64,000 nucleotides of DNA from positions 62,001 to 126,000 of the forward strand of contig NZ_LT629688.1 of NCBI RefSeq assembly GCF_900101785.1, in the 5' to 3' direction. Made by a program: the position numbers and the translations under genes. This document shows positions 1-64,000 of this stretch, in pieces (the first letter of the stretch is position 1; every line of letters begins with the position of its first letter). The notes beneath the pieces were generated by a model. The model saw only the letters and a program-made list of their open reading frames with translations, was not told the DNA's origin and made no database searches. This stretch comes from Auraticoccus monumenti. GTDB lineage: Bacteria > Actinomycetota > Actinomycetes > Propionibacteriales > Propionibacteriaceae.

Positions 1-579
1 ATGGTGCTCGGCGAGGTCTCGCCGGGCGGGGTCGGCTCGGGGCTGTACTCGATGCTGCTGGTGGCCGTCCTGACCGTCTTCCTGTCCGGCCTGATGGTCG
101 GCCGGACCCCGGAGTACCTGGGCAAGAAGATCGGTGGTGGCGAGATCACCCTGGTCGCGCTGGTGCTGCTGGTGATGCCGGCCACGCTGCTGGCCGGCGC
201 GGCGCTCTCGGTCAGCCTGGCCACCGGTCGGGAGTCCCTGGCCGGTGAGGGGCCGCACGCCCTGAGCCAGGTGCTCTACGCCTGGGCGTCCGCGTCGAAC
301 AACAACGGCTCCGCCTTCGCCAGCCTGTCCGCCGGCACGCCGTTCCTCACCGTCGGGCAGGGGCTGGCCATGCTGGTCGGCCGCTTCGTCCCGATGGTGC
401 TGGTGATCGCCCTGGCCGGGCGGCTCGCCGCCCAGCGCACCGTGCCCGCGAGCAGCGGCACCATCCCCACCTCCGGCCCGGTGTTCGTGTCGCTGATGAC
501 CTTCGTGGTCGTCGTCGTCGCCGGGCTCACCTTCTTCCCGTCCCTCGCCCTGGGACCGATCGCGGAGGCACTCCAGTGA
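1..579 (+). CDS. kdpA: Potassium-transporting ATPase subunit KdpA, C-terminal part (5' end outside window)
   Basis: This is the K+-selective channel-like subunit of the KdpFABC pump in the cytoplasmic membrane. Only the last 192 residues are present; the ATG at base 1 is merely in frame. Several hydrophobic helices are visible, and the stretch [10 protein letters not shown] (about residues 100-109 of the fragment) matches the last KdpA selectivity-filter loop. The stop overlaps the kdpB start as GTGA, so translation of the two genes is probably coupled. Identity is supported by these motifs and by the complete kdpB, kdpC, kdpD and kdpE that follow. Confidence 0.95.
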
Positions 580-2672
580 CCACGTCCACCACCTCCCTCC
601 CGACCCGCCCGGCGTCCCCGGCACCGGCGCCGACCCCGGCGTCCGGGCCCAGCACCGCCGAGCTGGTCCGGTCCGCCGTCCCGGCCTCGTTCCGCCGCCT
701 CGACCCGCGCCACCTGGTGCGCCAGCCGGTGATCTTCGTGGTCTGGGTCGGGTCCGTCCTCGCCACGGTGCTGGCCGCGCTCGACCCGTCGCTGTTCAGC
801 ATCTCGCTGGTGGTCTGGCTCTGGCTCACCGTGCTCTTCGCCAACCTCGCCGAGGCCGTCGCGGAGGGCCGCGGACGGGCCCAGGCCGCCAGCCTGCGGG
901 CCACCCGCACCACCACCGGGGCCCGGCGCCTGGACGCCGACGGCACCGAGACCTCCGTGCCCAGCAGCGAGCTCCGCCCCGGCGACCTCGTGGTGGTCGA
1001 GGCCGGCCAGACCGTCCCCGGCGACGGCGACGTGGTCGAGGGCGTGGCCAGCGTGGACGAGTCCGCCATCACCGGCGAGTCCGCCCCGGTGATCCGGGAG
1101 TCCGGCGGTGACCGCAGCGCCGTCACCGGAGGCACCACCGTGCTCTCGGACCGGATCGTGGTCCGGATCGGCTCCGCGCCCGGGGAGTCCTTCCTGGACC
1201 GGATGATCGCCATGGTCGAGGGCGCGGACCGGCGTCGCACCCCCAACGAGGTGGCCCTCACGGTGCTGCTGTCGGCGCTGACCATCATCTTCCTGATGGC
1301 GGTGGTGACGCTGCAGCCGTTCGCCGTCTTCTCCGGGGCGACCCAGCCCGTGCTGGTGCTGGTGGCGCTGCTGGTCTGCCTGATCCCCACCACCATCGGG
1401 GCGCTGCTCTCGGCCATCGGCATCGCCGGGATGGACCGGCTGGTGCGACGCAACGTGCTGGCGCTGTCCGGGCGCGCGGTGGAGGCCGCCGGTGACGTCG
1501 GGGTGCTGCTGCTGGACAAGACCGGCACCATCACCTACGGCAACCGGCGGGCCACCGACCTGCACGCGGCCCCCGGGGTGGACCCGGCCGAGCTGGCCGA
1601 GGCCACCCGGCTGGCGTCGCTGGCCGACGAGACGCCCGAGGGCCGCTCGGTGGTCGAGCTCGTCGACGAGCGCTTCCCGACCTCCGCGGAGTCCGTCCCC
1701 GACGCCGTCGCGGCCGGCACCCCGGTGCCCTTCACCGCCGGGACGCGGATGAGCGGGGTCGACCTGGGTGCCCGGCAGATCCGCAAGGGCGCGGCCAGCA
1801 GCTGCGCGGCCTGGGTGGTCGAGCACGGGGGGGAGGTGCCGGCTGCGGTGACCGACGCCGTCGACGCCGTCTCCGCCCGCGGCGGCACCCCGCTGGTGGT
1901 GGCCGAGTGGGACGCCGAGCGCGGCTGCCCTGCCTGCTGCCTGGGCGTGGTCGAGCTGACCGACGTCGTGAAGGAGGGCATCCGGGCGCGTTTCGAGGCG
2001 CTCCGGGCGATGGGCATCCGCACGGTGATGATCACCGGTGACAACCCGCGCACCGCCCGCCACATCGCCGAGGAGGCCGGGGTCGACGACTTCCTGGCCG
2101 AGGCCAAGCCCGAGGACAAGGTCGCGCTGATCGTCGCGGAGCAGCAGAAGGGCGCCCTGGTGGCGATGGCCGGCGACGGCACCAACGACGCCCCCGCCCT
2201 GGCCAGGGCCGACGTCGGCGTGGCCATGAACACCGGGACGTCGGCGGCCAAGGAGGCCGGCAACATGGTCGACCTGGACTCCGACCCCACGAAGCTGATC
2301 GAGATCGTGGAGATCGGCAAGCAGCTGCTGATGACCCGGGGCGCGCTGACCACCTTCTCGGTGGCCAACGACGTGGCCAAGTACTTCGCGCTGGTCCCGG
2401 CCATGTTCGCCGTCGCCTTCCCCCAGCTCGCCGTCCTCGACGTGCTGCGGCTCGGGTCCCCGGAGTCGGCCATCCTCTCCGCGGTCGTCTTCAACGCGCT
2501 GGTGATCGTCGCGCTCGTCCCGCTGGCCCTGCGCGGGGTCCGCTACCGGCCGGCCTCGGCCAGCGCCCTGCTCCGTCGCAACGCGCTGGTCTACGGCGTC
2601 GGCGGGCTGGTCGCCCCGTTCATCGGCATCAAGGTCATCGACCTCGTCGTCTCCCTCTTCCCAGGAATGTGA
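576..2672 (+). CDS. kdpB: Potassium-transporting P-type ATPase subunit KdpB
   Basis: This is the catalytic P-type ATPase subunit that hydrolyses ATP to drive high-affinity K+ uptake. At 698 residues it has normal family length. The phosphorylation motif DKTGTIT begins at Asp314, the actuator motif TGES lies near residue 167, and TGDNPRTA and [11 protein letters not shown] (near residue 533) form the hinge and P domain. Hydrophobic helices flank these domains. The GTG start overlaps the kdpA stop by 4 bases and the end overlaps kdpC by 4 bases. The first 30 residues are Pro/Ser/Thr-rich and probably form a disordered cytoplasmic tail. Confidence 0.97.
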
Positions 2673-3259
2673 GCACCACCGTGAACGCCCTCCTCCGTTC
2701 GTCCCTGGCCGGTCTGCGGCTGCTCGTCGTGCTGACGCTGCTGCTCGGTCTCGCCTACCCCCTGCTGGTCCTCGGCGTGGGCCGCCTGCTGGCCCCAGAG
2801 CGGGCCGTCGGCTCGCTGGTGGAGGTCGACGGCCGGGTCGTCGGCTCGGAGCTGCTGGGCCAGCCGTTCGACGGCCCGGGCTGGTTCTGGGGACGTCCGT
2901 CCGCCGCCGGTGACGGCTACGACGGCCTCGCCTCGTCCGGCAGCAACGCCGGGCCGAACGACGCCGACCTGGTGGCGGACATCGCCGGACGGCAGGCCAC
3001 CCTGGCCGGGGCCAGCGGCGTCTCCCCCGCCGACGTCCCCGCCGACGCGGTGACCGCCTCGGCCAGCGGGCTGGATCCCGACGTCTCGCCGGAGTGGGCC
3101 GAGCTGCAGGTGCCGCGGGTGGCGGCCGAGCGCGGGCTGGGCGAGGCGCAGGTCCGTGCGGTGGTGGCCGACGCCACCCGGGGGCGGCCGCTCGGCGTCC
3201 TCGGCGAGCCGCGGGTGAACGTCCTGCTCGCCAACGCCGGGCTGGAGCGGCTCGGGTGA
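2669..3259 (+). CDS. kdpC: Potassium-transporting ATPase subunit KdpC
   Basis: KdpC is the small single-span subunit that stabilises the KdpFABC complex. The 196-residue product has one N-terminal membrane helix (about residues 13-36) followed by an extracytoplasmic domain with the family motif [15 protein letters not shown] and an SGSNAGPND segment. The start is a GTG overlapping the kdpB stop in a GTGA arrangement. Length is normal and nothing is missing. A 37-base gap with a Shine-Dalgarno-like GGAGG separates it from kdpD. Confidence 0.96.
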
Positions 3260-3296
3260 TTCACTGGCCACCGGGCACGGCGAGCGGAGGAGCACC

Positions 3297-5858
3297 GTGA
3301 CGGCGACGGCGGGTCCCCGCAGCCCACGCGACCTGGGTCGTCTGCGGGGTGAGCTGCGGGTGCTGCTCGGAGCGGCCCCCGGGGTGGGCAAGACCTACGC
3401 CATGCTCGACGAGGGGCACCGCCGCGCCGCCCGCGGCACCGACGTGGTGGTGGCGGTGGTGGAGACCCACGGCCGGCGCCGGACCGCGGAGCGGCTGGAG
3501 GGGCTGGAGGTGGTCCCCCGCCGCAGCGTCGAGCACCGCGGGACGGTGCTGGAGGAGATGGACGTCGACGCCGTGCTGGCCCGCCGACCGCAGGTGGCCC
3601 TGGTCGACGAGCTGGCCCACACCAACGCGCCCGGCTCGCGCCACCGGCGGCGCTGCGGCGACGTGGAGGAGCTGCTGGCCGCGGGGATCAGCGTGATCAC
3701 CACGGTCAACGTCCAGCACCTGGAGTCCCTCAACGACGTGGTGGCCTCGATCACCGGGGTCCGTCAGCAGGAGACCGTGCCGGACTCGGTGGTGCGGGCC
3801 GCGGACCAGGTGGAGCTGGTCGACATGGCGCCGGAGGCGCTGCGCCGGCGGCTGCTGCACGGCAACGTCTACCCGCCCGAGCGGGTGGAGGCGACGCTGT
3901 CGAGCTACTTCCGCCCCGGCAACCTGGCCGCGCTGCGCGAGCTGGCCCTGCTGTGGGTCGCGGACCGGGTGGACGCCGCCCTGGCCCTCTACCGCGACGA
4001 GCACGCCATCGCGGCGAGCTGGCCGACCCGGGACCGGGTGGTGGTGGCGCTGTCGGGTGGCCCGGAGGGTGCGGACCTGGTGCGGCGCGGCGCGCGGATC
4101 GCGGGGAAGGGCGCTGGGGGTGAGCTGCACGCGGTCTTCGTGGCCCGCAGCGACGGTCTGGTCGAGCGCGACCCGCGGGCGCTGGCCGAGCAGCGTCGGC
4201 TGGTGGAGGACCTCGACGGCAGCTTCCACACCCTGACCGGAGAGGACCCGGCCGAGGCGGTGCTCGACTACGCCCGATCGGTCAACGCCACCACGGTGGT
4301 GGTCGGGCAAAGCCGGCGCAGCCGCTGGCAGAGCCTGCTGCGGGCCCCGGTGAGCCAGCGGATCGTGGCCGGCTCGGGCGACATCGACTGCCACCTGGTC
4401 ACCCACCGCTGGGCCGGACGCGGCCAGCGCACCGTGCCGGTGCCCCTCAGCCTCCCCCGCCGGGTGGTGGCCTACGTGCTGGCCGTCGTGCTGCCGGTGG
4501 CGCTGACCGCCCTGTTCGCACTCACCCCGGGCTGGACCGAGCACGAGGTGCCGCTGCTCACCCAGCTGGCCGCCACGGTGCTGGTGGCCCTGGTGGGCGG
4601 GTTGCTGCCGGCGGTGCTGGCGGCGGTGGTCGGGAACCTGCTGGTGAACTTCTGGCTGGTCGAGCCCCGGCTGAGCCTGACCGTCGCCGACTCCCGGGAC
4701 GTCCTCTCGCTGCTGGTGTTCCTGCTGGTGGGGCTGGCGGTGTCCTCGGTGGTGCAGGCGGCGGCGCGGCGCACCCGGGAGGCCGCGGCGGCCCGGGCCG
4801 AGGCCGACACCCTGCTGGCGCTGACCCGGCACGGGCTGGCCACCGACGCCTCGGTGGCCTCGCTGCTGGAGCAGGTGCGCGACACCTTCAGCCAGCACCG
4901 CGTCGAGCTGCGGGTGCGCGACGTGCCCACCGCGCCGTGGCGGGTCGAGCACGCAGTCGGCGAGGAGGTGGGAGCGGGTGGGCCGGACGGGCAGGACCGG
5001 CCGGACCGGCCGGACACCGAGCTGCCGTTGGACGACCTCTCCGGTTTCGCCCTCTACGGACGCGGACTGACCGCGTCCGAGCAGCGGGTGCTGACCGCCT
5101 TCGGGATCCAGGCCGTGGTGCGGATGGAGCGTCGGGAGCTGGCCGAGACGGCGGCCCAGGCCGACACGCTGGCCGCCCGCAGCGCCTTCCAGACCGCACT
5201 GCTGGCCGCGGTCAGCCACGACCTGCGCACGCCGCTGGCCGCGATCAAGACGGGGCTGTCCGGGCTGGTGGACGAGGACGTCGAGCTCGACCCGGCGACG
5301 CGGCGTGAGCTGCTGCTGGTGGTGCAGCGCAGCGCGGAACGGCTCGAGCGGCTGGTGGCGAACCTGCTCGACATGACCCGGATCCAGATGACCTCACCGG
5401 CCCCCGAGCTGGACGCGGTGCTGGTGGACGAGGTGGTCCGCGCGGCGGTGCACGCGCTCCCGCACGTGGCCGGTCGGGTGGAGCTGGCACGGTCGGAGCT
5501 GCTGGTGCGCACCGATCCCGGGCTGGTCGAGCGGGTGGTGGCCAACGTGGTCGACAACGCGGTGCGCCATCAGCCCGAGGGGTCGCCGGTGGAGGTGCGC
5601 TACGAGGCGGACGGGGACCGGGTGCGGGTGCTGGTGGTCGACCGCGGACCGGGGATCAGCCGGGAGCGCCGCGAGCAGGTGTTCCAGCCCTTCCAGCGTC
5701 TCGGCGACCGGCCGGCGCGGGCCGGGGTGCCCGAGGGGCTGGGTCTGGGGCTGGCCGTGGCCAGCGGGTTCGCCGCTAGCGTGGGGGCCACCCTGACGCC
5801 CACGGACACGCCAGGCGGAGGACTGACCATGGTGATCGACCTGCCGGCGGCCCGGTGA
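3297..5858 (+). CDS. kdpD: Sensor histidine kinase KdpD
   Basis: Membrane histidine kinase that senses K+/turgor and phosphorylates KdpE. The order is: N-terminal KdpD domain with Walker A GAAPGVGKT (about residues 22-30), a universal-stress-protein-like domain (about 245-365), a four-helix DUF4118 membrane block (about 390-490), a GAF-like linker, HisKA with SHDLRTPL where the phospho-acceptor is His641, and HATPase with NVVDNAVRH and GLGLGLAV. It has 853 residues against about 890 in E. coli. The GTG start at 3297 follows GGAGG by 5 bases. The end overlaps kdpE by 4 bases. Confidence 0.96.
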   Translation: MTATAGPRSPRDLGRLRGELRVLLGAAPGVGKTYAMLDEGHRRAARGTDVVVAVVETHGRRRTAERLEGLEVVPRRSVEHRGTVLEEMDVDAVLARRPQVALVDELAHTNAPGSRHRRRCGDVEELLAAGISVITTVNVQHLESLNDVVASITGVRQQETVPDSVVRAADQVELVDMAPEALRRRLLHGNVYPPERVEATLSSYFRPGNLAALRELALLWVADRVDAALALYRDEHAIAASWPTRDRVVVALSGGPEGADLVRRGARIAGKGAGGELHAVFVARSDGLVERDPRALAEQRRLVEDLDGSFHTLTGEDPAEAVLDYARSVNATTVVVGQSRRSRWQSLLRAPVSQRIVAGSGDIDCHLVTHRWAGRGQRTVPVPLSLPRRVVAYVLAVVLPVALTALFALTPGWTEHEVPLLTQLAATVLVALVGGLLPAVLAAVVGNLLVNFWLVEPRLSLTVADSRDVLSLLVFLLVGLAVSSVVQAAARRTREAAAARAEADTLLALTRHGLATDASVASLLEQVRDTFSQHRVELRVRDVPTAPWRVEHAVGEEVGAGGPDGQDRPDRPDTELPLDDLSGFALYGRGLTASEQRVLTAFGIQAVVRMERRELAETAAQADTLAARSAFQTALLAAVSHDLRTPLAAIKTGLSGLVDEDVELDPATRRELLLVVQRSAERLERLVANLLDMTRIQMTSPAPELDAVLVDEVVRAAVHALPHVAGRVELARSELLVRTDPGLVERVVANVVDNAVRHQPEGSPVEVRYEADGDRVRVLVVDRGPGISRERREQVFQPFQRLGDRPARAGVPEGLGLGLAVASGFAASVGATLTPTDTPGGGLTMVIDLPAAR

Positions 5859-6574
5859 CGCCGGAGCAGCCGGTGCACGTGCTGGTGGTGGACGACGACC
5901 CGGCGCTGGCCAGGGCGATGAAGATCAACCTGGAGGCGCGCGGCTACCGGGTCACCACCACCCCCGACGCCGCCTCGGCGCTGAGGGCCGTGACCGAGCT
6001 GGACGTCGACCTGGTGCTGCTCGACCTCGGGCTGCCCGACCGCGACGGGCTCGACGTCGTGGTGGGGGTCCGTGGCTGGTCGCAGGTGCCGATCGTGGTG
6101 CTCTCGGCCCGGCATACCACCGACGACAAGGTCGAGGCCCTGGACGCCGGCGCTGACGACTACGTCACCAAGCCCTTCGAGATGCACGAGCTGCTGGCCA
6201 GGATCCGGGCGGCGCTGCGGCACTCGGCCAGCGAGCCGACCAGTCCCGTGGTCGAGGTGGGTGAGCTGGTGGTGGACCTGCGCCGCAGCACGGTGACGCG
6301 GGCGGGCGAGGTGGTGCGGCTGACCCCGAAGGAGTGGGCGCTGCTGGAGGTGCTGGCCCGGCGTCCCGGTGAGCTGGTGACCCAGGCCGAGCTGCTGGCT
6401 GAGGTGTGGGGTCCGGGCTACGAGCGGGAGACGCACTACCTGCGGGTCTACCTGGCCACCCTGCGGCGCAAGCTGGAGCGTGAGCCGGCCCACCCGCGCC
6501 ACCTCCTGACCGAGCCCGGACGCGGGTACCGGCTGGCCCTCGACCCGCCTCGTCCTGAGCCGGGAGCAGGCTGA
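5855..6574 (+). CDS. kdpE: Response regulator KdpE (OmpR/PhoB family)
   Basis: Transcription factor partner of KdpD that normally activates kdp expression at low K+. The receiver domain spans about residues 7-120, with the acidic pocket DDD at 13-15, phospho-acceptor Asp57 in LLDLGLPD, and the conserved Lys in TKPF. A winged-helix Trans_reg_C domain follows (about 132-235) and ends in the typical GRGYRL. The GTG start overlaps the kdpD stop. Its regulated promoter would be upstream of kdpA, outside the window. Confidence 0.95.
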   Translation: MTPEQPVHVLVVDDDPALARAMKINLEARGYRVTTTPDAASALRAVTELDVDLVLLDLGLPDRDGLDVVVGVRGWSQVPIVVLSARHTTDDKVEALDAGADDYVTKPFEMHELLARIRAALRHSASEPTSPVVEVGELVVDLRRSTVTRAGEVVRLTPKEWALLEVLARRPGELVTQAELLAEVWGPGYERETHYLRVYLATLRRKLEREPAHPRHLLTEPGRGYRLALDPPRPEPGAG

Positions 6575-6579
6575 CGGGC

Positions 6580-7266
6580 GTGGGGTGGAGCGTCTGGCTG
6601 CCGGAGGAGGCGCTGGACCCTGCCTACGACCCCTACCTCAACCGGATCGCTCTGGTCGAGGACGCAGGGACGTCCACCGGCTACCTGGTCACCTACGCCC
6701 AGCGGGTGAGCGCGTTCCGCGGGTTCCGTCGCTGGCGTCCCTGCTCGCAGGTCGTCGAGGACTTCATGGGTTGGCACGTCCCGCACGAGGGACGCGCCGA
6801 CGAGGTCCTCGGGCTGGAGCCCGAGGACCTGCGTCGTGGTCGGATGGGGACCAGCCGGCTCCGGTGGCTGGAGGGCGAGGAGCGGACCCTGTGGTGGGGG
6901 CGCTACCTACGGGAGTGGGGGCCGGAGGAGCCGAGCGGGCAGGTCCGCCAGCTGGGGGTGGACGGCGACCGCTTCGTCCTGGTGATCGAGACCGGTGGAC
7001 ACGTCCACGTCTCCACCTCCCTGGACACAGGTCTCCCGAGTCTCGATTCCGAGCACGTCGTCGCTGCTTTCCACGACGACGGGGAGGTGCTTGCCGTGGT
7101 TCCTGGTGCGGAGTCCCTGTGGCTCACACTCAGACCCACTGGCCAGCAGGACCTGCCCGGACTGCAGCACCTGCTGGCGACCGCCCTCGGTCCGGTCAGC
7201 CTCGCCGACCAACCCCGCGCCTACGCCGCCACGCTGCACCGACAGGAACGACGTGCGGCCCGGTGA
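6580..7266 (+). CDS. Hypothetical protein downstream of kdpE
   Basis: I do not recognise the family. The 228-residue product is soluble, with no signal peptide or membrane helix. It is rich in Trp (for example WLPEEALDP and TLWWGRYL) and acidic, and its C-terminus has a WLTLRPTG segment. The GTG start lies 5 bases after the kdpE stop, so it is probably co-transcribed with the kdp operon, although nothing in the sequence ties it to potassium. GC content at third positions drops slightly in the last 250 bases, suggesting a less constrained 3' half. Confidence 0.7.
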   Translation: MGWSVWLPEEALDPAYDPYLNRIALVEDAGTSTGYLVTYAQRVSAFRGFRRWRPCSQVVEDFMGWHVPHEGRADEVLGLEPEDLRRGRMGTSRLRWLEGEERTLWWGRYLREWGPEEPSGQVRQLGVDGDRFVLVIETGGHVHVSTSLDTGLPSLDSEHVVAAFHDDGEVLAVVPGAESLWLTLRPTGQQDLPGLQHLLATALGPVSLADQPRAYAATLHRQERRAAR

Positions 7267-7386
7267 CACTGCCGGGAGATGTCCCGCCTCGCCGCCTCGC
7301 CGCCTCGCCGCTGGACAGGGCTTGCCGGGAGTGCCACCCGGGTCGGCGATGGAGCTCGTCTCCCGGCGGCGAAGTTGTCCACAGAT

Positions 7387-7402
7387 TCGAACGCGCATCC
7401 GA
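7387..7402. promoter_or_regulatory. SOS (LexA) box-like sequence upstream of DUF222/HNH gene
   Basis: TCGAACGCGCATCCGA matches the actinobacterial LexA consensus TCGAAC-N4-GTTCGA at 10 of 12 positions. It sits where the -35 element of the leaderless promoter (TAGATT at 7422-7427) would be. The left half-site is perfect and the right half carries two mismatches, so binding would be weaker than at the second DUF222 gene (59219-59234). Confidence 0.45.
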
Positions 7403-7433
7403 TTCTGTCAGTGGATCCCCGTAGATTGAGGAC

Positions 7434-8975
7434 ATGACGAAGCACCGCACCGACGCCGCAGCCACGCTGCTGGCCGACGTGCGCGCCGACCGCACCGCGG
7501 AGAACGCCGCCGCCGCCCGGATCCTCGCCCGCGCTGCGGAGTGGGCCGATCTCCACCCACCGGTCGAGGACGACTTCGTCGCCTCCGCCACGATCGACGG
7601 CCGCCCCACCGGGGCACCGCTGGCCGGTGAAGGGACACCGGAGGTCGACGAGGGCTGCATCGCCGAGCTCGCCGCCGCGCTGCGCTGCTCCACCGACGCC
7701 GGCACCACCCTCATCGGCCAAGCCCTCGAGCTCCGCCACCGGCTCCCCCGGCTGTGGGCCCTCGTCCACACCGGCAAGGTCGCCCCGTGGCAGGCCCGCC
7801 TGGTCGCCGGGCGAACCATGCACCTCACCCGTCAGGCGGCGACGTTCGTCGACGACCAGGTCGCCGCAGTCACCGGGAAGGTCGGCCTGACCCAGCTGGA
7901 CCGGCTGATCACCACCGCGATCACCCGGTTCATGCCCGAGGAGGCCGAGCGGCAGCGGGTCGAGGCGGAGGAGAAGCGCCGCTTCGACATCTTCCCCGAC
8001 CAAGACGGCCGCCGACACGGCCTCGCCGAGGTCGTCGGGGTCCTCGACCTCCCCGACGCCCTGGACCTGGACGCCGCCATCGGCGCCGGCGCCCGGGTGC
8101 TCGCCGAGGCCGGAGTCGACAAGTCCCTCGATGTCCGCCGGTCCATGGCCGCTGGTGAGCTCGCCCGCTCCCAACCCGCTCTCGACCTGACCACGCAGCC
8201 CGTGCTGGACGACGAAGCCACCACCCCAGCACCCCAACCCACGCCGACGACGCCCCGGCCGAGCCGAGCACCCGCACGGGTGACCCTCTACGTCCACCTC
8301 TCCGCCGACGCCCTGACCGGCCAGGACCCGCTGCTGCCCGGCTGGGTGGGTAACACCGGCATCCCCGTCACCGCCGGACAGATCCGCGACTGGTGCGGAC
8401 GACCCGACACCACCATCACCGTCCGACCGGTGATCGACCTGAACACCACGGTCACCGTCGACAGCTACCAGGTTCCGGACCGGATCCGCGAGCACATCGC
8501 GCTGCGCGACCGCACCTGCGTCTTCCCCTGGTGCAGCCGACCTGCCCATCCCCGATCGATCCGGCAGCGCAGCGACGGCACCGCCCAGTGGTCCACCGAC
8601 GCCGACCACATCGAGCCCTTCGCCACCGGTGGGGAGACGTCCACCGACAACCTCGCCCCGCTGTGCCGCACGCACCACCGGCTCAAGACCCACACCCGCT
8701 GGCGCTACCGCATGCTGGCACTCGGCCACTACGAGTGGACCAGCCCCCACGGCCTCCGCTTCCGACGAGGGCCCGACGGCAGCACCACCGACGTGTCGAG
8801 CGAACATTCACCTCCTGCGCCTGCCGTTGACGACGGGGCTGGGGATGGCAGCGGTGGTCATCAGGACGGCGAACCTCCCGACCCGCGGCGCTCGACGCCG
8901 CCACTGCACGCCGACGGTCCGGTCGGACCTCCAACCGGCCGCCACAGGTCACGTGTCCCCGCCTTGCAGCACTGA
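7434..8975 (+). CDS. DUF222 / HNH endonuclease domain protein (13E12-repeat-type)
   Basis: A 513-residue protein with an N-terminal helical DUF222 region (about residues 15-330) and a C-terminal HNH nuclease domain. The zinc-knuckle cysteines are present (CVFPWC from residue 362; CRTHH from 411), as are the catalytic-type DADHIEPF and NLAPLCRTHHRLKT motifs. The family is abundant in Actinobacteria and its cellular role is unsettled. The ATG start is supported by TAGATT 6 bases upstream, indicating a leaderless mRNA, and a LexA-like box lies at the presumed -35. A Pro/Thr-rich linker is seen near residues 262-275. Downstream is a hairpin shared with the convergent gene. Confidence 0.88.
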   Translation: MTKHRTDAAATLLADVRADRTAENAAAARILARAAEWADLHPPVEDDFVASATIDGRPTGAPLAGEGTPEVDEGCIAELAAALRCSTDAGTTLIGQALELRHRLPRLWALVHTGKVAPWQARLVAGRTMHLTRQAATFVDDQVAAVTGKVGLTQLDRLITTAITRFMPEEAERQRVEAEEKRRFDIFPDQDGRRHGLAEVVGVLDLPDALDLDAAIGAGARVLAEAGVDKSLDVRRSMAAGELARSQPALDLTTQPVLDDEATTPAPQPTPTTPRPSRAPARVTLYVHLSADALTGQDPLLPGWVGNTGIPVTAGQIRDWCGRPDTTITVRPVIDLNTTVTVDSYQVPDRIREHIALRDRTCVFPWCSRPAHPRSIRQRSDGTAQWSTDADHIEPFATGGETSTDNLAPLCRTHHRLKTHTRWRYRMLALGHYEWTSPHGLRFRRGPDGSTTDVSSEHSPPAPAVDDGAGDGSGGHQDGEPPDPRRSTPPLHADGPVGPPTGRHRSRVPALQH

Positions 8976-9003
8976 AGCCTCCTGTTCAGCACGCCACTTT
9001 CCG

Positions 9004-9026
9004 GGCCGAGGAGATCCTCCTCGGCC
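9004..9026. terminator. Bidirectional hairpin terminator between convergent genes
   Basis: A 9-bp perfect stem (GGCCGAGGA / TCCTCGGCC) closes a 5-base loop in the gap between the DUF222 gene (plus) and the nucleotidyltransferase gene (minus). There is no U-tract, as is common for actinobacterial hairpin terminators. Confidence 0.6.
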
Positions 9027-9058
9027 TAGGAGTGCGCGCGCCCGTCACCCCCGGTGCG

Positions 9059-9886
9059 TCAGCGCGGTGGTGACGGGCTGACGTCCTCTCCCGCTCCTCC
9101 CGCCATGGCTTGCCGGCCGAGCTCCACCGTCGCATCGACCAGTGACTGCAGCTGCTGCGGGGAGGGGTCCCCGGGCAGAGCCCGGAGCAGCGCGTCGACA
9201 CCGTCCATGCCGCCGAGCGCGAGCAACGACTTGTCGTTGGTGACCCACCGACCACCGGTCGCCGCGGCGGCATGGGCCAGCTCGGCGGCGCCCACCGCCA
9301 CCAGACCCAGACACGCGGTCAGCCTGCTTTGCGCGGCGTGTGCGCTGCGGGCGAAGCCCAGCGTGAGCTCGGCGCGCCCGAACCATCCACGTCCCGCAGC
9401 CTCCCGCAGGGCAGACGGGTAGTCGGGCCTGGGCAGGTCGCCGTGCAGCACCCGGTTGACCGCGAGCTCGGCGAGCAGCAGGTAGGTGGGGATGCCGGTG
9501 AGGTGGAACATCAGCGGCTCGATCCGCCACCGCCCGGCCACCGCCTCATCGATCTCGTGCTCGACCACGGCCAGCTCGCGCCACAGCAGGTCGACGCGGG
9601 TGCCGTCGAGATCGAGCCAGGCCCCGCCGTTGAAGATCCCGCCACCCCACTCCCCCAGCTCCACAACCGTGCCGGGGTGGCCCAGTGCCCGGACGTCGGC
9701 AGGTCGGAACCCGTCGCGGTAGTACACGCCGAGATCCCAGTCGCTGTCGGCGCGGTGGGTGCCGCTCGCCCGGGACCCGCCGAGCGCGAGCGCCTCCACG
9801 CCCGGCAGGCGGATGAGCTCGTCGACGAGCCGACGCAGGCGGAGCGGCGCGCCGGCCAGCGGATCGGGCGACGGGTGAGAGGTCAC
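9059..9886 (-). CDS. Nucleotidyltransferase domain protein
   Basis: The 275-residue protein carries the polymerase-beta-like nucleotidyltransferase signature GGSRASGTHRADSDWDLGVY (about residues 37-56), with the GS motif and two metal-binding aspartates (DSD, DLG). A third acid may be in TRVDLLW. The rest is helical and resembles the substrate-binding half of small-molecule (antibiotic-type) nucleotidyltransferases; the substrate cannot be told from sequence. Start is GTG at 9886, with CACGGT 6 bases upstream (near-leaderless pattern). About 200 bases upstream on the same strand lies a degraded sequence resembling this gene's own 3' end. Confidence 0.75.
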   Translation of the reverse strand: MTSHPSPDPLAGAPLRLRRLVDELIRLPGVEALALGGSRASGTHRADSDWDLGVYYRDGFRPADVRALGHPGTVVELGEWGGGIFNGGAWLDLDGTRVDLLWRELAVVEHEIDEAVAGRWRIEPLMFHLTGIPTYLLLAELAVNRVLHGDLPRPDYPSALREAAGRGWFGRAELTLGFARSAHAAQSRLTACLGLVAVGAAELAHAAAATGGRWVTNDKSLLALGGMDGVDALLRALPGDPSPQQLQSLVDATVELGRQAMAGGAGEDVSPSPPR

Positions 9887-10329
9887 AGAGCGACCGTGCC
9901 AGACCCGAGCGCCCTCAGCACACCCTTTCTCCGGCGCAGGGAGCGGCGTCGGGCTGGCGGTTCTGCGGCCACCCAGCGGTTCCTGTCACCGCTCCGCCGG
10001 ATCATCCCGCTGTCGACGCCCAAGGCCTGCTATGCCGCTCGACACTCGTCGCTCGACGCACACCGCTCGCTGGCCGCTGCTCCGACTCACGCGATCGCGG
10101 CTCGCTCGTCAGTGCGGTGGCGACGTCGGCAACTGTCTCTGCACGCTCCATCAGTCCCGGCCAGCCCACCGTGGCATCCACCAGTGCTGACAGCTGCTCC
10201 GTGGAGCGGACCTGGAGAAGCGGCCTCACCAGCGTCCAGGCCCTCCGAGCTCGCGATCACTCGTCCCGGTCTGACCCATCCGCACACCGCGTCTCCACCA
10301 GCGTCCGGACGAGTCGGTACCTTCCCCTC
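9887..10329. other. 443-base gap between nucleotidyltransferase and membrane protein genes
   Basis: No intact gene is supported. The stretch holds the upstream region of the nucleotidyltransferase gene (minus strand), a degraded copy of that gene's 3' end (about 10090-10250, minus strand), and at its right edge TACCTT (10318-10323), the likely -10 box of the next plus-strand gene. Confidence 0.6.
10090..10250 (-). pseudogene. Degraded 3' fragment of a nucleotidyltransferase paralogue
   Basis: Read on the minus strand this segment encodes a stretch including STEQLSALVDATV, which aligns with SPQQLQSLVDATV near the C-terminus of the intact nucleotidyltransferase at 9059-9886. The DNA is similar too: around the shared core 20 of 26 bases match (near 9130 and 10170), and both copies carry a GTCAG(C/T)GCGGTGG(T/C)GACG motif downstream. 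No start, no catalytic domain and no full frame survive; a stop lies just upstream of the similarity. It looks like the relic of a tandem duplication. Confidence 0.45.
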
Positions 10330-10701
10330 GTGCCACCACCCGAGAGCACCACCGTCCTGACTGCTGCCGCCGATGGCGTCGGGGTGGTCTCCGTGGTGCT
10401 CGGTGGCCTCTTGGGGGTCTTCCCGCACGCCGGCGGGCGATGGCTGGGGCTGGACGGCACCGACGTGGCCCGCAGGCGTGCGCTCGGAGCGGCGGACCTC
10501 GGCCTGGGCATCACGATCATCGCCGGTCGGTCGGCGCCGTGGCGGTGGCGTGCCGTCGCGGCACGGAGCCTGCTCCACCTCGTGTTCGCCGGCGAGTACG
10601 TCCGCACGGGACGCCGCCCGGCGGCGGTGGCGATGGGTGCGCTGTTCCTCCTCGACAGCGGCATCGCCGCCGGTCTGCGGAGGCCACCACCTCCCAGCTG
10701 A
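10330..10701 (+). CDS. Small membrane protein, unrecognised
   Basis: A 123-residue hydrophobic protein with about four predicted membrane segments (for example VGVVSVVLGGLLGVFP and AVAMGALFLLDSGIAAGL) and an ARRRALGAADLGLG stretch. I know no function for it. An open frame extends upstream to 10117, but the GTG at 10330 is preferred because TACCTT ends exactly 6 bases before it (leaderless pattern) and because the upstream frame is Ser/Arg-rich shadow sequence overlapping the pseudogene. Confidence 0.6.
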   Translation: MPPPESTTVLTAAADGVGVVSVVLGGLLGVFPHAGGRWLGLDGTDVARRRALGAADLGLGITIIAGRSAPWRWRAVAARSLLHLVFAGEYVRTGRRPAAVAMGALFLLDSGIAAGLRRPPPPS

Positions 10702-10722
10702 GCCGGTGCCCGTCTTGCCTGC

Positions 10723-11349
10723 TCAGGCGGCGGTCATGGGCGTCACCGGTTGACGCAAGATGGTCCGCAGCTTCTCCGGGGCGGTGCGGCGGGCGTCGCT
10801 GAGGTAGATCTCGTGGTGCTTCCCCCGCAGCCGCAACCCCTCACCCGGGACGAACTCGGAGTGCATGGCCTCCAGCACCGGGCCCTCGTCGTCGTAGCGG
10901 CCGATGTGCAGGGTCTGCACGCACAGCCCCTCGTCGAGCGTCTCCAGCCGGACCTCCTGGAGCCGGGGCGCGCCCTTCTTCGAGGCCACGGTGCGACGGG
11001 CCTGCTCGAGGTGCTCGGCACCGATCCACGACGGCACCATGATCATCACCGTCCAGCTCCAGCGCGACTTGTCCCGGGCGCTGGTGAAGGCCGCCATGTC
11101 GTCGGACCACCACAGCGCCTCCAGCGGCATCACCACGTGATCGCGCCCCAGCTCCCGCGCACTGAGGAACTTCAGCGCGTAGGCGACCGGGTAGATGGTG
11201 GTCACGGCCGACTCGTACTCCGACGACGTGTTCGGGTCCCCGTGACCGTCCACCACCAGGTACGACAGCCGCGGCACCGTCAGCACCGAGAACCGGCCCC
11301 TCGGGGCGGTGTAGCTCGCGATCTCCTTCTTGAAGTCGACCTTCGTCAC
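10723..11349 (-). CDS. GyrI-like small-molecule-binding domain protein
   Basis: A 208-residue stand-alone GyrI-like/SOUL-type domain: TKVDFKKEIASYTAPRG at the N-terminus, then VPRLSYLVVDGHGDPN, a WSWTVMIMVP strand and the C-terminal YDDEGPVLEAMH and EIYLSDARRTAPEKL segments typical of the family. Such proteins bind small molecules, and some hydrolyse or sequester drugs; no substrate can be named. The start is GTG at 11349, preceded by AGGAGGG with good spacing; the frame open further upstream lacks coding character. It is a single gene, convergent with the small membrane protein. Confidence 0.8.
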   Translation of the reverse strand: MTKVDFKKEIASYTAPRGRFSVLTVPRLSYLVVDGHGDPNTSSEYESAVTTIYPVAYALKFLSARELGRDHVVMPLEALWWSDDMAAFTSARDKSRWSWTVMIMVPSWIGAEHLEQARRTVASKKGAPRLQEVRLETLDEGLCVQTLHIGRYDDEGPVLEAMHSEFVPGEGLRLRGKHHEIYLSDARRTAPEKLRTILRQPVTPMTAA

Positions 11350-11416
11350 CAGAGTCCCTCCTGCCACGACCAGCGCAGGGCACGGGACACCGCGGCCGGC
11401 CACCACGCGTCGACCC

Positions 11417-12199
11417 TCAGCCCCGGGGGCCCGCTCCGGCCGGACGCGTCGCGGCCCTGACCCTGGCCAACCCGACCTCGACCACCGCGAGCAGCGCCGC
11501 AGCCAGCTCGTCGTGGTCCACCGCCGCCGAGCCCTCCGCAGAAGCCTCCGAAGCCCCCGAGCCGTCCGACGCCGGAGCAGCCACCGCCGAGGCATCGGTC
11601 TCCGCCCCCACGCCGGCCCGACCGGTGCTCCGCAGCGCCGGCACGTGCACCAGACCGGCGGGCGCCTCGGTGGCGGTCAGCAGCACCCGGAACACGTGGT
11701 TGCAGACGAAGGTGCCGGCGTCGTGGGAGGCCGCCACCAGCACGCCGGTCCGCCGCACCGCCTCGACGCAGGAGGCGACGTCGAGCCGGGTGGGGAGCCA
11801 CTCAGGCCCGTCGTCGACGACCACCGCACGCGGCTGGTCCCCCTCGTTGTCAGCGATCCGGGCGTCGTCGAGGTTGCGGGCCCGGGTCTCGATGCTGACC
11901 GCCCGCCGTCGTCCGGCCTCCCCCACCGCCACCACGAGGTCCGGACGGTGCTCGGCCAGCAGCCCCCGCAGCGCCAGGGTCGACGACGCGAAGGAGACCG
12001 GCAGCACGGCCGTCACCAGCCGGGCCGGACCCGTCCACCGCGCGGCCAGGGCCTCGACCGCCGCCTGGCTGGCGTTCTCGGGGTCCCCACCGAACGGCTC
12101 GAAGCCGGTGACCAGGACGGTCCGCCGCCCACCCGCCACCGCCGGCTCAGCCACCGCCGGCTCAGCCACCGCCGGCTCAGCCATCGCCGGCTCAGCCAC
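11417..12199 (-). CDS. pcp: Pyroglutamyl-peptidase I (pyrrolidone-carboxylate peptidase)
   Basis: Cysteine peptidase (family C15) that removes N-terminal pyroglutamate from peptides in the cytoplasm. The signature GFEPFGG (about residues 32-38), Glu in VSIETRARN, Cys in AGTFVCNHVF and His in GLVHVPAL supply the Glu-Cys-His triad. After the His the protein has an Ala/Ser/Asp-rich insertion. The N-terminus is odd: four copies of MAEPA/VAEPA encoded by 15-base repeats, each beginning with ATG or GTG, so the exact start is uncertain (12199, 12184, 12169, 12154 or 12139). The first overlaps the glutaredoxin stop. Confidence 0.9.
   Translation of the reverse strand: MAEPAMAEPAVAEPAVAEPAVAGGRRTVLVTGFEPFGGDPENASQAAVEALAARWTGPARLVTAVLPVSFASSTLALRGLLAEHRPDLVVAVGEAGRRRAVSIETRARNLDDARIADNEGDQPRAVVVDDGPEWLPTRLDVASCVEAVRRTGVLVAASHDAGTFVCNHVFRVLLTATEAPAGLVHVPALRSTGRAGVGAETDASAVAAPASDGSGASEASAEGSAAVDHDELAAALLAVVEVGLARVRAATRPAGAGPRG
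12140..12199 (-). repeat. Four tandem 15-bp repeats carrying alternative start codons of pcp
   Basis: The minus-strand unit is (G/A)TGGCTGAGCCGGCG, repeated four times head to tail and nearly identical (one copy has ATG in place of GTG). Each copy supplies an in-frame start codon and the residues AEPA. Because 15 is divisible by three, copy-number change would not shift the frame. Confidence 0.9.
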
Positions 12200-12428
12200 C
12201 GAGGGCCGCCCGCAGCCGGACGGCGTCCACCCGCCAGAAGTCGTGCTGCTTCCCGTCGACGAAGGTCACAGGCACCTGGTCGCCGTACCGCTCGCGAAGC
12301 CCCTGGTCCTCGTCGACGTCGGCGGTCTCCCAGTCGGCCCCCACCTCGGCGCACACCCGGTCGACCACGGCCACCGCCTCGTCGCACAGGTGGCAGCCGT
12401 CGCGGACCAGGACCCGGACCCGGCTCAC
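12192..12428 (-). CDS. Glutaredoxin-like protein (DUF836 family)
   Basis: A 78-residue thioredoxin-fold protein with redox motif CHLC at about residues 11-14 (RDGCHLCDEA) and the cis-Pro strand VPVTFVDGK. Proteins of this group are small thiol-disulfide oxidoreductases with unknown partners. The GTG start at 12428 overlaps the stop of the upstream ligase gene (GTGA), and its stop lies inside the first start-codon repeat of pcp, so the three genes form one tightly coupled unit. A longer frame upstream is a shadow of the ligase gene. Confidence 0.85.
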   Translation of the reverse strand: MSRVRVLVRDGCHLCDEAVAVVDRVCAEVGADWETADVDEDQGLRERYGDQVPVTFVDGKQHDFWRVDAVRLRAALGG

Positions 12429-13915
12429 TGCTCGTCCTCCAGCGCGTCGACCAGCTCCCGCAGCTCGGACTTGCGGATCTTGCCGGTGATGCTGCGCGGC
12501 ATCCGCTCCAGCACGTAGATCTCGCTCGGGCACTTGTAGCGGGCCAGGTGCTGCTCGCAGTGGCGCTCCAGGTCACCCAGCGACAACCCGCGACGTCCCG
12601 GCGCGAGCGAGACGAAGGCCACCAGGCTCTCCCCGGTCTGCTCCTCGGGGTGCCCGACGACGGCGGCGGCCTGCACGGCCGGGTGCAGCAGGAGCACCTC
12701 CTCCACCTCGCTGGGGTAGACGTTGAAGCCGGAGACGATCACCACCTCGCGCAGCCGCCCGACCAGGTGCAGGTGGCCCTCGCTCAGGTAGCCGAGGTCA
12801 CCGGTGGCGAACCAGCCGTCCGCGTCGGGGCCTCCGCGGCCGTCGGGCCAGTAGCCGGAGAACAGGTTGTCCCCCCGGACGTGCACCTCACCCGGCTCGC
12901 TCTGGTCGCCGTAGCCGCTGCCGATCCTGACCTCCACCCCGGGCAGGGGCGTCCCGACGTGGCTGCCGGAGATGAGCTCGGGGCTGCCGATGGTGCTGCA
13001 CACCCCCGGGCCCGCCTCGGTCAGCCCGTAGGCCTGCTCGACCCGGGCCCCGGTCACCCGGGTGAACTCGCGGGCCAGCGCGGTCGACAGGGGCGCCCCG
13101 GCGCTGACCAGCCGGAGCCCCTGTGGCAGACCGGTCCGCACGCCCGGCATCTGCATCAGCCGGAACAGGACGGTCGGGGTCACCGGCATCTCGGTGACCC
13201 CCTCCTCGGCCATCAGCGCCAGCAGCTCCGGCCCGAGGTCGTTCGCCAGCACGGTGGTGGAGCCGGCGTGCAGGGCCGCCCCCAGGGTGCCGTTGAGGCC
13301 CCAGACGTGGAAGAAGGGCAGCAGCGCCAGCACCACGTTGGACGGCCCCAGCCCGGCCACCTCGGCGACCTGACGGCTCCCCGTGGCCAGCGAGCGGTGG
13401 CTGAGCATCACCGTCTGCGGCTGGCTCACCGACCCCGACGTCTGCACCAGCACGGCCAGCGCCTCGGGGTCACCGGGCCCGGCGATCGGGGCGGCGTCGG
13501 CAGGAGGGACGCCCAGCACGTCGCGCAGCGGGCGCACCGGGAGGTCGTCGGGGAGGGCGTCGACCAACGTGGCCGGGTCCTGGTCGGTCAGCAGCAGCGA
13601 CGCCCCGGTGGTGGTGGTCAGCGCACCGAGCTCGAGCAGCGTGGCCTGCGGGTTCGCCGGGGTGGACACCAGGCCGGTGCGCAGGCAGGCCAGGTGGGCG
13701 ACCACCAGCGCCGCGGAGCTGTCACCGTGCAGCACCACCCGCTGGGGAGCCCTCAGCCCCCACCCGCCGAGCAGCGACGCGGCCGCGTCCACCCGCTCGT
13801 CGAGCTCGCGCCAGGTGGTGGCCACCCGGCTGCTGGACGCCCCCGCCGGTTCGACCAGCGCCGGCTGGTCGGGACGACGCGCAGCGTGCTGCCTCACCTC
13901 GTCTGCCAGGTTCAC
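12425..13915 (-). CDS. AMP-dependent acyl-CoA synthetase/ligase (ANL superfamily)
   Basis: Adenylate-forming enzyme, probably a fatty acid- or carboxylate-CoA ligase, 496 residues. Visible core motifs are the P-loop-like TSGSVSQPQTVMLSH (Lys usual in this loop is replaced by Gln), AYGLTEAGPG, GWFATGDLGYLSEGHL with the hinge region, and the C-terminal lysine in SITGKIRKSEL. The GTG start (MNLADEVRQHAARRP) at 13915 is chosen because upstream sequence lacks coding features. The substrate is unknown; the upstream neighbour encoding an acyltransferase suggests lipid metabolism. Confidence 0.85.
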   Translation of the reverse strand: MNLADEVRQHAARRPDQPALVEPAGASSSRVATTWRELDERVDAAASLLGGWGLRAPQRVVLHGDSSAALVVAHLACLRTGLVSTPANPQATLLELGALTTTTGASLLLTDQDPATLVDALPDDLPVRPLRDVLGVPPADAAPIAGPGDPEALAVLVQTSGSVSQPQTVMLSHRSLATGSRQVAEVAGLGPSNVVLALLPFFHVWGLNGTLGAALHAGSTTVLANDLGPELLALMAEEGVTEMPVTPTVLFRLMQMPGVRTGLPQGLRLVSAGAPLSTALAREFTRVTGARVEQAYGLTEAGPGVCSTIGSPELISGSHVGTPLPGVEVRIGSGYGDQSEPGEVHVRGDNLFSGYWPDGRGGPDADGWFATGDLGYLSEGHLHLVGRLREVVIVSGFNVYPSEVEEVLLLHPAVQAAAVVGHPEEQTGESLVAFVSLAPGRRGLSLGDLERHCEQHLARYKCPSEIYVLERMPRSITGKIRKSELRELVDALEDEQ

Positions 13916-13968
13916 GCTACCTACTCTTCCACACCCCCACCCGCCCGCTGCGGGTCCTCGGGGACGGC

Positions 13969-15040
<1,072 letters not shown>

Positions 15041-15048
<8 letters not shown>

Positions 15049-16036
15049 GGTCCTCCTCCCCGATCTCGCCGAGCACCCGGCGCAGCACTCCCGGGCGGGT
15101 CAGTGCGACGAACTCCTCGGCGGCGTGCCTGCTGGTCCAGTGCGCCTCGAAGCCGAGCTCCTCGCTCGCGCGGCGCACCGACACCACCCTGCCCCACGTG
15201 ACCCCGTCCAGGTCACCGGGCATCGCCAGCCCGGTCCGGCCCGCCGTGCGCTGCAGGGCCACGGCCACCGTCCTGGGCAGCGGCAGCGCCGGGCGTCCCA
15301 GCCAGCCGAGCAGCTGGGACAGCACCAGGACGTCGGGCGCGGCCACGTTGTAGACCGAGACCCGGTTCCCCGGGTCCACCGGCCGCTGGACCGCGGTGGT
15401 GACCGCCCGGGCGCCGTCGGCGGGGTGCAGGAACTGGAGCCGGGCGTCGAAGCCACCGACCCGTGGCACCACCCGGCCGGTGAGGTAGCGGGTCAGGTCG
15501 GAGCGGACGCCGGCCCCCATCAGCTCGGCGTTGCGCAGGATCGTGACGTCCACGTCGTCGCGGCGCTGGGCCAGGGCGCGGGCGTAGGACTCGATCTCGA
15601 TGCAGTCCTGGGCGAAGGACGTCCGCGACCCGGCCCGGAGGCTGTGCTCCTCGGTGAGCACCGCCGGGTCCCGGTAGGAGGACCCGTAGACCAGCACCGT
15701 GCTGGGCAGCACCAGCCGGCGGAAGCCGGGAGCCCGCTGGCAGGCCGCCAGCAGCTGCATGGTGCCGATGACGTTGAGCTCCTTCATCGACACCCGGCGG
15801 CGGTCGGCGGCCACGTGGGCCAGGTGGACCACGGTGTCGACGTCACGCCCGGCGATCAGGGAGGCCATCACCGGTGAGCGGACGTCCGCGCGGACGAAGG
15901 TGACGCCCTCCAGCGGCCGGCGCGGGGGGACGAGGTCGACGCCGACCACGGTGGTGTCCTCCAGCGCGGCCAGCGCGCGGGCGCACCGGGCGGCGAAGTC
16001 GTCCGAGACCCCGGTGACCAGGACGACACGAGTCAT
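15041..16036 (-). CDS. NAD-dependent epimerase/dehydratase-like (extended SDR) protein
   Basis: Rossmann-fold SDR relative of 331 residues in the position of mycobacterial galE2 (Rv0501). The N-terminal dinucleotide motif is degenerate: VLVTGVSDDFAARCAR lacks the later glycines of TGxxGxxG. The strands VVGVDLVPP, VTFVRADVRS, VVHLAHVAA and STVLVYGSS are well kept, but the usual YxxxK pair is not evident, so catalysis may be altered or lost. ATG at 16036 has TAGGGT 6 bases upstream, indicating a leaderless mRNA. It overlaps the acyltransferase gene by 8 bases. Confidence 0.8.
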
Positions 16037-16092
16037 GCGTCGACCCTAGGGGGTCCTGCCACGGGACGGGCACGCGGACGCGGGCACGACTG

Positions 16093-16118
16093 AGGCCCCG
16101 CCCAGGTGGACGGGGCCT
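16093..16118 (-). terminator. Hairpin terminator downstream of bS22
   Basis: An 8-bp perfect GC-rich stem (AGGCCCCG / CGGGGCCT) with a 10-base loop lies 44 bases past the bS22 stop and before the SDR gene, which has its own promoter. Confidence 0.6.
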
Positions 16119-16161
16119 GACACCACCCCGGAGGGCGGCGTGCGGTCAGCGGCGCGTCAGC

Positions 16162-16263
16162 TCACTTGCCGGCGCGACGACGCTGGATGCGCGTGCGCTT
16201 CAGCAGCTTGCGGTGCTTCTTCTTCGCCATCCGCTTGCGACGCTTCTTGATCACAGATCCCAC
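16162..16263 (-). CDS. Small ribosomal subunit protein bS22
   Basis: A 33-residue, extremely basic peptide beginning [18 protein letters not shown] and ending RRRAGK. It matches the actinobacteria-specific bS22 protein (AURKAIP1/COX24 domain; mycobacterial Rv0500B) that binds the 30S decoding region. The GTG start at 16263 is preceded by AGAGG with 9-base spacing. It is too short for routine ORF callers. In mycobacteria it lies between the proC/bldC genes and galE2; here the SDR/acyltransferase pair is still downstream, but proC has been separated from it by about 2 kb and no bldC-like gene is visible. Confidence 0.93.
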
Positions 16264-16349
16264 GAACACGTACCTCTTCTGATTGTCCAGCCGTCGGGAA
16301 ACTCTCGGATCCTACTCGTCCCCGGCACCCTGGCGCGAATCGTGGGTCC

Positions 16350-16673
16350 TCAGCGGTGACGGCGGCGAAGCTCGTAGTGCCGCGAGCGGGTGTCGAACCG
16401 GGCCAGGCGCTCCCGGGCCCGGGGCGGTACGACCGAGGCGTGCGGGTCACCTCCGGTGAACGCGCGCACCGACGCCACGTCGGAGAACCACATCGCGGTG
16501 AGGAACTCCGGCTCAGCCCCCTCCTCCTCCTCGACCCGGCGCCAGACCTCGAAGCGCTCCAGGCCGGGGAGGTCACGCCGGAGGATCTGCGGGGCCACCT
16601 CCCGGTCCAGCAGCTCGTCGTAGTCGGCGGCCCCACCGGGGGTGGTCCACCCGCTCCACAGACGCAGGATCAT
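16350..16673 (-). CDS. Antibiotic biosynthesis monooxygenase-like (dimeric alpha-beta barrel) protein
   Basis: A 107-residue protein starting MILRLWSGWTTPG, with LPGLERFEVWRRVEEEEG, FLTAMWFSDVASVRAF and SRHYELRRRHR segments typical of ABM/dimeric alpha-beta barrel proteins (heme-degrading, quinone-forming or stress-related relatives exist). The reaction is unknown. ATG at 16673 follows GAGAGG by 6 bases. It is transcribed divergently from marR across a 55-base region with two matching operators, so the MarR protein almost certainly controls it. Confidence 0.78.
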   Translation of the reverse strand: MILRLWSGWTTPGGAADYDELLDREVAPQILRRDLPGLERFEVWRRVEEEEGAEPEFLTAMWFSDVASVRAFTGGDPHASVVPPRARERLARFDTRSRHYELRRRHR

Positions 16674-16687
16674 GGTCGTCCTCTCAT

Positions 16688-16729
16688 TGACAGGATGCTG
16701 TCGAACCACTGTATGACAGGATGCTGTCA
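16688..16729. promoter_or_regulatory. Two MarR operators in the divergent monooxygenase/marR promoter
   Basis: The palindrome TGACAG-GATG-CTGTCA occurs perfectly at 16714-16729 and with one end mismatch (TGACAGGATGCTGTCG) at 16688-16703; centres are 26 bases apart. The second copy overlaps the marR start codon and its AGGA Shine-Dalgarno, and the first contains a TTGACA -35-like hexamer (16687-16692). This geometry fits repression of both genes. Confidence 0.8.
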
Positions 16730-17178
16730 TGTCACCAGAGGTGGAGGCCTACCGTCTGCTGGTCGCCGACGTCTACGAGCTGGCCGGCCTGTCCCGGACC
16801 CGCAGCGAGGCGACGGCCCGCACCCACGGGCACACCGCCGCCCGCTGGCACGTGCTGAGCGTGCTCTCGGAGGAGCGGCTGACCGTCGCCGCCGCGGCCC
16901 GCCGGCTGGGGCTGGCGCGGCAGAGCGTCCAGCGCGTGGTCAATGACCTGCTGGCCACCGGCCACCTGGACGCGGTGCCGAACCCGACCGACCGCAGGGC
17001 CCCGCTGGTCGGGGTGACCGACGACGGCCGCGACCTGCTGACCCGGCTGTTCGCGGAGTCCGCGCAGGAGCGCCGGCGGATGCTGTCCGCGACGGGGGTG
17101 GGGGTGGCCGAGCTCGAGACCGCCCGGGCGACACTCCGCCGGCTGGTCGAGGGCCTCCGGGACGACACCGCGTCCTGA
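16729..17178 (+). CDS. MarR-family transcriptional regulator
   Basis: Winged-helix repressor of 149 residues. The recognition region LTVAAAARRLGLARQSVQRVVNDLLATGHL (about residues 46-76) and the wing NPTDRRAPLVGVTDDG (about 83-98) are clear. Such proteins bind palindromes as dimers and are released by small phenolic or oxidant ligands. ATG is at 16729, inside the second operator, implying autoregulation. The divergent monooxygenase-like gene is the evident target. The effector cannot be inferred. Confidence 0.92.
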   Translation: MSPEVEAYRLLVADVYELAGLSRTRSEATARTHGHTAARWHVLSVLSEERLTVAAAARRLGLARQSVQRVVNDLLATGHLDAVPNPTDRRAPLVGVTDDGRDLLTRLFAESAQERRRMLSATGVGVAELETARATLRRLVEGLRDDTAS

Positions 17179-17197
17179 CCGGTCCCCGCCGGGTGGC

Positions 17198-18343
17198 TCA
17201 GTAGGGCTCGGGGTCCAGACCCAGGTCGGGGAACACCGCACGCCGGGTGGCCTGGATGGCCTGGTCGACCGGGGACTCCGGGTCCATGCCGTCGGAGTAG
17301 GGCGTGAAGGAGGGGTCGACGTGGTCGCCCATCGTCTCCGGGGCCAGGTCGCCGAACGGCTCGCGCCACCGCTCCGGGATGGCGGTGCTGGTGGGCACCG
17401 GCTGGCCGGAGAGCACGGCGAGCAGGTGGGTCCAGGCCCGGGCCACCCCGTGCAGCGGGGAGTACCCGCCGCCGCCCAGGGCGATCCAGCGGCCCTCGGT
17501 GTGCCGCTCGGCCAGCTCCCCCACCAGCCGGTAGGACAGCGCCATGCCGTCGATGCTGAGCTCCAGGTCGGTCAGCGGGTCGGTCCGGTGGGAGTCGCAG
17601 CCGTGCTGGCTGACCACGATGTCGGGCTCGAAGGCGGCCAGCACCGGCGGCACCACGGCGTCGAAGGCGCGCAGCCAGCCCTGGTCGCCGGTGTGCGGGG
17701 GCAGCGCGACGTTGACGGCGGTGCCCCGGGCCGCCCCCACCCCGGTCTCGGTCGGGTAGCCGGTGCCGGGGAACAGGTAGGCCGGGGACTCGTGCAGGCT
17801 GACCGTGAGCACCGAGGGGTCGTCGTAGAAGATCTCCTGGACGCCGTCCCCGTGGTGCGCGTCGAGGTCGACGTAGGCGACCCGGGCCGCCCCCTGCTGC
17901 TGCAGCCAGCGGATCGCGACCGCGGCGTCGTTGTACACGCAGAAGCCGCTGGTGGCCGCGGGCATCGCGTGGTGCAGCCCGCCGCTGATGTTCGCCGCCG
18001 CCCGCACCTCCCCGGACCACACCGCGCGCGCCGCCTGGACCGTGGCGGTGCAGACCTGTGCCGCCACCTCGTGCATGCCCTCGGCCACCGGGTTGTCCGT
18101 GGTGCCGATGCCGTACCCGCGGTCGGGGCGCTGCTCGCGGACGGCCTGCACGTAGTCGGCGTCGTGCACCAGGGTGACGAGCTCCTCGACGGTGGGGTCG
18201 GGGTCGACCACCTCCAGCTGCTCCAGCACCCCGAGCGCCTCGGCCAGGGTGATGGCGTACCGGACGCGGCCGGGACCCATCGGGTGGCTGGTGCCGAAGT
18301 CGTAGCGCGTCAGCGCCTCGCCGTGGACCAGCCTCGCCCGCAC
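17198..18343 (-). CDS. acuC: Acetoin utilization protein AcuC / class I histone deacetylase-family amidohydrolase
   Basis: Zinc deacetylase-fold enzyme of 381 residues. Motifs are SGGLHHAMP, the metal-binding DLDAHHGDGVQEIFY, HGCDSH and LGGGGYSP. In bacteria AcuC removes acetyl groups from proteins such as acetyl-CoA synthetase, but substrates here are unknown. The GTG start at 18343 is 2 bases after the proC stop and the Shine-Dalgarno GGGAG lies in the end of proC, so acuC is the last gene of an asd-proC-acuC operon. The open frame further upstream is a shadow of proC. Confidence 0.9.
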   Translation of the reverse strand: MRARLVHGEALTRYDFGTSHPMGPGRVRYAITLAEALGVLEQLEVVDPDPTVEELVTLVHDADYVQAVREQRPDRGYGIGTTDNPVAEGMHEVAAQVCTATVQAARAVWSGEVRAAANISGGLHHAMPAATSGFCVYNDAAVAIRWLQQQGAARVAYVDLDAHHGDGVQEIFYDDPSVLTVSLHESPAYLFPGTGYPTETGVGAARGTAVNVALPPHTGDQGWLRAFDAVVPPVLAAFEPDIVVSQHGCDSHRTDPLTDLELSIDGMALSYRLVGELAERHTEGRWIALGGGGYSPLHGVARAWTHLLAVLSGQPVPTSTAIPERWREPFGDLAPETMGDHVDPSFTPYSDGMDPESPVDQAIQATRRAVFPDLGLDPEPY

Positions 18344-18345
18344 GC

Positions 18346-20231
<1,886 letters not shown>

Positions 20232-20272
20232 CTAGGCCGACACCGCCGCACCGGACGCCACCGTCTCGCCGG

Positions 20273-20680
20273 TCACGGCAGCACGGCGACGGCCTCCACC
20301 TCCACCAGCAGGTCCGGCTCACCCAGGGACGCCACCCCCAGCAGGGTGATCGGGCGGGAGACGTCGCCGCCGAGCTCAGCCGCCACCCGGCTCACACCCT
20401 CACCGAGGGCGGGCAGCATGTCCGGGCTCCAGCCCACGACGTAGACGGTCAGCTTGGCGACGTCGGCGAACGTCGCACCGGCGGCGGCCAGGGCGGCGCC
20501 GACGTTGCGGTACGCCTGGGCCACCTGGGCGGCGAGGTCGCCCGGGCCGACGGGGCTGCCGTCGGCGGTCCGGGCCACCTGGCCGGCGAGGTAGACGGTG
20601 CGGGACCCCGAGGCCACCGCGACCTGGCGGTAGAAGGGCGAGACGGGCAGCTCGGGCGGGTCGATCAGCATCACAGGCAC
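20273..20680 (-). CDS. RidA family protein (enamine/imine deaminase-like)
   Basis: A 135-residue YjgF/YER057c/UK114 protein. Typical parts are VYLAGQVARTADG, AQAYRNVGAALAAAGATFADVAKLTVYVV and a C-terminal LLVEVEAVAVLP; the arginine usual in the active-site loop region is present as SRPITLLGVASLGEPD. Relatives hydrolyse reactive imines from PLP enzymes. GTG at 20680 is the preferred start because AAGGAG lies 7 bases upstream. It is divergent from a TetR gene across a palindromic operator, so it is probably controlled by that regulator. Confidence 0.85.
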   Translation of the reverse strand: MPVMLIDPPELPVSPFYRQVAVASGSRTVYLAGQVARTADGSPVGPGDLAAQVAQAYRNVGAALAAAGATFADVAKLTVYVVGWSPDMLPALGEGVSRVAAELGGDVSRPITLLGVASLGEPDLLVEVEAVAVLP

Positions 20681-20702
20681 GGGAGGACTCCTTGGTCGGG
20701 TT

Positions 20703-20747
20703 CCATAGCAACGCTATGGCCTGACTGATGTATAGCAGCGTCATGTA
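20703..20747. promoter_or_regulatory. TetR-type operators between ridA-like and tetR genes
   Basis: A perfect palindrome CCATAGC-AAC-GCTATGG spans 20703-20719. A second, imperfect copy with core ATAGCAGCGTCAT lies at 20732-20744, about 27 bases centre to centre. The second copy adjoins the -10-like TAACGT of the regulator gene. Together they fit dimeric TetR binding and autoregulation. Confidence 0.72.
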
Positions 20748-20758
20748 ACGTGGGGCAA

Positions 20759-21382
20759 GTGCCCCGCCTCGCTGACACCGCCGTCCGCACCCTGCTGGTG
20801 GAGCGGGCCGCCGACCTCCTCGCCCGCCGGGAGCCGGTCTCGCTCCGGGGTCTGGTCGCCGGCACCGGGGCCTCGACGATGGCGGTGTACACCCACTTCG
20901 GCGGCATGCCGGGGCTGTGGCGGGCGGTGCGCCAGGAGGGCTTCACCCGGCTGGGCGCCCGGCTGGCGGGGGTGAGCGCCGGCGACGACCCGGTGCGCGA
21001 CCTCGCCGCCCTCTCGGCGGCCTACACGGCCCATGCGCTGGAGCACCCCACGCTCTACCGGGCGATGTTCGACGCGGCCGCCGACCTCGAGGACCCCGCC
21101 GCAGCCGGCCGGGGGCTCGAGCTGCTGGTCGACGCCGCCGGGCGGGCCCGTGACGCCGGCCGGTTCGCGGCCGACCGCGACCCCGCGGCGCTGGCCACCC
21201 GCCTCTGGGCGTCCGGGCACGGGCTGGTGCTGCTGGTGATCGGCGGGGTGCTCCCCCGCGCCGAGCTCGACGTCCAGGCGCCCGCCGTCGTCCTCGACCT
21301 GTGCCTGGCGGCCGGGGACGACCCCGCCCGGGCCGCGGCCTCGGTCCGCCGCGGCTGGGACGAGGGCACCACGCGGGGCTGA
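20759..21382 (+). CDS. TetR-family transcriptional regulator
   Basis: A 207-residue repressor-type protein with N-terminal helix-turn-helix (VSLRGLVAGTGASTMAVYTHFGGMPGLWRAV, about residues 27-57) and an all-helical ligand domain with a C-terminal WASGHGLVLL segment. The GTG at 20759 (MPRLADTAVRT) is chosen because TAACGT ends 7 bases upstream (leaderless); a GTG at 20750 is the alternative. It is divergent from the RidA-family gene with a palindrome in between. Confidence 0.88.
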   Translation: MPRLADTAVRTLLVERAADLLARREPVSLRGLVAGTGASTMAVYTHFGGMPGLWRAVRQEGFTRLGARLAGVSAGDDPVRDLAALSAAYTAHALEHPTLYRAMFDAAADLEDPAAAGRGLELLVDAAGRARDAGRFAADRDPAALATRLWASGHGLVLLVIGGVLPRAELDVQAPAVVLDLCLAAGDDPARAAASVRRGWDEGTTRG

Positions 21383-21450
21383 TCCGCCCGCGCGGTCGTG
21401 CGCTGAGACGGCCACCGCACCGTCGGCGACGTGCCTACAGTGACCGCGTC

Positions 21451-21653
21451 GATGGTCCCGTCGTCCGTCCTGCGGACGGCGGGGGCAAGAGGGAACCCGG
21501 TGCGAGTCCGGGACTGCCCCGCAGCGGTATCTGGGAACGACCGCCGTCATCGAGCACTGGGCCCGAGCCGAGATCGGCCTCGCCCGGGAAGCGACGGCCA
21601 GTAGGTGGACCTCACGCGTCCCTGCCCACGAGTCCGAAGACCTGCCACCGATC
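21451..21653 (+). ncRNA. Cobalamin riboswitch in the metE leader
   Basis: The core GGGAACCCGGTGCGAGTCC and GGACTGCCCCGCAGCGGTA (about 21500-21530) followed, after an extended peripheral arm, by GACGGCCAGTAGG and the B12 box AGTCCGAAGACCTGCC (about 21631-21646) match the cobalamin aptamer consensus. A -10-like TACAGT (21436-21441) would start the transcript at about 21448, giving a 5' leader near 350 bases. Known biology is that B12-bound aptamer lowers metE expression so that the B12-dependent MetH is used. Confidence 0.93.
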
Positions 21654-21795
21654 TGCCCGGCGACCGCCGCGCAGCTGGCCAGACCTCGGAGGAAGGTCGA
21701 CGCCGTCCACCACCGCGCGCTCTCGTGCCCGGTGGCGTCCGGTGCTGCCCTCCCGCCGTGGTCCCCGGTGACTCGCGAAGGAGAGCGCACCACCC

Positions 21796-24183
21796 ATGAA
21801 CACGCACGAGACGACCACACCCAGCCCGACCAGAGCCACGACGCCCGTCGGGGCCACCGTGCTGGGCTACCCCCGGCAGGGCCGCGGCCGCCGGCTGAAG
21901 AAGGCGGTGGAGAGCCACTGGAAGGGCCGCACCGGCGCGGACGAGCTGCTGGCCACCGGCGCCGACCTCCGGCGGGAGCGCTGGCAGGACATGGCCGACG
22001 CCGGCCTGAGCGAGGTCCCCGTCGGGGACTTCTCCTACTACGACCACGTGCTGGACACGACCCTGCTGCTCGGGGCGGCCCCGGCCCGGTTCGACGAGCT
22101 GCCCACCGGCGGGAGCCCCGCGGACCGGCTGGCCACCGTCTTCGCCCTCGCCCGCGGCACCACCGACCAGCCGCCGCTGGAGATGACCAAGTGGTTCGAC
22201 ACCAACTACCACTACCTGGTCCCGGAGATCGGCCCGGGGACCACCTTCACCCTCCACGCCGCCGACCTGCTCGCTCAGGTGGCCGAGGCCCGCGCGCTGG
22301 GGCTGGACCCGCGCCCGGTGGTGGTCGGACCGCTGACCTACCTCTCCCTGGCCAAGGCCGACGAGCCCGGCTCGGACTTCGACCCGCTGACCCTGCTGGA
22401 CGCCCTGGTGCCGGTCTACGCCGAGCTCCTGGGCGCGCTGGCCGCGGCCGGGGCGACCTGGGTGCAGCTGGACGAGCCGGTGCTGGTGCTGGACCAGCCG
22501 GTCGAGGTGCTGGACGCGCTGACCCGGACCTACACCGCCCTCGCCGCCGTCCCGACGCGCCCGCGGCTGCTGGTGGCCAGCTACTTCGGCCCGCTGGGCG
22601 AGGCGGCACCGGTGCTGGCCGCGCTGCCCGTCGAGGGCCTGGCCGTCGACCTGTCCACCGCACCCGGCGCCGACACCCGCGGCGCCACCCTGACGGCCCT
22701 GCACGCCGCCGGTCCGGACCTGGCCGGCAAGCGGCTGCTGGCCGGGGTGGTGGACGGGCGCAGCGTCTGGCGCACCGACCTGCAGCCCGCCCTGGACGTC
22801 CTGGCCGGGCTGCGGCCGCTGGTGGGGTCCCTCGACGTCGCCACCTCGTGCTCCCTGCTGCACCTGCCGCTGGACCTGACCACCGAGACCTCCATCGACC
22901 CCGAGGTGGCCTCCTGGCTGGCCTTCGCCCGGCAGAAGCTGGACGAGGTGGTGGTGCTGGCCACCGGCGCCGAGCACGGTCCGGAGGCGGTCGCCGGACC
23001 GCTGGCCGAGGTCGCCGCGGCCCGGGCCAGCCGACAGGCGTCCCCGCTTGTGGTGCGGCCCGCGGTGCGGGACCGGGTGACGGCGGTGGGTGGGGCCGAC
23101 ACGCGACGTGCGGGCACGGCCGAGGGCCGCCGACGTCGCCAGCAGGAGCGGCTGGGCCTGCCGCTGCTGCCCACCACCACCATCGGCTCCTTCCCGCAGA
23201 CCGACGAGCTCCGCCGGGCCCGGGCGGCCCTGCGCCGCGGGGAGCTCGACGAGACCGCCTACGACACCGCCATGCGGGCCGAGGTGGACCGGGTGCTGAC
23301 GCTGCAGACCGAGCTGGGTCTCGACGTCCTCGTGCACGGCGAGCCCGAGCGCAACGACATGGTCCAGTACTTCGCCGAGCAGCTCGACGGGTTCCTGACC
23401 ACCGAGGACGGCTGGGTCCAGTCCTACGGCTCGCGCTACGTCCGTCCACCGATCGTGGTGGGCGACGTGGAGCGTCCGGCGCCGATGACGGTGGGCTGGA
23501 GCAGCTGGGCCCAGCAGCGCTCGGAGCAGCCGGTGAAGGGGATGCTGACCGGTCCGGTGACCATGCTCGCCTGGTCCTTCGGGCGCGACGACCTCCCGGC
23601 CGCCGACACCGCCGCGCAGGTGGCGCTGGCCCTGCGCGAGGAGGTGCTGGACCTGGAGCGGGCCGGGATCGCGGTGATCCAGGTCGACGAGCCGGCGCTG
23701 CGGGAGACCCTGCCGCTGCGCCGGGCCGAACGCCCGGGCTACCTGGCCTGGGCCGTCCGGGCCTTCGCCCTGACCACGGCCGGGGTGGGCGAGGACACCC
23801 AGGTGCACACCCACATGTGCTACGCCGAGTTCGGGGAGATCCTGGACGCCATCATCGCGATGGACGCCGACGTGATCAGCCTGGAGGCGGCCCGCTCGCG
23901 GATGGAGGTGGTGGACGACCTGGTCCGCGCCGACTACCCGCACGGGGTCGGCCCGGGGGTCTGGGACATCCACTCCCCGCGGGTGCCCACCGTGGAGGAG
24001 GTGGTGGAGTCCCTGGAGCTGGCGCTGCGGGGTGGGGTCCCGGCGGAGCGGCTGTGGGTCAACCCCGACTGCGGGCTGAAGACCCGCGGCTACGCCGAGG
24101 TCGAGCCGTCGCTGCGGGTGCTGGTCGAGGCCGCGGGGATCGTCCGCAGGCGGCTGGCGACCACGGTCCCGGCCGGGGTCTGA
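21796..24183 (+). CDS. metE: Cobalamin-independent methionine synthase
   Basis: Transfers the methyl group of 5-methyltetrahydropteroyl-triglutamate to homocysteine. At 795 residues it has both MetE halves: the N-terminal Meth_synt_1 region begins at GYPRQGRGRRLKKAVE, and the C-terminal catalytic barrel begins at LPTTTIGSFPQT (about residue 457). Zinc ligands are His673 and Cys675 (HTHMCY), a Glu near 697 and Cys759 (NPDCGLKTRG). ATG at 21796 is preceded by GAAGGAG at slightly long spacing. The upstream cobalamin riboswitch shows control by vitamin B12. A 13-bp hairpin ends the unit. Confidence 0.97.
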   Translation: MNTHETTTPSPTRATTPVGATVLGYPRQGRGRRLKKAVESHWKGRTGADELLATGADLRRERWQDMADAGLSEVPVGDFSYYDHVLDTTLLLGAAPARFDELPTGGSPADRLATVFALARGTTDQPPLEMTKWFDTNYHYLVPEIGPGTTFTLHAADLLAQVAEARALGLDPRPVVVGPLTYLSLAKADEPGSDFDPLTLLDALVPVYAELLGALAAAGATWVQLDEPVLVLDQPVEVLDALTRTYTALAAVPTRPRLLVASYFGPLGEAAPVLAALPVEGLAVDLSTAPGADTRGATLTALHAAGPDLAGKRLLAGVVDGRSVWRTDLQPALDVLAGLRPLVGSLDVATSCSLLHLPLDLTTETSIDPEVASWLAFARQKLDEVVVLATGAEHGPEAVAGPLAEVAAARASRQASPLVVRPAVRDRVTAVGGADTRRAGTAEGRRRRQQERLGLPLLPTTTIGSFPQTDELRRARAALRRGELDETAYDTAMRAEVDRVLTLQTELGLDVLVHGEPERNDMVQYFAEQLDGFLTTEDGWVQSYGSRYVRPPIVVGDVERPAPMTVGWSSWAQQRSEQPVKGMLTGPVTMLAWSFGRDDLPAADTAAQVALALREEVLDLERAGIAVIQVDEPALRETLPLRRAERPGYLAWAVRAFALTTAGVGEDTQVHTHMCYAEFGEILDAIIAMDADVISLEAARSRMEVVDDLVRADYPHGVGPGVWDIHSPRVPTVEEVVESLELALRGGVPAERLWVNPDCGLKTRGYAEVEPSLRVLVEAAGIVRRRLATTVPAGV

Positions 24184-24187
24184 GCGG

Positions 24188-24219
24188 GGCCGGGCGTCCC
24201 CCGTGCGGGACGCCCGGCC
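24188..24219 (+). terminator. Hairpin terminator of metE
   Basis: A 13-bp perfect stem (GGCCGGGCGTCCC and its complement) with a 6-base loop begins 4 bases after the metE stop. No U-tract follows. Confidence 0.75.
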
Positions 24220-24249
24220 GAGCCGCCCGGCGCGTCGTACAGTCACCGC

Positions 24250-24651
24250 ATGGCCCGGTTCGTGATCGACGCCCCGACGCTGCTGCACGTCGTCGGCACC
24301 CCGCTCACGGTCCACGCCGGGCACCAGCTGGTGGCCCCGAACGCGATCCGCACCCAGGCCCTGGCGCTGCTGCTGGCCGCCGTGGGCCGGGGTGAGCTCA
24401 CCGAGCGCGAGGCCCTCCAGCAGCACGACCGCCTGACCGAGCTGCGGATGCGGTTGCTGGGCGACCGGGTCTCACGCCGGACCGCCTGGCGGATCGCCCG
24501 GGAGCACGGCTGGGACACCCTGCACGAGGCGGAGTACCTGGCCGTCACCCGGCTGCAGGCCGACGCGCTGGTCACCGTCGACCCGGCGATGGCCGCCCTC
24601 GCCGAGGGCCTGGTCCCGCTGCGGGGCGTGGAGGCGCTCACCGCCGGCTGA
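24250..24651 (+). CDS. PIN-domain-like protein
   Basis: A 133-residue protein resembling VapC-type PIN ribonucleases: N-terminal FVIDAPTLLHVV supplies the first acid, DTLHEAEYLAVTRLQADALVTVDPAMA has the pattern of the later acids (Glu, Asp, Asp). No antitoxin gene is adjacent, so a toxin role is not shown. ATG at 24250 has TACAGT 6 bases upstream (leaderless). The last 180 bases are overlapped antisense by the C-terminal extension of the AraC gene. Confidence 0.65.
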   Translation: MARFVIDAPTLLHVVGTPLTVHAGHQLVAPNAIRTQALALLLAAVGRGELTEREALQQHDRLTELRMRLLGDRVSRRTAWRIAREHGWDTLHEAEYLAVTRLQADALVTVDPAMAALAEGLVPLRGVEALTAG

Positions 24652-25599
24652 GCCGCCCCGCCGGAACACCGACGGCGGCACGCCGTGCTGGCGGGTGAAG
24701 GCGGTGCTGAAGGAGTACGGGCTGCCGTACCCGGCGCGGCGGGCCACCGCGGCCACGGTGGCGTCGCCGTCCCGCAGCACGTCGGCGGCCAGGTCGAGCC
24801 GCCAGCGGGTCAGGTAGGCCATCGGCGGCTCACCGACGAGCTCGGTGAACCGCCGGGCGAAGGTGGCGCGGGAGACACCACCCTCGGCGGCCAGCCGCGC
24901 CACCGTCCACGGCCGCTCCGGCTCGTGGTGGAGCAGACGCAGCGCGGGACCGACCACCGGGTCGTCGTGGGCGGCGTACCAGGGCGGCGGCTGGGCCTCG
25001 TCGCGGGCGAACCAGGCCCGCAGCAGCGCGACCGTGAGGACGTCCACCAGCCGGTCCAGCACCGCCCCCTGACCCGCCTGGTCCCCGGCGGTCTCCCCGG
25101 CCAGCAGGTCGACCAGGCTGCGGACGGTGGGGCCGGCCTCGCGGTCGCGGACCACCACGACCTCCGGCAGGTGCGCGACCAGGTGACGGGAGACCTGGGT
25201 GGTGTCGGGGTAGCTCCCGGTCAGCAGCACCGTGCCCGGTGCCGCGTCCAGGCGGGCGTTCCCCCAGCTGCGGACACCGAGGTCGCGGAAGTCCGAGAGC
25301 GGGCTGCCGTCGGGCTTGCGGCAGACCTGACCCGGTCCGATCACCGCCTGCGGAGGCGTCGTCACCTCGTCGGCCAGCTCGTAGCCCCGTCCGCCGCGGA
25401 CCAGCAGGGCGTCCCCCTGCTCCAGCCGCTGCGGGGGCCGTCCGTCCGGGGTGAGCCACCCGGTGCCCCGGGTCAGCACCACCAGCGTCAGCGGGGAGTC
25501 GTCCTCGACCCGCACCGACCAGGGCGGCACCAGGAGGGAGCGCAGCACGAAGGCACCCTCCGCCCGCTGCGCCGAGAGCAGTCCCGTCACCGCGTCCAC
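24472..25599 (-). CDS. AraC-family transcriptional regulator with cupin-type sensor domain
   Basis: A 375-residue regulator: cupin-like N-terminus (GTGWLTPDGRPPQRLEQGDALLVRGG, about residues 45-70) and a C-terminal double HTH (RPWTVARLAAEGGVSRATFARRFTELVG and RRAGYGSPYSFSTAFTRQHGVPPSVFRR, ending near residue 310). The last ~58 residues lie antisense to the PIN-like gene and look non-homologous, as if the original stop was lost. GTG at 25599 has TAGTGT 6 bases upstream. Its likely target is the divergent NmrA-like gene; an inverted repeat lies between them. Confidence 0.88.
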   Translation of the reverse strand: MDAVTGLLSAQRAEGAFVLRSLLVPPWSVRVEDDSPLTLVVLTRGTGWLTPDGRPPQRLEQGDALLVRGGRGYELADEVTTPPQAVIGPGQVCRKPDGSPLSDFRDLGVRSWGNARLDAAPGTVLLTGSYPDTTQVSRHLVAHLPEVVVVRDREAGPTVRSLVDLLAGETAGDQAGQGAVLDRLVDVLTVALLRAWFARDEAQPPPWYAAHDDPVVGPALRLLHHEPERPWTVARLAAEGGVSRATFARRFTELVGEPPMAYLTRWRLDLAADVLRDGDATVAAVARRAGYGSPYSFSTAFTRQHGVPPSVFRRGGSAGGERLHAPQRDQALGEGGHRRVDGDQRVGLQPGDGQVLRLVQGVPAVLPGDPPGGPA

Positions 25600-25645
25600 G
25601 CAGCGACACTAGCGCGATGAGACGTCGGCGAATGGTTCGAGCCGT

Positions 25646-25665
25646 CTGGACGATGGAGCGTCCAG
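25646..25665. promoter_or_regulatory. Inverted repeat in the AraC/NmrA-like intergenic region
   Basis: CTGGACG-ATGGAG-CGTCCAG is a perfect 7-bp inverted repeat with a 6-base spacer, about 47-66 bases upstream of the AraC start and 24 bases before the NmrA-like start. It is a candidate binding site for the AraC protein. Confidence 0.5.
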
Positions 25666-25688
25666 CGGGTGGCTGGTTGCCTGGAGCC

Positions 25689-26564
25689 ATGACGAGCTCC
25701 TCACCCGACCTGCACGCACCCGATCCGACCGCTCCCGTCCTCGTCGTCGGTGCCACCGGCAAGACCGGCCGCCGCGTGGCCGAGAGGCTCCGCTCCGCCG
25801 GCGTCCCGGTCCGCGCCGCCTCGCGCCGCAGCGGGACGCCCTTCGACTGGGACGACCCCAGCGGCTGGCCCGACGCCCTGGCCGGCACCCGCTCGGCCTA
25901 CGTGACCTACAGCCCCGACCTCCTCGTCCCGGCCGCGGCCGGGGCCCTGGGACGTCTGGCCGCCGACGCCCGCGAGGCCGGGCTGGAGCAGCTCGTGCTG
26001 CTGTCCGGACGCAACGAGCCCGGAGCCGCCCGCGCGGTGGAGGCGGCGCGGGCGGCCGGCATCCCCGTCACCGTGCTGGAGGCGGCCTGGTTCCTGCAGA
26101 ACGTGACCGAGGGCGACTTCGCCCCGATGGTGGCCGACGGCGTCCTCGCCCTGCCGGTCGGCGAGGTGCCCGAGCCCTTCGTCGACGTCGACGACGTCGC
26201 CGAGGTGGCGGTGGCGGCGCTGCTGGACGAGGCCCACCGGGGCCGCACCTACCAGGTCACCGGGCCCCGCTCGCTCACCTTCGGGGAGCTGGCCGCGGAG
26301 CTCTCCCGCACCTCCGGCCGGGAGGTCCGCTGGGTCGAGCTGGGGATGGCGGAGGCCGTGGACGGCTGGCGGGCGGCCGGGCTGCCCGAGGAGGTGGTGC
26401 AGCTGCTCGGCACCCTCTTCGGGGAGCTCTTCGACGGCCGCAGCTCCCGCCCCGCCGACGGCGTCCAGCAGGTCCTGGGCCGCCCGGCCCGCGACGTCCG
26501 CGAGCACCTGGCGCACCACGCCGCCGCTCAGAGCCAGGTGACGTGCGGGGCCACCAGGGTGTAG
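25689..26564 (+). CDS. NmrA-like NAD(P)-binding protein
   Basis: Atypical SDR of 291 residues. The dinucleotide motif VLVVGATGKTGRRVAERLRSAG (about residues 15-36) is intact, and the segments LEQLVLLSGRNEPGA, VLEAAWFLQNVTEGDF, FVDVDDVAEVAVAAL and YQVTGPRSLTFGELAAEL are as in NmrA/QOR2-like proteins that bind NAD(P) and sometimes reduce quinones. ATG at 25689 is preferred to the upstream in-frame ATG at 25617. The divergent AraC gene is its likely regulator. The 3' end overlaps the convergent CAAX protease gene by 37 bases. Confidence 0.87.
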   Translation: MTSSSPDLHAPDPTAPVLVVGATGKTGRRVAERLRSAGVPVRAASRRSGTPFDWDDPSGWPDALAGTRSAYVTYSPDLLVPAAAGALGRLAADAREAGLEQLVLLSGRNEPGAARAVEAARAAGIPVTVLEAAWFLQNVTEGDFAPMVADGVLALPVGEVPEPFVDVDDVAEVAVAALLDEAHRGRTYQVTGPRSLTFGELAAELSRTSGREVRWVELGMAEAVDGWRAAGLPEEVVQLLGTLFGELFDGRSSRPADGVQQVLGRPARDVREHLAHHAAAQSQVTCGATRV

Positions 26565-27328
26565 CCGACGAAGGCACCCACGTCGAGCAGGGAGTGGGCC
26601 ACCACCAGCGGCCAGACCCGGCGCCAGCGCAGGTAGACCAGACCGAGCAGGAGGCCCATCAGCACGTTGCCGGCGAAGCCCCCGAAGCCCTGGTAGAGGT
26701 GGTAGCTGCCCCGGACCAGGGCGGAGGTGAGCAGCACCACCAGCCACGACCAGCCCAGGTCCCGGAGCCGGGTGAAGAGGTAGCCGACGATCACCACCTC
26801 CTCCAGCACCCCGTTGGCCACCGCGGCCAGCACCAGCACCGGGACCGCCCACCAGACGTCGGTCAGGTTCGCCGGCGCCACCGAGGTGTTCAGCCCCAGC
26901 TCACGGGCCAGCAGGTAGAACCCCAGGCCCGGGACGCCGATCGCGGCGGCCAGCCCGAGCCCGGCCAGGACGTCGCGACCGGGGTGGCGCCGGTCCAGAC
27001 CCATCGCGGCCCACCCGCCCGCGCGGCCCGGACGCAGCCACAGCAGGAACAGCACCAGCGCCACCGGGGCGACCAGGAACAGGCTGCCGGCCAGCTGGTA
27101 GGCCAGGTCGAGCCAGGGCCGGTCCGGGGTGGCCGAGCTGTTCATGGTGGTGGTCTGCTGGTTGAGCGGGGTCTCCCGGGTCAGCTTCTCGATGATGCTG
27201 AGCACCGAGTACACCGCCGACTGCCCGAGCGAGAGGGCCAGCACCACCAGCACCTCCAGCCCCCAGCGCGGCCGGCCCCCCATCCCGACGCCGGGTCCGA
27301 CCGCCGCACCCGCCACCTGATCCGCCAT
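26528..27328 (-). CDS. CPBP (CAAX) family intramembrane metalloprotease
   Basis: Multi-spanning membrane protein of 266 residues with about seven or eight hydrophobic segments. The ABI/CAAX motifs are present: EEVV...R in LEEVVIVGYLFTRLRD, then RGSYHLYQG (His) and AHSLLDVGAF (His). Bacterial relatives are site-2-type proteases or bacteriocin-immunity proteins; the substrate is unknown. The ATG at 27328 is the only sensible start. Genes on both sides are transcribed in the opposite direction. Confidence 0.85.
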   Translation of the reverse strand: MADQVAGAAVGPGVGMGGRPRWGLEVLVVLALSLGQSAVYSVLSIIEKLTRETPLNQQTTTMNSSATPDRPWLDLAYQLAGSLFLVAPVALVLFLLWLRPGRAGGWAAMGLDRRHPGRDVLAGLGLAAAIGVPGLGFYLLARELGLNTSVAPANLTDVWWAVPVLVLAAVANGVLEEVVIVGYLFTRLRDLGWSWLVVLLTSALVRGSYHLYQGFGGFAGNVLMGLLLGLVYLRWRRVWPLVVAHSLLDVGAFVGYTLVAPHVTWL

Positions 27329-27445
27329 GCCGAGGTTCTACCACGCAGCCCCGACCCGGTCCCCCGGTCACGCGCCGGCGAGGACCAGGACGGGCTGCGG
27401 GCCAGGTGCTGGCGCACCCGCCCCCGGCGGACCGATACTCCTTGC

Positions 27446-28426
27446 GTGTCCGTACCCCCACCCGCGCCGCCGCGGCCCAGCGGCCCGACCGTCTCCTCGG
27501 CCCGGCCGGCGTCGGCGCGGACCTCCCGGCGCGCCCTCGCCCTGATCGCCCTCGGGGTCGCCGCGGTGGTCCTGGTGGTGGCCGGTCTGGGCACCACCGC
27601 GTACCGGCTGACCGGCGACCTGCTCTCGCTGGAGCAGCAGGAGCTGGCTGGGCCCTCGATGCTCACCGACGACCCCTCCTCCTCGGACCGGCTGCTCGAC
27701 GGCCTGGAGGACGCCGGGCTGACCTGCGTGCTGGAGGTCGCCGACCCGCAGGTGCGTTCCTGCTACGCGCTGCACCCGAGCCGGTGGGCCCACGTCAGCT
27801 GGCAGGCCTCCCCCGAGGGCTCCGTGCTCGGCCTGTGGATCGACCTGGACCTCTCGGCGGGGCCCTTCTCCAGCCGCGACGTGGTGCTCGGGGGTCTCCG
27901 CGCCGGGCTCGGGCTGGGTACGGACGAGGCCGGGGAGCTCACGACGGGCGTCGAGGAGGCGCTCAGGTACCCCGGGGAGGAGATCTGGACCGAGACGGAC
28001 TGGGGCGACCTGTACGCCACCGCCTCCGAGGACCGGTCGCTGCTGCTCGAGGGGTACAGCTGGAGCGGGGAGGCCCGCTACTCCGAGCCGAGGGCGCTCG
28101 GTCCGCTGGCCGGCGCGGTGGCGCTGCTGGAGACCCGCGGCTACCGCTGCGAGCAGGCGGGTGAGGAGATGACCAGCTGCACGACCGCCGACTACGAGCA
28201 GGTCGACCTGCACGGCACCTCGGACCTGACCGGCTTCGACATCGTCCCCTTCGCGACCACGGCCGACGTGGCCGACGAGCTGGCCGCGCTGGCCCCCGGC
28301 CCGGACGCGACGACGGTCACCGCCCTGCTGGACGCCGTGGGCGTGGAGCCGAGCGCCACCGCCGCCGACGACTGGGTGGTGGTGCACCTCGACGACCGGG
28401 TCCAGGTGGTCGCCGGCTGCTGGTGA
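27446..28426 (+). CDS. Membrane-anchored extracytoplasmic protein, unrecognised
   Basis: A 326-residue protein with a Pro/Ser-rich cytoplasmic start, one membrane helix (ALALIALGVAAVVLVVAGLG, about residues 31-50) and a large acidic exported domain containing four or five cysteines (CVLEVADPQVRSC, YRCEQAGEEMTSC, AGCW at the very end). The two halves around LEDAGLTC and LETRGYRC look like an internal duplication. I know no function. GTG at 27446 is favoured because GATACT ends 6 bases upstream; an open frame continuing to 26543 is a shadow of the CAAX gene. Confidence 0.7.
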   Translation: MSVPPPAPPRPSGPTVSSARPASARTSRRALALIALGVAAVVLVVAGLGTTAYRLTGDLLSLEQQELAGPSMLTDDPSSSDRLLDGLEDAGLTCVLEVADPQVRSCYALHPSRWAHVSWQASPEGSVLGLWIDLDLSAGPFSSRDVVLGGLRAGLGLGTDEAGELTTGVEEALRYPGEEIWTETDWGDLYATASEDRSLLLEGYSWSGEARYSEPRALGPLAGAVALLETRGYRCEQAGEEMTSCTTADYEQVDLHGTSDLTGFDIVPFATTADVADELAALAPGPDATTVTALLDAVGVEPSATAADDWVVVHLDDRVQVVAGCW

Positions 28427-28439
28427 GCCCTCGGGAGGG

Positions 28440-28483
28440 GTAGGTGAGGCTGTCCGACGCCACCTTCGGCGAGCCTTGTCTCA
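28440..28483. promoter_or_regulatory. Two IdeR/DtxR box-like sequences upstream of ferritin
   Basis: Compared with the 19-bp iron box TTAGGTTAGGCTAACCTAA, bases 28440-28458 match at 13 positions and 28465-28483 (opposite orientation) at 12. They lie about 40-80 bases upstream of the ferritin start, where mycobacterial IdeR activates ferritin genes in high iron. The matches are partial, so this is a candidate only. Confidence 0.4.
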
Positions 28484-28521
28484 GTGGTGGTGGCGGTGAC
28501 GTCCTCACTAGGTTCGGGGCC

Positions 28522-29043
28522 ATGACCGCACCCCGTTTCGTCACCCTGCTCAACGAGCAGATCGGCCACGAGTTCTCCGCCCACCAGCAGTACCTCGCCT
28601 GCGCCGTCCACTACGACGCGCTGACCATGCCGCAGATGGCCGGCTTCTTCTACGCCCAGGCCATGGAGGAGCGCAGCCACGCCATGATGATGGTCCGGTT
28701 CCTGCTCGACACCGGCGCCCGCGTCGAGCTCTCCGGGGTGGCCGTCCCGCAGACCCGCTTCGCCGACGTCGTGGAGCCGGTGGCCCTGGCGCTGGAGCAG
28801 GAGAAGCGGGTCACCGAGCAGATCCACGCGCTGACCCGGACCGCCCGCGAGGAGGACGACCTCGCCGCCGAGCAGTTCATGCAGTGGTTCATCAAGGAGC
28901 AGGTGGAGGAGGTCGCCTCGATGAGCACCCTGCTGGCCGTGGCCACCCGCGCCGCCGGCGTCGACGCCCTGGAGGACTGGGTCGCCCGTGAGCACCACGA
29001 CGAGGGCGGGGACCCGACCGCTCCCCCGGCCGCCGGCGCGTGA
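28522..29043 (+). CDS. Ferritin
   Basis: Iron-storage protein of 173 residues with the four-helix ferritin fold. Ferroxidase ligands are visible in LNEQIGHEFSAHQQYL (Glu), QAMEERSHAMMM (Glu, His) and EQEKRVTEQI, and a final helix EQFMQWFIKEQVEEV carries the last Gln/Glu ligands. No heme-ligand Met as in bacterioferritin is obvious. ATG at 28522 has TAGGTT 7 bases upstream (leaderless), which argues against the upstream in-frame GTG at 28444. Tandem IdeR-like boxes precede it. The stop overlaps the next gene (GTGA). Confidence 0.92.
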   Translation: MTAPRFVTLLNEQIGHEFSAHQQYLACAVHYDALTMPQMAGFFYAQAMEERSHAMMMVRFLLDTGARVELSGVAVPQTRFADVVEPVALALEQEKRVTEQIHALTRTAREEDDLAAEQFMQWFIKEQVEEVASMSTLLAVATRAAGVDALEDWVAREHHDEGGDPTAPPAAGA

Positions 29044-29723
29044 GAAGCACCGGGCACCCCACCGCCCTGAGGTGGCCGGTGGTGCTGTTCGACTTCGACG
29101 GGACCCTCGGGGACACCATCGCCCTGATCGTCGCCTCCTACCGCCACGCCCTGTCCTCCGTGGCCGGGCTGGAGGTGGACGACACCGAGGCGCGCTCGTG
29201 GATCGGACGTCCCCTGCTCGGGGTGCTGCAGGAGCGCCACCCCGAGCACGCCGAGGCCATGATCGAGGCCTACCGCGACTGGAACCGGACCCACCACGAC
29301 ACCCTCATCCGCCCGGTGCCCGGGATGGTGGAGCTGCTGGACGGTCTGGCCGCGGCCGGGGCGCGGACGATGGTGGTCTCGTCGAAGGTCACCGAGACCG
29401 TGCGGCTGGGACTCACCGCCCTGGGTCTGGACCAGCGGCTGCCCGACGTGGTCGGCCAGGGTGACACCGAGCACCACAAGCCGCACCCGCAGCCCCTGCT
29501 GCTGGCCGCCTCCCGGCTCGGCGTCGAGCCCGGGGAGTGCGTCTACGTCGGGGACGCCACCGTGGACGTGATGGCGGCGAAGGCGGCGGGGATGACGGCC
29601 GTGGCGGTCACCTGGGGGGCGGGAGAGCGCGCCGAGCTGACCGCGGCCGGCGCGGACACGGTGGTCGACGACGTCGACGGCCTCGCCGGCACGCTCGGCG
29701 TCCGGCTCACCCCCGGCTGGTGA
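29040..29723 (+). CDS. HAD-family phosphatase (phosphoglycolate phosphatase-like)
   Basis: Haloacid dehalogenase-fold hydrolase of 227 residues: motif I LFDFDGTLGDT (about residues 16-26), motif II VVSSK, motif III Lys in HHKPHPQPL, and motif IV YVGDATVDVMAAKAAG. A helical C1 cap lies between I and II. It resembles Gph/PpaX-type phosphatases; the substrate is uncertain. The GTG start overlaps the ferritin stop, implying coupled expression with iron storage. The end overlaps the convergent proline dehydrogenase gene by 17 bases. Confidence 0.88.
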   Translation: MRSTGHPTALRWPVVLFDFDGTLGDTIALIVASYRHALSSVAGLEVDDTEARSWIGRPLLGVLQERHPEHAEAMIEAYRDWNRTHHDTLIRPVPGMVELLDGLAAAGARTMVVSSKVTETVRLGLTALGLDQRLPDVVGQGDTEHHKPHPQPLLLAASRLGVEPGECVYVGDATVDVMAAKAAGMTAVAVTWGAGERAELTAAGADTVVDDVDGLAGTLGVRLTPGW

Positions 29724-30633
29724 GGCCCTTGAGGAACAGCGCCAGGTTGGACGGCTTCTCCGCCATCCGGCGCACCAGGTAGCCGTACCAGTCGGTGCCG
29801 TAGGGCAGGTACACCCGCACCTGGTGCCCGGCGGCCACCAGCCGGCGCTGCTCGTCGGGGCGGATCCCGTGCAGCATCTGCAGCTCCCAGGAGTCCGGCG
29901 CCCGGTGGTTGCGGGAGGCCAGGTCCAGGGCGATGGCGACCAGACGGGGGTCGTGGGTCGCGACCATCGGGTACCCCTGCCCCTGCATCAGGACCTTGAG
30001 GCAGCGGACGTAGGCGAGGTCGATGTCGGCACCGGAGAAGGCCACCTCGTCGGGCTCGGCGTAGGCCCCCTTGCACAGCCGGATCCGCGAGCCGGAGCCG
30101 GCCAGCCGCTCGCAGTCGGCCTCGGTCCGGCGCAGGTAGGACTGCAGCACCGCCCCGGTCGAGGGGAAGTCCTTGCGGAGCTCCTCCACGATCGACAGCG
30201 TCGAGTCGGTGGTGGTGTGGTCCTCCATGTCGACGGTGACGGTGGTGCCGGCGTTGCGGGCGGCGGCGGAGATGCTACGGGCCTTCTCCAGGGCGACGGT
30301 CTCCCCGTCCCCGGGAAGGAGCTGCCCGATGGCGCTGAGCTTGACCGAGACCTCCACCGAGGGGCCGAGCCCCTCGGCCCGGATCGCGGCCAGCAGCTCC
30401 AGGTAGGCCGCGGTCACCTGCTCGGCGTGGCCCCGGTCGGTGGTGTCCTCGCCCAGGTGGTCGACGGTGACCAGGAGGCCCTCGGCGCTCAGCAGGCGGC
30501 AGGTGTCCAGGGCGTCCTCGGTGGTCTCCCCGGCCACGAAGCGCGCGACCACCCCACGGGTCAGCGGCACCGCCAGGGCGGCGTCCTTGATCCGCTCGTT
30601 CCCCGCCGCCTTGAGCAGCAACCTGCGCAGCAT
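29707..30633 (-). CDS. Proline dehydrogenase
   Basis: FAD-dependent oxidation of proline to pyrroline-5-carboxylate. The 308-residue monofunctional PRODH barrel shows VTVDMEDHTTTDSTL, YLRRTEADCERLA, RLCKGAYAEPDE and the signature RVYLPYGTDWYGYLVRRMAEKPSN with its substrate arginines. ATG at 30633 is preceded by AAGAGG 5 bases away. It lies directly downstream of the TIM-barrel epimerase gene, 19 bases apart. P5C dehydrogenase is not nearby, while proC, which reverses the reaction, is 11 kb away on the same strand. Confidence 0.93.
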   Translation of the reverse strand: MLRRLLLKAAGNERIKDAALAVPLTRGVVARFVAGETTEDALDTCRLLSAEGLLVTVDHLGEDTTDRGHAEQVTAAYLELLAAIRAEGLGPSVEVSVKLSAIGQLLPGDGETVALEKARSISAAARNAGTTVTVDMEDHTTTDSTLSIVEELRKDFPSTGAVLQSYLRRTEADCERLAGSGSRIRLCKGAYAEPDEVAFSGADIDLAYVRCLKVLMQGQGYPMVATHDPRLVAIALDLASRNHRAPDSWELQMLHGIRPDEQRRLVAAGHQVRVYLPYGTDWYGYLVRRMAEKPSNLALFLKGLTSRG

Positions 30634-30652
30634 CGCGTCCTCTTCTCTCGTG

Positions 30653-31462
30653 TCAGGACTGACCCAGGTGGACCCGGGTGAAGGCGAGGGACTCGGCCAG
30701 GTCGAGCTCGCGCTGGGCCCGGCTCCCCGAGGAGCGGGAGTTGACCTCGAGCACGACGTGGCCCTGGTAGCCGGTGGTCCGCAGGTGCTCCAGCAGCTCG
30801 GCGGCCCGCTGGTCGCCGTAGCCGGGCTTGAGGTGCTCGTCCTTGAACGAGCCGCTGCCGTCGGTCAGGTGCACGTGGCGCAACCGGTCCCCCCACGCCT
30901 TCGCCAGGTCCAGGGACTGCACCCGGGCGGTGGAGGCGTGGCTGAGGTCGAGGGTCAGGTGCTCGTAGTCCAGCTCGGTGGGGTCCCAGCCGGGCATGTA
31001 GGCCTTGAACTCCCCACCACGGGGGGTGCGCCAGGGGTACATGTTCTCCACGCAGAACAGCACGCCGGTCTCCTCGTTGAGCCGGCGGATGCCGGCCTCG
31101 AACTGGGAGGCGTAGCTGCGCTGCCAGCGGAACGGCGGGTGCACCACGACCACGTCGGCGCCGAGCTGGGCGGCCGCCCGGGCGGAGCGCTCCAGCTTCT
31201 CCCAGGCGTCGGAGCCCCAGGTGCGCTGGGTGACCAGCAGGGTCGGGGCGTGCACCGAGACCACCGGCACCTGGTGGAAGTCGCGGAGCTTCTGCACCGC
31301 GTCGACGTCGGAGGCGACCGGGTCGATCCCCACCATCACCTCGACCGCGTCGTAGCCGAGCCGTCCGGCCAGCTCGAAGCCGCTGGCCGTGGACTCCGGG
31401 TAGGCCGAGGACGTGGACAGGGCCACGCAGGGGCGGCGGGTCGGCTGGGCGGGGGCGTTCAC
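30653..31462 (-). CDS. Sugar phosphate isomerase/epimerase (xylose isomerase-like TIM barrel)
   Basis: A 269-residue AP-endonuclease-2-type TIM barrel. Metal-binding acids and histidines fit [37 protein letters not shown] and [19 protein letters not shown]. The family includes isomerases, epimerases and dehydratases; the substrate is unknown. It holds the position of mycobacterial Rv0498, just after ppx/gppA. GTG at 31462 has TACGAT 6 bases upstream (leaderless). Proline dehydrogenase follows on the same strand. Confidence 0.85.
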
Positions 31463-31531
31463 CGGGCGATCGTATTCGCCAGCGGACGTGCGACCTACTC
31501 AGGCCCCGGAGGGCCGGCCGGGGCGCCGCGG

Positions 31532-32443
31532 TCAGTCGCCGTTGAGGTGGTCGAGGTAGTTGAGGATGACGCCCTCGCGCAGGGCCCACGGGCAGATGTC
31601 GATCTCGTCGAACCCGGCGAGCTCCATCGCGGCCTCGGCCACCACCGCGCCGGCCAGGATCTGCCGGGCCCGCCCGGCCGAGACACCCGGCAGCTCGGCA
31701 CGCTGGTCGGCCTTCATCTCCGCCAGCCGGCCCACCCACTCCGAGACGTCGTCCCGGCGCAGCGACCGGTGCACGTAGGGCCCGTCGGAGCGCGGGGCCG
31801 CCCCGGCGATCCGGGCCAGCGAGCGGAAGGTCTTCGACGTCCCCACCGCGCGCTCGAAGGGACCGGCGCGGAGCAGGTCCCCGATCACCCCGCCGATCTC
31901 GGCGCGGACGTGGGTGCGCATCTCGGCCAGGTGCTTGGGTCCGAAGCGGCGCGACATCCGTCCGGCCCCGACCGGGACCGAGAAGGCCACGTCGGGGTCC
32001 TCGTCGCGGCCGGCCGCCAGCTCCAGCGACCCGCCGCCGATGTCGAGCACGGCCAGGCTGCCCGCCGACCACCCCAGCCAGCGCCGGACGGCCAGGAAGG
32101 TCCAGCGCGACTCGTCCTCCCCCGACAGCACCCGCAGCGCGACGCCGGTCTCCCGCTCGACCCGCTCGATCACCTCGTCGCAGTTCTCCGCGTCGCGCAG
32201 CGCGCTGGTGACGAAGGGCAGCAGCCGCGAGCAGCCGGTGCGCTCCGCGGTCTGCTGGGCCTCCCGGACGGTCTCCACCAGCGTCGCGGTGCCGTCCTCG
32301 CTGAGCGCGTCGCCGTCGAGGAGCTCAGCCAGCCGCAGCTCGGTGGAGTGCGAGCTGGCCGGGACGGGCGCGCCACCGGCCCGGGCGTCCACCACCAGCA
32401 GGTGCACGGTGTTGGACCCGACGTCGAGCACTCCCAGCCTCAT
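31532..32443 (-). CDS. Ppx/GppA family exopolyphosphatase
   Basis: ASKHA-fold phosphatase acting on polyphosphate or pppGpp, 303 residues as in short actinobacterial Ppx1. Nucleotide-binding motifs are [17 protein letters not shown] (about residues 3-19), the Glu-containing [18 protein letters not shown] and VGAGRM. It corresponds to mycobacterial Rv0496. ATG at 32443 is chosen because TAGGTT ends 7 bases upstream; GTG 32452 is the alternative. It is the first gene of the conserved ppx-epimerase block. Confidence 0.9.
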
Positions 32444-32501
32444 GGCGGACAACCTAGTGGCGCCCGACGACGTCCCCGCACGCGTGAGCCGGGGTGGGCG
32501 C

Positions 32502-33287
32502 TCAGCCCCGGGGGTCGCGGAGGAAGACGGGCTCGTCGGGGGTGGAGCGCTCCCGGCTCCAGCGGTAGCCGCCCTCGTCGAAGTTCTTGAGCGCGGCGGC
32601 GGTGCGGACCCGGTGCTGCACCATCCAGCCGGCCATCATGCCGCGGGCCCGCTTGGCGAAGAAGGAGACGACCCGGTGCTTCCCGGAGGCGTCGGCGTCC
32701 TCGAAGCGGGGCGTCACCACTCGGGCGCCCAGGACGTCGGGGCGCACCACCCGGGCGTACTCCTGGGAGGCCAGGTCGACCACGACCGGGGCGCCGGGCG
32801 AGGCCTCGAGGTCCTCGGCGAGCAACCGGGTGACCCGGTCGCCCCACCAGTCGTAGAGGGACGTGCCGCGCTCGGTCCGCAGCCGGACGCCCATCTCCAG
32901 CCGGTAGGGCTGCACCAGGTCCAGCGGGCGGAGCACGCCGTACAGGCCGGACAGGATCCGCACCGTCTTCTGGGCCTCGGTGAAGTCGCGCTCGTCGAAG
33001 CGGGTCGGCGCGGCGAGACCCTGGTAAACGTCGCCGGCGAAGGCCAGCACCGCGGGTCGGGCGTTGCGCCAGGTATGCGGCGCCGAGAACTCGGCGTAGC
33101 GCTCGACGTTGAGCCGGGCCAGGTCGTCCGACAGGTCCATCAGCTCGGCCACCTCCTCCGGCGACCGGCTCCGCATCACGGCGACCAGCGCCTCGGCCTC
33201 GTCGAGCAGCCGCGGCTCGGAGCGCTTGCGGGTCGCGGGCCGGGTCTCGAAGTCGAGCGTCTTGGCCGGGGAGAGCAGGGCGAGCAC
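32502..33287 (-). CDS. yaaA: Peroxide stress protein YaaA (DUF328/UPF0246)
   Basis: A 261-residue YaaA-family protein, starting [14 protein letters not shown], with [38 protein letters not shown] and [12 protein letters not shown], all typical of the family. E. coli YaaA lowers intracellular free iron and DNA damage during peroxide stress. GTG at 33287 is the natural start: it matches the family N-terminus and has TACCGT 6 bases upstream. The frame that continues upstream to 33938 is antisense to the DedA-like gene. Confidence 0.92.
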
Positions 33288-33408
33288 GAGCCGACGGTAG
33301 CCGATCCGGGCCGTCGTGACTCCTGTCACGGGGAGGCCGTGAGGGTTCCACCGGAAGCGGTGACGCCGTCCGGTCCGGACTCCCCCTCCGGTGGACCACG
33401 ATGGAGCC

Positions 33409-34161
33409 ATGGACCCGCACACCGAGACCTCCGCCCCGAACCCCTCACCGGAGGAGCCGAAGGCCCCGGCGTCGATGCGGGACCTGGTTCCCTGGGAGGG
33501 TCGGGCCACCCGCGGGGACAAGCTGCTGGTCGGGGCGGTCCTCGGCGGGCTGGCGCTGATGATCGCCACCATCCCGGTGCGGCCGTTCCTGCTGGCCTCG
33601 CACCCCGTCCTGCTCGAGTTCGTCACCGGCAGCCTGTCCGCGGTCGGCGCCGGAGCGGCCTTCGCGCGCATCGGCGAGGTGCCGCTGTGGCTCGTGGTGG
33701 TCGCCGGTGTGGTCGGCACCATCAAGCTCGACTGGCTCTTCTGGCTGGCCGGGCGGCGCTGGGGAGGCCGGATCGTGTCCCTCTTCGCCCCCAGCGAGCA
33801 GGCCCGCCGGCTGGTCACCCGGCTCCGTGGGGCCAACCCGTGGGTGGTCCGGCTGGCCACGGCCGCCGCGTCGCTCCCGGGCGTCCCGTCGGCGCTGGTC
33901 TTCGCCGTCGCGGGTCTGCACCGGATGCGGCTGAGCACGTTCCTGCTCTTCGACGCCCTCGGCGCCTCGCTGATGGTCGGGCTGGTCGCCGGCCTGGGCT
34001 ACGGCCTGGGCCAGCACGCGGTGGACGTGGTGCTGCTGGTCGACGAGTACGCGCTGTGGGTCAGCCTGGCCCTGATCGTGGGGCTGGCGTTCTGGTCGGC
34101 GCGGAAGTCCGCGCGGGCTGCGTCGGCGAAGCAGCCGCCGCAGGACCGAGGGCCTCACTAG
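33409..34161 (+). CDS. DedA/VTT-like membrane protein
   Basis: A 250-residue integral membrane protein with a charged, Pro-rich N-terminal tail and five or six helices. WLVVVAGVVGTIKLDWLFWLAGRRWGG, the Leu-Pro-Gly-Val-Pro element ASLPGVPSALVFAVAGLHRMRLSTFLLFDALG and the last helix fit the DedA/SNARE-associated (VTT) family, some members of which move polyprenyl-phosphate or lipids across the membrane. Function here is unproven. ATG at 33409 is chosen over an in-frame ATG at 33391; CACGAT ends 6 bases before it. Confidence 0.7.
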   Translation: MDPHTETSAPNPSPEEPKAPASMRDLVPWEGRATRGDKLLVGAVLGGLALMIATIPVRPFLLASHPVLLEFVTGSLSAVGAGAAFARIGEVPLWLVVVAGVVGTIKLDWLFWLAGRRWGGRIVSLFAPSEQARRLVTRLRGANPWVVRLATAAASLPGVPSALVFAVAGLHRMRLSTFLLFDALGASLMVGLVAGLGYGLGQHAVDVVLLVDEYALWVSLALIVGLAFWSARKSARAASAKQPPQDRGPH

Positions 34162-34170
34162 GCTGGTCCG

Positions 34171-34917
34171 GTGCCCGAGGTCCTGCTCCCCTTCCCCCGC
34201 GCGTGGGTGGAGTTCACCGACCCCGCCGACGCCGACCAGGTGTACCGCTGCGACCTGACCTGGCTCACCTCGCGGTGGCAGTGCCTGTTCGGGTCCACCG
34301 CCGGGGGCACCCCGACCGGCGGCTGCCCCGGCATCTACGCCGACCGGCCCGACGACGGCTGCTGCACCCTCGGGGCCCACTTCAGCGACGCCGACGACGA
34401 GGACCGGGTGGGCGGGCACGTGGCCCGCCTCACCCCCGAGCAGTGGCAGCACCACGGCACCCCGTGGTCCCGCACCGACGAGGACGGGGACCGCACCACC
34501 AGCACCGTCGACGGGGCCTGCGTCTTCCTCAACCGGCCCGGCTTCCCCGCCGGCGCCGGGTGCGCCCTGCACCTGCTGTCGCTGACCACCGGCACCCCGG
34601 TCACCCAGACCAAGCCGGACGTCTGCTGGCAGCTGCCGCTGCGGCGCCGGTACCGCCAGGTCACCCGCACCGACGACAGCGAGTACCTCGAGATCACCCT
34701 CGGGGAGTACGTCCGGGAGGGCTGGGGAGCGGGCGGGCACCAGCTGGACTGGTACTGCACCTCCAACAGCGACGCCCACGTCGGTGCCGAACCGGTCTAC
34801 CGCAGTTCGCGTCTGGAGCTGGTGGAGCTGATGGGCGAAGCCGCCTACGCGGAGCTGGTCCGGCACTGCGAGGCCGCCGACGGGCTGCTGCCCCACCCGG
34901 CGTCGACGCCCAGGTAA
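34171..34917 (+). CDS. Conserved cysteine-rich protein, possible metal or Fe-S binder
   Basis: A 248-residue soluble protein with at least ten cysteines: [57 protein letters not shown] and RHCEAAD. The pattern resembles YkgJ/DUF3109-like zinc or iron-sulfur proteins, but I cannot assign the family firmly. The first residues ([20 protein letters not shown]) look well conserved. GTG at 34171 has TAGGCT 6 bases upstream (leaderless). It lies 9 bases after the DedA-like gene but carries its own promoter. Confidence 0.75.
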
Positions 34918-34966
34918 GGCGACCCTCACTCAGCGACGGCCGGTCCGGGTGACCACAATGACGAGC

Positions 34967-35608
34967 ATGCACGTCGACCATCTCTCCTACGCCTGCGGAC
35001 CCGAGGGCCTCACCGCCTGCGCCGACCGCCTCGCCTCCCAGCTGGGCGTCGAGGCCCTGGACGGCGGGTTCCACCCACGCTTCGGCACCCGCAACCGGAT
35101 CATCCCGCTGCAGGGCCCCCGTTACCTGGAGGTGGTGGAGGTGCTGGACCACCCGGCCTCGGACAAGGCCCCCTTCGGCCAGGCCGTGCGGGCTCGTTCG
35201 GCGCAGGGCGGTGGCTGGCTGGGCTGGGTGATCGCCCTGGACGGGGAGCGGATGAGCGCCTTCGAGGAGCGGCTCGGACGTCCTGCCGTGGACGGTCACC
35301 GGGTGCAGCCCGACGGCACCGTGCTGCAGTGGCGCCAGCTCGGGGTGAAGGGGCTGCAGAGCGACCCGCAGCTGCCCTTCTTCGTGGAGTGGCAGAGCCC
35401 CGAGGAGGTGCGTCCCTCGGCGCTGGACTCCTCGGTGGAGCTGGTCGGTCTCGAGCTGGCCGGGAACCCCGACCGCGTCGAGGACTGGCTGGGTGGGGAC
35501 CCGACCACGCTGATGCCGGGGCTGCCGCTGAGCTGGGCCCACCCCTCGGGCCAGCCCGGTCTGGCCTCGGCCACCTTCGACAGCGCGACCGGCCAGGTCA
35601 CCATCTGA
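34967..35608 (+). CDS. VOC (glyoxalase-like) family protein
   Basis: A 213-residue protein with a Glyoxalase_3-like pattern: MHVDHLSYACGPEGL at the start, FGTRNRIIPLQGPRYLEVVEVL, WLGWVIALDGERM and LPFFVEWQSPEEV. A metal site of the vicinal-oxygen-chelate type is plausible (His3, Glu in YLEVVEV). The reaction is unknown. ATG at 34967 is favoured by CACAAT 7 bases upstream; GTG 34949 and ATG 34958 are alternatives. The stop overlaps the aminotransferase start (TGATG). Confidence 0.8.
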   Translation: MHVDHLSYACGPEGLTACADRLASQLGVEALDGGFHPRFGTRNRIIPLQGPRYLEVVEVLDHPASDKAPFGQAVRARSAQGGGWLGWVIALDGERMSAFEERLGRPAVDGHRVQPDGTVLQWRQLGVKGLQSDPQLPFFVEWQSPEEVRPSALDSSVELVGLELAGNPDRVEDWLGGDPTTLMPGLPLSWAHPSGQPGLASATFDSATGQVTI

Positions 35609-36702
35609 TGGGCGTGCGGATCCGTCCGGTGGTGGGCGCGCTCCCGGTCTACCGCGCCGGACGCCCGCCGCAGGCCCAGCCTGGTCTGACCGCCTACAAG
35701 CTGTCCAGCAACGAGAACCCCTGGCCACCGCTGCCCGGGGTGATGGCCGCGGTCGAGGCGGCGGCGCGGACGATGAACCGCTACCCCGACGCCGGCAACT
35801 CCGCGATCAGCGAGGGCGTGGCCCAGCGGCTCGGGGTGGGCGCCGAGCAGATCGCCTTCGGCACCGGCTCGGTGGCCGTGCTCTACCAGCTGCTGCAGGC
35901 CGTCTGCGAGCCCGGCGACGAGGTGGTGCACGCCTGGCGCTCCTTCGAGGCCTACCCGATCGCGATCCAGCTGCCGGGTGCGGTGGGGGTCGGCGTGCCG
36001 CTGACCGCGACGGCCGAGCACGACCTGGACGCGATGGCGGCGGCGATCACCGAGCGCACCCGGGCGGTGCTGGTCTGCACCCCGAACAACCCCACCGGGC
36101 CGGTGGTGCGCCACGAGGAGCTGGTGCGGTTCTGCCGGCAGGTGCCCGCCGACGTCATGGTGGTGGTGGACGAGGCCTACGTGGAGTTCGTCCGCGACCC
36201 CGACGCCGCCCGCGGCCTGGACCTGCTGGCCGAGCTCGACAACGTGGTGGTGCTGCGGACGTTCTCCAAGGCCTACGGGCTGGCGGGGTTCCGGATCGGC
36301 TACTCCGTCAGCCACGCCGGGGTGGCTGCGGCGGTGCGGGCGGTGTCGCTGCCCTTCGGCGTCTCCTCCCCCGCCCAGGCGGCCGTGCTGGCCTCGCTGG
36401 AGGCCGAGGACGCGCTGCTGGAGCGGGTCGAGCTGCTGGTCGGCGAGCGGGGCCGCCTGCTGACCGGGCTGCGCGACCTCGGGCTCGAGGTCCCCGACGC
36501 CCAGGGCAACTTCGTCTGGCTGCCGGCCGGCGCGCGGACCCTGGAGTGGGCCCGCGCCTTCGAGGCCGCCGCGCTGACCGTGCGCCCGTTCGCGCCCGCC
36601 GGCGACTCCCCCGAGGAGCTGGCCGCCGCCGGGTTGCGGATCAGCGTGGGCGAGGACGACGCCACCACCCGCGTGCTGGACGTCGCCGCCCGCTTCGGCT
36701 GA
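35608..36702 (+). CDS. HisC/Pat-type aminotransferase (class I/II, PLP)
   Basis: PLP-dependent aminotransferase of 364 residues in the histidinol-phosphate/aromatic aminotransferase group. Landmarks are YKLSSNENPWPP (about residues 30-41), TPNNPTGPVV, VVDEAYVEF and the PLP lysine in RTFSKAYGLAGFRIGY. No his genes are near, so it may be the aromatic (phenylalanine) aminotransferase or a second HisC. It starts with ATG overlapping the VOC stop, so the two are translationally coupled. A frame extending upstream to 35329 is shadow sequence. Confidence 0.88.
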   Translation: MGVRIRPVVGALPVYRAGRPPQAQPGLTAYKLSSNENPWPPLPGVMAAVEAAARTMNRYPDAGNSAISEGVAQRLGVGAEQIAFGTGSVAVLYQLLQAVCEPGDEVVHAWRSFEAYPIAIQLPGAVGVGVPLTATAEHDLDAMAAAITERTRAVLVCTPNNPTGPVVRHEELVRFCRQVPADVMVVVDEAYVEFVRDPDAARGLDLLAELDNVVVLRTFSKAYGLAGFRIGYSVSHAGVAAAVRAVSLPFGVSSPAQAAVLASLEAEDALLERVELLVGERGRLLTGLRDLGLEVPDAQGNFVWLPAGARTLEWARAFEAAALTVRPFAPAGDSPEELAAAGLRISVGEDDATTRVLDVAARFG

Positions 36703-36714
36703 CGCCCGCCGACG

Positions 36715-37761
36715 TCAGTCGGCCAGGAGCTCGCGGACCCGCGGGATGACCTGGGTGCCGTAGAGCTCGATGGCGTGCACCAGCTGCTCGTGGGGCATCG
36801 GGCCGTTGCTGTACTTCAGGTCGAAGCGGTTCAGCCCCAGCGCGCGCACGGTCCGCGCGATCTTCTGCGCGACCGTCTCCGGCGAGCCGGCGACGACCGC
36901 GCCGCCGTCGACCTCGGCCTCGAAGTCCGCCCGGCTGGTCGGACCCCAGCCGCGCTCGCGCCCGATCCGGTCCCGGTTGGCCTTGAAGTGGGGGAACATC
37001 AGCTCCCGCGCCTCCTCGTCGGTGTCGGCGACGAACCCGGGCGAGTGCACCCCCAGCGGCAGCTCGGGCTGACCCAGCTCGCGCAGCGCGCGGCGGTACA
37101 GGTCGGCGTAGGGGACGAACCGCTCCGCCGCCCCGCCGATGATGGCCAGCGCCATCGGGATGCCGTACCGGGCCGCGCGGACCACCGACTCCGGGGACCC
37201 GCCGACGCCGATCCAGACCGGCAGCGTGCCGCGCTCGGTCTTGGGGAAGACCTCGGCGTCCAGGGGCGGGCGGTGGGTGCCCTGCCAGCGGACCCGGCCC
37301 TCGCTGCGCAGCGCGGCGAAGAGGTCGAGCTTCTCGGTGAACAGGGTCTCGTAGTCGGCCAGGTCGTAGCCGAACAGGGGGAAGGACTCGGTGAACGAGC
37401 CGCGCCCCAGGGTGATCTCGGCGCGCCCGTTCGAGACCGCGTCCAGGGTGGCGAACCGCTCGTAGACGCGGACCGGGTCGTCGGAGCTGAGCACGGTGAC
37501 CGCGGTGCCCAGCGTGATGCGCTCGGTGCGCGCGGCGATCGCGGTCAGGACGATCTCGGGGGCGGAGACCGCGTAGTCGTCGCGGTGGTGCTCACCGACG
37601 CCGAAGGCGTCGACGCCGACCCGGTCGGCGACCACGCCCTGCTCGACCGTGTTGCGCAGCACCTGCGCGTGGCTCAGCGGACGCCCGTCGGCGTCCACGG
37701 TGACGTCGCCGAAGGTGTCCAGACCGAGCTGGAGCCCCCTGGTGGTGACCGACTCGCTCAT
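36715..37761 (-). CDS. LLM-class flavin-dependent oxidoreductase
   Basis: Luciferase-like TIM-barrel monooxygenase/oxidoreductase, 348 residues. Typical elements are DAFGVGEHHRDDYAVSAPEIVLTAIAARTERITLGTAV, NGRAEITLGRGSF, LPVWIGVGGSPESVVRAARYG and GSPETVAQKIA. It uses FMN or F420; the substrate is unknown. ATG at 37761 follows GGAAGG with 8-base spacing. The large open frame continuing upstream to 39522 is antisense to radA. An inverted repeat lies in its leader at 37782-37795. Confidence 0.88.
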   Translation of the reverse strand: MSESVTTRGLQLGLDTFGDVTVDADGRPLSHAQVLRNTVEQGVVADRVGVDAFGVGEHHRDDYAVSAPEIVLTAIAARTERITLGTAVTVLSSDDPVRVYERFATLDAVSNGRAEITLGRGSFTESFPLFGYDLADYETLFTEKLDLFAALRSEGRVRWQGTHRPPLDAEVFPKTERGTLPVWIGVGGSPESVVRAARYGIPMALAIIGGAAERFVPYADLYRRALRELGQPELPLGVHSPGFVADTDEEARELMFPHFKANRDRIGRERGWGPTSRADFEAEVDGGAVVAGSPETVAQKIARTVRALGLNRFDLKYSNGPMPHEQLVHAIELYGTQVIPRVRELLAD

Positions 37762-37781
37762 CTGCTGGACCTTCCGTCGTA

Positions 37782-37795
37782 GTTGAACCGTCAAC
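37782..37795. promoter_or_regulatory. Palindrome in the leader of the LLM oxidoreductase gene
   Basis: GTTGA-ACCG-TCAAC is a perfect 5-bp inverted repeat 21-34 bases upstream of the start, just downstream of a -10-like TACGAT on the minus strand. The position fits a repressor site (MarR or HxlR type sites look similar), but no regulator gene is adjacent. Confidence 0.4.
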
Positions 37796-37905
37796 AATCG
37801 TAGCGGACCCGTTGTTCCGGCCCGACCGCGGCGACGGTCCGCGCCCGTGCACCACCCGCGACCGACGTCCGGGAAGTGTCCGAGCGCTCCCCTACGGTGT
37901 GGAGC

Positions 37906-39315
37906 ATGGCCAGAGCGACGAGACCGGCGTACAGCTGCACCGAGTGCGGCTGGACGAGCGTGCGCTGGGTCGGGCGGTGCGGTGAGTGCCAGACCTGGGG
38001 CTCGGTCGCCGAGCAGGGCGCCCCGAAGCTGGCCGCGGTGCAGAGCTCGGTCCCGGTCGCCAAGGCGGTGCCGATCTCCTCGGTGGCCGCCGACGCCGCC
38101 GCGCGCACCCTGACCGGCATCGGTGAGCTGGACCGGGTGCTGGGCGACGGCCTGGTGCCGGGAGCGGTGGTGCTGCTGGCCGGCGAACCCGGGGTGGGCA
38201 AGTCGACGCTGCTGCTCGAGGTGGCCTCCCGCTGGGCCGGCGAGGGGCGGCGCACCCTCTACGTCACCGGCGAGGAGTCCGCCGCGCAGGTGCGACTGCG
38301 GGCCGGTCGCACCGACGCCCTGGCCGACGAGCTCTACCTGGCCGCGGAGACCGACCTCGGGACGATCCTCGGTCACATCGAGGAGGTGTCGCCCTCGCTG
38401 ATGGTGCTGGACTCGGTGCAGACGGTCGGCAGCGCCGAGGCGGAGGGCTCCCCCGGCGGGGTGACCCAGGTCCGGGAGGTGACGGCCGCGCTGGTCCGGG
38501 TGGCCAAGCGGCGCGGCATGGCGGTGGTGATCGTCGGGCACGTCACCAAGGAGGGCGCGATCGCCGGTCCACGGCTGCTGGAGCACCTGGTCGACGTGGT
38601 GCTGGCCTTCGAGGGCGACCGGCACTCGGGCTTCCGGATGGTCCGGGCCACCAAGAACCGCTTCGGTCCCGCCGACGAGGTGGGCTGCTTCGAGATGTCC
38701 GAGCAGGGCATCGTCGAGGTGACCGACCCGTCGGGGCTCTTCACCTCCCAGCACACCGACCCGGTGCCCGGCACCTGCATCACGGTGACGATGGAGGGAC
38801 GCCGGCCGCTGCTGGCCGAGATCCAGGCGCTGGTGGCCCCGTCCGCCCTGCAGGTCCCCCGGCGCACCACGCACGGGTTGGAGTCCGCGCGGGTGTCGAT
38901 GATCCTCGCGGTGCTGGAGCGCCGCTGCGGCATCCGGCTGGCCAACAAGGACGTCTACGTCTCCACGGTGGGCGGGGCCAAGGTGGGTGACCCCGGGGCC
39001 GACCTGGCCATCGCCCTGGCCGTGGCCTCGGCGGCGACCAACGAGCCGGTGCCGACGGGGCTGATCGCCCTGGGCGAGGTGGGGCTGGCCGGTGAGCTGC
39101 GGCGGATCCCCTCCCCCGAGCGACGGGTGGCCGAGGCCGCCCGGCTGGGGTTCACCGCGGCGCTGATGCCGCCCTCGACCCAGCCGGGACCAGCCGGTCC
39201 GCCCGCCCGCCGCGGGAGTGGTGGTGGTGGGCTCGCGGTGCGGCACGCGATGACCCTCGGCGGGGCCCTGGCCGCGCTGCAGTCGGCTGCGGAGCGTCCC
39301 GACGGGCGGCGGTGA
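37906..39315 (+). CDS. radA: DNA repair protein RadA
   Basis: RecA-like branch-migration helicase of homologous recombination, 469 residues. The N-terminal zinc finger CTECG...CGECQ (about residues 10-31), Walker A GEPGVGKST (near 93-101), the RadA-specific KNRFGPADEVG, and the C-terminal Lon-protease-like domain (GGAKVGDPGADLAIALAVASA) are intact. ATG at 37906 has TACGGT 7 bases upstream, so an upstream in-frame start at 37876 is rejected. The stop overlaps the next gene. radA-disA proximity is conserved in Actinobacteria. Confidence 0.96.
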   Translation: MARATRPAYSCTECGWTSVRWVGRCGECQTWGSVAEQGAPKLAAVQSSVPVAKAVPISSVAADAAARTLTGIGELDRVLGDGLVPGAVVLLAGEPGVGKSTLLLEVASRWAGEGRRTLYVTGEESAAQVRLRAGRTDALADELYLAAETDLGTILGHIEEVSPSLMVLDSVQTVGSAEAEGSPGGVTQVREVTAALVRVAKRRGMAVVIVGHVTKEGAIAGPRLLEHLVDVVLAFEGDRHSGFRMVRATKNRFGPADEVGCFEMSEQGIVEVTDPSGLFTSQHTDPVPGTCITVTMEGRRPLLAEIQALVAPSALQVPRRTTHGLESARVSMILAVLERRCGIRLANKDVYVSTVGGAKVGDPGADLAIALAVASAATNEPVPTGLIALGEVGLAGELRRIPSPERRVAEAARLGFTAALMPPSTQPGPAGPPARRGSGGGGLAVRHAMTLGGALAALQSAAERPDGRR

Positions 39316-39770
39316 ACCGGCGCACCGAACGGCTCCCGACCGGCACGGGCACCGGCGGCGGGTCGGACACGGGGGCTGGGCGCGCGTCGGTCCGGCCCAG
39401 GTCACGCCGACGGCCGGTCCTGCTGGTCTGGCTGGTGGCCGTGGTGCTGCTGGGGGCGGCGCTGCAGCTGGTGCGGGGCGGCTCGGGGCTGGTCGACGCG
39501 GCCGGTGGCGTCCTGTACGCACTCGCCTGGGCCCTGCTCGTGGCCCTGCTGGTTCCGCGTGCCCGGGCGGTCACGTGCGCGGCGGTGGCGGCCGGGGTGG
39601 GGGTGGTGCTGGAGCTGCTGCAGCTCACCGGTCTTCCCGCCCGGTGGTCCGGGCAGCTCCCGCCGCTGCGGCTGCTGCTGGGCACCACGTTCACCCCCTG
39701 GGACCTGCTGACCTGCCTGCTCGGCGCTGCGCTGGGCGGGCTGCTGCTGGCCCGGCGGACACCGCGGTGA
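39312..39770 (+). CDS. DUF2809-like membrane protein
   Basis: A 152-residue protein with a Gly/Thr/Arg-rich N-terminal tail and four membrane helices (VLLVWLVAVVLLGAALQL; AGGVLYALAWALLVALLVP; AVAAGVGVVLELLQLTGLP; LLTCLLGAALGGLLLA). The LELLQLTG and LLLGTTFTPWDLLT segments fit the DUF2809 family, which has no known function. The GTG start overlaps the radA stop (GTGA), so it is co-translated with radA. Confidence 0.72.
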   Translation: MNRRTERLPTGTGTGGGSDTGAGRASVRPRSRRRPVLLVWLVAVVLLGAALQLVRGGSGLVDAAGGVLYALAWALLVALLVPRARAVTCAAVAAGVGVVLELLQLTGLPARWSGQLPPLRLLLGTTFTPWDLLTCLLGAALGGLLLARRTPR

Positions 39771-39843
39771 GGACCGTCGGAGCGGCTCCGGCCCGGCGCC
39801 TCCACCCCCCGACCCGTCACCGGGCCCCACTAGGGTGACGACC

Positions 39844-40905
39844 GTGAGCTCCGACCCGACGGCCCAGCTGCGCCGCTTCCGTGCGCTGGTGGCCCCCGGC
39901 ACGCCGCTGCGCGACGGCCTGGAGCGGGTGCTGCGCGGACGGACCGGCGCCCTGGTGGTGCTGGGGACGAACAAGACGGTCGAGCACGTCTCCACCGGCG
40001 GATTCCAGCTGGACACCCCCCTGACGCCGATGGCCCTGCGCGAGCTGGCCAAGATGGACGGCGCGCTGGTGCTGAGCAGCGACCTGGCCCGGATCGTGGC
40101 CGCCGGTGTCCAGCTGATGCCCGACGCCGCCATCGACACCCTCGAGACCGGCACCCGGCACCGCACCGCCGACCGGGTGGCCCGCCAGACCGGCCTGCCG
40201 GCGGTGACCGTGTCGGCGTCGATGTCCACCATCGCCCTGTTCCTCCCCGACGGCCGGCACCCGGTGGAGCCGTCGGACCTGGTCCTCGGTCGGGCCCACC
40301 AGGCCCTGCAGACGCTGGAGCGCTACGCCAACCGGCTGTGGACCCTGCTCACCCAGCTCTCCTCGCTCGAGGTGCAGGACCAGGTCACGGTCAAGGACGT
40401 GGTGCTGGTGATGCAGCGTCTGGAGATGGTCCGCCGCCTGGAGCTCGAGCTGGACGACTACGTGCTCAGCCTGGGTACCGACGGCCGGCTGCTGGACCTG
40501 CAGATGCGTGAGCTGGACTCCCACGGGCTGGAGGTGGCCGAGCTGCTCGAGCGCGACTACAGCACCGACGAGGGACCCGGCCTGAGCGTGCTGGCCCTGC
40601 GCGCGCTGGACACCACCGAGCTGCTGGAGCCGCTCACCGTGGCCCGGGCCGCGGGGTTCTCCGCCGAGGACCACCTGGACCGGCGGCTGACGCCACGCGG
40701 GCACCGTCAGGTGGCGCAGATCCAGCGTCTCCCCGCGTCGCTGGGGGAGCGGCTGCTGGAGCACTTCGGCGGTCTGCAGGCCCTGTTCAGCGCCTCCAAG
40801 ACGGAGCTGCAGGAGGTGGAGGGTGTCGGCGAGCAGCGCGCCCGTGCCATCCGCGACGGTCTGATCCGGGTGGCCGAGGCCGCCTACACCGAGCGCCTGG
40901 TCTGA
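39844..40905 (+). CDS. disA: Diadenylate cyclase DisA (DNA integrity scanning protein)
   Basis: Makes cyclic di-AMP from two ATP and scans DNA. The 353-residue protein has the N-terminal DAC domain with DGALVLS and the RHR motif GTRHRTADR (near residues 105-113), a helical linker, and a C-terminal HhH domain (LEHFGGLQALFSASKTELQEVEGVGEQRARAI). GTG at 39844 is chosen because TAGGGT ends 7 bases upstream; GTG 39835 lies within that box. The order radA, small membrane gene, disA is as in other Actinobacteria. Confidence 0.95.
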   Translation: MSSDPTAQLRRFRALVAPGTPLRDGLERVLRGRTGALVVLGTNKTVEHVSTGGFQLDTPLTPMALRELAKMDGALVLSSDLARIVAAGVQLMPDAAIDTLETGTRHRTADRVARQTGLPAVTVSASMSTIALFLPDGRHPVEPSDLVLGRAHQALQTLERYANRLWTLLTQLSSLEVQDQVTVKDVVLVMQRLEMVRRLELELDDYVLSLGTDGRLLDLQMRELDSHGLEVAELLERDYSTDEGPGLSVLALRALDTTELLEPLTVARAAGFSAEDHLDRRLTPRGHRQVAQIQRLPASLGERLLEHFGGLQALFSASKTELQEVEGVGEQRARAIRDGLIRVAEAAYTERLV

Positions 40906-40915
40906 GCGCCGGCCG

Positions 40916-41752
40916 TCAGCCGAGGCGCATCACCAGCTGGACCGGTTCGGCCTTCTCGAAGACCGCGGTGGCCACGTAGGTGCCGGGCCGCAGCGCGTCC
41001 TCGTCCAGGCCGCAGTCGTCCTCGCTGCGACGGCCCTGCCAGGTCGTCGTCCACTCGTGGGCCTGCTCCGGCTCCAGGGTGACCGTCGTCGCCGGGAGCC
41101 ACTCCGCGCACTGGTCGGTCGTCCAGATGCGGTCGGTGCCGGAGTAGATCCGCAGCTCGAAGGAGCCCTGGTCGACGGTCAGCTCGCAGGTGCCGCTGGT
41201 GCCGTTGATGACCGACAGCTCCAGCTCGTGGTCCTCACCGACGGACGGGGTGGCGGAACCGGTCAGCGTGACCCGCAGGTCCTCGCTGGCGCAGCGGGCC
41301 GGTTCGGCCTCCGCCTCCTCCTCCGCCTTCTTCTCGGCCTCGGCCTTCTTGTCCGCCTCCGCCTTCTTGTCCGCCTCCGCCTTCTTGTCCGCCTCCGCCT
41401 TCTTGTCCGCCTCCGCCTTCTTGTCGGCCTCCGCCTTCTCCTCGGCCGCCGCCTTCTCCTCCGCCTCCTGCTCCGACGCCCCCTGGCCGCCGGTGTCCGG
41501 GGAGACGCTCGGGGACGGGCCGGAGGAGGGCGTCGGGCTGGGCGAGGTGCTCGGGCCGGGCGAGGCCGAGGCACCGGCCGCCGGGGTGCTGCTCGGGGTG
41601 GAGCCCGGGACGGCCGCCAGCTCGTCGTCGCCGGCCGGTCGGAAGGCCCAGACGGCCACCAGCACGACGAGCAGCAGCGCCACGAGGACGGCAGCACGAC
41701 GCAGCCAGTAGGTGCGCGGTTCCTCGGGCCCCACGGGGTGCAGCACACTCAT
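40916..41752 (-). CDS. Membrane-anchored protein with Pro/Ser linker and (EADKKA)n charged repeat
   Basis: A 278-residue protein in the position of mycobacterial Rv3587c. One membrane helix (AAVLVALLLVVLVAVWAF, about residues 19-36) is followed by a Ser/Pro/Thr-rich stretch, a highly charged Lys/Glu/Ala helix built of five EADKKA units, and an exported beta-rich domain with four cysteines (ARCASE, GTCELTV, TDQCAEW, DDCGLDE) resembling DUF4232/proteinase-inhibitor-like folds. It may act at the cell wall; function is unknown. ATG at 41752 is the natural start. It converges with disA, 10 bases apart. Confidence 0.78.
   Translation of the reverse strand: MSVLHPVGPEEPRTYWLRRAAVLVALLLVVLVAVWAFRPAGDDELAAVPGSTPSSTPAAGASASPGPSTSPSPTPSSGPSPSVSPDTGGQGASEQEAEEKAAAEEKAEADKKAEADKKAEADKKAEADKKAEADKKAEAEKKAEEEAEAEPARCASEDLRVTLTGSATPSVGEDHELELSVINGTSGTCELTVDQGSFELRIYSGTDRIWTTDQCAEWLPATTVTLEPEQAHEWTTTWQGRRSEDDCGLDEDALRPGTYVATAVFEKAEPVQLVMRLG
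41346..41435 (-). repeat. Five tandem 18-bp repeats encoding EADKKA
   Basis: The plus-strand unit TTCTTGTCCGCCTCCGCC is repeated five times without gaps, the last with one change (GTCGG). It encodes a Lys/Glu/Ala helix in the anchored protein. Near-perfect identity suggests recent slippage or unequal exchange. Confidence 0.92.
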
Positions 41753-41825
41753 GCGGTGAGCGTAGGTCTGGTTGGTGCCGATCCACCGGGGCCGCGCCGC
41801 GCGGTGCGCCGATTAGGGTGCGGGG

Positions 41826-42740
41826 GTGCCTGACGCCGACCGACCACCTGCGGCCGCGGAGCTGGTGCAGCGGGTCTGCGACTGGTTCCCCGGTGCCGCG
41901 CGCGACCTCCCCTGGCGTCGTCCCGGCACCGGCGCCTGGCCGGTGATGGTCAGCGAGTTCATGCTGCAGCAGACGCCGGTGGCCCGGGTGCTGGAGCCGT
42001 GGCGGCAGTGGGTGGAGCGCTGGCCGGAACCCTCCGCGCTGGCCGCCGACCCGGTCTCGGAGGCCATCCGGGCCTGGGGCCGGCTGGGCTACCCGCGCCG
42101 GGCCGTCCGGCTGCACGCGGCCGCGGTGGCCATCACCGAGCACCACGGCGGGGTGGTGCCCACCGACCACGACGAGCTGCTGGCCCTCCCGGGGGTCGGT
42201 GGGTACACCGCGGCGGCGGTGCTCTCCTTCGCCCACCGGCAGCGCCACGTCGTGCTGGACACCAACGTCCGCCGGGTGCTGGCCCGGACCCTCGACGGCC
42301 GCGCCCACCCCGACCGCTCGCCCACCGTGGCCGAGCGCCGCCAGGCCGCCGCGCTGCTCCCCGACGACCCGGCGCGGGCCGCCGCCTGGGCGGCGTCCTC
42401 GATGGAGCTGGGTGCGCTGGTCTGCACCGCCCGCTCCCCCGCCTGCCCGCGGTGCCCGGTCGCCGACCTGTGCCGCTGGCGGGCCCTCGGCCACCCCGCC
42501 TGGGACGGTCCGCCGCGGCGCGGGCAGACCTGGCAGGGCACCGACCGGCAGTGCCGGGGACGTCTGCTGGCCGTGCTCCGCGACGCCGTGGGCACCGTCC
42601 CCAGCGCGGAGCTGCTGGCGGCCTGGCCGGACCGGACGCAGGCGTCCCGGGCGCTGGCCGGTCTAGTCGCCGACGGCCTGGCGGTGGAGGACGACCACGG
42701 GGTGGGGCTGCCCGGTGGGGGCACCGGAGAGGCACCCTGA
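41826..42740 (+). CDS. mutY: A/G-specific adenine glycosylase MutY
   Basis: Base-excision enzyme that removes adenine opposite 8-oxoguanine. The 304-residue protein has the catalytic Glu44 region SEFMLQQTPV, the helix-hairpin-helix LPGVGGYTAAAV with catalytic Asp in VVLDTNVRRV, and the 4Fe-4S loop CTARSPACPRCPVADLC. The C-terminal Nudix-like domain is reduced to a short winged region, as often in Actinobacteria. GTG at 41826 has TAGGGT 6 bases upstream (leaderless). Confidence 0.94.
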   Translation: MPDADRPPAAAELVQRVCDWFPGAARDLPWRRPGTGAWPVMVSEFMLQQTPVARVLEPWRQWVERWPEPSALAADPVSEAIRAWGRLGYPRRAVRLHAAAVAITEHHGGVVPTDHDELLALPGVGGYTAAAVLSFAHRQRHVVLDTNVRRVLARTLDGRAHPDRSPTVAERRQAAALLPDDPARAAAWAASSMELGALVCTARSPACPRCPVADLCRWRALGHPAWDGPPRRGQTWQGTDRQCRGRLLAVLRDAVGTVPSAELLAAWPDRTQASRALAGLVADGLAVEDDHGVGLPGGGTGEAP

Positions 42741-42825
42741 GGACACCCTGAGGGGCCGCCTCGTCGTGGCTGAGAGCCCTCCTGGCGTGACACGATGGGC
42801 GCAGCTACCACCACGAGGAGAAGTC

Positions 42826-43479
42826 ATGACGCAGCCACCCGTCTCGGGCCCGGACTCCGGCGGACAGTACGGGCAGTCGCAGCCCGGCGGCTCCGACCCC
42901 TACTCCCAGCAGCAGGGCCAGTCCCAGCCCAGCGCCGCCGACCCCTACTCCCAGCAGTACGGCCAGTCCCAGCCCAGCGCCGCCGACCCCTACTCCCAGC
43001 AGTACGGCCAGTCCCAGCCCAGCGCCGCGGACCCCTACTCCCAGCAGTACGGGCAGTCCCAGGCCAGCGCGTCGGACCCCTACCAGCAGTACGGGCAGTC
43101 CCAGGGCAGCGCGTCCGACCCCTACTCCCAGCCCTACGGGCAGCAGCAGGGCTACGGCATGCAGTCCTACCCGGCCCAGCCCTACGGCTACGCCCAGATG
43201 ATGGCGCCGGACCACCCGAAGTCGACCATGGTGCTGGTGCTCGGCATCCTGGCCCTCGTCCTCGGCGGCGTCACCGGACCCTTCGCCTGGTACATCGGCG
43301 GCAAGGCCCGCAAGGAGGTCAAGGCCAACCCCGGCCAGTACAAGGACGGCGGCATGCTGACCGTCGGCTGGGTGCTCGGCATCGTCGGCACCGCCTACCT
43401 GGCCCTGATGGCCGTCTTCATCATCATCTACATCGTGGCCATCGTCGCCGTCCTCGGCGTCGGAGCCGCGTCCTACTGA
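42826..43479 (+). CDS. DUF4190-type membrane protein with Gln/Ser/Tyr-rich tandem repeats
   Basis: A 217-residue protein. Residues about 12-110 consist of five or six imperfect 15-residue repeats (consensus YGQSQPSAADPYSQQ), low in charge and likely disordered. The C-terminal part has two or three membrane helices (STMVLVLGILALVLGGVTGPFAWYIGGKARKEVK and ALMAVFIIIYIVAIVAVLGV) typical of DUF4190 proteins. Function is unknown. ATG at 42826 follows GAGGAG by 5 bases. The end overlaps the convergent transporter gene by 7 bases. Confidence 0.82.
   Translation: MTQPPVSGPDSGGQYGQSQPGGSDPYSQQQGQSQPSAADPYSQQYGQSQPSAADPYSQQYGQSQPSAADPYSQQYGQSQASASDPYQQYGQSQGSASDPYSQPYGQQQGYGMQSYPAQPYGYAQMMAPDHPKSTMVLVLGILALVLGGVTGPFAWYIGGKARKEVKANPGQYKDGGMLTVGWVLGIVGTAYLALMAVFIIIYIVAIVAVLGVGAASY
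42869..43140 (+). repeat. Imperfect 45-bp tandem repeats in the DUF4190 protein gene
   Basis: About six units, each with GGCCAGTCCCAGCCCAGC followed by a GACCCCTACTCCCAGCAG-type half. The middle three (about 42915-43050) are nearly identical and the outer ones have diverged or lost a codon. The period is 45 bases, so frame is kept. Confidence 0.85.
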
Positions 43480-44351
43480 GCCGCCTCCACGCGAGGCGCC
43501 CGCCCCGACCTGGTGGCCCCGACGCTGGCCAGCACCACGCAGACCAGCGCCGCCCACTGGGTCGGGGTGAGCAGCTCCGAGAGCAGCAGCCACGCCGCGA
43601 TCGCCGCGGCCGCCGGCTCCAGGCTCATCAGCACCCCGAACACCCGCGGCGGCATCCGGCGCAGCGCCGCCAGCTCCAGGCTGTAGGGCACCACCGAGGA
43701 CAGCACCCCGACGGCCACCCCGATCAGCAGCACGTCCGGCCTCAGCAGGACGGGGCCCGCCACGGCCACCGCCGGCCCGGCCACCAGCGCCAGCCCCACC
43801 AGACTGGCCACCGCCAGCCCCGACACCCCCGACCAGCGCCGTCCGGTGCGTGCGGCCAGCAGGATGTAGCCGGCCCAGAAGGCCGCGGCCACCAGCGCGA
43901 ACAGCACCCCGAGCGGGTCCAGCCCGGTGGGGTCGAAGCCCAGCAGCGTCACCCCGAGACCGGCCAGCAGGACCCAGATCAGGTCCCGCGCCCGGCGTGA
44001 GCCGAGCACGGCCACGGCCAGCGGTCCCAGGAACTCGATCGTCACCGCCATCCCCAGCGGGATCCGGGCGAAGGAGTGGTAGATGGCGGCGTTCATCCCG
44101 GCCAGGCAGCCCCCGTAGGCCAGCACCACCAGCCAGTCCCGGCGGCTCCGCCCGCGCAGCCTCGGGCGGGTGAGCAGCAGCAGCACCACGGCCGCGGTCA
44201 GCAGCCGCATCATCACCATGGCCGTGGGTGGCACCAGGGTGAACAGGTCCTTGGCCACGGCCGCACCGACCTGCAGGGACACGATGCCGGTCAGCACCAG
44301 CCCGGTGGCCGGGACCCGGTCGAGGAACGCGGGGGTCGGCGGTGTCGGCAC
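43473..44351 (-). CDS. EamA/RhtA-family transporter (drug/metabolite superfamily)
   Basis: Ten-helix membrane protein of 292 residues built from two EamA repeats (about 15-140 and 150-285). Characteristic elements are RLLTAAVVLLLL, NAAIYHSFARIPLGMAVTIEFLGPLAVAVLGSRR and SSVVPYSLELAALRRMPPRVFGVLMSLEPAAAAIAAWLLLSE, closest to RhtA (threonine/homoserine exporter) types. The substrate is unproven. GTG at 44351 has CAGCAT 6 bases upstream. The gene separates mutY from clpC. Confidence 0.88.
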   Translation of the reverse strand: MPTPPTPAFLDRVPATGLVLTGIVSLQVGAAVAKDLFTLVPPTAMVMMRLLTAAVVLLLLTRPRLRGRSRRDWLVVLAYGGCLAGMNAAIYHSFARIPLGMAVTIEFLGPLAVAVLGSRRARDLIWVLLAGLGVTLLGFDPTGLDPLGVLFALVAAAFWAGYILLAARTGRRWSGVSGLAVASLVGLALVAGPAVAVAGPVLLRPDVLLIGVAVGVLSSVVPYSLELAALRRMPPRVFGVLMSLEPAAAAIAAWLLLSELLTPTQWAALVCVVLASVGATRSGRAPRVEAAQ

Positions 44352-44391
44352 CCGGTGATGCTGTCACAGGTGGCAGCTGCCCCGGGACACG

Positions 44392-44427
44392 ACGAGGGCC
44401 CCGGGACTCTCGTCCCGGGGCCCTCGT
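44392..44427 (-). terminator. Terminator hairpin of clpC (16-bp perfect stem)
   Basis: A 16-bp perfectly paired GC-rich stem with a TCTC loop starts 24 bases past the clpC stop. There is no U-tract. Confidence 0.85.
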
Positions 44428-44451
44428 GCGACCTGCTGGCCGGCTCCTGCG

Positions 44452-46989
<2,538 letters not shown>

Positions 46990-47181
46990 CAGCATCTCCT
47001 CACGCGGCGCTGGCCCGGGCGGCGTACACGGAAGACGCGCTCGACCACCAGCTCCTTGGTTCAACTCTAGTCAGACCGACGGACCGTCAGCTCCGCACCG
47101 GTGGCACCGGACGCCGCTGGAGACGAATCCGTCGTCTGCATGGCTCAACGGTGCGCCCTGCTCGACTTGTTCCGCGCATGT

Positions 47182-47199
47182 GTTCGCCGTCGGCGCAAC
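47182..47199. promoter_or_regulatory. ClgR-like site upstream of clpC
   Basis: GTTCGC-CGTCG-GCGCAAC contains the CGC-N5-GCG palindromic core of ClgR sites, which activate clp genes in other Actinobacteria. Flanking bases match the published pattern only in part, and the site lies about 190 bases before the start codon. Confidence 0.4.
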
Positions 47200-47220
47200 A
47201 CTCCGTCACCCCGGGCGCGG

Positions 47221-47256
47221 CTCCGGCGCCCCGGTCGGGTGACCGGGGCGCCGGAG
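47221..47256 (-). terminator. Terminator hairpin of lsr2 (16-bp perfect stem)
   Basis: A 16-bp perfectly paired stem of CTCCGGCGCCCCGGTC and its complement with a 4-base loop lies 45 bases after the lsr2 stop; no U-tract is present. Confidence 0.85.
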
Positions 47257-47300
47257 GAGTCGCCGTGCGGCCGCCGACCGTGGTCGGCGGCTGGGGCGCG

Positions 47301-47642
47301 TCAGGCGTGGGCGCGCTCGTAGGCCTCGCGGACCTCGGTGGGCACCCGACCGCGGCTGCTGACCTGCATGCCGTTCTCGGCCGCCCAGGCGCGGACGTCG
47401 GTGGCGTTGGCCTTGCTGCTGTCGTTGCGCCCAGCGGACCGGGCCGAGCCGCCGCTCTTGCGGCGCCCACCAGAACGACGGGCGTGGCCGACCCACGGTG
47501 CGAGATCGGCGCGGAGCTTCTCGGCGTTCTCGTCGGACAGGTCGATCTCGTACTCCACCCCGTCCAGGGCGAAGTTCACGGTCTGCGTCGCAGGCCCGTG
47601 GTCGACGTCGTCCTCGAGGACGATCTCGACGCGTTGTGCCAT
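47301..47642 (-). CDS. lsr2: Nucleoid-associated protein Lsr2
   Basis: H-NS-like xenogeneic silencer that bridges AT-rich DNA, 113 residues. The N-terminal dimerisation domain (RVEIVLEDDVDHGPATQTVNFALDGVEYEIDLSDENAEKL) and a basic linker precede the C-terminal DNA-binding domain with the AT-hook-like SSRGRVPTEVREAYERAHA, where RGR inserts into the minor groove. ATG at 47642 is preceded by AAAGGAAA; earlier in-frame ATGs are in the leader. Its own leader (47643-47700) is markedly AT-richer than the surroundings, which may allow autoregulation. Confidence 0.95.
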   Translation of the reverse strand: MAQRVEIVLEDDVDHGPATQTVNFALDGVEYEIDLSDENAEKLRADLAPWVGHARRSGGRRKSGGSARSAGRNDSSKANATDVRAWAAENGMQVSSRGRVPTEVREAYERAHA

Positions 47643-47734
47643 TTCTGATTTTCCTTTCATCACAATTCCCCCGAACTGGATCTACCAGGAAAGGCTAGTG
47701 CATGGGACGAGCCGCGGCGACCGAATGCGCGAAA

Positions 47735-47760
47735 CGCACCTGAAAAAGTATTCAGGTGCG
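47735..47760 (-). terminator. Terminator hairpin of the coiled-coil protein gene
   Basis: CGCACCTGAA and TTCAGGTGCG form a 10-bp perfect stem with a 6-base loop, 20 bases past the stop at 47781, followed on the minus strand by TTT. It separates this gene from lsr2. Confidence 0.78.
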
Positions 47761-47780
47761 CTTCAGGCGGCTCGCAGGAA

Positions 47781-48500
47781 TCAGGCCTGGCGGCGCTGCT
47801 GCTCCGGCTCGGGCTCGGCGCCGACGGCGCGCAGGTCGACCACGGTGGGGTGGTTGCCGTCGGACCAGATCTGCTCGGCGGTGGGGACCCCTCGGCGCGG
47901 CAGAGTCAGGACCTCGCCGTCGGTGAGGGCGGCCAGCTCGTGCTCGCGGCGGGCCAGCTCGGCGCGGAGGTCGTCCACGGTCGCGTCCTGCTCGGCGAGC
48001 CGGTCGCGGAGCGCCGCCTTGTCCCCGCGGAGGCTGGAGACCTCGGGCAGCAGGGTGGCGATCTCGCGGCGCAGCCCCTTGACCTGGGTGCGCAGCGTGC
48101 TGACGCGGTGCTCGAGGACCTCGGTGTGCTGGCGCTGGGCGGTGAGCCGACCCTCGAGGGTGTCCAGCACGGACAGGTTGTCGGCCCGCTCGCTGCTCAG
48201 CTCCTCGCCGTGGGCGCGGGCCTGCTCGAGCACCTGGGTGGCGTGCTGCTCGCGGACCCGGCGCAGGGTGCGGCCTGCTGCGCGCCAGGCCATGCCCAGC
48301 GCGAGGGCGCCGGCGACGACGGCCAGCACCAGCCCGACCCGGACGAACCACAGCGACCCGAAGCCGGCCGCGGTGGCCAGCACGGCACCGGTCAGGAGCA
48401 CGCCGATGGAGGCGGTGCGACCCGCCGGGGTGTCGGCGGGCGCGCGGTGGGTGGCGGGAGCCGTGGCGGTGCGGGAGTCGCTGCGGGAAGTGGTGCTCAC
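47781..48500 (-). CDS. Membrane protein with long coiled coil, unrecognised
   Basis: A 239-residue protein: disordered Ser/Thr/Ala-rich start, two membrane helices (ASIGVLLTGAVLATAAGFGSLWF and VGLVLAVVAGALALGMAW, about residues 30-72), then a cytoplasmic coiled coil of about 110 residues rich in Arg, Glu, Gln and Leu, and a short tail with VPTAEQIWSDGNHPTVVDL. It could scaffold or sense at the membrane, but no family is recognised. GTG at 48500 has TAGGAT 7 bases upstream (leaderless). Confidence 0.78.
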   Translation of the reverse strand: MSTTSRSDSRTATAPATHRAPADTPAGRTASIGVLLTGAVLATAAGFGSLWFVRVGLVLAVVAGALALGMAWRAAGRTLRRVREQHATQVLEQARAHGEELSSERADNLSVLDTLEGRLTAQRQHTEVLEHRVSTLRTQVKGLRREIATLLPEVSSLRGDKAALRDRLAEQDATVDDLRAELARREHELAALTDGEVLTLPRRGVPTAEQIWSDGNHPTVVDLRAVGAEPEPEQQRRQA

Positions 48501-48532
48501 GACCGGGATCCTACTGCGGGCGAGGGTTCGGA

Positions 48533-49072
48533 TCAGGGAGCGGCGCGGCCGTTCGGCGGCTGTTCACCCTCGGGTCCCCCGCCGGGCGTCTCGTCGTCCC
48601 CGGGGACGCGGCAGGCCCGTTCCAGGGCGAGCCCGGCCAGGGTGAGGGCGGCCCCCGTCAGCGCGCAGAGCAGGGACAGCAGGAGGCGTTCGCGGGGGGC
48701 CTCGGCCTGCACCTGGCCGAGGTTGCTGAGGCCGTAGGCGAGGTAACCACCGGCCACCGCGGCACCCCCGAGGGCGGCCGCCTTGCCGAGGGCCAGCCAC
48801 ACCACGGCACGGGCGGGGTCGACCCGTTCGCGGCGCTCGTGGACGCGACGGCGGACGTCGCGGGCCAGCAGGGCGACGAAGACCACCAGCACGGCCAGTG
48901 CGACCGGGGACAGCCACGGCACCTGGGGCGGTGGGGCGTCGACGGCCCGGAAGCCGGCGGCCACGCCCCAGCCGGCCAGGGCGCCGATGACGACGGCGAC
49001 CGCCACCACCGTCCAGGGCGTCGGCTCGACCGGTGGTGGGGCGCCCTCAGTCCTCGAGGGAGAGGTCGTCAC
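48533..49072 (-). CDS. DUF3180 family membrane protein
   Basis: A 179-residue integral membrane protein with four helices (VVAVAVVIGALAGWGVAAGF; LSPVALAVLVVFVALLARDV; AVVWLALGKAAALGGAAVAGGYLAYGL; LLSLLCALTGAALTLAGLALERAC) and the family phrase RAVVWLALGKAAALGGA. DUF3180 genes follow folK in many Actinobacteria (mycobacterial Rv3605c) without a known role. The GTG start lies inside folK, overlapping by 26 bases, which places it as the last gene of the folate operon. Confidence 0.86.
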   Translation of the reverse strand: MTTSPSRTEGAPPPVEPTPWTVVAVAVVIGALAGWGVAAGFRAVDAPPPQVPWLSPVALAVLVVFVALLARDVRRRVHERRERVDPARAVVWLALGKAAALGGAAVAGGYLAYGLSNLGQVQAEAPRERLLLSLLCALTGAALTLAGLALERACRVPGDDETPGGGPEGEQPPNGRAAP

Positions 49073-49604
49073 GGCGACGCACCCCGGAGGAGTCGACGGC
49101 GTCCAGCAGGTCGACGACCAGCCCGTGGCCGGGGATCTCCCCGGCGGGCTCGATCTCGGCCCACGGCACCAGCACGAAGGCCCGCTCGTGGGCGCGGGGG
49201 TGGGGCAGCTTCAGCGTGGGCTTGTCCACCTCGACCTTGCCGACCACGACCAGGTCCACGTCGAGCGTGCGCGGGCCCCAGCGCTCGGTGCGCACCCGGC
49301 CGTAGGCGTCCTCGATGGCCTGGGCCCGCTCGAGCAGGGTGAACTCGTCCAGGGTCGTCTCGGCCAGCACGACGGCGTTGAGGAAGGTGGGGCTGTCCTC
49401 GGGGCCGCCGACGGCCTCGGTCTCGTAGACCGAGGAGACGTCGACCACGATGACGTCGGGGGTGTCTCGCAGGGAGCTGACGGCGCCCTGGAGGTTGCTC
49501 AGCGGGTCGCCGAGGTTGGAGCCGAGGGCGAAGACCACCTGGCGGATGGGCTTCATGCCGCTCAGGGTGTCGGCGTCGATGGCGTAGGGGTTCGGGGAGG
49601 TCAT
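49047..49604 (-). CDS. folK: 2-amino-4-hydroxy-6-hydroxymethyldihydropteridine diphosphokinase (HPPK)
   Basis: Pyrophosphokinase that activates the pterin for folate synthesis, 185 residues. Motifs are FALGSNLGDPLSNLQ (about residues 25-39), VSSVYETEAVG, FLNAVV and the signature RTERWGPRTLDVDLVVVG with metal-binding DVD, and LPHPRAHERAFVL. ATG at 49604 has AAGGAG 9 bases upstream and overlaps the folB stop (ATGA). Confidence 0.95.
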   Translation of the reverse strand: MTSPNPYAIDADTLSGMKPIRQVVFALGSNLGDPLSNLQGAVSSLRDTPDVIVVDVSSVYETEAVGGPEDSPTFLNAVVLAETTLDEFTLLERAQAIEDAYGRVRTERWGPRTLDVDLVVVGKVEVDKPTLKLPHPRAHERAFVLVPWAEIEPAGEIPGHGLVVDLLDAVDSSGVRRRDDLSLED

Positions 49605-50011
49605 GGCTGCTTGCTCCTTGTCACGGTGACCGACACGTCGTCCACCTGGACACCGACGGGGGCGTTCGGCTTGTGCACGGTGACCTCGACGCGCCCCACC
49701 GCCTGGAAGGACAGGCAGGTGGTGGCGACGCGCTCGGCCAGGGCTTCGATCAGCTGGAGGGGTTCGTTCTCGATGTCGGACAGGACCGCCTGGGAGAGGT
49801 GGCCGTAGTGCACGGTGGCCTCCAGGTCGTCGGTCCGGGCGGCACGGCGGGAGTCGAGCCAGCAGGTGAGGTCGACCACGAAGGGCTGCCCGACCTCGCG
49901 CTCGAAGTCGTGCACGCCGTGGCGGCCGTAGCCCCTGAGCCCCCGCACCGTGACGCGGTCCGGCTCGTCGGACGGCCGCTGCGCGACCGGCCGTGCGTCC
50001 TGCTGCTGCAT
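49601..50011 (-). CDS. folB: Dihydroneopterin aldolase
   Basis: Converts dihydroneopterin to hydroxymethyl-dihydropterin in folate synthesis, 136 residues. Typical motifs: VTVRGLRGYGRHGVHDFEREVGQPFVVDLTCWLD, YGHLSQAVLSDIENEPLQLIEALAERVA (active-site Glu) and a C-terminal VTVHKPNAPVG with the catalytic Lys. ATG at 50011 follows GGAGGGG at good spacing, which is better than the upstream GTG at 50068. Its stop overlaps folK. Confidence 0.94.
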   Translation of the reverse strand: MQQQDARPVAQRPSDEPDRVTVRGLRGYGRHGVHDFEREVGQPFVVDLTCWLDSRRAARTDDLEATVHYGHLSQAVLSDIENEPLQLIEALAERVATTCLSFQAVGRVEVTVHKPNAPVGVQVDDVSVTVTRSKQP

Positions 50012-50089
50012 CTGCTCCCCTCCTGCCGGGGCCGACCCTACCGAAGGGAGGCCAACACCCGGGGTCACCGGTGCACAGGGTGGTGGACG

Positions 50090-50932
50090 TCACCCCCGGC
50101 GCAGGCGGCGGACCACTCCCAGGGCGTCCACGTGGGCCCGGACCTCGTGGGTGCGGACCCCCCAGGCCCCCGCTGCGGCCACCAGGGCGGTGAGGGCGAG
50201 CGCGGCCCCGTCACGCCCGTCGGTGGGGCGGGGCTCCCCCGTCGCCGGGTCGGCCAGCAGGGCCCCCAGGAACCTCTTGCGCGAGACGCCGACCAGGACC
50301 CGGTGGCCGAGGGAGGTGAGCGCCTCCAGGTGGGCCAGCAGCCGCCAGTTGTGGTCGGCGGTCTTGGCGAACCCGATGCCCGGGTCCAGGACCACGCGGT
50401 CCGGGTCGATCCCGGCGGCGGTGGCCGCCTGGACGCGGGCCAGCAGCTCGGCGCGGACCTCGGCGACGACGTCGTCGTAGGTGGCCGCAGCGGCCATGGT
50501 GTCGGAGTGGGCGCGCCAGTGCATGGCGACGTAGTCGACGTCGAGCCCGGCGACCGTCGGGAGCATGTCGGGGTCGGCCAGCCCGCCGGAGACGTCGTTC
50601 ACCACCACCGCACCGGCCTCGGCACAGGCCCGGGCCACGCCGGCGCGCATGGTGTCCACCGACACCGCCACGCCCTCGGCGGCCAGGTCCCGCACCACCG
50701 GCAGCACCCGGCCCAGCTCCACCTCCGCGTCCACCCGGGAGGCCCCCGGTCGAGTCGACTCCCCGCCGACGTCCACCAGAGCCGCCCCCTCGTCCCGCAG
50801 GGCGAGCCCGTGCCCCACCGCGGCCCGGTGGTCCAGCCACTGACCCCCGTCGGAGAACGAGTCCGGCGTCACGTTGAGGACCCCCATCACCACGGGCCCG
50901 TCCTCCGCCCCCGGCACGCGCGGGACAGTCAT
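50090..50932 (-). CDS. folP: Dihydropteroate synthase
   Basis: Condenses pterin pyrophosphate with p-aminobenzoate; target of sulfonamides. The 280-residue TIM barrel has MGVLNVTPDSFSDGG (about residues 16-30), VDVGGESTRPGA, VVNDVSGG, LDPGIGFAKTADHNW and LVGVSRKRFLG. ATG at 50932 is selected by family alignment; the open frame above it is non-coding. The gene is separated from the upstream folE by 624 bases holding an unusual inverted-repeat element. Confidence 0.95.
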   Translation of the reverse strand: MTVPRVPGAEDGPVVMGVLNVTPDSFSDGGQWLDHRAAVGHGLALRDEGAALVDVGGESTRPGASRVDAEVELGRVLPVVRDLAAEGVAVSVDTMRAGVARACAEAGAVVVNDVSGGLADPDMLPTVAGLDVDYVAMHWRAHSDTMAAAATYDDVVAEVRAELLARVQAATAAGIDPDRVVLDPGIGFAKTADHNWRLLAHLEALTSLGHRVLVGVSRKRFLGALLADPATGEPRPTDGRDGAALALTALVAAAGAWGVRTHEVRAHVDALGVVRRLRRG

Positions 50933-51556
50933 CACGCCACCCACCTCGCACCGGCCACGAGCACTCCCCCACGTCCACTCGGGATGACGCCCGGCCCCGA
51001 CTCGGCCGTCGGAGAGGCGACTCGCCCCGTCCTGTCGCGACCCACCTGCTCCGGAGCGACCACTGACGGCCACTCGCCACACGACCTGGAACCGTGGTTG
51101 GCCAGGTAGGCCAGCCACGTGCCACGGTCGACCGGCCACCTGGGGCCGTCACACGGCATGCCGCGCGCGACACGTCCAGGCAGGGCGGCGGACGACCCGT
51201 CACCGGCCTCCCCCGGCCAGCACGTCCGCCTCCCGGCCGCGGTGATCACGGGTCCCGCCGTCCCAGATCCAGCCCGAGGCTCGACCAGGGTGACGGTCCA
51301 GCCGGCACGGGGTCGGCTGCGGGGCCCGGCGACGCACCCAGGGCCATCCAGCTCGTCCTCGCGGTCGCGACAGAGCACAGACCCAACACTGGGCAGCCGC
51401 CAGAGCGGAAGGGGCTCCGGGGTGGGTGTCGGGGTGTGGCGGGCGTTGGGAGAACTCTTCCGAGGGACGAGGAAGAGGCTCGACCGGGCGGGACACCCAC
51501 CCCGGAGCCCCTTCCGCGCACCCACAGACGCCTCCCGAGGCCTCAAGACAGGAGCC
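50933..51556. other. 624-base non-coding gap between folE and folP
   Basis: No gene is supported, although spurious frames cross it. It holds the folP leader, a smaller nested stem (ACCGTGG/CCACGGT at 51091-51128 with an inner TGGCC/GGCCA), and the large inverted repeat at 51405-51517. In most Actinobacteria folE and folP lie much closer. Confidence 0.7.
51405..51517. repeat. 113-bp element with 26-bp perfect terminal inverted repeats
   Basis: The left arm (51405-51430, starting GCGGAAGGGGCTCCGG) is perfectly complementary to the right arm (51492-51517). The 61-base centre contains a second, smaller stem CTCTTCC/GGAAGAG (51455-51477). The element begins 40 bases after the folE stop on the minus strand. 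It could be a strong terminator or processing signal between folE and folP, or a MITE-like insertion; no direct target duplication is visible. Confidence 0.85.
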
Positions 51557-52192
51557 TCACGACCGCGCGATCAGCGCCATGGCCTCAGCACGCGTGGCCG
51601 GGTCCCGCAGCTGGCCGCGCACCGCGCTGGTGACCGTCCGCGACCCCGCCTTGCGGACCCCGCGCATCGTCATGCAGAGGTGCTCGCAGTCGATCACCAC
51701 GATGACGCCACGCGGGGAGAGGTGCTCGACCAGGGCGTCGGCGATCTGGGTGGTGAGCCGCTCCTGCACCTGGGGGCGCTTGGCGAAGAGGTCGACCAGC
51801 CGGGCCAGCTTGCTCAGGCCGGTGATCTTGCCGCCCGCGCCGGGGATGTAGCCCACGTGGGCCTTGCCGGTGAACGGCACCAGGTGGTGCTCGCAGGAGC
51901 TCCAGACCTCGATGTCGGTGACCAGCACCAGCTCGTCGTGGCTCAGCTCGAAGGTGGTGCTGAGGACGTCGGCGGGGTCGGCGTGCAGACCGGAGAACAT
52001 CTCGGCGTAGGCCCGGGCGACCCGGGCGGGGGTGTCGAGCAGCCCGTCGCGGTCGGGGTCCTCGCCGATGCCGATCAGCAGCTCGCGGACGGCCGCGGCC
52101 ACCCGGGCGTGGTCGAAGCCGGGCGGCTGGGTCGGCTCGACGGGGCTCGGCTGGGAGCGGGCCGTCAGCGGCGAGGGTGCGTGGTCGTCCAT
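51557..52192 (-). CDS. folE: GTP cyclohydrolase I
   Basis: First enzyme of pterin synthesis (GTP to dihydroneopterin triphosphate), 211 residues. Zinc ligands are Cys in [11 protein letters not shown] with its His, and Cys in [45 protein letters not shown] is the family core. The N-terminal 30 residues are Pro/Ser-rich and poorly conserved. ATG at 52192 lies 5 bases after the ftsH stop, so the two are likely co-transcribed. Confidence 0.96.
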
Positions 52193-52197
52193 GGCGG

Positions 52198-54294
52198 TCA
52201 GCGCAGCGGACCCTGGGGACCCTGCGGGTTCTCCGGGCCGAGACCGCCGGGGGCGCCGGGCTGCTGCCAGCCGGGCAGGCCGCCGTCCTGGCCACCGGGC
52301 TGCTCGTTCTCCCCCGGGTGGTGCCCGGGGGGCAGCGCGGCGCCGCCGGCGGGGTGCTCGACCTGGGGGGTGGAGCCGTTGGTCTGCGGCGGGCGGACCG
52401 GCGGCAGCTGCGAGGGCACCCGTGCGTCGGAGCCGGTCCAGGCCGGGCGCTGGGGCCAGCGCTGCAGGGCCTCGAAGATCTTGGCCACCTGTGCCTTGTC
52501 CAGGGTCTCCTTCTCGAAGAGCTGGCGGACCAGCTCGTCGAGGACGTGGCGGTTGGTGGTCAGGACGTCGAAGGCCTCCTGGTGGGCGGTGTTGATCAGC
52601 GTCGCCACCTCCTGGTCGACCACGGCGGCCAGCTCCTGGGAGTAGTCCCCTCCGGTGCCGCCACCCATCTCGCGGCCGAGGAAGGGCTCGTGGTCGCCGG
52701 AGCCGAGCCGGATGGCGCCGATCCGGGAGCTCATGCCGTACTGGGTGACCATCGCCTTGGCGACCTTGGTGGCCTTCTCGATGTCGTTGCTGGCGCCGGT
52801 GGTCGGGTCGTGGAAGACCAGCTCCTCCGCGGCGCGGCCGCCGAGCATGTAGGCCAGCTGGTCCAGCAGCTCCCCGCGGGTGTTGGAGTACTTGTCGCTG
52901 TCGGGCATCACCATCGTGTAGCCGAGGGCGCGACCGCGCGGCAGGATCGTCACCTTCTGCACCGGGTCGGTGCCGGGCATCGCCGCGGCGACCAGGGCGT
53001 GGCCGCCCTCGTGGTAGGCGGTGATCAGTCGCTCGCGCTCGTTCATCAGGCGGGTGCGCTTCTGCGGGCCGGCGATGACGCGGTCGATGGCCTCGTCCAG
53101 GTCGGCGTTGGTGATGGTGCGCTTGTTGGCGCGGGCGGTCAGCAGGGCCGCCTCGTTGAGCACGTTGGCCAGGTCGGCACCGGTGAAGCCGGGGGTGCGG
53201 CGGGCCACCGAGGCGAGGTCGACGGCCGGGTCGACCGGCTTGCCCTGGGCGTGCACCTTGAGGATCTGCAGGCGACCGTTCATGTCGGGGGCCTCGACGG
53301 CGATCTGGCGGTCGAAGCGGCCGGGACGCAGGAGCGCGGGGTCCAGCACGTCGGGACGGTTCGTCGCGGCGATCAGGATGACCCCGCCGCGGACGTCGAA
53401 GCCGTCCATCTCCACCAGCAGCTGGTTCAGGGTCTGCTCGCGCTCGTCGTGACCGCCACCCATGCCGGCGCCGCGGTGGCGTCCCACGGCGTCGATCTCG
53501 TCGATGAAGACGATGGCCGGGGCGTTCTCCTTGGCCTGCTCGAACAGGTCGCGGACGCGGGAGGCACCCACACCGACGAACATCTCGACGAAGTCGGAGC
53601 CGGAGATGGAGAAGAAGGGGACGCCGGCCTCACCGGCGACGGCGCGGGCCAGCAGCGTCTTGCCGGTCCCGGGCGGGCCGTAGAGCAGGACGCCCTTGGG
53701 GATCTTGGCGCCGACCGCCTGGAACTTCGCCGGCTCGGCCAGGAACTCCTTGATCTCCTCGAGCTCCTCGATCGCCTCCTCGCAGCCGGCGACGTCGGCG
53801 AAGGTCGACTTCGGCGTGTCCTTGTTGGCCACCTTGGCCTTGGACTTGCCGAACTGCATGACCCGGCCGCCGCCGCCCTGGACGGAGTTGATCAGGAAGA
53901 AGAAGAGGGCGCCGATGATGATGAACGGGATCAGCGTGGTGAGCAGGGTGCCGATGAAGCTGGGCTGGGGGTTCTCACCCACCCACTCGTCCAGCGTCCC
54001 CTCCGCGACCCGCTCGTTCAGCCGGTCGATGATCTGCCCGCTCTGCCCGCCGACCCAGACCGCCTTGAGCTTGGTCGGCTCGCCCTCGGGGCGCTCCAGC
54101 AGGATCTGCTGCTCGCCGTCGCGCAGGGTCACCTTGGTCAGCGGCTCGTCACCGTTGATCACGGCCACGACCTCCGAGGTCGGGGTCTCGCGGTAGGAGT
54201 TCGATGAGTCGAAGAAGTCCAGGGCGACCACCACGACGATCATCGCGAGGATGATCCACAGGAAGGGCCCACGGAGGATGCGCTGAAAGTTCAT
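52198..54294 (-). CDS. ftsH: ATP-dependent zinc metalloprotease FtsH
   Basis: Membrane-anchored AAA+ protease that degrades unassembled and regulatory proteins. The 698-residue protein has two membrane helices (about residues 9-27 and 115-135) around a periplasmic-side domain, Walker A GPPGTGKT at 206-213, [17 protein letters not shown] pore and the zinc site HEGGH at 428-432. The C-terminus is a Pro/Gly/Gln-rich tail of about 75 residues. ATG at 54294 begins [16 protein letters not shown]. Transcription probably begins at a TAGGGT box about 70 bases upstream. Confidence 0.97.
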
Positions 54295-54408
54295 GACCTG
54301 CCTTGAGAACGGAGAGCGCGGCGGACTGCCTGCGCGCCTGTCACACGACGACTGGGCACCCTGACCCTACCCGGACGGCGGAAGCGACGACCGACGTCGA
54401 CGCCCGGT

Positions 54409-54960
54409 TCAGCTGTAGACGTGCGGGGCGAGCGTGCCGACGCTGGTCAGGTTGCGGTAGCGGCCGTCGTAGTCGAGGCCGTAGCCCACCACGAACTCGT
54501 TGGGGATGTCGAAGCCGACGTAGTCGACGTCCACCTTGTTGGCCAGCGCCTCGGGCTTGCGGAACATCGTCATGATCTTGAGGCTCGCGGGGTCGCGGGA
54601 GAGCAGGTTCGAGATCAGGTAGGACAGCGTGAGACCGGTGTCGATGATGTCCTCGACCACGAGCACGTGACGTCCGGCGATGTCGGTGTTGAGGTCCTTG
54701 AGGATCCGCACCACGCCGGAGGACTGGGTGCCGGAGCCGTAGGAGGAGATGGCCATCCAGTCCATCTCGCAGTGGCTGCTGAGGGCCCGGGACAGGTCGG
54801 CCATCACCATCACGGCGCCGTTCAGCACCCCCACCAGGAGGATGTCGCGCCCGGCGTAGTCGGCGTCGATCTGCGCCCCCAGCTCGACCACGCGCTGCTG
54901 CACCTGGTCCTTGCTGTAGAGCACCGTGGTCAGGTCGTCAGGGATGTGCACGTCGTCCAC
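54409..54960 (-). CDS. hpt: Hypoxanthine (guanine) phosphoribosyltransferase
   Basis: Purine-salvage enzyme joining hypoxanthine or guanine to PRPP, 183 residues. The PRPP loop VLVVEDIIDTGLTLSYL (about residues 100-116), the flexible-loop SSYGSGTQSSG, GVLNGAVMVMADL and the purine-binding VGFDIPNEFVVGYGLDY are intact. GTG at 54960 (VDDVHIPDD) is the best start; GTG 54951 is possible. The large open frame upstream is antisense-type shadow of tilS. hpt-tilS order matches mycobacteria. Confidence 0.94.
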   Translation of the reverse strand: MDDVHIPDDLTTVLYSKDQVQQRVVELGAQIDADYAGRDILLVGVLNGAVMVMADLSRALSSHCEMDWMAISSYGSGTQSSGVVRILKDLNTDIAGRHVLVVEDIIDTGLTLSYLISNLLSRDPASLKIMTMFRKPEALANKVDVDYVGFDIPNEFVVGYGLDYDGRYRNLTSVGTLAPHVYS

Positions 54961-55121
54961 GGGACCACCCAACCACACTCCGACGCCCGGTGCCGCCGCC
55001 GACCGTCGGCCGTGACCACGCCGCGGGGACCGCACGGGCACCCACCTGGCGCTGCCCAGCGGCGCGTGGCGGGACGCCGCGCGGCCCACCGCCTGGTTCT
55101 GCCGCAGGGGCACCGGCCGGC

Positions 55122-56069
55122 TCAGCCGGTGGTCAGCCGCCCGTCGACGCGGCGGACCGTCACGCCGGGCACGTGGACCGGGCCCTGGCCGCGCCAGCCG
55201 GTGACCAGGGCGTCGACGGCCAGCACGTGGGTGTGGGCGGGCTGGTCGCTGCCCCGGGTGACCAGCCAGCGGCGCAGCACGCGTCGGCGGACGGCGTCGG
55301 TCAGCGGGGCGAGGGCCGCGCAGTCCAGGCGCTCGCCGGTGGGCAGGGCGTCGGCCTGCTGGTCGAGGGCGTCGGCGTCGGCCCGGCAGAGCTCGGCGGT
55401 GCGGGCCAGCGCCTCCGCCACCCCCGGGCCCAGCTCGGCCTCCAGCACCGGCAGCACGCGGTGCCGCACCCGGGAGCGGGTGAGTGCCGGGTCGGCGTTG
55501 GTGGGGTCCTCCCACGGCTCCAGCCCGAGCTCGGCGCAGCAGGCCCCGGTGGTGCTGCGCCGCAGTCCGAGCAGCGGCCTCAGGACGTCCCCGCGCAGGA
55601 GGGCCATGCCGGCGAGGCTGCGTGGGCCGGAGCCGCGGGCCAGCCCCAGGAGGACCTGCTCGGCCTGGTCGTCGAGGGTGTGACCGAGCAGCACCACGGC
55701 GCCGTCGTGGGTGGCCTCGGCGGTCAGGGCGTCGTGCCGGGCACGTCGGGCGGCGGCCTCCGGGCCCCCGGGTCCGTCGACCACCACCGTGGTCACGTCG
55801 GCGGCCAGGCCGAGGTCCCGGCACCGGGCCGCCGCCCGGTCCGCGACGTCGCTCGAGCCGGGCTGCAGCCCGTGGTCGACCACCAGCACCCGGGCCGGTC
55901 GGGGGTCGCGTCGGACCGCCTCCACGACCCCGGCGACCAGTGCCAGGGAGTCAGCACCCCCGGAGCAGCCCACCAGCAGCGGACGAGAGGGGTCCACGTG
56001 CGCGGTCAGCGCGCGCCGGACGGCGTCGGCCACCTGCATCGTGGCGGGGCCGAGGGTGCGACGGGCCAT
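55122..56069 (-). CDS. tilS: tRNA(Ile)-lysidine synthase
   Basis: Modifies the wobble cytidine of tRNA-Ile(CAU) to lysidine, an essential function. The 315-residue protein has the N-type ATP-pyrophosphatase P-loop LLVGCSGGADSLAL (about residues 31-44), LVVDHGLQPGS and LLGHTLDDQAEQVLLGLARGSG. The C-terminal domain is short, as usual in Actinobacteria. ATG at 56069 follows the stop of the DUF2342 gene after one base. Confidence 0.95.
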   Translation of the reverse strand: MARRTLGPATMQVADAVRRALTAHVDPSRPLLVGCSGGADSLALVAGVVEAVRRDPRPARVLVVDHGLQPGSSDVADRAAARCRDLGLAADVTTVVVDGPGGPEAAARRARHDALTAEATHDGAVVLLGHTLDDQAEQVLLGLARGSGPRSLAGMALLRGDVLRPLLGLRRSTTGACCAELGLEPWEDPTNADPALTRSRVRHRVLPVLEAELGPGVAEALARTAELCRADADALDQQADALPTGERLDCAALAPLTDAVRRRVLRRWLVTRGSDQPAHTHVLAVDALVTGWRGQGPVHVPGVTVRRVDGRLTTG

Positions 56070-56070
56070 G

Positions 56071-57192
56071 TCAGCCGGCCGTCCGCTCCAGCCACAGACG
56101 GGGCTGGTGGATCTCGAGCAGCGTCGGGAGGGCCTCGGCCGAGTCGAAGACGGTGTTGAGGACGTCCAGACCGCCGCGCCGGACCACGTGGCGGACGAAG
56201 CGGGCGCCGTCGCGGTACTGGGCGGCCTTCGCCTCGACCCCGAGCAGCCGGCGCAGCAGCAGGTCGGGGCCACGGCGCTGGCGTCGGCGGGTGAAGCGGG
56301 CACGGATCGTGCGGACCGTCGGGATGACATCGGGTCCGACCCGGTCCATCATCACGTCGGCGTGGCCCTCGAGCAGGGACATGACGGCGGTCAGCTGGTC
56401 GATGCGCTGGCGCTGCTCGGGGGTGGTCAGGAGGGTGACGAGCGACCCGTCGGTGTCGGCGGGGTCGGTTCGGCGCCCGGATCGCGCACCCGCTGCCGCA
56501 CCGGTGCCGCGCGCGCTCGGTGGCGCGGGCGTGCCGGTCTGCCGTGTCTCGCGGGTGGTGGCGCGCCGAGCCAGGCGGGCGAGCAGCTGGGAGTCGCTGA
56601 GGTCGGCCTCGGCCAGCACCTCGCCGAGCAGGGTGCGCAGGTGCCCGGGCAGCCAGCTGGCGTGCCCGAACTGCACCCGGTGGGTCTCCTCGTGCAGGCA
56701 CACCCAGAGGCGGAAGTGCTCGGGCACCACGCCGAGGTCGCGCTCGATCCGCACCACGTTGGGAGCCACCAGCAGCAGCCGACCGCCGGCCCCGGGGGCC
56801 TGGCCGGGGTGGAAGGGGTCGAACTGCCCCAGCACCCGCGTCGCCAGGTAGGACAGCAGCACGCCCATCTGCACGCTGGCCGTGACGCCACCGGTCGTCC
56901 GTGCCGGCCCGCGCCTTCCAGGCTCCCCGGTCCCGAGGTCGGCGAGCAGGCCCGAGAAGGACTGCACGTTGGCCTCGATCCAGCGCACCCGGTCCACCAC
57001 CAGCACCTCGCTGTCGTGCCCGGCATCCAGCTGGCTCACCCGGCGCACGTGCTCGGCGGCGTGCACGGCGTGCCCGCGCAGGCTGGCGACCACCTGCTCG
57101 GCCTCGGCGTTCGACACCTGGGGCCCGGCCGGGACCAGCCGGCGGCCGGTGGCCAGGGCCAGCCGCTGGTCGATCCGGGGCAGCGGGGTCAT
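56071..57192 (-). CDS. DUF2342 zinc-dependent metalloprotease-like protein
   Basis: A 373-residue actinobacterial protein (mycobacterial Rv3626c, also tagged as coenzyme-F420-associated). The zincin site HEETH lies at residues 167-171 in VCLHEETHRVQFGH, with a third ligand probably the Glu/His in LLEGHADVMMDRVG. No signal peptide is present. An Ala/Gly/Pro-rich linker (about 225-250) interrupts the domain. Substrate is unknown. ATG at 57192 has TAGAGT 7 bases upstream (leaderless). It is co-transcribed with tilS and probably hpt. Confidence 0.9.
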   Translation of the reverse strand: MTPLPRIDQRLALATGRRLVPAGPQVSNAEAEQVVASLRGHAVHAAEHVRRVSQLDAGHDSEVLVVDRVRWIEANVQSFSGLLADLGTGEPGRRGPARTTGGVTASVQMGVLLSYLATRVLGQFDPFHPGQAPGAGGRLLLVAPNVVRIERDLGVVPEHFRLWVCLHEETHRVQFGHASWLPGHLRTLLGEVLAEADLSDSQLLARLARRATTRETRQTGTPAPPSARGTGAAAGARSGRRTDPADTDGSLVTLLTTPEQRQRIDQLTAVMSLLEGHADVMMDRVGPDVIPTVRTIRARFTRRRQRRGPDLLLRRLLGVEAKAAQYRDGARFVRHVVRRGGLDVLNTVFDSAEALPTLLEIHQPRLWLERTAG

Positions 57193-57217
57193 GACGAGGA
57201 CTCTAGGTGCCCGCGCC

Positions 57218-57266
57218 CCCACCTGCCGATCAGACTCCAGGAGCCCGCATCCCACCTGCCGGTCAG
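57218..57266. promoter_or_regulatory. Direct repeat in the promoter of the DUF2342 gene
   Basis: CCCACCTGCCGATCAG at 57218-57233 and CCCACCTGCCGGTCAG at 57251-57266 match at 15 of 16 bases, 33 bases apart. The first overlaps the expected -35 of the leaderless promoter (-10 TAGAGT at 57200-57205). It is a candidate regulator site. Confidence 0.4.
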
Positions 57267-57328
57267 CGGACGCGCCTCACCGGCGCGGGTCGAGCCGACG
57301 TCCAGCGGCGCGCGCCCGCGGCAGGGCC

Positions 57329-59185
57329 TCACGGGTCGTCGCCGACCACGCCGTCGAGCACGCGGCCCGTCACCCCTGCCGACGACACGGACGGGCCGTC
57401 ACGGCCGAGGTGCGTGGTGCCCTGGTTGGTCACCAGGTAGCGGTGGCCGGTGGGCGTCCGCCAGAGGAACACGCCGGGCAGGGGCTGGCGGACCGAGAAC
57501 GCGCCGAAGGTCTTCACCCGGTGCTCCCTCCGCCCGAGCGGGCCGAGCGTGTCCACCCCGGTCTGCCCCGGGCGACCGGGAACGTAGGGGACGGTGTGGT
57601 CGAGGTCCATGCGGCTCGAGACAGCCGGCGACCACGGGAACACCGATGCCGGGTGCCGGGTCCGCACGGCCCGACGGAGGCGGTGACCGATCTCGTAGCC
57701 GTCGACCGGCGCCAGGTGGGCCGGGTCGACGACGGGCTGCACGGTCACCCTCGCCCCGGACCAGGAGAGGTGGTCGGTGAGCTGCTCGAGCGTGATCGGC
57801 CCGCCGTCGTGCTCGGGGCGGACGACGGCGGGGCGGTCGGCCAGGTGGAAGACCAGCGTGGCCCGTGGCGCGCCGACGTCCCAGGCGCGGGTGATCCACG
57901 CGTCGACCGTGGTCCCGCTGCTGGTCAACGCCCGTCGCAGCACCGCCAGGTCCCTCTCGAGCGCGCCGGCCTCGTGGTCGGACCGGTGAGGACCGGAACC
58001 CGGACCCGGACCCGGACCCGCCAGCGGCACCGGCACAGGCACAGGCCGCTCCGCGGTAGCGCCAGCGGGTCGCGTCGGATCGTCCTCGAGGGGTGACAGG
58101 GCGTCCTCGGCACCACGGGCGGTGTGGGTGTCGCGAGCACCGTGCGCGTCGTGGGGATCGCGGGCACCGTTGGCGTCGTAGGGGTCTCCGGCACCGTCCA
58201 CGTCGTGGGGGTCGCCTACACCGTCCACGTCGTGGGAGCCGCGGGCCCCGTCCGCGTCGTGGGCGTCCCGCGCGTCGTGGGGCTCGAGGGCGTCGTCGGC
58301 GTCGCCCGAGTGCGCCATCAGGAGCGCGAGGGCCTGCAGCGGGCTGGCCAGCACCCGCAGGGCCTTGGCGCGTCGCTGGCCGGCGGTCAGCCGCTCACCC
58401 GTCCTCTGCTCGAGGACGTCGGCGATGCGGTTCACCATGTCCAGCACGACGGCGGCGTCACCGGCCTCGACGCGGGCGACCAGTGTGGCCAGCCCGTCCT
58501 CGTCGCGCCGGGACCAGACGTCCTGGGCCGCTGCGGCTGCTGCCGCCCGGTCCGCGGCGCGCTGGGGGTCGACCTCGATGACCGCCGCCTCCAGCAGCGT
58601 GCAGAAGCGGCCCCAGCCGATGCCTCGCACGGACTCCGCGAGCCACCCGTCGACCTCCTCGGCCAGCGCCGGCGGCAGGTGCCGGGTGGCGCGTGCCGCC
58701 CGCCTGGCCATGGCGACGGTGATGAGGCCCTCGCCCGCAGCCTCGTAGAGCCGGGGCAGACGGTGGCGCAGGTCGAGGGCGTCGGCCACGAGCGCGTGCC
58801 CGGCGGCGATGGAGACCTGCCGCAGGACCGCGAACTCCGCCAGCGCGAAGCAGGACACCTCCGGGGTGCCCTCGCCACCGGTCGGCAGCAGGACGTCGTC
58901 GACGAGCTCGTCGGCTCGCCCGCGCCTCCCCACGGGCGCGAGCTCGGACCCGTATCGCTCCGCGGCCGAGCGCTGGGCCCGGGACATCCGGGCGGCGTCG
59001 CGGTCGACGCCAGGGTGCAGATCGGCCCAGACGCAGGCGGCGACCAGCACCGTGGCCTCCGCCCGGCGGACCGCCACCGTGTGTGCCGCCACGAGATCGG
59101 AGAGCTCTGCCGCACCCAGTCGCGACAGCTCACTCGACAGCAGGGCCACCCGCGGCTCCGGCTCGGCGAAGGACGTCTCGATCAC
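57329..59185 (-). CDS. DUF222 / HNH-like protein with cysteine-free HNH region
   Basis: A 618-residue DUF222 (13E12-type) protein. The helical DUF222 part (about residues 10-300) is followed by an Asp/His/Gly-rich low-complexity linker and an HNH-like region with MDLDHTVPYV, GPLGRREHRVKTFG and QPLPGVFLWRTPTGH. The zinc-knuckle cysteines of the related protein at 7434-8975 are replaced (SVFPWS, GRREH), so metal binding differs. GTG at 59185 is chosen because TAGCGT ends 7 bases upstream. A near-perfect LexA box lies at its -35. Confidence 0.86.
   Translation of the reverse strand: MIETSFAEPEPRVALLSSELSRLGAAELSDLVAAHTVAVRRAEATVLVAACVWADLHPGVDRDAARMSRAQRSAAERYGSELAPVGRRGRADELVDDVLLPTGGEGTPEVSCFALAEFAVLRQVSIAAGHALVADALDLRHRLPRLYEAAGEGLITVAMARRAARATRHLPPALAEEVDGWLAESVRGIGWGRFCTLLEAAVIEVDPQRAADRAAAAAAAQDVWSRRDEDGLATLVARVEAGDAAVVLDMVNRIADVLEQRTGERLTAGQRRAKALRVLASPLQALALLMAHSGDADDALEPHDARDAHDADGARGSHDVDGVGDPHDVDGAGDPYDANGARDPHDAHGARDTHTARGAEDALSPLEDDPTRPAGATAERPVPVPVPLAGPGPGPGSGPHRSDHEAGALERDLAVLRRALTSSGTTVDAWITRAWDVGAPRATLVFHLADRPAVVRPEHDGGPITLEQLTDHLSWSGARVTVQPVVDPAHLAPVDGYEIGHRLRRAVRTRHPASVFPWSPAVSSRMDLDHTVPYVPGRPGQTGVDTLGPLGRREHRVKTFGAFSVRQPLPGVFLWRTPTGHRYLVTNQGTTHLGRDGPSVSSAGVTGRVLDGVVGDDP
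58112..58290 (-). repeat. Imperfect 27-bp repeats encoding a His/Asp/Gly-rich linker
   Basis: Seven or so 27-base units with a core like ACCGTCCACGTCGTGGG encode a nine-residue pattern (for example DPHDVDGAG). It links the DUF222 and HNH regions of the protein and is imperfect, so older than the other repeats in the window. Confidence 0.75.
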
Positions 59186-59218
59186 GTCCCTGACGCTACG
59201 GAACGGCACTGACGGTTT

Positions 59219-59234
59219 TCGAACGTGCGTTCGT
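59219..59234. promoter_or_regulatory. SOS (LexA) box of the DUF222/HNH gene
   Basis: TCGAACGTGCGTTCGT matches the actinobacterial consensus TCGAAC-N4-GTTCGA at 11 of 12 positions and overlaps the -35 region of the leaderless promoter (-10 TAGCGT at 59193-59198). Such a site would place the gene under DNA-damage control. Confidence 0.8.
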
Positions 59235-59571
59235 ACACGAGTGGCTACGTGTCTCACTGCGGCTCACCAGATCCTCCCGCTGACGGCGACCGACGACCGG
59301 GCTGTCGTCGCGCCTGTGTGGTCCCGCCAGCTCCGCGCCGGAACACCGCACGCGCGGGGCGGCACGTCAGGTGCCGTCGCTGAGCCCGCCGGCGCCCCAC
59401 CAGCAGTCGACTGCCCCGACCAGGGAGCTGGCGTCCGTCACGACGCCCGGGCGACGAGAGCCGGAAGGGCCGGCCCCACCTGCGCCGGCCGCCTCGCCTC
59501 CTGGCCCGGCGCCGAGGTCCTCGAGCCCGGCCGCCACCCACCCTCCAGGCTGTGTACCCGCAGACCTGCGG

Positions 59572-59588
59572 GGTACGTTCGACGTACC
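59572..59588. promoter_or_regulatory. Palindrome in the csbD-like promoter region
   Basis: GGTACG-TTCGA-CGTACC is a perfect 6-bp inverted repeat 50-66 bases before the csbD-like start, adjoining a GGGTAC stretch that resembles the -10 of stress sigma factors (SigB/SigF type). A second, bulged repeat (GTACCCGCA/TGCGGGGTAC) overlaps its left side. Confidence 0.45.
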
Positions 59589-59637
59589 GGGGCGACCCGG
59601 CGGGCGCCGACCGGCGTCCACGACGAGAGGAGTCGAC

Positions 59638-59829
59638 ATGGGTATCGGAGACAAGGCCGCGAACAAGGCCGAGGAGCTGGCCGGCAAGGCCAAGGAGGGC
59701 GTCGGCGACGCCACCGACAACCGTGACCTCCAGGCCGAGGGCAAGGGCCAGCAGGGCGAGGCCGGCGTGAAGCAGGCCGGCGAGCACGTCAAGGACGCCG
59801 GCCGCGATATCAAGGACGGCCTGCGCTGA
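59638..59829 (+). CDS. CsbD family stress protein
   Basis: A 63-residue, highly charged, cysteine-free protein (MGIGDKAANKAEELAGKAKE...) with the CsbD pattern of Lys/Glu/Ala-rich helices, ending DAGRDIKDGLR. CsbD proteins are induced by general stress in many bacteria; their action is unknown. ATG at 59638 follows GAGAGGAG by 5 bases. It is followed by a hairpin. Confidence 0.9.
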   Translation: MGIGDKAANKAEELAGKAKEGVGDATDNRDLQAEGKGQQGEAGVKQAGEHVKDAGRDIKDGLR

Positions 59830-59835
59830 CGCGCT

Positions 59836-59856
59836 GCTGAGCCCGTCAGGCTCAGC
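59836..59856. terminator. Hairpin between csbD-like gene and dacB
   Basis: GCTGAGCC-CGTCA-GGCTCAGC is an 8-bp perfect stem just after the csbD-like stop, between convergent genes. The segment CCGTCAGGCTCAGCACC recurs at 59905-59921 over the end of dacB. Confidence 0.6.
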
Positions 59857-59913
59857 ACCCCGCTGGTCCGGGCCCTCAGGCTCGGCAGCAGTGCGGGAGC
59901 CGGGCCGTCAGGC

Positions 59914-61374
59914 TCAGCACCCGCACGACGACACGGCTGACGCCGCCCGGTCCAACCAGACCCGGGCGGCGTAGTCGTTCTCGGCCTCGTTCACCAGCAG
60001 CGCGAAGGCCACCAGGCGCCCGTCGGCGGTGCGCGTGTAGCCCGCCAGCGAGTTGGTCTGGCGGAGGCTCCCCGTCTTGGCCCGCACCTCCCCCAGCCCG
60101 GCGCCGGAGTCGGGGTCGGTGAAGCGCCCGGACAGGCTGCCGACCGCGCCGGCCACCGGCAGCCCGGTCACCAGCGGCCGCAGAGCCGCCCCCTCCTCCG
60201 ACAGCGCCAGCCCGACCACGGCGGTCAGGGTTTCGGAGGAGAGCCGGTTCTCCCGCGACAGACCGCTGCCGTCACGGGTCCGCCGCCCCTCGTCGTCGAT
60301 CCCCAGCTCGTCCAGCACGGCCCCGACCACGGCCTCCCCGCCCTCGAAGCTCGCCGGCTCCCCCGCGGCCAGGGCGGCGTGACGCAGCAGGAACTCGGCG
60401 ACGTCGTTGTCGCTGGTCATCAGCATCCGCTCCACCAGCACCCCGACCGGGGCCGAGGGCACCTCGGCCACCGTGGTCCCCGAGCCGTCGGCGCTCCGGT
60501 CGTCGACGTCGCCGACCTCCACCCCCTGGTCCTCCAGCAGCTCCGCGAACCGGTCCAGGGCCGCCCGGGCGGGCCGGTCCTCGCGCGGTCCGGGGCTGAC
60601 CCCGGCCAGCCGACCCTGGTCGACCACCAGCGCCGACACCGGGGTCACCTGGTCGCGGTAGTTCTCCGGCCAGTCCGGGCTCCACGCCGGCCCGGCGAAC
60701 AGGTCGGTGTCCAGGCCGAGGTCGACCTCGGTCACCCCGGCCTCCTCGACGGCCTCGGAGGTCTGCTGCGCGAGCTGCTCCAGGCTCCCCCGTGCCGGGT
60801 AGCCGCCGACGGTGTCCCCGGTGAGCAGGGGGTCCCCGCCGCCGACCAGCACCCAGCGCGCCCCACGTCGCTCCACCGAGGTGGTGAAGCGGTGGTCGGC
60901 GCCCAGCTCGTGCAGGACCGCCACCCCGGTCAGGATCTTCTGGGTCGACGCCGGGATGCTCGGTCCGCCGCCCTCCCGGTACAGCTCCGCACCCCCGGCC
61001 GCGTCGACCACGCTCAGGTCGAACCGTCCCCCGATCCCCGAGCGCGACACCGCGCGGAGCCGCTCGGCGAGGGCCTCGGGCGAGGGGACCTCGCCCTCCT
61101 CCGCGGTCGGCAGCAGCGTCGGGGCGCCGGGGGGTGCCGGCTCGGGCTGCGGCGGGCGCAGCACGTCGGGGTCGACCGTGGGACTGCCGCCGTCCACCAG
61201 CAGTCCCGTCGCGTACAGCGCCGGACGTCCCCAGGCCACCGAGCTGCCCGCCACCACACCGACCACCACCAGCAGCGCCACCGCTCCGGTGAGGGCACCG
61301 CGGGTCCCCCGCGTCCACCGGAGCGGTCTGCGGGATGTCGTCCTCGGGCTCGTCAAGACGTCGCAGATCCTCAC
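59914..61374 (-). CDS. dacB: D-alanyl-D-alanine carboxypeptidase/endopeptidase (PBP4, class C)
   Basis: Peptidoglycan-trimming penicillin-binding protein of family S13, 486 residues. A membrane helix ([23 protein letters not shown], about residues 27-49) anchors it. The active-site motifs are SxxK in [11 protein letters not shown], SxN in [10 protein letters not shown] and KTG in RAKTGSLRQ. The region before SxxK is Pro-rich. GTG at 61374 is the start; it is divergent from ppa with a 63-base gap, as in mycobacteria (Rv3627c-Rv3628). Confidence 0.94.
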
Positions 61375-61437
61375 GCTAGGCTTCGGTCACCTACGTACCA
61401 GCAGGCCGCTGGTACGGTCGACACGATTGGGGACACC

Positions 61438-62013
61438 GTGACTGAAGAGTATGCCGAGCCGGCGAAGCAGTTCGGGCGCAGCAGCACCCCACCGGCCGGG
61501 ATCCCCTTCGACGTCACGATCGAGATACCCAAGGGTGGCAAGAACAAGTACGAGATGGACCACGTGACGGGCCGGATCCGTCTGGACCGCACCCTCTTCA
61601 CCTCCACGCAGTACCCCTGGGACTACGGCTTCATCGAGCAGACCCTGGGCCAGGACGAGGACCCGCTGGACGCCCTGGTGCTGGTGCCCGAGCCGACGTT
61701 CCCCGGCTGCCTGATCGAGTGCCGCGCGGTCGGGATGTTCCGGATGAGGGACGAGGCCGGTGGTGACGACAAGGTGGTCTGCGTGCCGCGTGCGGACCTG
61801 CGTCGCAACCACTGGACCGACCTGGACGACCTGCCCGAGATGATGATCCGGGAGATCGAGCACTTCTTCACCGTCTACAAGGACCTCGAGCCCGGCAAGT
61901 CCGTCGAGGGGGCCACCTGGGTGGGCCGCGAGGAGGCCGAGGCCGAGATCATGGCGAGCCTCGAGCGCGCCAAGGGCACCGGCTACGAGAAGAAGAACGT
62001 CAACCTGCACTGA
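61438..62013 (+). CDS. ppa: Inorganic pyrophosphatase
   Basis: Hydrolyses PPi to phosphate, essential for biosynthesis, 191 residues. Family I motifs: [37 protein letters not shown] with metal-binding aspartates, [22 protein letters not shown] and [18 protein letters not shown] at 61438 ([14 protein letters not shown]) follows a GGGGA at usable spacing; a long frame continuing upstream is a shadow of dacB. Pyrophosphatase is a classic fluoride-sensitive enzyme, and the next two genes are fluoride exporters. Confidence 0.96.
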
Positions 62014-62044
62014 CGTCCCCGTCTCCGACGCCCCACCTCCGACG

Positions 62045-62527
62045 ATGACCCGCGCCGCCTCGCCGCGTCGCGGGTCGTTCGTCCTCCTGGTCGCGTCGGG
62101 CAGCACGGTCGGGTCGCTGGCCCGTGCCGGTGCCTCCCAGCTGGTCCCCGACCCGTGGACCGCCCTCTGGCTGGTGGACGTCGGCGGGGCGCTGCTGCTC
62201 GGCTTCCTCACCGGCGCGCTCGCGGGACGCCCCTCCGGACGCTGGCTGACGCCGCTGCTGGGTCCGGGGGTGCTGGGCGGCTTCACCACCCTCTCCGCGG
62301 TCACGGTGCTGGTGGCCGGGAGCGGGTCGGGCTGGCCGCTGGCCTTCGCCTCCCTGGTGGCCCTGACGCTGACCGGCGTCATGGCCGGGTGGGCTGGGCT
62401 GCGCTGGGGTCGCGGGCTCGGGGCGTCGGGCGCTCGGCAGCCCGGGCTCCCCGCCGCCCCCGAAGCCGCCCCCGAAGACCCCGCACCCGAGGACCACGCG
62501 CCCGACGGCCCGGAGCGGTCGGCGTGA
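62045..62527 (+). CDS. crcB: Fluoride ion exporter CrcB/Fluc, subunit 1
   Basis: A 160-residue, four-helix Fluc-type protein: GALLLGFLTGALAGRP, GPGVLGGFTTLSAVTVLVAG (the family LGGxTTxS motif) and a last helix FASLVALTLTGVMAGWAGL. The C-terminus has a Pro/Glu/Ala-rich tail. Fluc channels work as antiparallel dimers, and separate paired genes often form heterodimers. ATG at 62045 lies 31 bases after ppa. The last four bases overlap the second crcB (GTGA). Confidence 0.86.
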   Translation: MTRAASPRRGSFVLLVASGSTVGSLARAGASQLVPDPWTALWLVDVGGALLLGFLTGALAGRPSGRWLTPLLGPGVLGGFTTLSAVTVLVAGSGSGWPLAFASLVALTLTGVMAGWAGLRWGRGLGASGARQPGLPAAPEAAPEDPAPEDHAPDGPERSA

Positions 62528-62895
62528 CCGCGACCACCTGGCTCGCCGTCGCCCTGGGCGGGTTCCTCGGCGGCGCCCTGCGCGGCTGGCTCGCCACCGT
62601 CCTGCCCCCCGCCGGGGACGGACTGCCCCGGGCGGTCCTGCTCTGCAACGTGGCCGGCTCCTTCGCCCTCGGGCTGGCCACCGCCCTGCTGCTCCCGGGG
62701 TCGCCGGCCGCGGCCCTGGTGGGTACCGGGTTCTGCGGCGCCCTGACCACCTGGTCCACCTTCAGCCTGGACGTGGTCAGCCTGCTCGAGCAGCGCCGGC
62801 GCCGCACCGCGCTGGGCTACGTCCTCACCACCGCGGGGGCCGGGCTGCTGGCCGCCGCGGTCGGGCTCACGCTCGGGTCGGCGCTCGGCGGCTGA
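62524..62895 (+). CDS. crcB: Fluoride ion exporter CrcB/Fluc, subunit 2
   Basis: A 123-residue Fluc-type protein with GGFLGGALRGWLAT, LLCNVAGSFALGLATALL (polar Asn of the fluoride pathway) and GTGFCGALTTWSTFSLDVVSLLEQ, the most conserved family motif. GTG at 62524 overlaps the stop of subunit 1, so equal synthesis of the two halves is expected. No fluoride riboswitch is visible before the pair. Confidence 0.92.
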   Translation: MTATTWLAVALGGFLGGALRGWLATVLPPAGDGLPRAVLLCNVAGSFALGLATALLLPGSPAAALVGTGFCGALTTWSTFSLDVVSLLEQRRRRTALGYVLTTAGAGLLAAAVGLTLGSALGG

Positions 62896-62977
62896 GTCCC
62901 ACCGGCCCGGGCCTGGTCGGTGGCGGCGACGGCCCCGCCGCAGGAGAGGAGGGGGCGGGACGCGAGAGGATGACCCG

Positions 62978-64000
62978 GTGACGACGTACCTGATGATGAT
63001 CGCCCCGTCCGGCAACCGGGTCTACGCGGCCGGCTCGGCCCCACTGGCCGCCGCCGAGCTCGAGGTCTGCGCCGGGCACGTGCTCGCCGACGTCCGCCCG
63101 CTGCGGCTGGCCGGTGCGGACTACCTCGCCTTCGAGACCGACCAGTCCCTCGACGAGGACGGGCTCGCCCTGCTGGCCGGGCAGTCGCTGCGGCTGGCGG
63201 TCTTCGAGCGCACCGGTGACGCCGAGGCACCCCTGCTCCGGCCCGTCGAGGTCCCCGAGGTCGACCTGCTCGACGACGACCTGGTCAGCATCCCCAAGTA
63301 CCCCGGCAAGACCAACGAGCTGTTCACCCGGATGCTGCTCAACGTCACCCTCGCCCAGGTGCGCCGCTCCCCCGGCGAGGACGGCCGCTTCACCGTGCTG
63401 GACCCCCTCTGCGGCCGGGGCACCACGCTGACCACCGCCTGGCTGGCCGGGCACCACGGGGCCGGCGTCGAGGGCGACGAGAAGGCCGTGGAGCAGGGGG
63501 CCGCGTTCCTGCGGACCTGGCTGCGGCGCAAGCGGCTCAAGCACACCGCCGAGGTCCGGCCGGTGCGCCGGGACGGCAAGGTGCTGGGCCGCCGGCTGGA
63601 GGTCGAGGTGCGTCCGGAGGGCACCGCCCCGTTGCAGCTCACCGTGCTCACCGGGGACACCCGCCGCTCGGCCGAGCTCTACGGGAAGCGCCGCTTCGAC
63701 GCCGTGGTGACCGACGCCCCCTACGGCGTGGTCCACGGCAGCCAGACCGACGTCCGCGGGGTCAGCGGCCGGCGGGACCGCTCACCGGCCGGGCTGCTGC
63801 GCGAGGCCATCCCGGTCTGGGCGTCCCAGCTCCGCCAGGGCGGGGCGCTCGGGCTGTCCTGGAACACCTTCGGGCTGGCGCGGGAGGACCTGCTGGGGCT
63901 GCTCGCCGACGCCGGGCTGGAGCCCCTGGACGGCGGGCCGTGGCACCGGTTCTCCCACCGGGTCGACTCCTCGATCCAGCGCGACCTGGTGGTGGCGACC
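62978..64000 (+). CDS. TRM11-like SAM-dependent methyltransferase (3' end outside window)
   Basis: Class I methyltransferase, 341 residues seen before the window ends. An N-terminal RNA-binding-like part (about 1-115) leads to the SAM motif VLDPLCGRGTTLTTAWLAG and motif IV VTDAPYGVVHGS (the DPPY-like catalytic loop has Ala at the first Pro), with a Ser/Trp strand LGLSWNTFGL. Similar proteins methylate guanosine in tRNA, but substrate is unproven. GTG at 62978 has GAGGAT 6 bases upstream. Confidence 0.82.
   Translation, partial: MTTYLMMIAPSGNRVYAAGSAPLAAAELEVCAGHVLADVRPLRLAGADYLAFETDQSLDEDGLALLAGQSLRLAVFERTGDAEAPLLRPVEVPEVDLLDDDLVSIPKYPGKTNELFTRMLLNVTLAQVRRSPGEDGRFTVLDPLCGRGTTLTTAWLAGHHGAGVEGDEKAVEQGAAFLRTWLRRKRLKHTAEVRPVRRDGKVLGRRLEVEVRPEGTAPLQLTVLTGDTRRSAELYGKRRFDAVVTDAPYGVVHGSQTDVRGVSGRRDRSPAGLLREAIPVWASQLRQGGALGLSWNTFGLAREDLLGLLADAGLEPLDGGPWHRFSHRVDSSIQRDLVVAT

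Follow-up and report, generated by a model that had tools for sequence, protein, structure and literature searches.

A dispersed hairpin family of the Propionibacteriaceae with a copy between folE and folP of Auraticoccus monumenti

Introduction

Why does a long, perfectly matched hairpin stand between two folate genes of Auraticoccus monumenti that overlap each other in a sister species? The initial annotation of the window (the whole 64,000-nucleotide stretch of DNA analyzed here) had pointed to an inverted repeat in this gap and had offered two readings of it, a young insertion or a strongly selected RNA structure that uncouples folE from folP. The matter is of wider interest: how long perfect hairpins persist while their sequence changes is a matter of RNA and DNA evolution that PMC8794818 describes as unsettled. 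The goal of this analysis was to determine what the element is, how widely it occurs, and how its arms have come to match.

Results

The hairpin between folE and folP

The element was found as first described: it is 113 bp long, its outer arms are complementary at 26 of 26 positions, and its 61-nt center bears a smaller stem of its own (Table 1). The length given for the gap, about 624 bases from the end of folE to the start of folP, was also confirmed. Among the 25 longest listed of the 61 inverted-repeat pairs in the window, this element ranked first, and the next perfect repeats had arms of 16 bp. RNA folding of the element with short flanks gave a z-score of −5.6 on the folE strand and −6.5 on the opposite strand; on each strand none of 200 dinucleotide shuffles folded as well. 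A consensus scan of positions 50900 to 52300 found no U-tract or intrinsic terminator at the element and no sigma-70-like promoter in that interval, the scan covering actinobacterial promoters poorly.

Table 1. Features of the folE–folP hairpin and the adjoining genes (window coordinates)
Feature	Positions	Strand	Remarks
Whole hairpin element	51405..51517	−	Read on the folE strand (core strand)
5' outer arm, 26 nt	51492..51517	−	Perfect complement of 51405–51430
3' outer arm, 26 nt	51405..51430	−	Pairs with 51492–51517
Core 5' conserved unpaired strand CCGCCC, right after the arm's GTC	51486..51491	−	Conserved among copies
Inner hairpin 5' side, 7 nt	51471..51477	−	Changed jointly with its partner side relative to other copies
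Inner hairpin 3' side, 7 nt	51455..51461	−	Changed jointly with its partner side relative to other copies
Core 3' conserved unpaired strand AACGCCCGCCACACCCC	51431..51447	−	Conserved among copies
folE (GTP cyclohydrolase I)	51557..52192	−	Stop codon 40 bp upstream of the element; named from sequence and context
folP (dihydropteroate synthase)	50090..50932	−	About 470 bp past the element; named from the motif NVTPDSFSDG and context

The possibility that the whole 620-base gap is one repeated insertion was rejected: outside the element no long second copy was found, and only a 74-base stretch (51007–51080) resembles another repeat family. Identity there is 72–79%, and that family has several tandem copies at C1:1664215–1664808 and one at 3039991 of the same genome.

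Family size and distribution

A DNA search of the A. monumenti genome (a single 4.46-Mb contig) returned seven full-length copies, and a covariance model built from these seven located 11 places in the same genome. Model R1 had matches in 5 of 116 genomes, A. monumenti included. A second model, built from 17 copies, matched 9 of the 391 genomes of the order, all of them within the Propionibacteriaceae; against 396 phylum-wide genomes it matched the A. monumenti genome alone. The total is 33 copies in nine genomes, 22 of them in the eight relatives: A. monumenti has 11, A. cholistanensis (G001) and genome G039 have six each, G264 and G040 have three each, and single copies occur in G118, G360, G015, and G003. 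Because searches of more than 40 genomes used stricter filters and scored few candidates per genome, the numbers in relatives are lower bounds, and distant forms may be missed because the wide-search model was built from copies found earlier. A pattern scan of the genome contigs gave six stretches, of which the four from A. cholistanensis are true copies; those from Pseudofrankia and Bauldia lack the core, had no model match at an E-value of 0.001, and were rejected.

The initial annotation had proposed a search for the arm in this genome and in relatives, and had called the element MITE-like and possibly undescribed. The copies found in both places bear out a dispersed, MITE-like element, and 11 copies in one genome, together with the shuffle controls, rule out an ordinary or chance palindrome. 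So far it also appears undescribed: neither Rfam nor the open-access literature searched yielded a description of the hairpin family. With Rfam 15, the window region gave three weak microRNA-precursor matches, all below the gathering score, and eight loci with copies gave one tRNA and nothing else; a known RNA family was rejected in the absence of any match at the gathering score. Spread by plasmids or phages was likewise rejected, positions 51385–51537 having no match in plasmid and phage collections.

Anatomy of the unit

The unit measures about 110 bp and, in the orientation of the folE strand, consists of a C, an outer arm running to GTC, a CCGCCC-like strand, the inner hairpin, an ACGCCC(G/A)CCAC-like strand, the GAC arm, and a T. 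The 11 copies in the A. monumenti genome span about 80–120 bp. In the 32 copies with both flanks, arm length was 10–29 bp, mostly 17–29 and most commonly 26. Arms were short in o1185b, o1186c, and G039f, which pair over 10–11 bp, and in A69, which pairs over 19 bp. The bases with which each arm meets the core (GTC/GAC) are conserved among copies. At the outer end the last dinucleotide was GC in 19 of 32 copies and GG in 10, a C preceded the 5' arm in 23, and a T followed the 3' arm in 26 of 32, against a local T background of 17%. Short flanks outside the arms tend to be common to the Auraticoccus copies (by eye). Among genera, the inner hairpin differs in both length and sequence, and copy A40 lacks it. 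Three copies (o1185a–c) stand in tandem behind lysS (L037 3253–3655), two of them with shortened pairing arms.

Arm sequences differ while pairing is kept

Copies were aligned in columns anchored by the core. In the first seven copies, 221 pair cells contained 37 double and no one-sided changes. In 17 copies, 416 pair cells contained 90 double and no one-sided changes, and 98.8% were paired; shuffle controls gave a mean of 74.5% paired and 21.8 double changes, and controls in which the arms were slid gave at most 54.6% paired and 16 double changes. The covariation score was 0.588 for the 17 copies, compared with a shuffle mean of 0.119 and slid controls of 0.099 or less. These pairing counts arise partly by construction, because the arms were located through complementarity, an objection that the slid controls answer in part.

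The same pattern was seen in individual sets of copies. The two Auraticoccus species have an identical 61-nt core at cydDC, with arms that differ yet remain paired. Four copies of G039 have most of their arm sequence in common, and where they differ, a change in one arm is matched in the other; in copy G039f the 3' arm is disturbed. Two copies of G264 have a common outer arm and 3' flank and different inner arms, each self-complementary, and the three copies of G040 have near-identical cores with unrelated arms and flanks. Several of the G039 copies (loci L104, L107, L110, and L112) have a short palindromic repeat (GTCATCCCGGCG..CGCCGGGATCTC-like) in their vicinity (by eye).

The first reading of the perfect arms as a mark of a young insertion is not supported by these results. 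The copies inside cydDC and behind nagB are perfect or near-perfect, and their arms differ between the species. Because copies at a shared site have matched but differing arms, we conclude that complementary arms are a lasting feature of this family and do not indicate a recent insertion.

Placement relative to genes

Of the 33 copies, 25 follow a stop codon at a distance of 4–123 bp and lie on the strand of that gene. When positions and strands were drawn at random from the intergenic DNA of the same loci, 12.6% fell within 125 bp in this orientation (p 2e-16). Four more copies lie on the gene's strand further downstream. Three are antisense: two inside cydDC at one shared site, and o4397 upstream of an aldo-keto reductase-like gene. 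For copy G039a no clear upstream gene was called; gene positions came from a codon-usage gene-calling script that may miss genes, in particular around this copy.

The genes upstream are diverse. By NCBIfam, a first set comprised nagB, sucB, lysS, yebC, a sigma factor, pcrA, rpsD, and clpX, and a second set leuB, alaS, infB, gyrB, trmD, acnA, uvrB, glpC, ffh, and ddl. An upstream GlpD-like protein matched NCBIfam below the cut-offs only, and an upstream response regulator had no NCBIfam match at the E-value used. Two perfect 16-bp hairpins with 4-nt loops are found elsewhere in the window, at 44392–44427 (24 bp behind clpC) and 47221–47256 (44 bp behind an lsr2-like gene); both are likely to be plain terminators.

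In the cydDC gene, CydD (residues 3–523) and CydC (residues 696–1184) are fused in one open frame, and the copy sits antisense in the linker, at about residues 655–689. The frame is open in both Auraticoccus species, and the internal gaps that separate their sequences near the element are multiples of three (counted by eye). The fused gene with its translated antisense copy occupies locus L011 407–4048 and locus L043 about 1148–4579.

Sites compared between species

The folE and folP genes of A. cholistanensis overlap, leaving no gap, and the element is absent there. At this site the element is thus specific to the A. monumenti lineage. The description of the operon as normally compact held for A. 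cholistanensis, the closest relative. In nine relatives' folE loci, folP stood directly behind folE in four. In two others the folP motif was 1.3–1.5 kb away, and in three no folP motif was present within 1.5 kb of folE.

At a second site, the convergent SDR and DUF4032 genes, separated by less than 20 bp in A. cholistanensis, have about 890 bp between them in A. monumenti, where two copies face each other. The spacer of these copies contains about three tandem units of about 40 bp (L015 about 2600–2800, C1:2500.1–2500.3 kb; by eye). Because the gaps in the A. monumenti genome gained more DNA than the element, the event was no clean 113-bp insertion. A. cholistanensis carries the element at the response-regulator site, where A. 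monumenti has a plain hairpin, and also behind pcrA, where A. monumenti has no copy. In a pairwise comparison, only the positions inside cydDC and behind nagB were common to both Auraticoccus species.

Which strand folds

Mismatches within the arms were examined for the strand that pairs. Read on the gene strand, 737 arm pairs contained 13 mismatches: 11 A·C, no G·U, and two of other kinds. With G039d and G039e treated as one copy, A·C was seen in nine copies and G·U in none (p 0.004). Among plain hairpins behind genes, the counts were nine G·U and four A·C; this set is small (n = 21), one of its members was counted from both strands, and one is the inner hairpin of a family copy. The A·C excess on the gene strand is opposite to the pattern expected if a hairpin in the sense RNA were under selection, and so counts against that simple explanation. 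The opposite strand gave the more stable fold in all but one of the 33 copies, the exception being a tie, a difference that is no independent evidence because it is partly due to the G-rich loop of that strand.

Discussion

The element is a member of a dispersed Propionibacteriaceae hairpin family. We lean towards the view that this family serves as a 3'-end structure, or is tolerated as one, and that selection, template switching, or both keep its arms matched. On transcription of folE, the arms would fold into a very stable hairpin, which would end or protect the folE message and so separate folE from folP. The arms would stay matched through selection for the hairpin plus template-switch correction, one arm being re-copied from the other in replication, and the core would be maintained because something recognizes it. 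Template switching in replication has been proposed to create and repair RNA hairpin stems in one step (PMC8794818). The lack of one-sided states and the rewritten arm segments fit template switching; selection fits them too. From position and stability only, we infer a transcription end at the element; the suggested uncoupling of folE from folP is plausible, as judged from position. Counted against a 3'-end role are the lack of a terminator in the consensus scan, the A·C excess, the copies that are not intact, and those that are antisense or unplaced. The initial choice between insertion and selected structure loses its exclusiveness, the data being compatible with both.

A structured mobile hairpin is a possibility that we hold more tentatively. 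In such an element the core and ends would be recognized and the arms would be free, being rewritten by template switching as reverse complements, and the G-rich strand would fold; if this were true, the family would be a natural record of hairpin self-correction. It is rather unlikely that the element is simply selfish, a nonautonomous MITE-like unit without host function that is moved by some enzyme and survives mainly behind genes, where it does least harm. The scattered copies, the sites occupied in one sister species only, and the preferred ends would suit such a unit, as would an insertion that landed in the CydDC linker and the recent G039 copies, whose common sequence, on one side or on both, stops at or just past the end of the arm. 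However, there was no excess of flanking direct repeats that would signal target-site duplication (mean 2.97 vs 2.87 in shuffled pairings, p 0.39), and a search with PF01797 found no Y1 transposase in A. monumenti or A. cholistanensis. Tolerance alone is also not obviously enough to explain the strict strand preference or the identical cydDC core.

That the working strand is the opposite one (window plus strand), as an antisense RNA or as a single-stranded DNA hairpin of the G-rich strand, seems improbable to us. The A·C mismatches of the gene strand would become G·U pairs there, and the fold, with its G-rich loop, is the stabler one; on the other hand, it is by the gene strand that the 25 copies behind stop codons are positioned, no sigma-70-like promoter was found in the interval scanned (by a scan poorly suited to actinobacteria), and the inner hairpin of G360 has two G·U on the gene strand, with A·C in G264b and G264c (by eye, and few). 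A vertically inherited, nonmobile class of regulatory or terminator RNA with a recognized apical domain is more doubtful still. It would account for the covariation, the conserved core, the location behind genes, the two positions common to the Auraticoccus species, and the response-regulator site with its plain hairpin in one species and element in the other, but not for the fact that just these two positions match in the pairwise comparison, that A. cholistanensis lacks both gap and element at two A. monumenti sites, or that copies stand behind unrelated genes in different genera. We give very little credence to a mobile core that inserts into the loops of existing terminator hairpins, so that the arms would be those of the host gene. 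Plain perfect hairpins of 13–16 bp do occur behind some A. monumenti genes, and the three G040 copies combine unrelated arms with matching cores; against it, copies in G039 and G264 have arm sequence in common, wholly or partly, the end bases and arm length are nonrandom, and the inner end of the arm is conserved.

The hairpin family may serve as a marker of gene ends and may preserve a record of the way hairpins are kept matched in the cell. It offers 33 copies, a core as anchor, many arm states, and no one-sided change in 416 cells, and because it combines these features, selection and template switching could be separated by resequencing and by engineered copies.

Among known systems, MITEs and other short palindromic repeats are close in form. 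A review (PMC10969869) covers ERIC, Correia, RUP, SPRITE, and QMITE elements, some of which lie in 3' untranslated regions or resemble terminators. The present family resembles such MITEs in being short, dispersed, multicopy, mostly intergenic, and bounded by inverted-repeat arms, with no transposase gene of its own; terminal inverted repeats of 10–29 bp are found in 32 copies. Unlike those of MITEs, its arms have no consensus: they vary between most copies, are mostly copy-specific in sequence, and are self-complementary, and conservation is confined to the core, the end bases, and the inner end of each arm. REPs, as described in PMC3733652, are palindromic and dispersed, often downstream of coding regions and in some cases inside genes, with stems of 5–13 bp and a GTAG or CGTC tag. 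Our family is likewise palindromic, dispersed, and located behind genes, but its arms are mostly 17–29 bp and enclose a structured core, and inspection by eye of the flanks of 32 copies showed no consistent GTAG or CGTC tag at the base of the stem. The RAYT-type Y1 domain (PF01797) was detected in one of nine carrier genomes (G039) and in one of 16 non-carriers (G008), and a RAYT-mobilized REP was rejected for A. monumenti, whose genome has no Y1 transposase. Rickettsia palindromic elements, of about 110–150 bp, can sit in frame inside protein genes, according to PMC10969869. They are matched here in size and by the in-frame CydDC copy, but only 2 of 33 copies are within a gene and most are behind genes.

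A GC-rich hairpin just downstream of a gene, the hallmark of an intrinsic terminator, is what 25 of the 33 copies present, within 125 bp and co-directional. Actinobacterial intrinsic terminators without a U-tract (TRIT, I-shaped) likewise place a GC-rich hairpin shortly behind stop codons. The family shares this arrangement with them, but adds a conserved apical core and longer arms, is present sporadically, and has copies between genes such as gyrB and gyrA. For high-GC actinobacteria, the family provides a candidate for a class of 3'-end structures.
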